In this document: piece by piece, positions 1 to 37,999 of the stretch
How positions within the stretch are numbered: the first letter of the stretch is position 1
How the letters are laid out: every line of letters begins with the position of its first letter
From: Parabacteroides distasonis
GTDB taxonomy: Bacteria; Bacteroidota; Bacteroidia; Bacteroidales; Tannerellaceae
DNA length: 37,999 nucleotides
Assembly: GCF_004793765.1 (NCBI RefSeq)
Contig: NZ_SRYM01000040.1
Coordinates: 1 to 37,999, forward strand
Direction of reading: 5' to 3'
Notes under the pieces: generated by a model
Told to the model about the DNA's origin: nothing
Database searches by the model: none
The model's input: only the letters and a program-made list of their open reading frames with translations
Translations under genes and position numbers: made by a program

Positions 1-89
1 AAGCCTCCGCGGAGATCGTAACGGAAGAATTACGCCTGATCGAACGATTCTTCCTACCGATAAAACGGATCGTGAAGGAAGGATTTTAA
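1..89 (+). CDS. C-terminal end of an unidentified gene (partial)
   Basis: The third frame is open from the window edge to a TAA at 87-89 and gives 28 residues ending LPIKRIVKEGF. The composition (acidic/hydrophobic helix followed by a basic tail) looks like a genuine C-terminus, and rpoN starts about 140 bp downstream on the same strand. I do not recognise the family from so short a piece. Confidence 0.5.
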   Translation, partial: ASAEIVTEELRLIERFFLPIKRIVKEGF

Positions 90-163
90 AGTCGCTAGAG
101 TCTATCATGCACCTTGTTTAGAACTATTATAGTTTAATAGCTGTACTGTTAAAACTAAAAACT

Positions 164-171
164 TATATTTG
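164..171 (+). promoter_or_regulatory. TAnnTTTG promoter box upstream of rpoN
   Basis: TATATTTG is a perfect match to the Bacteroidota -7 consensus TAnnTTTG. Transcription would start near 178, giving rpoN a leader of roughly 55 nt. No clear -33 TTTG was seen. The leader contains the hairpin at 189-210. Confidence 0.6.
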
Positions 172-188
172 CATGTTGATAAATAAGG

Positions 189-210
189 GGGCAGGGTGAT
201 TGCCCTGCTC
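189..210 (+). other. Hairpin in the rpoN leader
   Basis: GCAGGG (191-196) and CCCTGC (203-208) pair around a 6-nt loop, with a further G-C and G-T pair outside. No T-run follows, so it is not an obvious intrinsic terminator. It lies between the promoter box and the ATG at 233, so it would be in the rpoN mRNA. Confidence 0.45.
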
Positions 211-232
211 TTATAGTGCAATGATTTAGATT

Positions 233-1690
233 ATGTTAAAACAACAGTTACAACAAAAGTTACAGCAAAAGCTATCCCCTCAGCAGATACAGTTGATACG
301 GCTTCTGGAGCTTCCTGCGATTGAGCTGGAGGAACGTGTGAAGCATGAGCTGGAAGATAACCCTGCCTTGGAGGAAGGAAAAGAGCCTGTTGATGATTTT
401 GAACGTACTGATACAGAGGAAGAGGGGGACGAGATTCCTTCTGTTGATACTGAGACCGACCTTTCTTTGGGAGATTATTTAACGGAAGACGATATACCGG
501 ATTATAAGCTACGGGAAATGACCGAGCGTGCGGAACGGAAAGAGGATTTCCCCTTCTCCGTAAGCCAATCCTTGAATGAGTTTCTGCTACAGCAGCTCGG
601 GTTAAGGGATTTACCGGATAAGCAAATGAAAATAGCGGAGTATATCATTGGTAATATCGATGATGACGGTTATCTGCGCCGGGACCTTTCGGCGATAGCG
701 GATGACTTGATCTTCCAAGCCGGACAAGAGGTGGATGAGAAGGAGATCGAGTCTATCTTGTATATCATCCAAGATTTTGAGCCCGCCGGGGTAGGTGCCC
801 GTGACTTGAAAGAATGTCTGTTGATCCAGTTGGATAAGAAGGAGAAGACTTCGGTTACAAATTTGGCGATTCGTGTTTTGACCGAATATTTCGAGGAGTT
901 CACCCGCAAACATTACGATAAGATTTTACGAGGTCTCGATATCGATGAGGAAATGTTAAAGAAGGCCATTCACGAGATTACGATGTTAAATCCGAAACCC
1001 GGAAGTAGTTGGGGTGGTTCTATGGAAGTGGCGATGAGCCAGATCATCCCGGATTTCGTGGTGGAAGCGCAAAATGGAGAGCTTATCTTGAGCATGAATA
1101 ACCGGGGGGTACCGGATATGCGTATCAACCGGGAGTATGCCGAGATGTTTCAGGATTATACGGCGAATAAGGCGAACCAAACCGCTGAGAGACGGGATGC
1201 CGTACAGTTCGTGAAACAAAAGTTGGATTCCGCCCAGTGGTTTATCGATGCGATCAAGCAACGTAATGAAACCTTGCAGCGTACCATGGAGGCGATTATC
1301 TATTTACAACGGGACTTTTTCCTGACAGGTGATGAGGCTACTCTACATCCTATGATCTTGAAAGACGTAGCGGAGCGTGCGGGATATGATATCTCCACTA
1401 TTTCCCGGGTAAGTAACAGTAAATATGTGCAAACGAATTTCGGTATTTATCCGTTAAAATACTTTTTCTCTGAGTCTATGCAGACCGATACCGGCGAGGA
1501 GATCTCGACCCGTGAGGTGAAAAAGATCATGAAAGAGCATGTAGATGCCGAAGACAAACGAAAACCGTTGACCGATGAGGAGTTGGCTACGATCCTGAAA
1601 GAAAAAGGATATGTCATTGCTCGGCGTACGGTAGCGAAATACAGGGAGCAACTGGGGATTCCGGTAGCTCGTCTGAGAAAAGAAATATAA
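233..1690 (+). CDS. rpoN: RNA polymerase sigma-54 factor RpoN
   Basis: The 485-aa product has the sigma-54 order: a glutamine/leucine-rich region I (residues 1-50, with LSPQQIQLIRLLELP and a LEDNPALEE motif), an acidic region II to about residue 90, a core-binding domain (about 100-300), a helix-turn-helix near 375-405 (VAERAGYDISTISRVSNSKYV), and the RpoN box ARRTVAKYRE at 463-472 that contacts the -24 element. The protein directs core polymerase to -24/-12 promoters that need AAA+ enhancer-binding proteins; none is encoded in this window. Its length is normal. The ATG at 233 starts directly on region I. The PAP2-like gene follows after 6 bp, so the two are probably cotranscribed. Confidence 0.97.
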   Translation: MLKQQLQQKLQQKLSPQQIQLIRLLELPAIELEERVKHELEDNPALEEGKEPVDDFERTDTEEEGDEIPSVDTETDLSLGDYLTEDDIPDYKLREMTERAERKEDFPFSVSQSLNEFLLQQLGLRDLPDKQMKIAEYIIGNIDDDGYLRRDLSAIADDLIFQAGQEVDEKEIESILYIIQDFEPAGVGARDLKECLLIQLDKKEKTSVTNLAIRVLTEYFEEFTRKHYDKILRGLDIDEEMLKKAIHEITMLNPKPGSSWGGSMEVAMSQIIPDFVVEAQNGELILSMNNRGVPDMRINREYAEMFQDYTANKANQTAERRDAVQFVKQKLDSAQWFIDAIKQRNETLQRTMEAIIYLQRDFFLTGDEATLHPMILKDVAERAGYDISTISRVSNSKYVQTNFGIYPLKYFFSESMQTDTGEEISTREVKKIMKEHVDAEDKRKPLTDEELATILKEKGYVIARRTVAKYREQLGIPVARLRKEI

Positions 1691-1696
1691 AAGCGT

Positions 1697-2317
1697 ATGA
1701 AACTATTCTCGAATATAATATCCTTCGTGTTCCATCCGTTGCTTATGGTAACCTATGGGATCGTGTTGGCGTTGATGTTTACATTTCTCGCCATTTACCC
1801 ATTACCTGTGAAGCTGCTGATTGCCGGAGGTGCCTTTATTTCGACAGCGATAGTTCCCGGACTTTTCATTTTCTTATTGGTGAGAAATGGTGCGGTCGGC
1901 GATATAGAGCTTTCCGACCGGAAGGAACGGATGGTTCCTTATCTGATTTTTATCACTTCCGTTTTGGTCTGTATCTTTTTTCTTTATAAGATGCTGATGC
2001 CTTTTTGGTTGTTGGCGATGTTGATTGGGGCTTGTGTAGCCTTGGTAGCCGCCTTGTGCATCAATTTCGCTTGGAAGATTAGCGCACATGCCATTGGTAT
2101 CGGTGGGTTACTGGGCGGTATTATGGGAGTGGCGCATATCCATATGATAAATCCCTATTGGGCCTTTATAGTCGTGCTGATCGTGGCCGGGTTATTAGGT
2201 ACCTCGCGCATCTTTTTAAAAAGGCATACACCAATGCAGGTATATGCGGGGTTTTGTCTGGGATTTATATGTACCTTTGTAGCCTCATTAATGAGTTATA
2301 TCTATTTATTCATCTAA
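1697..2317 (+). CDS. PAP2-like integral membrane protein
   Basis: The 206-aa protein is almost entirely hydrophobic with about six membrane segments. It carries faint echoes of the PAP2 phosphatase signature: a K/R-rich stretch before a helix ([11 protein letters not shown]), SAHAIG in the position of PSGH, and [16 protein letters not shown] in the position of SRxxxxxHxxxD. The PSGH Gly-His and the final Asp are not conserved, so I cannot assert phosphatase activity. It follows rpoN by 6 bp and precedes gcvH by 16 bp. The PAP2 link is by motif resemblance only; an uncharacterised membrane protein is the conservative reading. Confidence 0.75.
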
Positions 2318-2333
2318 TAAAAACACTAAAATT

Positions 2334-2714
2334 ATGAATTTTCCTGCAGATTTAAAGTACACAAAAGACCATGAGTGGATTCGTGTAGAAGGTGACGTAG
2401 CTTATGTTGGTATTACTGATTACGCACAAGGCGAGTTAGGTGAGATCGTTTATGTAGACATCACGACAGAGGGTGAGACTGTCGCTAAAGAAGAGGTGTT
2501 CGGTACGATAGAAGCTGTTAAGACCGTTTCTGATCTTTTCATGCCGGTTAGTGGCGAGGTCTTGGAAGTAAACGCAGAATTGGAAGACGCTCCTGAACTG
2601 GTGAATGAGGACGCTTATGGTAAAGGCTGGTTGATCAAGATCTCTGTTTCTGATGCCGGAGAATTAGAGGACTTATTATCCGCTGAAGACTATCAAAAAT
2701 TAATCGCTAAATAA
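2334..2714 (+). CDS. gcvH: Glycine cleavage system H protein
   Basis: The 126-aa protein is the lipoyl carrier that shuttles the aminomethyl group between the P, T and L proteins of the glycine cleavage system. The lipoylation motif is [11 protein letters not shown], with the acceptor lysine at residue 63. The [10 protein letters not shown] start and the [15 protein letters not shown]-terminal segment are typical, and the length matches the family (about 125-130 aa). No gcvP or gcvT lies nearby. It sits 2 bp before purE (stop TAA, then AG, then ATG), so translation of the two is probably coupled. The gene is less GC-rich in codon choice than rpoN, as expected for an abundant protein. Confidence 0.97.
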
Positions 2715-2716
2715 GA

Positions 2717-3223
2717 ATGACACCTGTTGTAAGTATTATCATGGGTAGTACCTCGGATTTACCTGTTATGGAGAAGGCGGCTAAGTTCTTGGATGAGATG
2801 GAGATCCCGTTCGAGATGCATGCGCTATCCGCACACCGTACTCCCGCTGAGGTGGAGGCTTTCGCTAAAGGAGCTAAAGGACGTGGAATCAAGGTTATCA
2901 TCGCCGCTGCCGGAATGGCGGCTCATCTTTGCGGTGTGATCGCTTCCATGACGACGGTTCCTGTGATCGGCGTGCCTATCAATTCTACGCTGGACGGTAT
3001 GGATGCTCTGTTGGCTATCGTACAGATGCCTCCGGGAATCCCTGTGGCTACTGTCGGCATCAATGGCGCTTTGAACGCTGGAATCCTTGCGGTGCAGATG
3101 CTTGCCGTCGGCGACGAGCAATTGCAGGAGAAGCTATCCGCTTATAAGGAGGATTTAAAGAAGAAAATCGTGAAAGCTAACGAGGAATTGGCTAAAGTTT
3201 CTTTTAAATACAAAACTAATTAA
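2717..3223 (+). CDS. purE: N5-carboxyaminoimidazole ribonucleotide mutase
   Basis: The 168-aa product is a class I PurE, which converts N5-CAIR to CAIR in de novo purine synthesis. Signatures are [10 protein letters not shown] near the N-terminus, the active-site SAHRTP motif around residue 39, and [14 protein letters not shown]. The substrate normally comes from PurK, which is not in the window. The length fits the single-domain family. The gene follows gcvH by 2 bp, and its stop codon overlaps the left arm of an A/T-rich inverted repeat (3220-3327) that separates it from ispG. Confidence 0.97.
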
Positions 3224-3327
3224 TTGAAAATTGAAGGTTGAGAATTGAAAATTAAGGAGAAAGCCTCTCTTTAGGTTTTCAGTTCTCAACACTCAATCTC
3301 AATTTTCAATTCTCAATTTTCAATTAA
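3220..3327. repeat. A/T-rich inverted repeat filling the purE-ispG gap
   Basis: TTAATTGAAAATTGA (3220-3234) is the exact reverse complement of 3313-3327, and related TTGAGAATTGAAAATT-like words fill both flanks, so much of the 106-bp gap can fold back on itself. The right arm ends 2 bp before the ispG ATG. It has no T-run of terminator type. A shorter relative (AATTGAAAATTAAC) appears at 32531-32544 between kdgK and eda, so this is probably a dispersed intergenic repeat family. Confidence 0.7.
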
Positions 3328-3329
3328 CA

Positions 3330-5165
3330 ATGGCTTACTTTAATTACAACCGCCGTAAATCATCCGTTGCCCAAATCGGTGACACACCCATGGGAGGTGA
3401 GAATCCTATCCGTATTCAATCCATGGCTAATGTATCAACGATGGATACGGAGGCGGCGGTAGCTCAAGCGATCCGTATGATCGAGGCGGGAGCTGAGTAT
3501 GTGCGTTTTACGGCACAGGGGGAACGGGAAGCCCGAAACTTGGGCGAGATTCGTAAACAATTGAATGAGCAAGGGTATACGACTCCTTTGGTCGCTGATA
3601 TCCATTTTAATCCTAGAGCGGCTGATGCCGCCGCCAGTGAGGTGGAAAAGGTACGTATCAATCCGGGAAACTATGTAGATAAGGTAAAGACATTCAGCCA
3701 TCTTGAATATACGGATGAGGAATATGCCGCCGAGATCGAGAAGATCCGTGAGCGGTTCGTCCCTTTCTTGAATATTTGTAAGGCACATGGCACCGCTATT
3801 CGTATCGGTGTGAATCATGGCTCGCTCTCCGATCGTATCATGAGCCGTTATGGTGATACGCCCGAGGGGATGGTAGCGAGTTGCATGGAGTTTCTTCGCA
3901 TTTGCCGGGAGGAGAATTTCCCGGATGTGGTTATTTCGATTAAGGCTTCCAATACCGTTGTCATGGTAAGGACCGTGCGGCTGTTAATTCGTACGATGGA
4001 GGCCGAGAATATGCATTACCCCTTGCACCTTGGGGTAACGGAAGCAGGTGACGGTGAGGACGGGCGTATCAAGAGCGCTGTCGGAATCGGTACGCTTCTG
4101 TGTGACGGTATCGGTGATACGATCCGGGTTTCCTTGAGTGAGGACCCCGAGGCGGAAATGCCGGTAGCGCGTAAATTGGTGGATTATATTAGGGAACGAG
4201 AAAATCATCGTCCTATCGAGGCTTCGATGGCTCCCGGTTTCGATACGGTGGCGACAAGCCGTCGTATAAGCCGTGTGGTGGAAGGTATCGGAGGTACTTT
4301 CCCGCCAGTCGTGATCTCCGATCGTAGTAGCGGGGATTTTGAGTTTGATCATTTGTCCTTGCCGGACTATATATATATAGGAAAGGAAGATCCGGATAAT
4401 TTGCCGGATAATTTCCGTTTATTGGTAGACGCTCATTTTTGGAAAGAGCGTCCGAATGCTTTTCCTTGCTTCATCGCCTCGGAGGCGGAGGAGTTAAAGG
4501 ATTACGATTGTCCGCTTAAGTTTATCCGTCTGACGTACATGGATCTTACGGAGCGTATGTTGGAGATCTTGAAAGCGGATAAGACCGTGGTAGTCTTATT
4601 GAGCACACATCATCGGAATGGGGTTGGCTCGCAACGTGCGGCTATGCATAAATTGCTGATGTCGGGTTGTGACGTGCCGGTTGTCTTGCATCGTGATTTC
4701 CGGGAGACGGATGTGGAGTTGTTGCAATTGAAATCCGCCGCCGATTTCGGTACGCTTTTGTTGGATGGTTTCGGGGATGGCTTGATGCTGCACAATGAGG
4801 GATGCGAGGCGGTTGTCTCGGATCGCTGTATGTTCGGAATCTTGCAAGCTACAAGGACCCGTATCAGTAAGACGGAATATATCTCTTGTCCGAGTTGCGG
4901 ACGTACCTTGTACAACCTGCAAACAACGATCGCCCGTATCAAGGAGGCTACTTCCCATTTAAAAGGCTTGAAGATCGGTATCATGGGCTGTATCGTGAAT
5001 GGTCCCGGCGAGATGGCCGATGCCGACTATGGTTATGTGGGTGCCGGACGTGGACAAATCAGCCTGTATAAAGGTAAGGAATGTGTTCTCAAGAATATCC
5101 CCGAGGAAGACGCTGTAGAACGTTTAGTTCAGTTAATAAAAGAGAACGGGGATTGGGTTAATTGA
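3330..5165 (+). CDS. ispG: 4-hydroxy-3-methylbut-2-enyl diphosphate synthase IspG (long form)
   Basis: IspG (GcpE) reductively converts MEcPP to HMBPP, the penultimate step of the MEP isoprenoid pathway, using a [4Fe-4S] cluster. The 611-aa protein has the N-terminal TIM barrel (IRIQSMANVSTMDT, LVADIHFNP, VRINPGN, IRIGVNHGSLS), a large insertion of roughly 240-260 residues, and the C-terminal cluster domain with CPSC (Cys520, Cys523) and MGCIVNGPGE (Cys554 and the conserved Glu). E. coli IspG is about 370 aa; the inserted form is known from Bacteroidota, Chlamydiae and plants. It starts just after an inverted repeat and is followed closely by dut. Confidence 0.97.
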   Translation: MAYFNYNRRKSSVAQIGDTPMGGENPIRIQSMANVSTMDTEAAVAQAIRMIEAGAEYVRFTAQGEREARNLGEIRKQLNEQGYTTPLVADIHFNPRAADAAASEVEKVRINPGNYVDKVKTFSHLEYTDEEYAAEIEKIRERFVPFLNICKAHGTAIRIGVNHGSLSDRIMSRYGDTPEGMVASCMEFLRICREENFPDVVISIKASNTVVMVRTVRLLIRTMEAENMHYPLHLGVTEAGDGEDGRIKSAVGIGTLLCDGIGDTIRVSLSEDPEAEMPVARKLVDYIRERENHRPIEASMAPGFDTVATSRRISRVVEGIGGTFPPVVISDRSSGDFEFDHLSLPDYIYIGKEDPDNLPDNFRLLVDAHFWKERPNAFPCFIASEAEELKDYDCPLKFIRLTYMDLTERMLEILKADKTVVVLLSTHHRNGVGSQRAAMHKLLMSGCDVPVVLHRDFRETDVELLQLKSAADFGTLLLDGFGDGLMLHNEGCEAVVSDRCMFGILQATRTRISKTEYISCPSCGRTLYNLQTTIARIKEATSHLKGLKIGIMGCIVNGPGEMADADYGYVGAGRGQISLYKGKECVLKNIPEEDAVERLVQLIKENGDWVN

Positions 5166-5185
5166 TTGACTATTGACAATTTGTT

Positions 5186-5193
5186 TATCTTTG
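5186..5193 (+). promoter_or_regulatory. TAnnTTTG promoter box almost touching the dut start
   Basis: TATCTTTG matches the -7 consensus exactly, and TTG at 5166-5168 lies 17 bp upstream as a possible -33 element. The box ends only 5 bp before the ATG at 5199, so a transcript begun at the usual distance would be leaderless or nearly so. Confidence 0.5.
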
Positions 5194-5198
5194 CAAGT

Positions 5199-5633
5199 AT
5201 GAAAGTAAGAATTATCAATAAATCGCATCACCCGCTACCGGGTTATGCGACTCTTTTATCTGCCGGGATGGATATCCGGGCGAATCTGTCGGAATCGGTT
5301 GTGTTGAAACCGTTGGAACGTAAATTAATCCCGACCGGACTTTATATCTCGCTGCCAGAAGGTTATGAGGCCCAAATGCGTCCTCGTAGCGGGCTGGCTT
5401 TAAAGTATGGGATAACTCTGCTGAATACGCCGGGTACGATCGATGCCGATTATCGGGGGGAGATCGGCATTATTCTCGTGAATCTATCTTCCGAGCCTTT
5501 TACGGTGAATGATGGTGAGCGTATCTGCCAAATGGTGATAGCCGCTCATTGCCATGTGGAGTGGGAACCCGTGGAGACGTTGGATGATACGGAGCGGGGA
5601 GCCGGGGGATTCGGTCATACCGGAAAAGAATAA
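5199..5633 (+). CDS. dut: Deoxyuridine 5'-triphosphate nucleotidohydrolase (dUTPase)
   Basis: The 144-aa trimeric dUTPase hydrolyses dUTP to dUMP and pyrophosphate, keeping uracil out of DNA and supplying thymidylate synthesis. The five motifs are visible: [20 protein letters not shown], the sugar-binding/catalytic [17 protein letters not shown], and the C-terminal [10 protein letters not shown]. The frame also allows a TTG start at 5166 directly after the ispG stop, but the added residues ([11 protein letters not shown]) are not family-like and overlie the promoter box, so I take ATG 5199. It heads a run with the TPR, DUF4292 and EnvC genes. Confidence 0.95.
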
Positions 5634-5661
5634 GAACAATAAGGTTAACAAGAATAATAGG

Positions 5662-7383
5662 ATGTTTAAGCAACTGATATATCTCATCTCTTTCCTCTCG
5701 TTAGTCGCTGTGCTCTCGGCTGGTGCTACAGAAACGGAGAAGGGTCAACGTAAATTTGATTACTTCTTTTATGAGGGCTTGAACTTGAAGAACGCTGGGA
5801 AATTCGACGCCGCTTATGATGCCTTCAACCATTGCTTGGAGATTGACTCGACGGCGGCTCCGGTCTTGTATGAGCTTTCTTCTTTTTATGTGCAGTTGAA
5901 CCGTCCGGAAAAAGCGGTCGAAATGTTGAAAAGAGCCGTGGCCAACAGCAAGGATAATTTCACGTATAAAATGGCTTTGGCCTCTATCACCCGGAATCTG
6001 GGTATGTATGGCGAAGCCGCTGAGGAGTATGAGGAATTGGTTCGTGATTATCCGGAGAAGGAAGAGCTGAATTATTATCTGGCCGATGCCTTGACGCAAG
6101 CTGGCGAGATCGGGAAAGCAATCGAGGCTTATGATGCGTTGGAGTCGGTAATGGGTATGAACGAGGCGATCTCCATGCAGAAATACAAACTGTACGTCCA
6201 ATTGGAGAAACCGGAAGAGGCTTTCAAGGAGATCGAGAAGCTAGCGGCTAAATATCCTATGGAGGCCCGTTACCAGATCGTATTGGGCGATCTTCATTTG
6301 GAAAACGGGGAGATGGACAAGGCTTTGGCTTGCTATCAAAAAGCGAATGAGATTGATCCGACCGACCCTTATTATATCGTCTCTATGGCCAATTACTACG
6401 AGGCGAAAGGGGATAAGGAGGCCGCCGAGCAACAAATCCGCAGCGCTTTGGTAAACGAGAAGCTGGACGTGGAGACGAAAGTGAACATCCTTTCCCGGTA
6501 TATCTTGAAACTGCAACAAACGAAACAGGGAACCGAGAAAGCGAATCATTTATTCCAAACCCTTTTGGAGCAACATCCGGAGGATATCGACTTAAAACTG
6601 ATGTATGGCGGTCTTCTAATGGCCCAAGGAAAGACAGAGGAGGCGAAATTCCAGTTCCAGTTGGTAACCGAGATGGAACCGGGTAACGCTGGAGCTTGGC
6701 AGCAATTGTTGAATCTGGCCTTGAAAGGAGAGGATATTCCGGAGGTAATCCGTATCTGTACGGCTTGTATGGAGCTTTTCCCTGAGTCGCCGGAATATTA
6801 CTTCTATCTGGGTATCGCTTACTACCAACAACAGAAATATCAAGAAGCCTTGAATACCTATTATGCGGGCTTGAATATCATACCGAAGGAGAACTTGCCG
6901 CTGAAATCGGATTTTTACGGCCAGATCGGTGATATTTATTATCAGATGGGAGGACAGTTGGAGCAGGCGTATAAAGCGTACGATGAGGCATTGAAGTACA
7001 ATGACAAGAACGTGGTCGTACTGAACAACTACAGCTACTTCCTTTCCTTGGAGAAGAAAGACTTGAAGAAAGCGGAGCGTATGAGCGCCCAATGTATTAA
7101 GCTGGAACCGGATAACGCCACGTATTTGGATACCTACGCATGGATTTTCTTCGTACAAGGAAACTATACTTTGGCGAAAATCTATATCGAGAGTGCTTTG
7201 GAGAAAGATAAGACAAAGAGCGCCGAACTTGTGGATCATTATGGGGACATCCTTTTTATGAACGGTGATAAGGAAAAAGCGGTGGAGCAATGGAAAAAGG
7301 CGAAAGAGATGGGGAAGGATTCCGAGATCTTGAACCGTAAGATCGCCGAGCAACAATATATAGAAGACGAGAACGCGAAATGA
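5662..7383 (+). CDS. Secreted TPR-repeat protein
   Basis: The product (573 aa) begins with a signal peptide (MFKQLIYLISFLSLVAVLSAGA) and then consists of about a dozen tetratricopeptide repeats, recognisable from recurring A/G/Y/A/P spacing such as YDAFNHCLEIDSTAA and ALACYQKANEIDPTDP. It is probably a periplasmic scaffold; no catalytic domain is seen. The same frame is open from 5554, but that would overlap dut by 80 bp and lack a signal peptide, so ATG 5662 is chosen. Its stop overlaps the start of the DUF4292 gene (ATGA), implying translational coupling, and the grouping with a lipoprotein and EnvC suggests an envelope role (inference). Confidence 0.88.
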   Translation: MFKQLIYLISFLSLVAVLSAGATETEKGQRKFDYFFYEGLNLKNAGKFDAAYDAFNHCLEIDSTAAPVLYELSSFYVQLNRPEKAVEMLKRAVANSKDNFTYKMALASITRNLGMYGEAAEEYEELVRDYPEKEELNYYLADALTQAGEIGKAIEAYDALESVMGMNEAISMQKYKLYVQLEKPEEAFKEIEKLAAKYPMEARYQIVLGDLHLENGEMDKALACYQKANEIDPTDPYYIVSMANYYEAKGDKEAAEQQIRSALVNEKLDVETKVNILSRYILKLQQTKQGTEKANHLFQTLLEQHPEDIDLKLMYGGLLMAQGKTEEAKFQFQLVTEMEPGNAGAWQQLLNLALKGEDIPEVIRICTACMELFPESPEYYFYLGIAYYQQQKYQEALNTYYAGLNIIPKENLPLKSDFYGQIGDIYYQMGGQLEQAYKAYDEALKYNDKNVVVLNNYSYFLSLEKKDLKKAERMSAQCIKLEPDNATYLDTYAWIFFVQGNYTLAKIYIESALEKDKTKSAELVDHYGDILFMNGDKEKAVEQWKKAKEMGKDSEILNRKIAEQQYIEDENAK

Positions 7384-8225
7384 AAAGAGACTATTTTTTG
7401 ACCTTCCTGTTATGTGGAGGTCTTTTACTTTCGATGTTGACTGGCTGTAAATCGTCCAAGAAAGTCGGGACAGTGGAATCCGCTAGCGTGAAGGCTCATA
7501 ATGAGTTCTTCCAGTCGCTGGAGGATCAATCCTTCCAGTTCCGTACCTTGACGGCCCGGTTGAACGTGGATTTGGATATCCCCGGTAAGCAAATGAGCTC
7601 TCGGGTGGATATGAAGATGGTCAAGGATAGTGCTTTCCAGCTGTCGATACAGCCATTTCTCGGGATCGAGATCTTCCGTATTGAGTTGAGCCGGGACACG
7701 ATCAAGGTGGTGGACCGCATGAATAAACGCTATATGATCGAGAATTATTCCAATTTACAAGGGCAGACTCCGATCGAGTTCAATTTCTACAATTTACAAG
7801 CTCTTTTCACGAATCATCTGTTTATTCCGGGGGAGCAGGGCATTTCCCGTAAGCATTATAATCGGTTTAAGCTGAATCAAGAAGGTCCGATAGCCGAGAT
7901 CAAGACAAAGGATGCCATGGGGTTATTTTATACCTTTAAGGCGGATGGCGAGGAGAAACTTCTCTCTACCTATGTAGCGGATCCTTCTGATCGCTATGCC
8001 TTGCAATGGTTGTACGAGGATTTTCGCTTGGTGGATCGGCAGCCGTTCCCGATGTTGATGGATGTGCAGGTGTTGAAGAACGGGAATCCCGAGGGTGGGG
8101 TGAAGATCTATTACTCCCGTATCCAACTGGATGAGCCGTTCAAGTTGGATTTCTCGGTTCCTTCTAAATATAAGCGTATTACCTTTGCGCAAGTATTGAA
8201 AACGATTACGAATCTGAATCAATAA
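7380..8225 (+). CDS. DUF4292-family lipoprotein
   Basis: The 281-aa protein has a type II signal peptide with lipobox LTGC (Cys23), so it is a lipidated envelope protein. The rest is a soluble domain I assign to DUF4292, a Bacteroidota family (LTARLNVDLDIPGKQMSSRVDMKMVKDSAFQLS..., repeated beta-strand pattern, PFLGIEIFRIELSRDTIKVVDRMNKRY). The alternating pattern recalls LolA/LolB-type half-barrels, but this is inference. It overlaps the TPR gene by 4 nt and precedes the EnvC gene by 6 bp. Confidence 0.85.
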   Translation: MKRDYFLTFLLCGGLLLSMLTGCKSSKKVGTVESASVKAHNEFFQSLEDQSFQFRTLTARLNVDLDIPGKQMSSRVDMKMVKDSAFQLSIQPFLGIEIFRIELSRDTIKVVDRMNKRYMIENYSNLQGQTPIEFNFYNLQALFTNHLFIPGEQGISRKHYNRFKLNQEGPIAEIKTKDAMGLFYTFKADGEEKLLSTYVADPSDRYALQWLYEDFRLVDRQPFPMLMDVQVLKNGNPEGGVKIYYSRIQLDEPFKLDFSVPSKYKRITFAQVLKTITNLNQ

Positions 8226-8231
8226 TCTATC

Positions 8232-9536
8232 ATGAGGCACGTCTGGATCGTTCTATTGGCATTGTCTTTATCTACCGTGGTTTACGGTCAGAAATCCGCT
8301 GCTGTCCGTCAGTTGGAGCAGCAGCGCAAGGAGGCGTTGGCCGATATCGAGGAGACGAATAAATTATTACAAGAGACGGCCCAGACTGCTAAAACTTCCC
8401 TGAACCGTTTGAATCTACTCTCCAAACAAATTCTTTCCCGTAAGAAAGTCATCGGTTTCTTGAATCAAGAGCTGGATGAGATTGAGAAAGATATCTTGAA
8501 TATCCAAGGCCAGTTGCGCTCTTTAAAACGGGAACTGGGCGATAAGCAGACGAATTACGGTAAATCGATGCGAGGGCTTTATAAACGCCATAGCTCGCAA
8601 GATAAATTGTTGTTTATCCTATCCGCCGAGAGTTTCTCTCAATCCATGCGGCGTATGCGGTATTTGCGGGAATATGCGGATTGGCAGAAGCGGCAAGCGA
8701 ACGATATCATGGAAAAGCAGGCTGAGATCAGTAGCAAGCAAGCCGAGATGGAGAAGACCCGTGCCGAGAAGCGTACCCTTTTAGGAACTCGTCAAGAAGA
8801 GAGTAAGAAATTAGAAAGTGAGGAAGCTTCCCAGAAAGAGGAAGTTCAGCTATTGAATAAAAAGCAAAAGGATTTGAGGGCGGATCTCCAAAAGAAGCAT
8901 CGTCAAGCCGAGGCTTTGAATCGGCAGATCGAGAAACAGATTGCCGAGGAGATCGCCCGTGCCGAGGCAGAGGCCAAAGCTGCCCGTGAGCGTCGTGCCC
9001 GTGAACAAGTTACCGAGGAGGATAAGACTGTACCGGAAAGTAAGAACGAGCCGATCCGTGAGGAACGAGTGGCGGATACGAAAGGGGGTTATGCGATGAC
9101 AAAGGCGGAGAAGCAATTGTCCGATCATTTCGCGAATAACCGGGGACGCTTGCCTTATCCGGTGGCCGGAAGACATGCGGTTGTCGCTACATTCGGCGAG
9201 CAACAGCATCAGGAGTTGAAATATGTCCGTACCAGTAATAGTGGTATCGATATCCAGACCTCACCCGGAGCGGATGCCCGTGCGGTATTCAATGGAGAGG
9301 TGACGCGTGTGTTCGTGGTGCCGGGGTACAATAATTCCGTCATCGTTCGTCATGGTAACTACTTGACGGTTTATAGTAATTTGAGTCAGGTATATGTGAA
9401 AGCGGGCGACCGAGTCTCTACCCGCCAAGCGATCGGAAGGATCTATTCAGACCCGGAAGATGGTAATTCCACGATCCTCCATTTCCAATTGTGGAAGGAG
9501 AAGACGAAGTTGGATCCGCAGCCTTGGTTGGAATAA
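8232..9536 (+). CDS. envC: EnvC-type murein hydrolase activator with degenerate M23 domain
   Basis: The 434-aa protein has a signal peptide (to about residue 20, ending VVYGQ), a long coiled coil (about 20-290, rich in K/E/Q/R) and a C-terminal LytM/M23 fold. The zinc and catalytic positions are not those of an active endopeptidase: HxGxDI reads NSGIDI (Asn336, Asp340 kept), the YxHL motif reads YSNL, and HLHF reads ILHF (Ile415, His417 kept). Loss of these residues is the hallmark of EnvC-like activators, which open cell-wall amidases at division rather than cutting peptidoglycan themselves. It ends the dut-TPR-DUF4292 run. The gene symbol is by family, not orthology proof. Confidence 0.88.
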   Translation: MRHVWIVLLALSLSTVVYGQKSAAVRQLEQQRKEALADIEETNKLLQETAQTAKTSLNRLNLLSKQILSRKKVIGFLNQELDEIEKDILNIQGQLRSLKRELGDKQTNYGKSMRGLYKRHSSQDKLLFILSAESFSQSMRRMRYLREYADWQKRQANDIMEKQAEISSKQAEMEKTRAEKRTLLGTRQEESKKLESEEASQKEEVQLLNKKQKDLRADLQKKHRQAEALNRQIEKQIAEEIARAEAEAKAARERRAREQVTEEDKTVPESKNEPIREERVADTKGGYAMTKAEKQLSDHFANNRGRLPYPVAGRHAVVATFGEQQHQELKYVRTSNSGIDIQTSPGADARAVFNGEVTRVFVVPGYNNSVIVRHGNYLTVYSNLSQVYVKAGDRVSTRQAIGRIYSDPEDGNSTILHFQLWKEKTKLDPQPWLE

Positions 9537-9584
9537 CCCCTGCCGGAAGTGTTAAAATGTCGGTGAGCATTTTGAGCCTCTTAC

Positions 9585-9617
9585 GATGGGCGTCATAAGG
9601 TCGCTTGAATGCCCATC
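9585..9617. other. Inverted repeat upstream of the recombinase gene
   Basis: GATGGGC (9585-9591) pairs exactly with GCCCATC (9611-9617). Inside the loop lies CATAAGG (9594-9600), identical to the half-site of the 24-bp inverted repeats at 10593 and 10876. It could be a terminator for envC (no T-run) or a recombinase binding site. Confidence 0.4.
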
Positions 9618-9622
9618 ATGAC

Positions 9623-9648
9623 TATCTTGCAATGCCTATTGTAAGATA
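9623..9648 (+). other. Hairpin directly before the recombinase start codon
   Basis: TATCTTGCAAT (9623-9633) pairs with ATTGTAAGATA (9638-9648) across a 4-nt loop with a single G-T pair. It ends 2 bp before the ATG at 9651, so in mRNA it would cover the ribosome entry region. Confidence 0.5.
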
Positions 9649-9650
9649 TT

Positions 9651-10585
9651 ATGAGCAAAAGCAAGAGAAGACTTTTATTTTTCGCCTACGCCACCCGGCT
9701 GATCGAGGCGAGACGCCGGGCCGGGCGGGATAATACGGCCGATTTGTACCGCACGACTCGTAACCGGGTTTGTTGTTTCATGCATGGAAAAGATCTGGAC
9801 TTACGGGAGCTGACTCCCGCTTGGGTTGCCCGTTTCGCTGTTTCGCTGCGAGCCGAAGGACTGTGGCCGAACTCTGTGCGTACCTACCTGAGCAATTTGC
9901 GGGCTATCTATCACCAAGCTTGTCGGGAAGGGCTGATTTCCCGGCCTGCCGTCTCACCATTCGAGGGGCAGTTGCCCCGGAAAGAGCGGGGCAGGTCGAG
10001 GGCATTGGACGAAAAGGTGTTGATGGAGATCGCCGTCTTTCGCCTAGAGGGAACGGACTGGAGAGGTGGGTTGACGTTGGATCTGGCTCGTTTTTCGCTG
10101 TTGGCTTGTGGGATGCCTTTTGCGGATCTGGCACGTTTGACATCGGATAACATCCAAGGTGACGAGATCGTTTATCGTCGGAAGAAGACGGGGAGACTGA
10201 TTCGTATCGGTATCACCTCGGCAATACGGGGCTGATCGGTAAGTACGTTACGGAGGGTTCTCGCTATCTTTTCCCCATCCTGCCGGCCGGTCGCGACGTG
10301 GGACACGAGGAGTACAAGGCGTTGCTCCGTGCGTACAATCGCACGCTGAAGGAGATCGGCGCCTCGCTCTCTACACCGGTGCGCCTTACCTCGTACACGA
10401 TGCGCCACAGTTGGGCGACGAACGCTTATCGTAAGCACATCCCCCTCTCTGTCATCAGCCAGGCCTTGGGGCATACCTCGGAACAAACGACAAGGCATTA
10501 CCTTGCCGCTTTGGACCAATCCGAAATGAATCGTGCGAATGAATGTGTGACAGGGGAGATCGAGAGGCTCTTGGCTTTCGGATAG
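9651..10585 (+). pseudogene. Tyrosine recombinase (invertase type), frameshifted
   Basis: Residues 1-194 (9651-10235) carry an N-terminal SAM-like arm-binding domain and the start of the catalytic domain (KKTGRLIRIGI). The reading then stops at TGA 10233-10235. The rest continues in another frame from about 10232 (LIGKYV...YLFPILP...), with the Arg-II box TMRHSWAT, LGHTSEQTTRHYL and the catalytic Tyr. One extra base in the G run at 10228-10231 would join both halves into 311 residues, the usual size for Bacteroidota recombinases. The box normally containing catalytic Arg-I (ARGM) reads ACGM: Cys153 has codon TGT, one transition from CGT. Inactivation is likely, unless the shift is a sequencing error or is bypassed by ribosomal slippage. 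Confidence 0.85.
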
Positions 10586-10592
10586 GACTGAC

Positions 10593-10616
10593 CCTTATGC
10601 CGGACATAAGGGGGAA
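10593..10616. repeat. Left inverted repeat of the putative invertible element (IR-L)
   Basis: These 24 bp are the exact reverse complement of 10876-10899. The first 19 bp, CCTTATGCCGGACATAAGG, are a dyad themselves (7-bp arms around CCGGA), followed by GGGAA. That is the architecture of a tyrosine-recombinase crossover site. It begins 8 bp after the recombinase stop codon. Confidence 0.9.
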
Positions 10617-10674
10617 GAGGCCAAAACTGCTCGTTCATCCTTTCCGCACCGCTATTTCCGGAGTAAGGCATCCG

Positions 10675-10682
10675 CAAATATA
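10675..10682 (-). promoter_or_regulatory. TAnnTTTG box inside the invertible segment, pointing left
   Basis: The minus strand reads TATATTTG, a perfect -7 match, so transcription in the present orientation would run toward the recombinase gene (antisense to its 3' end) and away from the DUF4469 gene. After inversion the box would occupy about 10810-10817 on the plus strand. No -33 TTTG was found at the expected spacing. Confidence 0.55.
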
Positions 10683-10779
10683 CAGAAAAATTAATAAGAT
10701 CCCCCTCTTTTACTTAAAATTAGCCAATAGAAAATGAGAGGGCATGGAAAAGGCATGTCCTAAGTAATCTATATCCATA

Positions 10780-10812
10780 CGCTTTTTCGCCAGCCCAAGG
10801 CTCAAAAAAGCG
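10780..10812. other. Hairpin inside the invertible segment
   Basis: CGCTTTTT (10780-10787) pairs with AAAAAGCG (10805-10812), and inside it AGCC (10792-10795) pairs with GGCT (10799-10802) around CAA. It could act as a weak terminator in either direction, insulating one side of the element, but no separate T-run follows the stem. Confidence 0.4.
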
Positions 10813-10875
10813 ATTTAACTATCATTTGTCTCTTTTTAGGGCTTAACTCCGTACGATCCGTGTAATCCGTGTTCT

Positions 10876-10899
10876 TTCCCCCTTATGTCCGGCATAAGG
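10876..10899. repeat. Right inverted repeat of the putative invertible element (IR-R)
   Basis: The 24 bp are an exact reverse complement of 10593-10616; pairing breaks on both sides, so the repeat is neither longer nor part of a larger duplication. It lies 69 bp before the ATG of the DUF4469 gene. Confidence 0.9.
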
Positions 10900-10968
10900 T
10901 AACCCAGATGAACAGGTGCCGATGAAGTGAGTCATTAATCTAATATCAATTTTAAACACACAAGAAGT

Positions 10969-11739
10969 ATGGCAGGAAAAATCATTTTAAACGCTGATTT
11001 GTATGACAACGTACTAACCGAGAAATTTGGCGACTATGTAGCCAAACCCCGCATCACCGGGACTTACCGCAACACGGACGTAGCCGCCGACATCGTGGCC
11101 GAGCGCACCGAGTTCCGCCCGGAAACAATCGTAAACATCCTTACGCTGGCCGACCAGAAGAAGGTGCAGGCCGTGGCCAACGGCAAGAGCCTCGTGGACG
11201 GCTTCGGCCAGTTCCTACTCAATCTCTCGGGATCGTTCGAGGGCGAGGCCCCCGTGTTCAACCCGGAGATACACGTCCTGGGCGTTACCTTCACCCCCGG
11301 CAAGCCGTTGCAGGATGCCTTGAAGAACATCACCTTCAACCTGAACAAGGCCACGACAGGCCCGGTCATCAACCAAGTGACCGACGTGCGTACCCAAAGC
11401 GTGAACCTACAGATCACCCCGGGCAAGAACGTCATCATTAACGGAGCGAACCTCTTGATAAAGGGCGACAACCCGGCCAACGGCATCTTCTTCACCAAGG
11501 ACGAGGAGGGGGCCACGACGCAAAAGGTGGAGTTCTTCTCCCGCAGCACCACGTCGGAGCAGATCGTGGAAGTACCCGAGGGATTGGCCGACGGGCAGTA
11601 CAAGATGAGCATCACCACGCAGGCCGGCGCTAGCTACAGCCTATTGAAAGAGCCTCGTACCTACGTATTCCCGATCCTTCTCACCGTGGGCAAGTTACCC
11701 GAGGGCGACGGCGACAGCGAGAGCCCGGACGAGATCTGA
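10969..11739 (+). CDS. HU-like DNA-binding domain / DUF4469 protein
   Basis: The 256-aa protein has an N-terminal HU/IHF-like domain (about residues 1-115; the TVRNILT-type segment ETIVNILTLADQKKVQAV and a region resembling FGQFLLNLSG) and a C-terminal Ig-like domain of the DUF4469 type (about 130-245, with NVIINGANLLIKGDNPANGIFF). I see no signal peptide. The tail is acidic (EGDGDSESPDEI). The function is unknown. The gene is strongly GC-biased in codon choice compared with its neighbours. It is the first gene after the invertible element and has no other TAnnTTTG box before it. A TGA ends it exactly where a 12-bp periodic array begins. Confidence 0.8.
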   Translation: MAGKIILNADLYDNVLTEKFGDYVAKPRITGTYRNTDVAADIVAERTEFRPETIVNILTLADQKKVQAVANGKSLVDGFGQFLLNLSGSFEGEAPVFNPEIHVLGVTFTPGKPLQDALKNITFNLNKATTGPVINQVTDVRTQSVNLQITPGKNVIINGANLLIKGDNPANGIFFTKDEEGATTQKVEFFSRSTTSEQIVEVPEGLADGQYKMSITTQAGASYSLLKEPRTYVFPILLTVGKLPEGDGDSESPDEI

Positions 11740-11740
11740 T

Positions 11741-11872
11741 CCGGTCTCCCCATCGAAGCCTCGTTCGATACCTATGCCGGTCTCCCGAGCGGTACCTATG
11801 TCGATCGAGGCTTCGACATAGGTATCGATCGGGGCATCGACCAGCCACTCGATCCCCCGATCGACACCATAC
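11741..11872. repeat. 12-bp periodic array (about 11 degenerate units)
   Basis: Cutting the sequence every 12 bp from 11741 gives 11 units, seven of them beginning TCGA (11753, 11765, 11801, 11813, 11825, 11837, 11849, 11861 region) and two beginning CCGGTCTCCC (11741, 11777). TACCTATG recurs at 11769 and 11793. TACCTATGTCGA (11793-11804) also pairs with TCGACATAGGTA (11813-11824), giving a strong hairpin. The array fills the gap between the DUF4469 stop and the protease leader. Confidence 0.75.
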
Positions 11873-11918
11873 CCATGAATAAATGTTAAAATCATATTCA
11901 CTTTTAAATTCACGACTT

Positions 11919-14900
11919 ATGAGAAAGCAATTTTTACTAACGCTGATCCTCTGCCTCACGTCCTCGATGACGTGGGCGGAACGGATCGATGTGGCCACGG
12001 CCTGCAAGGTAGCGGAGAGCGTGGTGCGACGAGAGGGTGCGACCAGTGGCCTGCGCTCGGCTGGCGAGTTGCCATTGGTGTACGCCGCCGCCCCTGGGCA
12101 GAGCGGCTCGGCCCTGCGTAGCGGCGCGATGGAAGGCGCGGCGGACTACTTCGTGTTCAACTTCCCCGGCGGGAAAGGTTTCGCCATCGTGGCGGGCGAC
12201 GACCGCGTGCGCCCCGTATTGGGCTACTCCGACGAGGGCAGCTTCGACCCGGACAACCTTCCGGAGAACCTCCGCGGCTGGCTGGCAGGCTATCGGGAAC
12301 AAATAGATTGGGCCGTAGATCAAGGTACGGAAGTTTCCCCCTCATTGGCAGCAGAATGGAACGCATATCTGAATAGTAGCCCTTCTTTGCGGTCGGCAGG
12401 TGGTGTCTTGCTCGAAACAGCTACTTGGGGGCAGGACGATCCTTACAACAGAAAAACGCCTTTGATCGGGAACAAACACGTGCCAGTGGGATGTGTCCCT
12501 ACAGCAATGGGAATTCTCATGAGATATCACAGATTTCCGGAGCAAGCGAATGCCGCTCATAGAGTGGCATCTTATTATAACCAATCTGTTTCCTACGGTA
12601 AATATGATTGGGGAAGTATGCCGGATAAGTTGAGCAATTCCTCCTCGAATAAACAAATTGATGCTGTATCGGAATTACTTTGGCATGCTGGAGCAAACGC
12701 AGAGGCTAAATATACGGAAGTAGAAACCAGAACTTCTATGGCCGATGCGTTAAGCACGTTGAGAGATGTTTTCGGCTATAGCAAACAGATGAGATATCTA
12801 CAGAAGATCTATAGCGATTATTCATGGGAAGAATGGGAACAACTTATGCGCGACGAGCTGGACGACGGCCGTCCGATCCTCTATGCTTCCGAGACAGAAG
12901 AATGCGAAACGCCACTATCTGGAATACCACATGCTTTCGTTTGCGATGGCTATGATTCGTATGGACGCTATCATTTCAACTGGGGATGGGACGGGAAATG
13001 CAATGGCTTTTATATCCTTTCCGCCTTAGACCCGACGAATAATGAGACTTGGGGCGGCTTCAATCAGGATCATAATATGATCGTGAATATTAAGCCCAAC
13101 AAGGACAGTGAGAACCAAGTATCGCTACAAGTATGCGAATCTGTGCAAGGAGACGGCTTTAGAATGAAACAAAGTATAGGGATGTACGAGGATATCGTGA
13201 CCTTCCCTATCGTGAATGCGGGCAATATACCTTTTAACGGGTATTTGACTTATGTGCTGACAGACCATGACGGGAATATCAAAGAAATTGGAGATTATGA
13301 TATTGAGATATCTGACTTGGTTCCTGACAATGATTGGTACAGAGCCGAGTTCATCGTAAAGATGTCAGAAAACGACTACGCCATGGCCGCCTATTCCACG
13401 GACAGGAAGAACTGGTCGGTGATAAAGGGAACTTCATCCGAGATTGCGGATAAAATGAACCTGGAAGGTCCTGTATCCAACCAGAAGGTTTACTATGCTT
13501 GGGAATTGGATTGTCGCAATGAGGGATTGACCTTGGAAGCTCCGGAGAAATTGGAATACGACAAACCGGCAGAATTTGTCTTGAAACCGAACAAAGGATA
13601 TGTGTTACCCAAAGCGGATGATATACTTATTCAAATAGCAGGAGGAACTGTTTTAGTCAATAATCCGGGATATGGAAGTAGAGCTACGGTCACTTACGAC
13701 GAGAAAACAGGCAAGTTGGCTATTTCCTGTGTCTACGGTCATGTGCATATCGTGGCTGAAGGAGTACAAGCAGACGATGACGTTGATAAATATAAAGATA
13801 CCTCCTTGGAATCGCTTGGTTATACTTTGGATGGCAAATCGAACGTGATCGATTTGCGGTATGGATGGGAATCTTATACCGTGTTATTACCATCAGATAA
13901 GGAGGCCCTGCCCAAAATAACATTGAATGCGGTAGCTAAGCAGCTGGGAGCAAAAGTGGAAATAACAAATCCGGTGTGGATCGAAAATACGGCCGTGGGT
14001 AAGGTGAAGGTCACTGCGTTGAATGGTATTTCGTGTACGACTTATACGGTCGCGTTTAAACGCTCCCAGTCTGGCGAGGAGCCGGATATACCGAGTGATG
14101 AGGCGATGGATGTTACGACAAGCGCAAATATCACAAATGTGAATGTAAAAGCCATCAATATGGGAAATACCCAAAGAAGGATAACTCCGACATTTACTCA
14201 GGTCCATACGGGAGAATTAAATATTTTGGCAGGAACGGAGGTCGGAATCATATTATCCGGGGATGACAATCAATTAGGAAAAATAGTTAATAACGGTTCC
14301 TTGCAGATATTCTGCCGATATAAGGAAGGCTCTGCCTCTTGTACTTCGTTTGTGAACAATGGATCAGTATTTGACATTACAGGTTCGATTACTAAAGTAG
14401 AAGGCCATGCCGCTTTGGAAATCATGCCCATTACTGTTTCTACGGATGGCGGGATGACTGTACTTGACGGTCGTGCGCTGGGAAATAATGTTAAATTGTC
14501 TTGGTATAAGGGTGATGATGACCAAGACGCATGGACAATGATAGAAGCAGGTAAATCCAACGGTTTAAGGGCAACGGGAGTCAATAGCAAGTTGAGTGTC
14601 TCAGAATCTGGTGTCTATAGATTGGAAGCGGAAGTAGTAGATGGAGAATATTATGCTAACTTATCTTCATTTGTGGAAGTTGATATTGACAATAAAGAAT
14701 CTTACACGGTAACATTACCAGTGGTAGAAGGAGTCGTGATAACTCCTGAAAATTCTACCACTGTAAAAGCGGGTGGAGATTTTGCTTTTACTATCCAGAT
14801 AAAAGAAGGCTTTAGCATGGCGGATATGGTTGTAAAAGCCAATGGAATCGAATTGCCGGTGGATATAGATGGCCGTTGTGTAATTAAAAATGTACAGAGT

Positions 14901-15161
14901 AATGTGGTTGTCACGGTTGTTGGTGTTGTCGAAAAAGATCCAACGAGCATTGATTCAGTCGTTATTGATAAAATAAGCGTCTGGGCCGCCAACGGTCGAC
15001 TGTTTATCCAGACACCGGTAGCCGACACGGCCTATATCATTGCTTTTGACGGCCGTGTGTACAAGACCCTGTCCTTGTCTGCCGGCGAGTACTCGGAGCA
15101 GATGCCGCAAGGTTCCTATATCATCCATGTAGGTAAGCGATCCTATAAACTGAACTTCTAA
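11919..15161 (+). CDS. Secreted C10-family (streptopain-like) cysteine protease
   Basis: The 1080-aa protein has a signal peptide (to about residue 20, ending MTWA), a Spi/propeptide region (about 20-140, AGDDRVRPVLGYSDEGSF), and a C10 catalytic domain with nucleophile Cys192 in VPVGCVPTAMG and His338 in IPHAFVCDGYD, followed by FNWGWDG. Both residues are intact. After about residue 400 come beta-rich repeats and a 70-residue C-terminal module (ISVWAANGRLFIQTP...YIIHVGKRSYKLNF) like Bacteroidota sorting or DUF6383-type ends, so export to the cell surface or medium is likely. The frame opens at 11883, but ATG 11919 gives a proper signal peptide. GC-rich codons stop abruptly near 12300. Confidence 0.9.
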   Translation: MRKQFLLTLILCLTSSMTWAERIDVATACKVAESVVRREGATSGLRSAGELPLVYAAAPGQSGSALRSGAMEGAADYFVFNFPGGKGFAIVAGDDRVRPVLGYSDEGSFDPDNLPENLRGWLAGYREQIDWAVDQGTEVSPSLAAEWNAYLNSSPSLRSAGGVLLETATWGQDDPYNRKTPLIGNKHVPVGCVPTAMGILMRYHRFPEQANAAHRVASYYNQSVSYGKYDWGSMPDKLSNSSSNKQIDAVSELLWHAGANAEAKYTEVETRTSMADALSTLRDVFGYSKQMRYLQKIYSDYSWEEWEQLMRDELDDGRPILYASETEECETPLSGIPHAFVCDGYDSYGRYHFNWGWDGKCNGFYILSALDPTNNETWGGFNQDHNMIVNIKPNKDSENQVSLQVCESVQGDGFRMKQSIGMYEDIVTFPIVNAGNIPFNGYLTYVLTDHDGNIKEIGDYDIEISDLVPDNDWYRAEFIVKMSENDYAMAAYSTDRKNWSVIKGTSSEIADKMNLEGPVSNQKVYYAWELDCRNEGLTLEAPEKLEYDKPAEFVLKPNKGYVLPKADDILIQIAGGTVLVNNPGYGSRATVTYDEKTGKLAISCVYGHVHIVAEGVQADDDVDKYKDTSLESLGYTLDGKSNVIDLRYGWESYTVLLPSDKEALPKITLNAVAKQLGAKVEITNPVWIENTAVGKVKVTALNGISCTTYTVAFKRSQSGEEPDIPSDEAMDVTTSANITNVNVKAINMGNTQRRITPTFTQVHTGELNILAGTEVGIILSGDDNQLGKIVNNGSLQIFCRYKEGSASCTSFVNNGSVFDITGSITKVEGHAALEIMPITVSTDGGMTVLDGRALGNNVKLSWYKGDDDQDAWTMIEAGKSNGLRATGVNSKLSVSESGVYRLEAEVVDGEYYANLSSFVEVDIDNKESYTVTLPVVEGVVITPENSTTVKAGGDFAFTIQIKEGFSMADMVVKANGIELPVDIDGRCVIKNVQSNVVVTVVGVVEKDPTSIDSVVIDKISVWAANGRLFIQTPVADTAYIIAFDGRVYKTLSLSAGEYSEQMPQGSYIIHVGKRSYKLNF

Positions 15162-15176
15162 ATGCTAAACACAAAA

Positions 15177-15213
15177 CGAGGGTGTCGCCACTCATATCTC
15201 AGGCGCACCCTCG
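15177..15213. other. Hairpin downstream of the protease gene
   Basis: GAGGGTG-T-CGCC pairs with GGCG-CACCCTC (15178-15212) with one bulged T and a loop of about 12 nt; CGAGGGTG (15177-15184) is the exact complement of 15206-15213. It lies 16 bp after the protease stop. No T-run follows. Confidence 0.6.
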
Positions 15214-15215
15214 AA

Positions 15216-15271
15216 CCAAAAGGAGGTGTGGCGAACACCGGTATATACCGGCTTGCCACACCTCCTTTTGG
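15216..15271. terminator. Large near-perfect palindrome between convergent genes
   Basis: A 17-bp perfect stem (15216-15232 with 15255-15271) encloses a second palindrome CCGGTATATACCGG (15238-15251). It sits between the + strand protease and the - strand phosphoesterase, so it is likely a bidirectional transcription stop, although it has T4 inside the stem rather than a trailing T-run. The stem sequence (GGAGGTGTGGC) resembles the neighbouring hairpin (GAGGGTGTCGCC), suggesting duplication. Confidence 0.6.
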
Positions 15272-15323
15272 TACATACTCCAATAGTCTGATTAACAGAG
15301 ATAAATATATGGATTATTCTAAG

Positions 15324-15367
15324 AACATAGGCAAAAGTAGCCTAATATCGTTACAAAACATAGGCAA
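15324..15367. repeat. Short direct repeat AACATAGGCAA
   Basis: The 11-bp word occurs at 15324-15334 and 15357-15367, 33 bp apart, both followed by an AGTAG-like sequence. No gene is evident here. Confidence 0.4.
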
Positions 15368-15387
15368 GTAGGGAAGACTTCACTCGT

Positions 15388-17088
15388 TTAACGCTCGTTC
15401 AAGACGTTGTATAAACCATTCAGATCGTCGGCACCTACCAAGTCTACACCTTCCTTGATAAAGAAACGCTTGAACTGTTCGGTATCCGGGGCGCCCCACC
15501 AACGGAATAGTTTTCCCTCATCGTGGACTTTCCGGATGATCTCACGCATCTTCTGTAGTTGGTCGGCAGGCATCTCGCCTTCGCCTTTCCATGTGAAGAA
15601 ATCGGAGTAATTATCGCTTACTACCGGGGCGAGGGAAGCAGGGATGCCCTGTCCCAAATCCTTGATTTGTCCGTCGAGGAAGGTGAAGCGGCTGTTCTCT
15701 TTCGGCAGGCTGTTCTTCGGACGGTCGCCGGAAAGGAAGAAGAGGACAGCGCTTTCTCTATATTCGCCGTTATCGACGGAGCAGAAATACTCCTTGTAAG
15801 GCTCCATCTGTTTCTTTAATAGCTTGTACATCTCCTCGCCTTGTGCCTTGCAATCCACCATCAGGTAGAAAGGACGGTCGCTATCGGGATAGACTTTTCC
15901 GCCATTCGCTTGTATGCGGGCTACGAGCGGTTTGAGGTAGAGGTTCTCGAAGGTAATGGCAGGGGCGGGTTCCGGGCGTTCGTGGGAGACGTATAGCTCG
16001 CCATCAATCAGCCACAGATCGGCCTCTACGCAATTATATCGGAAGGCCAAGGCATCTTGCAACGGGTTTTCTCGCCAATAATCATTATGGGAGAAAGCGT
16101 TGTAATGGATTTCTTGATTGATACTGCGGGGAAGGGTGTCGTTCAGATAAGGGCCTACAACCTCGAAATTACCTTTATCGTCTGTCCAGCGGCAACTTGC
16201 CACAGAGATGGTGTTATCCTTTATACGCAATACGGCGAACGAGCCGTTTCCATCCTCGTCCGGCCAAGCGTTGTTCACTTGGTAGATCGGATATCCCCGA
16301 TAATAACGCAAAGATGGTTCGTGCGTATGGCCTACCAAAAAAGCGGCTACGTTATACTGGTCTAGGAGATTGAATAACTGGTTGCGGGTATCTTGCGGCC
16401 ACCATTTGATCGCCCAAGGGTCTACGCCGTAATGTTGGATATAGACCACAGGATTGCCTGCGGAGGCATATTGCTTGAGGTCGTTCGCCAACCAATTGAG
16501 ATTGCTTTCGCAATAGGCGGTATCGCCGGAGAAACGTTGGGCTTGCACGAAATGTACGTCGCCGATATTCCAAGAGTAACTACGACTGGATGGGTGCAAG
16601 TTTAGGATCTCCTTCTTCGCTAGTTTATCATTCAGGGTAGAATCCAGATAATGGAGGGAGAAAGCACGGCCCGCTAGATTGTCGGCTTCATTGTCGGATG
16701 CGGGATCGATGTCATGATTGCCGAAGCCGGGGTATACCGGGAAATGGATAGTCTTCTCGCCCTTGCCTGTCTCATACCGTTTGCGGTAGAGGGAGAGGAT
16801 CTCGGGACGTGCCTTGTCGAACATATCCCCGGCGATGATTACGCCATCTACGTTCTGTACGGTTTCTCCGGCTATGCCCGGCGTTGCGTCTGCCGGGAAG
16901 CTGAAATTACCGGGTAGGCGGTTCATGGTTACGACATGGTAATATTGATCCGTCTCCGGCGGAAGATCGAAATGGAGATCGCCCGCTACGATGACGGTTA
17001 CGTCGCGCTCCGGCCGGTTGCTCTTAAAAGAGGAACAAGCCGTACAGAAGGTAAGAGAGACGACGAATAAGGATAGAATCTGTTTCAT
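15388..17088 (-). CDS. Lipoprotein fusion: calcineurin-like phosphoesterase + GDPD/PI-PLC-like domain
   Basis: The 566-aa protein has a type II signal peptide (lipobox CTAC, Cys18). Residues 30-310 are a metallophosphoesterase with the full metal set: GDLHF (Asp37, His39), GDMFD (Asp88), GNHD (Asn124, His125), QHYG (His219) and GHTH (His254, His256). Residues 328-566 form a glycerophosphodiester phosphodiesterase/PI-PLC-like TIM barrel with SHNDY (His334, Asn335), EADLWL (Glu354, Asp356) and YVSHE (His369). Two phosphoesterase activities in one surface lipoprotein are unusual. It is the last gene of the PUL, 28 bp after the MGH1-like glycosidase. The substrate is unknown; a phosphodiester-decorated glycan is the inference. 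Confidence 0.85.
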   Translation of the reverse strand: MKQILSLFVVSLTFCTACSSFKSNRPERDVTVIVAGDLHFDLPPETDQYYHVVTMNRLPGNFSFPADATPGIAGETVQNVDGVIIAGDMFDKARPEILSLYRKRYETGKGEKTIHFPVYPGFGNHDIDPASDNEADNLAGRAFSLHYLDSTLNDKLAKKEILNLHPSSRSYSWNIGDVHFVQAQRFSGDTAYCESNLNWLANDLKQYASAGNPVVYIQHYGVDPWAIKWWPQDTRNQLFNLLDQYNVAAFLVGHTHEPSLRYYRGYPIYQVNNAWPDEDGNGSFAVLRIKDNTISVASCRWTDDKGNFEVVGPYLNDTLPRSINQEIHYNAFSHNDYWRENPLQDALAFRYNCVEADLWLIDGELYVSHERPEPAPAITFENLYLKPLVARIQANGGKVYPDSDRPFYLMVDCKAQGEEMYKLLKKQMEPYKEYFCSVDNGEYRESAVLFFLSGDRPKNSLPKENSRFTFLDGQIKDLGQGIPASLAPVVSDNYSDFFTWKGEGEMPADQLQKMREIIRKVHDEGKLFRWWGAPDTEQFKRFFIKEGVDLVGADDLNGLYNVLNER

Positions 17089-17116
17089 ATACGAATTGTT
17101 TTATGGATTTACGGTC

Positions 17117-18745
17117 TTATACGGTTTGCGTGCCGGGTTTTACGCTAGCCGTCTTTTGCTTGTCGCCCCAAAGGACGGTTAGTTCCAAGGGGACGTCGCT
17201 GGTAATTTCTACCTGTGGCTCTTGGGTAGCGGAGGAACGGGCCTTGACTTTGATCGCTACCAGACCGTCGATGCCGAAAGGATAACGGTCGATGCCATAA
17301 GCCTCCGTCAAGTTCACGTCTACGGTCAATTTCTTCTCGTACACATTGGAGCGGATGCCGAAGATCTGCTCAATCAAGCCGGAGATCGGTGCCAGTCCGC
17401 CCCAACCCACGAAATTCGGGCGGGCCATGAAGCCCGGCTCCTCATGTTCCGGAGCGTAGTATTCCCAGAACGTTCCGGTATTCTTATATACCTTGAGGAC
17501 GTTATCGTAATGGTTGCGTGCGATCTCGTAAGCCAATTTACGATAACCTTGTTGCAGCAGGCCGGTAATCACCATATAGTTTGCTCCCGGCCATACGCCC
17601 CCCTGCCAGTAGCGGCCGTTGTCCTTGTATTTGGGATGGTTGGCGGCAAGGGAAGGGACGCGGTGCAGGCGGTTGAATGTTTCCTTGTTATCCAGCTCGG
17701 CTACGAAAGCGTCCATGCGTTCTTTGGATAGGATATCGGTCAATAAGGCCCAGTACGCGTAGATTCCCTTGGTGGAGGAAAGGCTTCCGTCGGCGTATTG
17801 ATCGAAAAGGAAATGTTCCTTCTCGTCCCATAGGTTCTCGTTAATGTATTTCTTTAGCATTTTCTGCTCGTCCTCGAACTCCTCGATCTCCTGCCAACGC
17901 TCCAGATAGAAACCCATCTCAAGCAGATGCCCGGCGGTGAAGTATTGTTGCAGGCAAACGTCCAGCCAGATCATATGGCCGTGGCTGTATATCGGGTTGT
18001 ATTTCGGTTCCACCCGGGGCATGTTGTCCATGCCGGTACCCCAACCGCTAGTCCAATATGTACCGTTGCGCCACGTATGGTTTAGCTTCAACCATTTATA
18101 ATAAGCGCAAAGGGCGGGGAATATCTTGTGCAAGCGGTCTATATCGCCGAACTGCTTGTAATAGACGATCTCGCTCCAGGGGAGGATGTTCGGTCCGGTA
18201 CTGGTCGGGTCGTAACGCTCGAAACAATCCGCTCCGTCCGCCTTGATCTCCCGGCAGATGAAACCGTCCGGATGTTGTTTGGCGTAGAAATTATCTAACG
18301 TACGCTGGAAAGGGAAGAAACGGGTACCGAAACGGGCGAACATCATCATGAAAGCGGAGTCCCACATGAATATGTTACCGTTGTAGGCGACATCGAGGTA
18401 ACTACATACGAAACCGGAATCCGGTTCCGGTGCCTTGATGTTGCCGATGCCGATTTGCCAAGCCTTCCAGTACATCTCGATCTCTTTCTCGTGTCCGCTC
18501 CAAGTCGGGTTCGGCAGGATTTGCTTGGCCTCCTCGAAGGTACCGGGCGTGATGGTCTCCGGTCTCGCTGTCCGGAACTCGTTCTCGGTCACGAAGGGTT
18601 CCTTCAGGTAGGTGTTCTTGTAAGGAAGATTGTATTTGGGTCGTTTCTCTTCCATTTTCTCTTGCGCTAAAAGGTTCCCGGCGGGAACGGAGGCTGCGCC
18701 TGCCGCAAGAAGGGATTGCTTTAAGAAGTTTCGTCTTGTTGTCAT
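17117..18745 (-). CDS. MGH1-like (alpha/alpha)6 glycoside hydrolase, Tat-type signal
   Basis: The 542-aa protein starts with a twin-arginine leader (TTRRNFLKQS, then a hydrophobic Ala-rich stretch and a possible cleavage after LLAQ). The body is the MGH1/GH63/GH37-like clan GH-G fold. Likely catalytic residues are Asp240 in GWGTGMDNMPR (family motif GxDNSPR) and Glu428 in GTFWEYYAPE; NGRYWQGGVWPGANY is another typical strip. A glucosidase, mannosidase or trehalase specificity cannot be told from sequence alone. The 247-bp gap upstream holds a 22-bp tandem array and no TAnnTTTG box, so the gene is probably read from the GH92/alkaline phosphatase transcript. Confidence 0.83.
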   Translation of the reverse strand: MTTRRNFLKQSLLAAGAASVPAGNLLAQEKMEEKRPKYNLPYKNTYLKEPFVTENEFRTARPETITPGTFEEAKQILPNPTWSGHEKEIEMYWKAWQIGIGNIKAPEPDSGFVCSYLDVAYNGNIFMWDSAFMMMFARFGTRFFPFQRTLDNFYAKQHPDGFICREIKADGADCFERYDPTSTGPNILPWSEIVYYKQFGDIDRLHKIFPALCAYYKWLKLNHTWRNGTYWTSGWGTGMDNMPRVEPKYNPIYSHGHMIWLDVCLQQYFTAGHLLEMGFYLERWQEIEEFEDEQKMLKKYINENLWDEKEHFLFDQYADGSLSSTKGIYAYWALLTDILSKERMDAFVAELDNKETFNRLHRVPSLAANHPKYKDNGRYWQGGVWPGANYMVITGLLQQGYRKLAYEIARNHYDNVLKVYKNTGTFWEYYAPEHEEPGFMARPNFVGWGGLAPISGLIEQIFGIRSNVYEKKLTVDVNLTEAYGIDRYPFGIDGLVAIKVKARSSATQEPQVEITSDVPLELTVLWGDKQKTASVKPGTQTV

Positions 18746-18800
18746 TCTTTATGATATTTATTGGGAGAGAGGGAGAAGGCGTGCCTCCATCGGTGAACAC

Positions 18801-18970
18801 AGTCCTCCTGCCTGGGTACCGTAGTACTGCTACCCAAGTACTGCTGTCCCACTAGCCGAGTACTGTTGTCCTCTCGGTCGAAGTACTGCGGTACTTAGGC
18901 AGGGGTACTGCGGTACCTAGCCGGGAGGATTGTGATACTTGACCGGTGGGATAGCGGCCTGTTATACTCT
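18801..18970. repeat. 22-bp degenerate tandem repeat array
   Basis: Units start at 18801, 18823 (short, 14 bp), 18837, 18859, 18882, 18904, 18926 and 18948, with a rough consensus AGTACTGYGGTACYTAGCCGG. Four units keep exact AGTACTG. There are no unique spacers, so it is not CRISPR. It fills most of the gap between the alkaline phosphatase and MGH1-like genes, and AGTACT and GGTACC palindromes recur within it. Confidence 0.75.
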
Positions 18971-18992
18971 CCATCGGATGAATACTGTTTGA

Positions 18993-20141
18993 TTATAGAT
19001 TCAGGAGCTTTTTGATCTTCCAGAAGATATCCGTATTCTCGAAGATACCCGTGAAGTTCTCGGCGCCCGGGCCGAAAGCGTAAACGGGAACCATGACACC
19101 GCTGTGGCTACCGGTGGAGAATTTACAGACGATACGGCCCTCGTTCAAGTCGCCGTCCACGAGGGTAAGACCACCGGTCTCGTGATCGGCGGTTACGACA
19201 ACCAATGTTTCCCCGTCTTGGGCGGCCCATTCGAAGATACGTCCGATCGTACGGTCGAAATCATGTGTCTCTTGCATCAACAGGTCGATATCGTTGAAAT
19301 GTCCGTAATCATCCAATTGGGAACCTTCTACCATCAGGAAGAAACCTTCCGGGTTTTGTCCCAGCAGATCGATCGCTTTCATCGAGGCACGTGCCAAGAG
19401 ATCGCCTCGCTCGGCGGGAAGCGGAGTGTCTACGGTATCGGTAACGCAGAATACCTTTCCTTTTTGAATCTTGGCCAGTTCCTCCCAGCTACGGGGAGTC
19501 TGGTAACCTTTTTCCCTTAATTCCTTGAACAAATCGCGACCGTCCGCACGGTTCTCGAATAGTTTGGAGCCGCCGCCGAAAACGTAATCGACGCCGCAGT
19601 TCACGTAATCCGCTACGATCTCGGCCTCGGCGTCACGATCCGTATTGTGGCAGCAGAAGTCGGCGGGCGTAGCGTCCCATAGACGACAGGTAACAGCGAT
19701 GCCACTTGACAGGCCTTTCTTATTCGCCAAGGTAGCCAAAGATTCCAAGGGCTTGCCTTCCGGGTCTACGCCTACCATATGGTAGTTCGTTTTATGGCCG
19801 GTGGCCAATGCTGTGCCTCCGGCTCCGGAGTCGGTGATGAGGCGGTTGGCGCAATAGGTTTTCGAGAGGCCGGTGTATTGGGAGTTGTCCAGCCAGAGCT
19901 TACCCCGGTTGGCGGTCCATGCGGAATACATGTGCATGAGGCTCATACCGTCGCCGATCATGAGGATCACGTTCTTTATTTTCTTTCCGATAGGGGGGAC
20001 TAGTTTCTTGACCTCGTAAGGTTTCTCTAGTACATACGTTTGTTCTTTGTCTCGGCGATTTTGTGCCGCAACCTCCGGAACGATCATGCCGGATAGCAGG
20101 ATGGCTAAGGCAGATAGTACGGATAGAGTTGTTCTTTTCAT
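18993..20141 (-). CDS. Alkaline phosphatase (PhoA superfamily)
   Basis: The 382-aa phosphatase has a signal peptide (to about residue 26, ending VAAQ) and all core elements: metal ligand GDGM (Asp64), nucleophile Ser105 in TDSGAGGTALATG, QLDDYGHFND, TADHETGG and STGSHSGVMVP. It hydrolyses phosphomonoesters in the periplasm. The nucleophile loop DSGAGGTA departs slightly from the usual DSAAxxTA but keeps Asp-Ser and Thr-Ala. It lies 76 bp downstream of the GH92 gene and shares its strand, so it is likely part of the PUL rather than the general phosphate-starvation response; no Pho-box-like sequence was recognised. Confidence 0.94.
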   Translation of the reverse strand: MKRTTLSVLSALAILLSGMIVPEVAAQNRRDKEQTYVLEKPYEVKKLVPPIGKKIKNVILMIGDGMSLMHMYSAWTANRGKLWLDNSQYTGLSKTYCANRLITDSGAGGTALATGHKTNYHMVGVDPEGKPLESLATLANKKGLSSGIAVTCRLWDATPADFCCHNTDRDAEAEIVADYVNCGVDYVFGGGSKLFENRADGRDLFKELREKGYQTPRSWEELAKIQKGKVFCVTDTVDTPLPAERGDLLARASMKAIDLLGQNPEGFFLMVEGSQLDDYGHFNDIDLLMQETHDFDRTIGRIFEWAAQDGETLVVVTADHETGGLTLVDGDLNEGRIVCKFSTGSHSGVMVPVYAFGPGAENFTGIFENTDIFWKIKKLLNL

Positions 20142-20177
20142 ATGATTCAGTATTTAATGATATCTCTAATTTATTTG

Positions 20178-20208
20178 GTTGTAGAGACGGGAGGCCTATC
20201 TCTACAAC
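20178..20208 (-). other. Hairpin between the GH92 and alkaline phosphatase genes
   Basis: GTTGTAGAGA (20178-20187) pairs perfectly with TCTCTACAAC (20199-20208) around an 11-nt loop. On the minus strand it is followed by CAAATAAATT, a weak tail, so it may attenuate rather than end the GH92 transcript. Confidence 0.45.
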
Positions 20209-20217
20209 TGGGTATTA

Positions 20218-23091
20218 TCAATTTATATAAAGGTTTTCTGTAGGGATTGCGCCTGGTTTGGACATGCTTGGCGTACACCAGTTCCAGCCTAGGTACTCAC
20301 CCTCGTAATCCTCGAAATAATGCAAGGCGAAAGGGTGGTAGCCTTTTTGTAAGGGGATACGTCCGGTTGCGTCGATAGCGGCGTGGGAGGCATCATTGTC
20401 CACGACCTTTTCTTTGCCAATATAAAGAACACTACCGTCGTCTGAGCGGGTACTGAACTCATAGACACCGTCTTCCGGGGCGTATATATATCCGGTGAAG
20501 ATATAGCCGAAATGATCCGGCAGCTTGGCGTTCAAGATAGAAGGCTCAGGCATCGTTCCGGTCTCGACTACCTTTGCCTTTTGCAAATCGGCTACCCATT
20601 GGAACTTCCCTTCGTAGTAGGTATAAGCTACCCCATGCTTCGTAGGCTGGATGGATAATGCGGGGCGTAATACGGCTTTTGTCGCTTGGATCGAGTACGT
20701 GCGGCTGGGTACGAATCCCTTTTTATATCCTTTGGCTTTAATGGTCGTGGTCTCTTTTAAGACTAAAGGCTCGCTGTATACCGGAGCATTCTCATCCGGT
20801 TCCGATCCGTCAAGCGTATAATGGATAACGGCCTCGGGTGTCGTGGATTTTAGTTCCGCCGTAATCTCACTTTCAAACAAGTCCAGATCATTCGCTATGT
20901 AAGGGATGGAAACGGTAGGTTGTTCCGTATAGGAATAGGGAGCGTACTCGGGAGCGGTTCCCCAACGCTTGTCCGGTGTCGACGAGAGCGTAAAGTCCAG
21001 TGTACCTCCTTGCATCAACTGGTCGTACGTGATATAGCAATGCTTAATCTCTTTTCCATTCAGCGATACGCTCGTGATGTATTTATTCTTTTCCGGTTGG
21101 TTTGCCGTGACTGTCAGTGTCTTTCCGTTTCCAAGTTTCACGGTCGCCTTATCGAAGAGCGGTGTAGTCAGGATAAACTGGTTGCTACCCGGACAAACGG
21201 AGTAGAAACCAAGGCTGCTCAACAGGTACCAAGCGGACATCTGCCCGCAATCCTCGTTGCCGATAATCCCCTCGGGAGTCGGTTGATACATCTCATCCAA
21301 CAGGCGGCGGGTCCATTCTTGCGTTTTCCACGGCTCGCCTACGTAGCTGTACAGGTAAGCCATGTGGTGGCTAGGCTCGTTGCCATGCGCATATTGACCG
21401 ACCAGTCCTGTAACGTCTACCAGATCGCCGACTACCTCGGAGGTGACTGTGAACAAGCTATCCAACTCTGCGATGAACGCCTCTTTACCCCCGAACAACT
21501 GGGTTAATCCATATACGTCATGCGGCGTAAAGAAACGATACTGCCAGGCCGTAGCCTCCGTATAGGAACGCCCGATGGCGAACGGATCGAAAGGAGTCTC
21601 CCAATTCCCATCCTGCCGTTTGCCCCGGAAGAACCGGGTACTACCGTCGAATACGTTGATAAAATTCTGGGAGTGCTTGATGAAGGTCTCATAATCATCC
21701 ATATGTCCTAAAGCTTTCGCCATTTGTGCGATACACCAATCATCGTAGGCGAATTCCAATAAACAGGAAACCGATTCTTTCTTGATATTCGTCGGGATGA
21801 AGCCTTCCTTTATATAATAATCCGCTCCTTTCTTATTCTTCTCCGCTGAAATTTTCATCGCTTCGAGAGCATGTTCTGCGTCATATCCGCGAATACCTTT
21901 CAAATAAGCGTCCGCTATAATCGATGTGGAGTGATAACCGATCATGGTTCCAGTCTCGCCCGCCGATAAGGGCCACAACGGAAGTTCGCCGCTGGCGTCG
22001 TACATATCCAAGAGAGACTGTACCATATCATTCACCAAGGTAGTATCCAACAGAGTTATCATCGGATGCCAGGCCCGGAAGGTGTCCCAAGTGGAGAAGG
22101 TGGAGAATTGGCGGCGACCTGCCGGGATCGTCGCTACGCTCATATCGTGACGGCGGTATTGTCCGTTCACGTCGCTCGCTATATTCGGGATGATCTTGCT
22201 ATGGTATAGCGCCGTGTAGAAATTCGTGCGCTCGGCTTCTGTGCCTCCTTCTACCGTGATAGCGTCCAGCTCTTTCTCCCAGTCGGAGCGTGTAGCTTGA
22301 TGGATGGCGTCGAAATCAAAGTCATAGGAATCCGTCTCTTGCACAAGGTTCAGACGAGCGTTCTCCTCATTTACGATCGATACCCCGACTTTGCAAACGA
22401 TAGGCTTTCCGGTAGTCGTATCGAAGGTAAGTACGGCTTGCCGTTCGGAAGGTTGTTCCATGGAAGAGAATGGTTGCGAGAACCTCGCTACAAAGAAGAC
22501 ATATTGATTGTCTACCCAGCCCCGGGTACGCCGCATACCGGTAAGCTCATTCTCCCCGGTTTGCTTAACCCAGCCCTCGTATATATACTCGTTATCCAAT
22601 AAATGGTCCATATCGATCACCAACGTAGCCTCTATCCCTTTTTTATAGGTATATCGGTGTATCCCGACATGCGGGGTCGTGGTAAGTTCCGCTAATACAC
22701 CTGCTTCCCTGAGATTCACCGAGTAGTAACCTGGGGAAGCCTTCTCGTCCGAGTGCGAGAATACTAAAGGTGTCTGGAGAGACGGGCGGAATAGGATATC
22801 GCCTAGGTCGATACATCCCGTACCGCTTAAATGGGTATGAGAGAAACCTATTAAGGTAGAATCGCTGTAATGATAACCGGAACAAGCGTCCCAGTTCCCT
22901 TTCCGGGTGTCTGGGCTTAGTTGGACCGCTCCGTAGGGAGCCGTGGCTCCGGGATACGTATGTCCGTGAAATCCCGTGCCGATAAACGGATCAACGGAAT
23001 CGATGGGAGATTGGGGTACTTGGCTACAGGCTGTGAATAAGGCTATTATTCCTGTACACAAGCAAGAAGAAAGAGTTTGAATGAATCTCAT
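20218..23091 (-). CDS. GH92 alpha-mannosidase lipoprotein with chitobiase-C-type and PA14 domains
   Basis: The 957-aa product has a lipoprotein signal (ALFTAC, Cys22). GH92 spans about residues 30-705, with DPFIGTGFHGHTYPGA, WDTFRAWHP, the hallmark GNEPSHHMAYLY...PWKTQ, and NEDCGQMSAWYLLSSLGFY. A CHB_HEX_C_1-type module follows (about 740-800, IHYTLDGSEPDENAPVYSEP), then a PA14-like carbohydrate-binding domain (about 825-955, FTGYIYAPEDGVYEFSTRSDDGSVLYI). GH92 enzymes are calcium-dependent exo-alpha-mannosidases, many alpha-1,2 specific. The frame extends to 23130, but ATG 23091 gives the signal peptide and follows its own ECF-type promoter by about 27 bp. It heads the enzyme part of the PUL. 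Confidence 0.93.
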   Translation of the reverse strand: MRFIQTLSSCLCTGIIALFTACSQVPQSPIDSVDPFIGTGFHGHTYPGATAPYGAVQLSPDTRKGNWDACSGYHYSDSTLIGFSHTHLSGTGCIDLGDILFRPSLQTPLVFSHSDEKASPGYYSVNLREAGVLAELTTTPHVGIHRYTYKKGIEATLVIDMDHLLDNEYIYEGWVKQTGENELTGMRRTRGWVDNQYVFFVARFSQPFSSMEQPSERQAVLTFDTTTGKPIVCKVGVSIVNEENARLNLVQETDSYDFDFDAIHQATRSDWEKELDAITVEGGTEAERTNFYTALYHSKIIPNIASDVNGQYRRHDMSVATIPAGRRQFSTFSTWDTFRAWHPMITLLDTTLVNDMVQSLLDMYDASGELPLWPLSAGETGTMIGYHSTSIIADAYLKGIRGYDAEHALEAMKISAEKNKKGADYYIKEGFIPTNIKKESVSCLLEFAYDDWCIAQMAKALGHMDDYETFIKHSQNFINVFDGSTRFFRGKRQDGNWETPFDPFAIGRSYTEATAWQYRFFTPHDVYGLTQLFGGKEAFIAELDSLFTVTSEVVGDLVDVTGLVGQYAHGNEPSHHMAYLYSYVGEPWKTQEWTRRLLDEMYQPTPEGIIGNEDCGQMSAWYLLSSLGFYSVCPGSNQFILTTPLFDKATVKLGNGKTLTVTANQPEKNKYITSVSLNGKEIKHCYITYDQLMQGGTLDFTLSSTPDKRWGTAPEYAPYSYTEQPTVSIPYIANDLDLFESEITAELKSTTPEAVIHYTLDGSEPDENAPVYSEPLVLKETTTIKAKGYKKGFVPSRTYSIQATKAVLRPALSIQPTKHGVAYTYYEGKFQWVADLQKAKVVETGTMPEPSILNAKLPDHFGYIFTGYIYAPEDGVYEFSTRSDDGSVLYIGKEKVVDNDASHAAIDATGRIPLQKGYHPFALHYFEDYEGEYLGWNWCTPSMSKPGAIPTENLYIN

Positions 23092-23117
23092 GGTATATCT
23101 TTTGTTTAATATATAGT

Positions 23118-23145
23118 ATACAATTGACAAAGGTAAACTACCTAT
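23118..23145 (-). promoter_or_regulatory. ECF-type promoter of the GH92 gene
   Basis: The minus strand reads ATAGGTAGTTT (23145-23135), 10 bases, then ATTGTAT (23124-23118), identical in both blocks and spacing to the copies before susC and fecR. The start codon at 23091 lies 26 bp beyond the second block. Confidence 0.8.
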
Positions 23146-23179
23146 TTGAGATATGCGTTTTTACCCGGTAGAAAATAAC

Positions 23180-23210
23180 ACGGGCTGTTTCATTTTCTGA
23201 GACAGCCCGT
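23180..23210 (-). terminator. Terminator of the susC-susD transcript
   Basis: A 12-bp stem ACGGGCTGTTTC (23180-23191) pairs with GAGACAGCCCGT (23199-23210) with one wobble and a 7-nt loop. On the minus strand it is followed by GTTATTTTCT. It lies 42 bp after the susD stop and before the GH92 promoter, so it separates the two transcription units. Confidence 0.75.
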
Positions 23211-23252
23211 AATTGAATCTTATTCTTACCTTGATCGGTTTAAAGGAGCCGG

Positions 23253-24884
23253 TTAATATCCCTCGTTCTGCTTCAATTGACCATTCGATTTAGTAATCTC
23301 TTCACTTGGATACGGGAATACCATCATATGCGCTTGATAGGCGTTTTTGTTGGTGTAATCTTCGTAACCAATAACCGTGAATGCGGATTCCGGATTCGCC
23401 CTGTCTTCGTATCTACGGATACGTGGATGTGCGTTCAACTCTTTATCGGCCAATGTCTTTATGTCGGCATTGGAAGAACGGTTCCAACGCTTTAAGTCGA
23501 ATAGATGATCTGTAAACTCAAATGCCAATTCACAACGGCGTTCGTGATATAGATCTTTCATCGTGGCGGTGCCGGCAAGCGGTGTCAAGTTGGAGCGTAG
23601 ACGGATGCGGTTGATGTCTGCGGTTGCTTTATCGGCTTGTCCTGTCATTAAATATGCTTCGGCACGGAACAATAACATTTCTGCGAAACGGATGATCGGG
23701 AAATTGACACGGATCGTAGGCCAGTCTCCATTGGCGCTCACGGCTCCTTCACCTACAGGATCTGAGTATTTAAATGCGTCCATGTATTTATTGATCATGA
23801 AACCGGCCTCAAGGTCGGAGGTAGACCAGAATTTGCGTGTCTCGCCGAAGAACGGGAACTCTTGGTTGTATTCCAAGATTGAGCGTATTAAACGGTCATT
23901 GCCTTTACCATCTTTCGCCATTTCTTCGTAGATGTCGTAAGAAGGCTTCATCTGCCCCCAACCATTATATTTGCCCCATCCTTTGTTCTCAAGGATAATG
24001 CCCGGGAATTCAGTACCGCCTGGTAGTGCGCCGCCGATACTCGGAATGGTCCAAAGATATTCGGCGTTCCAATAATCTTTCAAGTCTGACGAAAAGATCT
24101 CGGCGAATGTCGGGGCCAAATCACGATTGTAATTGCTCTCCAATTGATTGACCATCTCGATCACGTTGTTCCATTGGGTAGCATCCCATGTAGCCCAGTA
24201 AGCATAAGTTTTCGCTTTGAATGCCACAGCGGCAGCCTGATGTGCTCGGCCTCGGTTGTCAGCGTCATAGGATTCGAAGTTCGGAAGGTAGGCGATGGCC
24301 TTGTCCATATCTTCGATAATCAGTTTATAATTATCCATAACGGTAGCCTGCTGAGGTGGTATGGAGTTGTCGTAATCGTTGGGGAAGTCCTCGTAACGTA
24401 CGAAAGGTACTCCTTGTTTGTCGGTACCGTACCGGTAGGCTATCAGATAATGTGCCCAACCACGACTGAAGTAAGCTTCGCCCAAGCTGCGTTTCTCAAC
24501 AGCGGTCAGTGTCGTTCCCTTTTCTTTCTTCACTAATTCTTGGATGATCCAATTCGCACGAGACATAGTAGAATACATACGGCTGAATACATCTCTTAGA
24601 GGAGATTCATCACCGGTATAGGCTAAGGTCGCCAAAGAGTTATAACCGCGTGTACGTCCCCAAACAATGTCGCATGCGGCTCCCTGTTCCCAAAATAATT
24701 CACGGCCGTAACAACCCTCTTGATGGAATCTTTCATATAATCCGTCAATGGCATCAATGGCCTGTTGATCATTCAAGAAATAGGAGGTTGTAGTTGCGTT
24801 TCCTTCCGGCTGAACGTCGAGGAAGTCGCTACAAGAGCTACAAACCAATGCGGATAATGCTAATACTGTAATATATCTTTTCAT
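23253..24884 (-). CDS. susD: SusD/RagB-family glycan-binding lipoprotein
   Basis: The 543-aa protein has a lipoprotein signal (lipobox CSSC, Cys18) followed by the SusD start DFLDVQPEG. TPR-like helices make the N-terminal half (YFSRGWAHYLIAYRYG), and the C-terminal part has the usual NFPIIRFAEMLLFRAEAYLMTG, ADINRIRLRSN, LYHERRCELAFEFTDHLFDLKRW and MVFPYPSEEI segments. It sits on the cell surface as the lid over its SusC partner and passes glycans to it. It begins 41 bp after susC and is followed by a terminator. The glycan specificity cannot be read from the sequence. Confidence 0.96.
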   Translation of the reverse strand: MKRYITVLALSALVCSSCSDFLDVQPEGNATTTSYFLNDQQAIDAIDGLYERFHQEGCYGRELFWEQGAACDIVWGRTRGYNSLATLAYTGDESPLRDVFSRMYSTMSRANWIIQELVKKEKGTTLTAVEKRSLGEAYFSRGWAHYLIAYRYGTDKQGVPFVRYEDFPNDYDNSIPPQQATVMDNYKLIIEDMDKAIAYLPNFESYDADNRGRAHQAAAVAFKAKTYAYWATWDATQWNNVIEMVNQLESNYNRDLAPTFAEIFSSDLKDYWNAEYLWTIPSIGGALPGGTEFPGIILENKGWGKYNGWGQMKPSYDIYEEMAKDGKGNDRLIRSILEYNQEFPFFGETRKFWSTSDLEAGFMINKYMDAFKYSDPVGEGAVSANGDWPTIRVNFPIIRFAEMLLFRAEAYLMTGQADKATADINRIRLRSNLTPLAGTATMKDLYHERRCELAFEFTDHLFDLKRWNRSSNADIKTLADKELNAHPRIRRYEDRANPESAFTVIGYEDYTNKNAYQAHMMVFPYPSEEITKSNGQLKQNEGY

Positions 24885-24925
24885 TTTGATCCTTTGTTAA
24901 TATGAATATCTTTTAAAACACCCGG

Positions 24926-27900
24926 TTAGTATGTCAATTTGACTCCGACAGAGAATACACGTGAAACCGGATACTTCAAGGCATCCCAACCTCCGGTTTC
25001 TGGGTCCATTCCTGAATAGTTCGTGATCGTGAAGAGGTTCTCACCGCTAAGGTAAACCGACATCATGCTGTTGCGTTCTTGCAGGTGAGCGCATTTCCGG
25101 ATAACATCACTCAAGTCATAGGATACGGTGAAGTTCTTCAAACGCAAGTAAGAAGCATTCTCCAAATACCAATCAGACGGTGTGCTAAAGTTGCTATTCG
25201 GGTCGTTTTTCGATAAGCGTGGAATATTCGATCCTGTATTCGACGGACTCCAAGCGTTCATGATCTCTTTTGAGCGGTTGAAGTTTCCTTCTACATCACT
25301 TAGGGCCATATATTTGCCTACATATAAAGCTTGTGCTCCACCTACGCCTTGGAACATTGCGCTTACGGAAAGCTTTTTCCAAGTGAATCCTCCGGAGAAT
25401 GAGAACGTAGTTTTAGGTGTAGCGCTACCGCAGTATTGACGGTCTTCATCATTGATAACTCCATCACCATTGGCATCGACGAATTTCAAATCGCCTGCTA
25501 CAGCGTCCGGTTGGATTCGTTTTCCGTCTTTGTTTACATAAGCGGCTGCCTCCGCATCGCTTTGGAAAATGCCGTCGGTCTTGATCAGATAGAAGGAACC
25601 TAAAGGTTCTCCTTCCGCAGTTTGATACATATAAGGAAGGTTACGATACCTACCGTCACCCGTCCAAACCCCCGGAGTTCCGTCTGCATTCTTTACGCCA
25701 ATATCAGAAACCCAGTTCTTCAAATAAGAAAAGTTTCCCGAAACAAAGTACGACCAATCTTTATTCACTTGTTGATTCCAATTGATTTGCGCTTCGAAGC
25801 CTCGGTTACGTATCTCGCCTTGATTGACTAACATGGCATCAATACCGATCGTTCCCGGCCAGTTCATCGTTTGCGACTGGATCAAGTTGAATGTGCGTTT
25901 GTCAAAATAGTCGAATGCTATGCTTAAGCGATTATCGAACATGTTTATATCTAGACCTAAATCCCATTGCTCGGAAGTTTCCCATGTTAAGTTGGGGTTT
26001 AATGCGGTAGAGTTATAGATGAAGTTACCCCAAATCTTGTTCGATTCTACGCCGTACTGTGCCTGTTCCGACCAATAATTCTTACCTAATAAAGCTGATT
26101 TATAATTGTAACCGATAGATCCTAGATTACCGACACGTCCCCAGGAAGCACGGATCTTCAATAAATTCAGTGTCTCGCTCTTCGGGAAGAAAGATTCGTT
26201 AGAAATTTTCCATCCGGCTGTTACGGCAGGGAAGTCGCCATAGTTATTATCTTTAGGTAGACGGCCTGCATAATCACGACGCCAAGAGGCTGTAACGAAG
26301 TAACGATCGTTGAATGAATAAGCTAGACGGGCGATCAAGGATACGTTTGCGTCAGGACCGGTCAAATAATCGGTTGCGGAAACGGAATTCGCATAGGATA
26401 GATATTGTAAGTAAGCGGATTCGTCAGATAAATCTTTTCCATTGACCTCTAATCCTCGCTTGCTGTAATGATCGGCCGTAGTGGATAGCAATACGCCTAC
26501 AGTGTGCATGTCATTAAATGTATTGTCGTAAGTCAATGTGTTCTCCGTTTTCCATGCGTCTGCACGGTAAGTCGTTTCATCCAGATTATTTGTCAAAGAG
26601 GGTTTTCCCACCTCGTCACGAATCGGGCTGAAGTTCTTATATAGATTATTCTTCAGGTTGTAAGTGAAACGGCTCGTGAACTTCAAGCCGGTAACGATAT
26701 TAGCTAGTTCCAAACTGGTCGTACTCCAGATGTCACTGGTTCGGTTATAGCGGTTTTCCGCTTTCAGCAAGCGAACCGGATTGACAGCGTCTCCGTGGAT
26801 ATCTGCGAAGTTGGAGCCATATTTGGCGATGTAATCTGGGTCTTCGGTCGTTGTTCCACCGTAAGTACCATCCAGCGGATTGTAAACCGTAGCGCTGGCA
26901 GGCATATACATAGCTGCCGCAACAACTCCCGTATAACCACTGTCGGTATCTTTTGAACGGCTTTCGTTGTTTTTCCAAACCACGTCTTCGGTGATAGTCA
27001 CCCATTTATTCAGTTTGAATTTACCGTTGTAACGAAGTGAAAGATTTTTATTGAAAGTATTGACCAATACACCTTCATCATTATCGTAAGCAAATGAAAC
27101 ACGGTTGGAGGCATTCTCGGAACCTACATTCAAGGCTACGTTATGGCGTTGGTAGAAAGCGGTGCGGAATATCTCATCCATCCAGTTGGTACGTGTGGTA
27201 CCTACCCATGGGTTCTTGGTCAAGTCCCAACCGGTTGGCAATGTAAGACCAGCGTTTGCGTAAGACAGTTTTCGCATCTCGAGTTGCTCTTCCGCATTTA
27301 ACGGCTCGATTACGTTGCTAGCTTTACGAATACCGAAAGTCGCATCATAGCTCAACGAAGTCTTGCCCTCTTTCGCCTTCTTGGTGGTTACCAAGATAAC
27401 ACCGCCGGCTCCGGATTGCGCTCCATAGATAGCGGCAGAGGCAGCATCTTTTAAGACGACAATCGTCTCAATATCATTCATAGAGGCGATGGGTGCGCCG
27501 GGAACACCGTCAACAACCCACAATACGTTATCGCCATTCTGTGAGCCTTGTCCACGGATTACGATCGAGGGCGTAGCCGTCGGGTCTCCACCATTCGCTT
27601 GCACGGTAACACCCGCTAACTGTCCTTGCAACATACTTTCGGTAGAGGTAACCGGACGGGCTACCAAATCCTCTGTGTTATCCAACACACCTACAGAGGC
27701 GGATAAGTCTTGTTTGCGTTGTCCGGCACCGTAGCCTAATACCACTACTTCATCTAGTTTCTGAGTATCTTCATTCAGTGTGATGTTGAAGGTTTTCTTT
27801 CCACTTACTGAGATACTTTGTGTCATGTAACCGATATAGCTGATTTCTAAGGTTGCGTTTTCCGGGACCTCTAATTGGAAATCACCATCCAATCCGGTGA

Positions 27901-28378
27901 TTACGCCATTTGTAGTTCCTTTTACTACCACATTCGCTCCGATGACAGGAATGCCCGTCGGATCTTTAACGATACCGGAAATCTTTTTTGTACTTTGTTG
28001 TGTAGCATTCGCCTTGGCTGATGGCTTTTTACCGGAGTAGAGCATTACGATCCGGTCTTCAATCTTGTACTTGATCCCGGTACCACGGAACGCTTGGTCT
28101 AGAATAGCTTCGATCTTTTCATTCTCTGCTTTGACCGATACGTTGTTTACTCGTAAAGATTCCAAAGATGTATCGTATGAGAATACGATATCCGTTTGTT
28201 TTTTCAGGGAATTAACCACTGTTTTGAGCGTGGTGTTGTTGAGTGAGAACTCAACGTCAAACCGTTGGTCAAATGCACTGGAAGTCGGAGCGGCTTGAGC
28301 TCCTGCGACCATACAGCATAAAGACATCCCTATACATAAACGTTTGACGCAGGCAAAATCATAAAAACTTTTCTTCAT
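24926..28378 (-). CDS. susC: SusC/RagA-family TonB-dependent transporter with STN domain
   Basis: The 1150-aa outer-membrane protein has a signal peptide (to about residue 30), an STN domain (about 43-112, FSLNNTTLKTVVNSLKKQTDIVFSY), a carboxypeptidase-regulatory-like domain (about 130-205, ISGIVKDPTGIPVIGANVVVKG), a TonB box (LDEVVVLGYG), a plug (about 220-335) and a 22-strand-type barrel. The STN domain is the part that signals to a FecR anti-sigma factor, which fits the fecR and ECF sigma genes directly upstream. Its promoter lies about 310 bp away, giving an unusually long leader. Confidence 0.96.
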   Translation of the reverse strand: MKKSFYDFACVKRLCIGMSLCCMVAGAQAAPTSSAFDQRFDVEFSLNNTTLKTVVNSLKKQTDIVFSYDTSLESLRVNNVSVKAENEKIEAILDQAFRGTGIKYKIEDRIVMLYSGKKPSAKANATQQSTKKISGIVKDPTGIPVIGANVVVKGTTNGVITGLDGDFQLEVPENATLEISYIGYMTQSISVSGKKTFNITLNEDTQKLDEVVVLGYGAGQRKQDLSASVGVLDNTEDLVARPVTSTESMLQGQLAGVTVQANGGDPTATPSIVIRGQGSQNGDNVLWVVDGVPGAPIASMNDIETIVVLKDAASAAIYGAQSGAGGVILVTTKKAKEGKTSLSYDATFGIRKASNVIEPLNAEEQLEMRKLSYANAGLTLPTGWDLTKNPWVGTTRTNWMDEIFRTAFYQRHNVALNVGSENASNRVSFAYDNDEGVLVNTFNKNLSLRYNGKFKLNKWVTITEDVVWKNNESRSKDTDSGYTGVVAAAMYMPASATVYNPLDGTYGGTTTEDPDYIAKYGSNFADIHGDAVNPVRLLKAENRYNRTSDIWSTTSLELANIVTGLKFTSRFTYNLKNNLYKNFSPIRDEVGKPSLTNNLDETTYRADAWKTENTLTYDNTFNDMHTVGVLLSTTADHYSKRGLEVNGKDLSDESAYLQYLSYANSVSATDYLTGPDANVSLIARLAYSFNDRYFVTASWRRDYAGRLPKDNNYGDFPAVTAGWKISNESFFPKSETLNLLKIRASWGRVGNLGSIGYNYKSALLGKNYWSEQAQYGVESNKIWGNFIYNSTALNPNLTWETSEQWDLGLDINMFDNRLSIAFDYFDKRTFNLIQSQTMNWPGTIGIDAMLVNQGEIRNRGFEAQINWNQQVNKDWSYFVSGNFSYLKNWVSDIGVKNADGTPGVWTGDGRYRNLPYMYQTAEGEPLGSFYLIKTDGIFQSDAEAAAYVNKDGKRIQPDAVAGDLKFVDANGDGVINDEDRQYCGSATPKTTFSFSGGFTWKKLSVSAMFQGVGGAQALYVGKYMALSDVEGNFNRSKEIMNAWSPSNTGSNIPRLSKNDPNSNFSTPSDWYLENASYLRLKNFTVSYDLSDVIRKCAHLQERNSMMSVYLSGENLFTITNYSGMDPETGGWDALKYPVSRVFSVGVKLTY

Positions 28379-28688
28379 ACTTTTGCTGTTTTATGTAAGA
28401 TTAACATATAAATTCTTTCTCGTTCAGCATTCCTTTTTGCTTTTTTAAACCTTTGTCTTTGGCAAAGTGATAAATGGCTTTATTTACTGTAAATCATGTC
28501 AAAAACAATAAGTTCTTCATAAACTTTGGAATTTTGTACGCTTTGTTATTTGGCGCAAAATTCGATAATTTTTGTCATATATTCACAAAGATCAAGGTTA
28601 ACAAAAGATGAATAAAATGTTACAAACATGTTACCCTTGATTTAATGTGCCCAGCAAAGAACTGTCGTTCTTTCCATTTACTTACTAT
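28379..28688 (-). other. Long 5' leader of susC
   Basis: About 300 nt separate the ECF-type promoter from the susC ATG. I found no gene in it. It contains an inverted repeat, ATCAAGGTTAAC (28591-28602) and GTTACCCTTGAT (28630-28641), 11 of 12 pairs, with an A/T-rich loop. The fecR and GH92 leaders are only about 20-25 nt. The leader could hold post-transcriptional control (inference). Confidence 0.5.
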
Positions 28689-28716
28689 ATACAATCGGTA
28701 AAATGAAACTACCTAT
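28689..28716 (-). promoter_or_regulatory. ECF-type promoter of susC-susD
   Basis: On the minus strand ATAGGTAGTTT (28716-28706) is followed after 10 bases by ATTGTAT (28695-28689). The sequence is identical to the copies at 23118-23145 and 29761-29788. It lies just beyond the fecR stop codon. Confidence 0.8.
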
Positions 28717-28752
28717 AAGAGGACGATTTTTTTGGATTTATATAATAATTTA

Positions 28753-29730
28753 CTATTGAGGCTGAATACTAGCGGACATTCCTGTTATGTAAAAGAGTTG
28801 TTTCAATGCGGCCTCGGCTCCTTTTGAATACTTGAAAGAGAAGTTGTAACGACAATTTTCCAGCGAGGTGGTATTCATTTGGATTTTTATTTGATAGGTT
28901 TCTTCTAGGCATCTCAAAATCTCGTTGACTGTGACATTCGATAGTGATATCAAGCCAAAGCGCCATGAGGTAAGTGCGTTTACATCTACTTCCTCGATTT
29001 CTATATTCCCGGTCTTTTGTGAATATAGAGCTTGCTGTCCTGGGATCAATACGGCAAGATTATTTCCGGATTTGTCTTGTATCTGTACGGAACCGGTCAT
29101 TAGGATGGTCTTGCAAATACCGGCTTCTTCGTCCGTATTAATCTCGAATGAAGTACCTAAAACCTGTACCTCATGTAGATTTGTTTGAATAACAAAGGGA
29201 TGAAAAGGGTCTTTTGTGACATTAAAAAAAGCTTCTCCGTTTAGGCATACCACACGTTTTCCTCCGGTAAAGACTGGAGGAGCGGTTAATACGGTACGGC
29301 TTCCAAGCCATACGACTGTCCCGTCGGAGAGATGGATCATCTTCACGGAATGGTCGGTTGTTTCATTTGTATAAACGACAAGGTCATTACTGAGATTAGT
29401 CACATCTTTCGAATTGGTAATATATAGATAAGATAAACTAACGCAAATAAATAAGAGAGCGACAATACTAGCGTATTTTAACCAGATATTTATGATTGCC
29501 CGCTTGGAAGTATATGGGATAGAGTCGATTCGTTTATTCATACGTGCTAGTGAATCTTCTATTCTTTCCGTATTAATCTTATTGGTTACTCGTTGGGCAT
29601 TCAGGATCGCTTTTAGATCAAAAAAATAGACACGATTTTTGGGAGACTGATTTAACCAGTCTTTCAATTGCGCCTTTTCTTCCTCTGTCGCTTTACCCGA
29701 TAAGTATGTGTATATAATAGAATCGTCCAT
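28753..29730 (-). CDS. fecR: FecR-family anti-sigma factor
   Basis: The 325-aa protein has a cytoplasmic N-terminal sigma-binding region (about 1-80, YTYLSGKATEEEKAQLKDWL), one membrane span near residue 87-110 (YASIVALLFICVSLSYLYI), a periplasmic FecR domain (HLSDGTVVWLGSRTVL, GEAFFNVTKDPFHPFVIQT, VLGTSFEIN) and a C-terminal DUF4974-like STN-contacting domain (ISLSNVTVNEILRCLEETYQIKI). It holds the ECF sigma factor until SusC's STN domain reports substrate. The frame opens at 29766, but ATG 29730 fits the family start and lies downstream of the ECF-type promoter at 29761-29788. Confidence 0.94.
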   Translation of the reverse strand: MDDSIIYTYLSGKATEEEKAQLKDWLNQSPKNRVYFFDLKAILNAQRVTNKINTERIEDSLARMNKRIDSIPYTSKRAIINIWLKYASIVALLFICVSLSYLYITNSKDVTNLSNDLVVYTNETTDHSVKMIHLSDGTVVWLGSRTVLTAPPVFTGGKRVVCLNGEAFFNVTKDPFHPFVIQTNLHEVQVLGTSFEINTDEEAGICKTILMTGSVQIQDKSGNNLAVLIPGQQALYSQKTGNIEIEEVDVNALTSWRFGLISLSNVTVNEILRCLEETYQIKIQMNTTSLENCRYNFSFKYSKGAEAALKQLFYITGMSASIQPQ

Positions 29731-29760
29731 TTCGAATATAAACTCTCTTCTTTGTACTAA

Positions 29761-29788
29761 ATACAATTATTCAACCCAAACTACCTAT
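29761..29788 (-). promoter_or_regulatory. ECF-type promoter of fecR
   Basis: On the minus strand ATAGGTAGTTT (29788-29778) is followed after 10 bases by ATTGTAT (29767-29761). The first block overlaps the last codons and stop of the sigma gene. This would raise anti-sigma level when the sigma factor is active, a negative feedback arrangement (inference). Confidence 0.8.
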
Positions 29789-30371
29789 AAAAACTATCTT
29801 TTTTATTTATATTATAATGTATCTTCAACTTCTCACGTAAGAGCTTTAGGGCACTATAGATATGGTTATCAACCGTACTTAATGAGATGCCTAGTTGCAG
29901 ACTGATTTCTTTGCTGGGCATATCATGAAGGTAACTTAAAGTGAAAATTTCCCGGCATCTTGCGGGAAGGCTATTGATTGCGGCATTTATCTCCGCTCGC
30001 AAATCTTGGTTATAAAGCTTGCGTATCACGTCATTAGTGTCCGGGTCATAATATTTGTATCCGATTTCCTCGATCTCTTGTTCATACATAGACCGATAGT
30101 CATTGGAACGCCCTTTCTTTTTTAGTATATTCAATGACGAATTATACACGGAACGTAATAGATAGCCTTGTAAAGATAGAGAATCATCCAATCCCTCTTT
30201 CCGTAACCATACATTCAGAAAGACATCTTGTACCACATCTTCCGATTCCTCCTCATCTAGAAACAACTCTGCGTATGAACGTAAGGAAGGATAGTATCGC
30301 CTATATAGCTCATTAAAGGCAATACGATCTCCCTTTCTAATTCTTTCTACCAGCGAAGTCTTATTATTCAT
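29781..30371 (-). CDS. ECF-type RNA polymerase sigma factor
   Basis: The 196-aa sigma factor has region 2 (about 15-95, AFNELYRRYYPSL, the acidic DEEESEDVVQDVFLNVW core-binding strip, and YLLRSVYNSSLNILKK) and region 4 (about 135-190, LPARCREIFTLSYLHDMPSKEISLQLGISLSTVDNHIYSALKLLREKL, a helix-turn-helix that reads the -35). There is no region 3 or 1. It belongs to the Bacteroidota FecI-like group that controls PULs. Its own promoter is a TAnnTTTG box, not the repeated ECF motif, so it is not obviously autoregulated. Its last codons overlap the fecR promoter. Confidence 0.95.
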   Translation of the reverse strand: MNNKTSLVERIRKGDRIAFNELYRRYYPSLRSYAELFLDEEESEDVVQDVFLNVWLRKEGLDDSLSLQGYLLRSVYNSSLNILKKKGRSNDYRSMYEQEIEEIGYKYYDPDTNDVIRKLYNQDLRAEINAAINSLPARCREIFTLSYLHDMPSKEISLQLGISLSTVDNHIYSALKLLREKLKIHYNINKKDSFYR

Positions 30372-30398
30372 AGAATTAGTTCTAAACTAGCTTATGGG

Positions 30399-30406
30399 CA
30401 AAGTTA
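30399..30406 (-). promoter_or_regulatory. TAnnTTTG promoter box of the ECF sigma gene
   Basis: The minus strand reads TAACTTTG, a perfect -7 match, ending 27 bp before the ATG at 30371. It gives housekeeping transcription of the sigma factor, separate from the uxaC operon upstream. Confidence 0.6.
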
Positions 30407-30443
30407 AAACTAATTCCTGAGAAATCAATAATGTCTTCTGTAA

Positions 30444-31847
30444 CTACCAACCAAAGTATTGCATTGCGTTACGATAACTGATGTTTTCCACCATCTGTCC
30501 AATGAAGGAAAGTTCGGAGGTGGGCAATAAGCCTTTCTCTACCTCATTGCCTAGCATATTACAAAGGATCCGGCGGAAATACTCATGGCGGGGATACGAC
30601 AGGAAGCTGCGGGAATCTGTCAGCATACCGACGAAACGGCTTAAAAGACCGAGGCTGGAAAGCGCATTTAATTGATCTTCCATGCCTTTGATTTGATCGA
30701 GGAACCACCAAGCCGCTCCATATTGCATCTTCCCGGGGACACTGCCGTCGTTGAAATTGTAGGCATTGGCTACCATCAACTCGGTGTCGCGGGGATTCAG
30801 ATTGTAAACGATCGTTTTCGCTAATAGATTTTCTTGATCCAGACGGCTGAAAAAGCGGTTCATGGAAACTGCTACTGGCTGATCATCGATAGCGTCGAAA
30901 CCCGTGTCAGGTCCTAATAACCTGAACATCCGTTTGTTATTATTCCGATTTGCGCCGATATGGAATTGTTGTACCCATCCACTTCGGGCATCCATTGCCG
31001 CCAATTCGTATAGCAAAGCCGATCGGTATTTGCGAACCTCCTGCTCCGTGAGCGATTTGCCCATACGAGCCTTGAGGAAGATCACCTCAATCTCCTGCTG
31101 TGTATAAGGTTCAGCATAGAAAGTATCCAACCCGTGGTCCGATAACCGGCAGCCTTGGGCGGCGAAGAAATCATGTCGCTTTTGTAAAGCCTCCAATAAA
31201 TGTTTGTAGGTGAGGATAGTCTTATCGGCGGCGGCCTCCAGCTTGGACAAATAGTCATTTAGCGCCTTGAAATTATCGATAGCGAGTACCTTATCCGGTC
31301 GCCATGCCGGATATACACGGGTGTGGCATCCGTTCGAACGTATTTTTTGATGGTATTTCAAAGAGTCGATCGGATCGTCGGTCGTACAAACAATCTCTAC
31401 GTTCATCCGTTTCATGATGGCTTGCGCACGATACTCGGGGGTACGTAGCTTATCCGTACAGGTTGTATAGATTTCCTTGGCGGAAGCCGGATTCAAAACT
31501 TTCTGGATCCCGAATATACGGGTAAGCTCCAGGTGTGTCCAATGATAAAGCGGGTTTCGCATCGTGTAAGGCATCGTCTCTGCCCATTTAAGGAATTTCT
31601 CGTAAGGGGGCTTATCTCCGGTGATATATTCCTCGGGAATACCGTTCGCTCTCATCGCCCGCCATTTGTAATGGTCTCCACCCAGCCATATCTCCGTAAG
31701 ATCCTCGAATTGGTGATTCTCCGCTATTTGCCGTGGATCCAGATGGCAATGGTAATCAATGATGGGCATCTTAGCCGCATGCTCGTGATATAACTCACGG
31801 GCCGTGTCGGTCTGGAGCAAGAAATCTTGATCTAAAAAGCTTTTCAT
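30444..31847 (-). CDS. uxaC: Glucuronate (uronate) isomerase
   Basis: The 467-aa enzyme converts glucuronate to fructuronate and galacturonate to tagaturonate, the entry step of hexuronate breakdown. Family features are [36 protein letters not shown] near the start, [29 protein letters not shown], and the C-terminal [26 protein letters not shown]. The length is typical (about 470). The frame extends to 31889, but that would overlap eda by 45 bp; ATG 31847 overlaps the eda stop as ATGA, indicating translational coupling. It is last in the kdgK-eda-uxaC operon. Confidence 0.96.
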
Positions 31848-32518
31848 ACTTGGCGATATTTTTGAATGGTAGATAAGGCGTTGCGGCATAAATCAGTAAT
31901 GGATTGCCAATCGTTTTCCGCTATCGCTTCTTTGGGGAAGAGTTTGGATCCCATTCCTACGCAGGTCACGCCGGCCTTGAACCAAGCGGATAAATTCTCC
32001 TCTGTCGGCTCCACGGCACCGGTCGCCATGATTAGAGTCCATGGCATGGGTGCCTTTATGTTCTTGACAAATGAGGGACCTCCTACATTTCCGGCGGGGA
32101 ATATCTTGCAAAGGTCGCAACCTACTTCTTGGGCAAAGCCGATCTCGGATACGGAACCACAACCGGGCGTATAGGGGATGAGGCGACGGTTACATATCTT
32201 CGCTATCTCCGGGTTGAATAATGGGCCGACTACGAAGTTTGCCCCTAGCTGTATGAATAAGGCGGCTGTTCCCTGGTCTACTATGGAACCTATGCCTAAT
32301 ACTAATTCCGGACATTCTTTGGCGGCGTATTTAACCAGTTCGCCAAATACCTCGTGGGCAAAATCTCCCCGGTTAGTAAACTCGAAGGCTCTGACGCCTC
32401 CCTCATAGCAGGCTTTTACAACCTGTTTAGCGATCTCTACATCTTTATTATAATAAACGGGCACCATTCCGGTTTGGATGATAGCCTGTAATGTTTGTAT
32501 TTTATTGAATCGAGCCAT
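31844..32518 (-). CDS. eda: KDPG/KHG aldolase
   Basis: The 224-aa class I aldolase cleaves 2-keto-3-deoxy-6-phosphogluconate to pyruvate and glyceraldehyde 3-phosphate. The Schiff-base lysine is Lys138 in [14 protein letters not shown], and Glu46 lies in [10 protein letters not shown], the counterpart of the usual EVTLRT strip. PVYYNKD replaces the more common PVIR, as in other Bacteroidota members. ATG 32518 is chosen: the frame opens at 32554, but that would overlap kdgK and code an unrelated leader. The gene lies between kdgK (22-bp gap holding an A/T-rich repeat word) and uxaC (4-nt overlap). Confidence 0.95.
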
Positions 32519-32540
32519 ATTGGGAATTAAAAATTGAAAA

Positions 32541-33584
32541 TTAACGGGAGACACGGCCGGAGGTGTCGCCGGACATGAGTTTTTCTACTTCCTCTACGGT
32601 TACTTGGTTGAAGTCTCCGTAAATTGTGTGTTTTAGGCAGGAAGCCGCTACTGCGAAGTCCAAGGCTTTCTGGTCGTCGCCGGGATAGGAAAGTAAGCCG
32701 TAAATAAGACCTCCCATAAAAGAATCGCCTCCACCTACTCGATCGACGATATGGGTGATATCATACCGGCGGGATTCGTACAACCGATTGTTTGCGTATA
32801 GCACTCCACCCCATGTGTTATGATTGGCATTGATGGAGCCTCTTAACGTGATAATTACTTTCTGTGCACGGGGGAATTGAGCCATTAATTGGATACATAC
32901 CGATTGGAAAGAGGCGGCGTGTATCTCACCTTCCGTGGCGGCGGCGTTGAAACCTTGGGGCTTGATGCCGAAGACCTTCTCGGCATCTTCCTCGTTTCCT
33001 AGAATGATATCGCATCCGGCCACTAGTTTTGGCATGACTTCATTGGCAGTCTTGCCGTATTTCCAGAGATTTTTCCGATAGTTGAGGTCGCAGGATACCG
33101 TGATGCCTAATCGGTTTGCCGCCTGTATTGCTTCCAAACATACGTTGGCGGCACCTTCGGATATAGCCGGTGTGATACCTGTCCAGTGAAACCAAGAGGC
33201 ATCCTTGAATACTGTGTCCCAATCGATCATCCCTGGTCGGATCTCGGCGATGGAAGAACAAGCTCGGTCATATACCACCTTGCTGGCACGAGCGACCGAT
33301 CCGGTCTCGAGAAAATAAATTCCTAACCGTTCCCCTCCGTAAATGATTTTGGATGTTCCGATGCCCTGTTTGCGTAATTCCATAACGCAAGTACGGGCGA
33401 TGTCATTTTGTGGTAAACGGGTTACAAACTCAGTCTCGATGCCATAGTTGGCGAGTGAGGCGGCGACATTTGCTTCCCCTCCGCCAAAAGTAACATTGAA
33501 CTGATTGGCTTGGCAAAAGCGTAAATAGTCCGGAGTAGCTAGCCTAAGCATGATCTCTCCGAAAGTTATGACTTTCTTACTCAT
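32541..33584 (-). CDS. kdgK: 2-keto-3-deoxygluconate kinase (PfkB family)
   Basis: The 347-aa sugar kinase phosphorylates 2-keto-3-deoxygluconate to KDPG, the substrate of the next gene's enzyme. PfkB signatures are [12 protein letters not shown] and the substrate strip [16 protein letters not shown] near the N-terminus, and [16 protein letters not shown] near residue 290, with the catalytic-base Asp in GGGD (usual GAGD). It is first in the kdgK-eda-uxaC operon. The intermediate enzymes (fructuronate reductase, mannonate dehydratase) are not in the window. Confidence 0.94.
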
Positions 33585-33608
33585 GGTGGTATAGTATTAT
33601 GTTTTTCG

Positions 33609-33616
33609 CAAATGTA
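33609..33616 (-). promoter_or_regulatory. TAnnTTTG promoter box of kdgK-eda-uxaC
   Basis: The minus strand reads TACATTTG, a perfect -7 match, ending 24 bp before the kdgK ATG at 33584. No operator-like dyad was recognised around it. Confidence 0.65.
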
Positions 33617-33671
33617 AGGGTTTATTCTGAATAATGTATACGTGTGTGCGAAAACATAGACTTTGGAAAAA

Positions 33672-33710
33672 CAAAAAAGCCGCTAGTCCCAAACGGATGC
33701 GGCTTTTTTG
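33672..33710 (-). terminator. Strong intrinsic terminator, symmetric
   Basis: CAAAAAAGCCGC (33672-33683) pairs perfectly with GCGGCTTTTTTG (33699-33710), a 12-bp stem with A6/T6 on either side, so it works in both directions. On the minus strand it would end dus transcripts and anything started from the box at 33795-33802. Confidence 0.9.
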
Positions 33711-33788
33711 CTCCTCAATGAAACAATCTCACGATTCCCCCCTTGCAAAGACTTGTTAACCTTAGATCTAAAATACTATGAAAAAAAC
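33673..33788 (-). ncRNA. Candidate minus-strand small RNA between dus and kdgK
   Basis: A perfect TATATTTG box (33802-33795) points left and a strong terminator ends at about 33672, defining a transcript of about 115 nt with no convincing ORF. It includes TAGATCTAAGGTTAACAA (33770-33753) and a short stem capped by GTGA (about 33735-33724). Both features recur at the window end (37999-37952). Alternatively it is only the trailer of dus. Confidence 0.35.
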
Positions 33789-33794
33789 TCGATG

Positions 33795-33802
33795 CAAATA
33801 TA
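33795..33802 (-). promoter_or_regulatory. TAnnTTTG box with no gene of its own
   Basis: The minus strand reads TATATTTG. It lies 90 bp downstream of the dus stop and upstream of the terminator at 33672-33710, so it cannot easily serve kdgK. It is also one arm of a CAAATAT/ATATTTG inverted repeat (33795-33801 and 33828-33834). Confidence 0.45.
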
Positions 33803-33892
33803 AGGGGTTTTATAATATGCGGCAATAATATTTGTAACATTTTATTGCGAAAATATCACAAAAAGGTTTCAATTTGATATATATCAAGCTTG

Positions 33893-34882
33893 TTATTCTA
33901 AAATTCCGTACTTTTTAGGGATATTGTTCATGATCTCGAATAATTCGTTAACAGTTTCCGCACGTAGCATGGCGATCCGTGTTTGCTTGAAATCGGTAAT
34001 ACCCTTGAAGAGTGGAGTAGCTGCTAGATGACGACGAATATGTAAGATCCCCCTGCGTTCGTCTAATCGTTCCACGCTTTGCTCCACTTGTTTTTTTAGA
34101 ATATCCAGATACCAAGAGAAAGGCTCTTGTGGCAATAATTCCCCGGTCGTAAGATAGTGTTTTACCTCTCGGAAAATCCAAGGGCGACCTATGCTAGCTC
34201 TACCGATCATTACGGCGTCTACGCCATAGTCCTCGAAACGCTGTTTGCATATCTCGGCGGAAGTCACGTCACCATTCCCGATGATAGGGATTTGCATACG
34301 AGGGTTATTTTTAACGGCACCGATCAAGGTCCAGTCCGCCTCGCCTGTGTACATTTGCGCCCGTGTGCGTCCGTGGATGGAGAGGGCGGTAATACCGCAG
34401 TCCTGTAGTTGCTCGGCCAGATCCACGATAATGCGGTTGTCGGCATCCCATCCTAAACGGGTTTTCACTGTGACGGGGATGTTCACGGCTCTCACCACTT
34501 CTCTCGTGATCTCCAGCATCAACGGGATATTGCGTAGCATGCCAGCCCCAGCTCCCTTGCCCGCTACTTTCTTTACGGGGCAACCAAAGTTTATATCTAG
34601 AATATCCGGACGAGCTTCCTCGCAAATACGTGCGGCCTCTACCATCGAGGCTCCGTCCTTGCCGTAAATCTGGATAGCGACCGGACGTTCGTCATCGGAG
34701 ACATTTAGTTTTTGTTGTGTTTTGTTCACATTGCGGATCAACGCATCGCTCGATACGAACTCCGTATATACCATGTCCGCCCCGAAGCGTTTGCACATTA
34801 AACGAAACGAGATATCTGTCACGTCCTCCATCGGAGCCAAGAATATCGGACGTTCCCCTAAATCTATTGAACCAATTTTCAT
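33893..34882 (-). CDS. dus: tRNA-dihydrouridine synthase (DusB-like)
   Basis: The 329-aa flavoenzyme reduces uridine to dihydrouridine in tRNA. It has the FMN-binding TIM barrel with APMEDVTDISFR, YTEFVSSDAL, VAIQIYGKD, the catalytic-cysteine strip DINFGCPVKKVAGKGAGAG (Cys101), VKTRLGWD, IHGRTRAQMYTG and IGNGDVTS, then a C-terminal helical tRNA-binding domain. The length is typical of DusB. It is a single-gene unit with a TAnnTTTG box at 34913-34920 and a terminator at 33672-33710. Confidence 0.95.
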   Translation of the reverse strand: MKIGSIDLGERPIFLAPMEDVTDISFRLMCKRFGADMVYTEFVSSDALIRNVNKTQQKLNVSDDERPVAIQIYGKDGASMVEAARICEEARPDILDINFGCPVKKVAGKGAGAGMLRNIPLMLEITREVVRAVNIPVTVKTRLGWDADNRIIVDLAEQLQDCGITALSIHGRTRAQMYTGEADWTLIGAVKNNPRMQIPIIGNGDVTSAEICKQRFEDYGVDAVMIGRASIGRPWIFREVKHYLTTGELLPQEPFSWYLDILKKQVEQSVERLDERRGILHIRRHLAATPLFKGITDFKQTRIAMLRAETVNELFEIMNNIPKKYGILE

Positions 34883-34912
34883 ACCTTTTGTTTGCTAACT
34901 AAATAGAAATTA

Positions 34913-34920
34913 CAAAAGTA
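34913..34920 (-). promoter_or_regulatory. TAnnTTTG promoter box of dus
   Basis: The minus strand reads TACTTTTG, a perfect -7 match, ending 30 bp before the dus ATG at 34882. Confidence 0.6.
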
Positions 34921-35116
34921 CTTCTTTTTTGGGAATAGTTCTTACATCTCGTAAGATGATCGATGGATGGAACAGGCGTTTTTAATAATCCGGATCATTA
35001 TTGATAGAGTTCGGATTGCCCCGCTTTATTTAGGATCTTGTGCTTTTCGAGCTGGAACTATTCTTTCATGATGGGATGGAGGATTTGTGTTTTAAGATCT
35101 TCTCAAATATTATTCG

Positions 35117-35124
35117 TACCTTTG
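35117..35124 (+). promoter_or_regulatory. TAnnTTTG promoter box of the U32-thioesterase-dprA run
   Basis: TACCTTTG is a perfect -7 match, ending 26 bp before the TTG start at 35151. The rest of the 268-bp gap from dus holds a distant 9-bp inverted repeat (34933-34941 and 35055-35063) and no gene. Confidence 0.65.
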
Positions 35125-35150
35125 CGTTTGTAATATAAAAATATATAACC

Positions 35151-36410
35151 TTGAAAGAGAAGGATTTTGAAATAATGGCGCCTGTCGGTTCCTATGAATC
35201 GTTGATGGCGGCTATACAAGGAGGGGCCGACTCCATTTATTTCGGTATCGAAGGATTAAATATGCGTTCTCGCTCGTCGAATAATTTTACGACGGAAGAT
35301 TTGCGTAAGATCGTCGCTATTTGCCAAGAACATGCTATCAAGAGTTATCTCACGGTTAATACGGTCATTTATGGTGAGGATCTTCCGTTGATGCGGGAAA
35401 TTATAGATGCCGCTAAGGATGCGGGTGTCTCCGCCATTATCGCCGCCGATGTGGCCGCTATGAATTATGCGAATAGCATCGGGCAAGAGGTGCACTTATC
35501 CACGCAATTGAATATCTCGAACGTGGAGGCGTTGAAGTTTTACGCCCGCTTCGCCGATGTGGTCGTATTGGCTCGCGAATTGAACTTAAAGCAGGTGCAT
35601 GAGATTTCTCAGGAGATCGTGAAGCAGCAGATCAAAGGCCCGAAAGGGGAATTGATCCGCATAGAGATGTTCGCTCACGGGGCCTTGTGCATGGCCGTGT
35701 CCGGTAAATGCTATTTGAGTTTGCATGAGATGAACGCTTCCGCAAATCGGGGGGCTTGCATGCAAATTTGTCGTCGTGCCTATACGGTGCATGATAAGGA
35801 TAGCCAGATCGAGCTGGATGTGGAGAATCAGTATATCATGTCGCCGAAAGACTTGAAGACGATTCATTTCATGAATAAGATGATGGATGCCGGAGTACGT
35901 GTGTTCAAACTGGAGGGGCGTGCCCGCGGGCCGGAGTATGTGCGTCTCGTGACCGAATGTTATAAAGAGGCAGTCAAGGCCTATTGCGAAGGTACCTTCG
36001 ATGAGGAGAAGGTTGCGGTTTGGGACGAGCGTTTGCGCAGGGTCTTTAATCGCGGTTTCTGGGATGGCTACTATCTGGGACAACGATTGGGTGAATGGAG
36101 CAGTAAATATGGTTCCGGTGCTACCCGTAAGAAAGTGTACGTGGCACGGGGTATCAAATACTTCAGCGGAATCGGTGTCGCCGAGTTTGAGATGGAGTCC
36201 GGTTCCTTGAGAGTAGGCGATGAGATCTTGGTAACGGGTCCCACGACCGGAGCTGTTATGCAGACCGTCGATGAGATCCGGGTAGACCTGAAACCGGTGG
36301 AGGAGACCGTGAAAGGGGAACGCTTCTCGATAAAGATGTCCGAGAAGATCCGCCCGTCCGATCGTCTTTATAAAATGGAGAAAGTACAAATCGAAAAAGA
36401 ACTACGATAA
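35151..36410 (+). CDS. U32-family protein (TrhP/RlhA-like)
   Basis: The 419-aa protein belongs to the U32 'peptidase' family, several members of which (TrhP, RlhA) are now known to hydroxylate tRNA or rRNA pyrimidines rather than cut peptides. The N-terminal barrel has EIMAPVGSYESLMAAIQGGADSIYFG; the U32 signature EMFAHGALCMAVSGKCYLS...NRGACMQICRRAY (about residues 175-205) carries four cysteines that may bind an iron-sulfur cluster. The C-terminal beta domain is present. The start is TTG at 35151: KEKDFEI before MAPVG is family-like, and the promoter box is at the right distance; ATG 35175 would trim it. The stop overlaps the next start (TAATG). Confidence 0.9.
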   Translation: MKEKDFEIMAPVGSYESLMAAIQGGADSIYFGIEGLNMRSRSSNNFTTEDLRKIVAICQEHAIKSYLTVNTVIYGEDLPLMREIIDAAKDAGVSAIIAADVAAMNYANSIGQEVHLSTQLNISNVEALKFYARFADVVVLARELNLKQVHEISQEIVKQQIKGPKGELIRIEMFAHGALCMAVSGKCYLSLHEMNASANRGACMQICRRAYTVHDKDSQIELDVENQYIMSPKDLKTIHFMNKMMDAGVRVFKLEGRARGPEYVRLVTECYKEAVKAYCEGTFDEEKVAVWDERLRRVFNRGFWDGYYLGQRLGEWSSKYGSGATRKKVYVARGIKYFSGIGVAEFEMESGSLRVGDEILVTGPTTGAVMQTVDEIRVDLKPVEETVKGERFSIKMSEKIRPSDRLYKMEKVQIEKELR

Positions 36411-36823
36411 TGAAGGAATATATTTTTAAACTGACAGACAAGGTTCGCGATTACGAGTGCGATTTGCAAGGCGTGGTGAATAACTCCAATTACCAGCATT
36501 ATATGGAGCATACCCGGCATGAGTTTTTGGAGTCGTTGGGTGAGAACTTCGGCGCCATGCATGAGAAGGGCATCGATGCTTTTGTGGCCCGTGTGGATAT
36601 CCAGTTCAAGAACTCCTTGCGGAGCGGCGATCGGTATACTTCTTGCCTGAATGTATATAAGAAAGGGGTGAAACTGGTATTCGAGCAAGATATTTACCGG
36701 GAATCCGATGGGGTACTGGCTACTAAAGGAGTCGTGGAATCCGTTGTCGTAGAGAATGGCAAATTAACCAGAGGAGAATATTTCGATGAGATGCTACAGC
36801 GAATAGAATCAAAACAAGCATAA
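36410..36823 (+). CDS. Acyl-CoA thioesterase (YbgC/FadM-type hotdog)
   Basis: The 137-aa protein is a single hotdog domain of the 4HBT type. The signature DLQGVVNNSNYQHYMEHTRHEFLESLG holds the likely catalytic Asp18 and the NY pair that binds the substrate (family motif DxxGVVxxxNYxxYxExxR). It hydrolyses an acyl-CoA or related thioester in the cytoplasm; the chain is not predictable. Its ATG overlaps the U32 stop by one base, and dprA begins immediately after its stop, so the three are cotranscribed. The grouping has no evident metabolic logic. Confidence 0.9.
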   Translation: MKEYIFKLTDKVRDYECDLQGVVNNSNYQHYMEHTRHEFLESLGENFGAMHEKGIDAFVARVDIQFKNSLRSGDRYTSCLNVYKKGVKLVFEQDIYRESDGVLATKGVVESVVVENGKLTRGEYFDEMLQRIESKQA

Positions 36824-37942
36824 ATGACAGACAAACAGATTTACCAAATTGGCCTTACTATGATTAATGGGGTGGGAGATATCCTAGCCCGCCATCTTCT
36901 GGAAGCGTTGGGAGATGCTGAGGCCGTGTTTACGGAAAAACGCCAGTCGCTAGAGAAGATACCAGGTATCGGCGATTCGATTATCACCGAGATTAAGCGG
37001 GCGGATGTGCTCTTACGGGCAGAGAAAGAATTGGCTTTTGCCCAAAAGAACGGTATCTCTATCTATTTCTTGAAAGATATGAATTATCCGGAACGTTTGC
37101 GGGAATGCCCAGACGCTCCGGTTTTATTTTATTTCAAGGGGAATGCGGATTTAAACGCTGCCCATATCATCAGCGTTGTGGGTACTCGTAGGGCCTCCGC
37201 TTATGGACAGGAAGTGACTGAGTGTTTATTGCAGGATTTGTCCGTGATTTTCCCGGATCTATTGGTCGTTAGCGGACTTGCGTATGGCATCGATATTTGT
37301 GCCCATCGGAATGCGTTGAAGAACCAATTGCCCACGGTAGGCGTATTGGCGCATGGTTTGGATCGTATCTATCCTCCCGTGCATCGCTCTACGGCGGTCG
37401 AGATGTTGGAACGGGGAGGTTTATTGACCGACTTCTCTAGCGGGACGAATCCGGATCGGCAGAACTTTATCCGGCGAAACCGGATCGTAGCCGGTCTGAC
37501 GGATGCCACGATCGTTATTGAATCGGCGGAGAAAGGAGGCTCTCTGATTACGGCGGATATCGCTTTCTCATATGGCCGGGATGTCTATGCCTTTCCGGGC
37601 CGGGTGACGGATATCAACTCTAAGGGATGTAATAGCTTAATCCGGCAGAATAAAGGAGGCTTGATTACTTGCGCTGACGATTTAATCATGGCGATGCGTT
37701 GGGATGTCGCTCAAAAGATGGATACGTTACCGATCCAAACCCAATTATTGTTTTCGGAGAACGAGGAGAGCGAACGGATCTTGTCGTTCTTGGAGACGCA
37801 AAAGGAATCTCATATCAATGAATTGTCCGTAGCTTTGAATCTTCCGGTACATCAATTATCTTCTCTGCTCTTTGAGTTGGAATTAGATGGAAAGATAAAA
37901 TCGATGCCGGGAAGCATCTATAAGCGAACGAAACTCCTATAA
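36824..37942 (+). CDS. dprA: DNA-processing protein DprA (Smf)
   Basis: The 372-aa protein has an N-terminal helix-hairpin-helix/SAM-like domain (about 5-65, INGVGDILARHLLEALG, IPGIGDSIITEI), the Rossmann DprA domain (about 105-290, VVGTRRASAYGQEVTE, VSGLAYGIDICAHRNAL, GVLAHGLDRIYPPVH, NFIRRNRIVAGL, KGGSLITADIAFSYGRDVYAFPG) and a C-terminal winged helix (about 315-372). DprA binds incoming single-stranded DNA and loads RecA during transformation; it is also kept in bacteria not known to be competent. The start codon directly follows the thioesterase stop. No other competence gene is in the window. Confidence 0.96.
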   Translation: MTDKQIYQIGLTMINGVGDILARHLLEALGDAEAVFTEKRQSLEKIPGIGDSIITEIKRADVLLRAEKELAFAQKNGISIYFLKDMNYPERLRECPDAPVLFYFKGNADLNAAHIISVVGTRRASAYGQEVTECLLQDLSVIFPDLLVVSGLAYGIDICAHRNALKNQLPTVGVLAHGLDRIYPPVHRSTAVEMLERGGLLTDFSSGTNPDRQNFIRRNRIVAGLTDATIVIESAEKGGSLITADIAFSYGRDVYAFPGRVTDINSKGCNSLIRQNKGGLITCADDLIMAMRWDVAQKMDTLPIQTQLLFSENEESERILSFLETQKESHINELSVALNLPVHQLSSLLFELELDGKIKSMPGSIYKRTKLL

Positions 37943-37949
37943 ATAATTA

Positions 37950-37999
37950 AAGCCTGTCTCACGACAAGCCCTAACCAAACTTTGTTAACCTTAAATCTA
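37950..37999 (-). other. Second copy of the intergenic element also found at 33724-33770
   Basis: TTGTTAACCTTAAATCTA (37982-37999) matches 33753-33770 in 17 of 18 positions, and TCTCACGA (37957-37964) matches 33727-33734, with 17 and 18 bases between the two words. On the minus strand GCTTGTC-GTGA-GACAGGC (37969-37952) forms a stem with one wobble and continues into CTTTAATTATT, so it may also terminate a transcript entering from the right. It is cut by the window edge. Confidence 0.5.

Follow-up and report, generated by a model that had tools for sequence, protein, structure and literature searches.

The intergenic element at positions 10593 to 10899 of the window, i.e., the whole 37,999-nt stretch of Parabacteroides distasonis DNA analysed here, is very probably a promoter switch operated by site-specific DNA inversion. 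We propose that the upstream tyrosine recombinase would recombine two inverted 19-bp sites, each built of 7-bp arms around an asymmetric 5-bp spacer, and that this recombination would flip the ~270-bp segment between the sites. The segment would hold one promoter near its recombinase-side end, which in the present orientation would fire toward the 3′ end of the recombinase gene (OFF); once flipped, the promoter would transcribe a gene for an HU-like DUF4469 protein and then, through a hairpin-rich gap, the gene for a secreted C10 protease (ON). We infer that the recombinase family acts on this 19-bp site, that the segment promoter works, and that the DUF4469 and C10 genes are co-transcribed. 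The recombinase frame is broken in the assembly, so the window copy may be locked OFF unless the break is an assembly error, and present-day switching in the window genome is uncertain. An initial annotation had already read the element as an invertible promoter, a reading that is now supported by the repeats, the conserved site, the promoter position and opposite orientations between related genomes; what it had missed is that the promoter box, at 10675-10682 on the minus strand, presently points away from the operon.

Paired sites behind a family of tyrosine recombinases

The two arms of the element, 10593-10616 and 10876-10899, form a perfect inverted repeat with 24 of 24 positions complementary and 259 nt between them (10617-10875), confirming the earlier description of 24-bp perfect inverted repeats enclosing 259 non-coding bp. 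When the window was simulated 100 times with a first-order Markov model, the longest perfect inverted repeat (gap 30-1000) measured 16 bp. The last stop of the recombinase frame (10585) and the left arm have 7 nt intervening, and 69 nt lie between the right arm and the ATG of the DUF4469 gene (10969), the latter as given earlier. Each arm contains a 19-bp site of 7-5-7 design with the consensus CCTTAT[T/G]-N5-[A/C]ATAAGG, the left copy being CCTTATG-CCGGA-CATAAGG at 10593-10611 on the plus strand and the right copy lying at 10881-10899 on the minus strand. In the window genome, a Parabacteroides draft of 4.2 Mb in 177 contigs, no further match to the 19-bp site was found with up to 2 mismatches allowed. 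A DNA search with 10540-11000 among 59 relatives returned only the window's own genome and a 52-bp match in genome G010; window 9500-11000 had no match in the phage collection, and the exact sites of the window and of G016 (which we take to be P. distasonis ATCC 8503) were absent from the viral contigs.

Sites of this kind recur next to related recombinases. Of 26 loci read, 23 have an inverted CCTTAT-N7-ATAAGG pair directly behind a homologous tyrosine recombinase, and the other three (L129, L130 and L131) have a single site only. Among the 23 loci with a pair, 21 have the left copy starting 1-13 nt past the stop of the recombinase; in the remaining two, L076 and L128, it is overlapped by the recombinase frame. 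A pair adjoins the recombinase in 25 of 29 loci when the core is relaxed to CTTA-N9-TAAG, the 29 being those examined out of 30 returned. When close strict-core pairs were collected with equality not imposed, 25 of 25 were inverted with identical middle bases, and they comprised 11 different site sequences; in the 26-locus set and in the 37-segment set described below, pairs were defined by equal sites, so that matching middles there arise by construction. The middle bases vary between loci and are equal within a pair; this equality is a requirement of strand exchange between two partner sites, and such sharing would be hard to account for in another way. Summed over 38 same-genus genomes, the site pattern gave 109 matches versus 34 for the reversed control, with an uneven excess (19 versus 3 in P. 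gordonii, G018; 3 versus 3 in the window genome). The pattern is present in 27 genomes and the control in 21; presence alone hardly discriminates.

The window recombinase, previously called a tyrosine recombinase gene, retains that assignment by homology. Its N-terminal part (9651-10235, plus strand), comprising a SAM-like domain and the first half of the catalytic domain, matches PF13102 (2.3e-16), and its C-terminal catalytic part (10232-10585, plus strand) matches PF00589 (3.6e-11) and possesses the R-H-x-W and Y motifs. It is not one open frame, an interruption that the initial annotation had missed: the N-terminal frame ends early, and the half that runs to 10585 sits in a different frame. 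Both halves align cleanly to intact relatives, with no other visible damage. The homologous recombinase is intact at the DUF4469 switches of G016, G025, G018, G021 and G023, and an intact same-family recombinase with the similar site CTTATT-N5-AATAAG is encoded elsewhere in the window genome (G000:C93). At the position where tyrosine recombinases carry their first catalytic arginine, the motif is replaced by CG[MIL][PTA]F in 21 of 21 aligned relatives, with the later R, H and Y positions retained; the idea that a missing first Arg marks a dead window enzyme was rejected, since all 21 aligned relatives lack this Arg too. Other interrupted same-family recombinases are seen beside their sites at L130 2826-3824 (G023:C55) and L127 5663-6968 (G004:C77), which suggests that such switches decay repeatedly.

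Segment orientation and promoter direction

Comparing segment orientation in related genomes, a check proposed with the initial annotation, reveals differences between G016 and G025, between the window and G001, and in two further orthologous pairs; all of this evidence for flipping consists of comparisons between species, with G001 lacking the repeats. The homologous DUF4469 switches in G016, where the switch lies at C1:3783920-3784213, and in G025 have their 256-bp segments in opposite orientations, with a local score of 273 flipped versus 24 unflipped. The flipped alignment contains 207 identities, 48 mismatches and 2 gaps (207/257), and the alignment forced unflipped contains 140, 96 and 40, respectively. 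In G001, the same locus as the window's comprises the M23 peptidase gene upstream and a DUF4469 gene of 90% identity, with no recombinase of the window's family and no such repeats. An alignment of the G001 intergenic DNA with the window segment is obtained only in the flipped orientation (102 versus 22; best of 300 shuffles, 40), a resemblance that the DNA search among 59 relatives had missed and that direct comparison recovered with an E value of 1.9e-9 in a small set. The TATATTTG box in G001 points at the DUF4469 gene and is reversed in the window; relative to this DUF4469-facing promoter, the window is therefore read as OFF. The two further pairs are the G000:C93 switch of the window genome against its G016 counterpart (493 flipped versus 59; flanks 92-95% identical and in the same order) and G019 against G026, with 115-bp segments (123 versus 20). 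The inner segments of the window and G016 have no significant similarity either way (22 versus 15; shuffle maximum 29), so that box position, not similarity, links those two. Mixed orientations might be suspected from a contig break just past the G025 switch, an idea dropped because the break is not at the repeat. L180 1662-3189 (G000:C93) is a second same-family switch in the window genome, in the ON orientation with doubled repeats, before an operon that by eye is OmpA/fimbria-like.

The Bacteroidetes -7 consensus is TAnnTTTG, and the window segment contains a putative outward-facing promoter with a TATATTTG box at a conserved position. This box (10675-10682, minus strand) points at the recombinase and is OFF for DUF4469; relatives have the same box type in the same place. 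A -7 box is located 50-100 bp from one segment end in 26 of 37 segments, compared with 2.7 on average and at most 8 in 500 simulations, where the 37 segments are mutually related and the 26 cases are not independent events. No box is found in the expected band in the other 11. This set omits seven loci without a pair (L129, L130, L131, L145, L148, L157 and L160), and locus orientation within it was assigned by hand from the recombinase strand. Of the 26 boxes, 24 are directed toward the recombinase (OFF) and 2 toward the operon (G025 and G000:C93), an OFF excess in assemblies. Feedback of DUF4469 on the switch was considered as its cause and is weakened, because the excess is seen as well among the remaining switches, of which many precede fimbria-like operons. 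The -33 region of the window promoter is weak, with a clear TTTG/TTG absent. After inversion, the window -7 box would sit ~159 bp before the DUF4469 ATG.

The downstream genes and the surrounding cassette

The proposed first gene of the switched unit (10969-11739, plus strand) encodes a 256-aa protein combining an HU-like DNA-binding domain with a DUF4469 Ig-like domain (PF14848, 5.5e-28; PF14734, 1.8e-25) and related to PDB 4fmr (8.4e-17). The gene that follows (11919-15161, plus strand) encodes a 1080-aa Spi-inhibitor/C10 cysteine peptidase (PF01640, 1.4e-52; PF13734, 2.3e-24) with a start that looks signal-peptide-like by eye and a C-terminal module common to the cargo of other DUF4469 switches. 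Strong nested hairpins occupy 11753-11868 (plus strand) between the two genes (z -8.5); they have no T-run and are not a classical terminator, and a scan of 10500-12000 for T-run terminators found none.

This switch precedes a DUF4469 gene in six genomes, namely the window genome, G016, G018, G021, G023 and G025, the last having it on two contigs with overlapping ends. Repeat type and recombinase are kept together before DUF4469 in these six genomes, an outcome that favours the switch where the initial annotation had named missing repeat conservation as a refutation; yet 21 of 25 DUF4469 loci are without the pair. DUF4469 itself is found at 39 places in 19 of the 38 genomes. The 25 loci are those, out of 30 of these places, with no less than 1.4 kb of upstream sequence: the site pair is present in 4, another repeat type (~232 bp apart) in 2 and neither in 19; a member of this last group, as well as a short locus, shows different small repeats or has too little sequence for a judgement. 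DUF4469 genes may thus have this switch, but most do without it. Copies of the other type of inverted repeat, TAGTCCATGAAGAACTATGT-like or TTAGTTCGTTCAGAACTA and spaced by 232-240 bp, stand ahead of DUF4469 in P. gordonii (G018) and G004, at L079 4975-5246, L080 13281-13550 and L082 4235-4510; a same-family recombinase is absent from L079 and L080 and lies ~14 kb off in L082.

Each switched DUF4469 gene is followed by a gene for a large protein with a signal-like start (by eye), which is a C10 peptidase in the window, a leucine-rich-repeat protein in G016 and an unknown protein in the others. About 150 C-terminal residues of this cargo are related among the window, G016, G018, G021 and G023, and the G025 cargo protein ends in similar-looking sequence by eye. 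DUF6383 is recognised in the cargo above the cut-off only in G021 and G023 and below it in G016 and G018, with no match in the window protein.

The whole cassette, consisting of recombinase, invertible segment, DUF4469 gene and C10 protease gene, extends over 9645-15382 (ends approximate) and is present in the window and absent from G016. Window positions 9644 and 15383 match G016 positions 3843541 and 3843546, where 4 bases lie between and the whole block is missing, and three long matches of the window flanks to G016 are 91, 94 and 96% identical. G025 is also without the cassette, its matches stopping at 9649 and restarting at 15344, and G001 has at this site DUF4469 and a 51% identical protease without the switch. 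It is possible, albeit doubtful, that Parabacteroides carries modular phase-variable cassettes, each uniting an HU-like/DUF4469 gene, a tyrosine recombinase and the 19-bp site pair belonging to it, and a secreted cargo that can be swapped (a C10 protease, a leucine-rich-repeat protein or unknown proteins) and whose forms have a C-terminal module in common. Such cassettes would be gained and lost as units and would decay to fixed ON, as in G001, or locked OFF, as in the window, with the HU-like protein constantly accompanying the cargo and, in some cases, the switch. This reading is held at lower probability because most DUF4469 genes are without this switch. Two strong palindromes seen by eye right after the C10 protease gene (15177-15271) are perhaps the terminator of the cassette. 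Near the empty cassette site in G025, a different ~1-kb insert (L184 ~4080-5110, G025:C122) is flanked by an M23-gene-end repeat; by eye, it contains what is presumably a RhuM-type gene.

Alternative readings and known switches

We give an even chance to the possibility that the window holds a decayed, locked switch, in which the sites and promoter would be relics, the recombinase a pseudogene, and the unit permanently OFF unless another recombinase acts; this would qualify, not exclude, the inversion switch. The frame interruption between two otherwise well-aligned recombinase halves points in this direction, as does decay elsewhere: G001 lacks recombinase and repeats with its promoter held ON, at G023:C55 the recombinase is interrupted and one site only is present, and at G004:C77 a perfect pair adjoins an interrupted recombinase. 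Weighing against a lock, the arms remain 24/24 identical, the remaining recombinase aligns without further visible damage, an error in the draft assembly (177 contigs) is possible, and the intact G000:C93 recombinase might act in trans, given its similar site CTTATT-N5-AATAAG.

The absence of the whole 5.7-kb cassette from G016 and G025 would also fit a recombinase that serves as the integrase of the cassette, with attachment-related repeats rather than a promoter switch. We consider this highly improbable, as the repeats are inside the cassette and not at its ends, the recombinase-plus-pair layout is also found ahead of fimbria-like and other operons, and the inverted parts are the segments between repeats, not cassettes. 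Still less credible is a MITE or insertion-sequence remnant that landed between the genes: a non-coding segment bounded by perfect terminal inverted repeats has that appearance, but the genome has no further copy of the site, the recombinase-adjacent placement recurs at many loci with differing inner sequences, inner segments are seen flipped in place, and a target-site duplication is not visible by eye in the flanks. Equally remote is the reading of the repeats as two terminator hairpins, serving the recombinase and antisense transcription, respectively. Each arm does contain a 7-nt stem in a short palindrome, and the left arm lies 7 nt past the recombinase stop; however, a terminator has no need of pairs that agree in their middle bases and differ from locus to locus, flipping of the segment is not expected of it, and the 10500-12000 scan is devoid of T-run terminators. 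The inversion switch remains the preferred reading.

Tyrosine-recombinase invertible promoters were reportedly described in Bacteroides fragilis by Weinacht et al. in 2004 and by others. Like the window, these switches are said to place a tyrosine recombinase on an invertible promoter of surface-protein genes; their site is said to differ, and the window target is an HU/DUF4469 protein with a secreted C10 peptidase. Parabacteroides switches of fimbria-like/OmpA-like operons, such as G000:C93 and G016:C1:3448k, have the recombinase and site families of the window and a similar promoter position, whereas downstream they have DUF3575 and fimbrillin-like operons (G000:C93 and G016 genes by eye), not DUF4469. 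As described in the accessible part of PMC12118408, P. distasonis capsule switches consist of a 314-345 bp promoter region with palindromic inverted repeats and an integrase gene ahead. They share with the window the genus and an inverted-repeat-flanked promoter region behind an integrase gene, and differ in the repeat (GCTACTYRGNRAGTAGC, not CCTTATT-N5-AATAAGG) and in their capsule operons with a NusG-type first gene (PMC12118408, same part). According to the same portion of that paper, S-layer switches of Bacteroides thetaiotaomicron (BT1927 type) have very low expression, in ~1 in 1,000 cells. As in the window, an integrase-linked inverted repeat stands before a surface protein unit, and the low expression resembles the OFF excess among assemblies here; the repeat CCGTTACCTABVRAGTAAC and the S-layer/OmpA products differ (PMC12118408, in part).

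A master recombinase acting at distant sites is described in the accessible part of PMC5903667, so that an adjacent intact recombinase is usual, not defining, for invertons. Excerpts of two surveys show that a P. distasonis genome was included in one (PMC10939037) and that the other recognised 146 groups of gut invertons, the motifs of some being unpublished (PMC11892184); the window site may be among these 146 groups. The words “invertible” and “recombinase” are absent from the accessible part of PMC9409006. Literature searches, covering sources in part, did not find DUF4469 or the four site strings, and the inversion-survey tables (PMC5903667 and PMC10939037) may list the switch or its G016 homologue. 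The initial annotation had suggested that the target may be new, and an HU-like DUF4469 plus secreted C10 protease target indeed appeared in none of these searches; the kind of switch is known, and its target is apparently undescribed.

With this switch, the surface functions under phase variation in gut Bacteroidota would come to include an HU/DUF4469 gene and a secreted cysteine protease. A recombinase family with such an easily recognised site makes switches findable from sequence alone, and the OFF excess among assemblies is a testable population statement. Together, the flipped, possibly locked OFF, fixed ON and empty-site forms provide a clean comparative case for the origin and decay of a switch.
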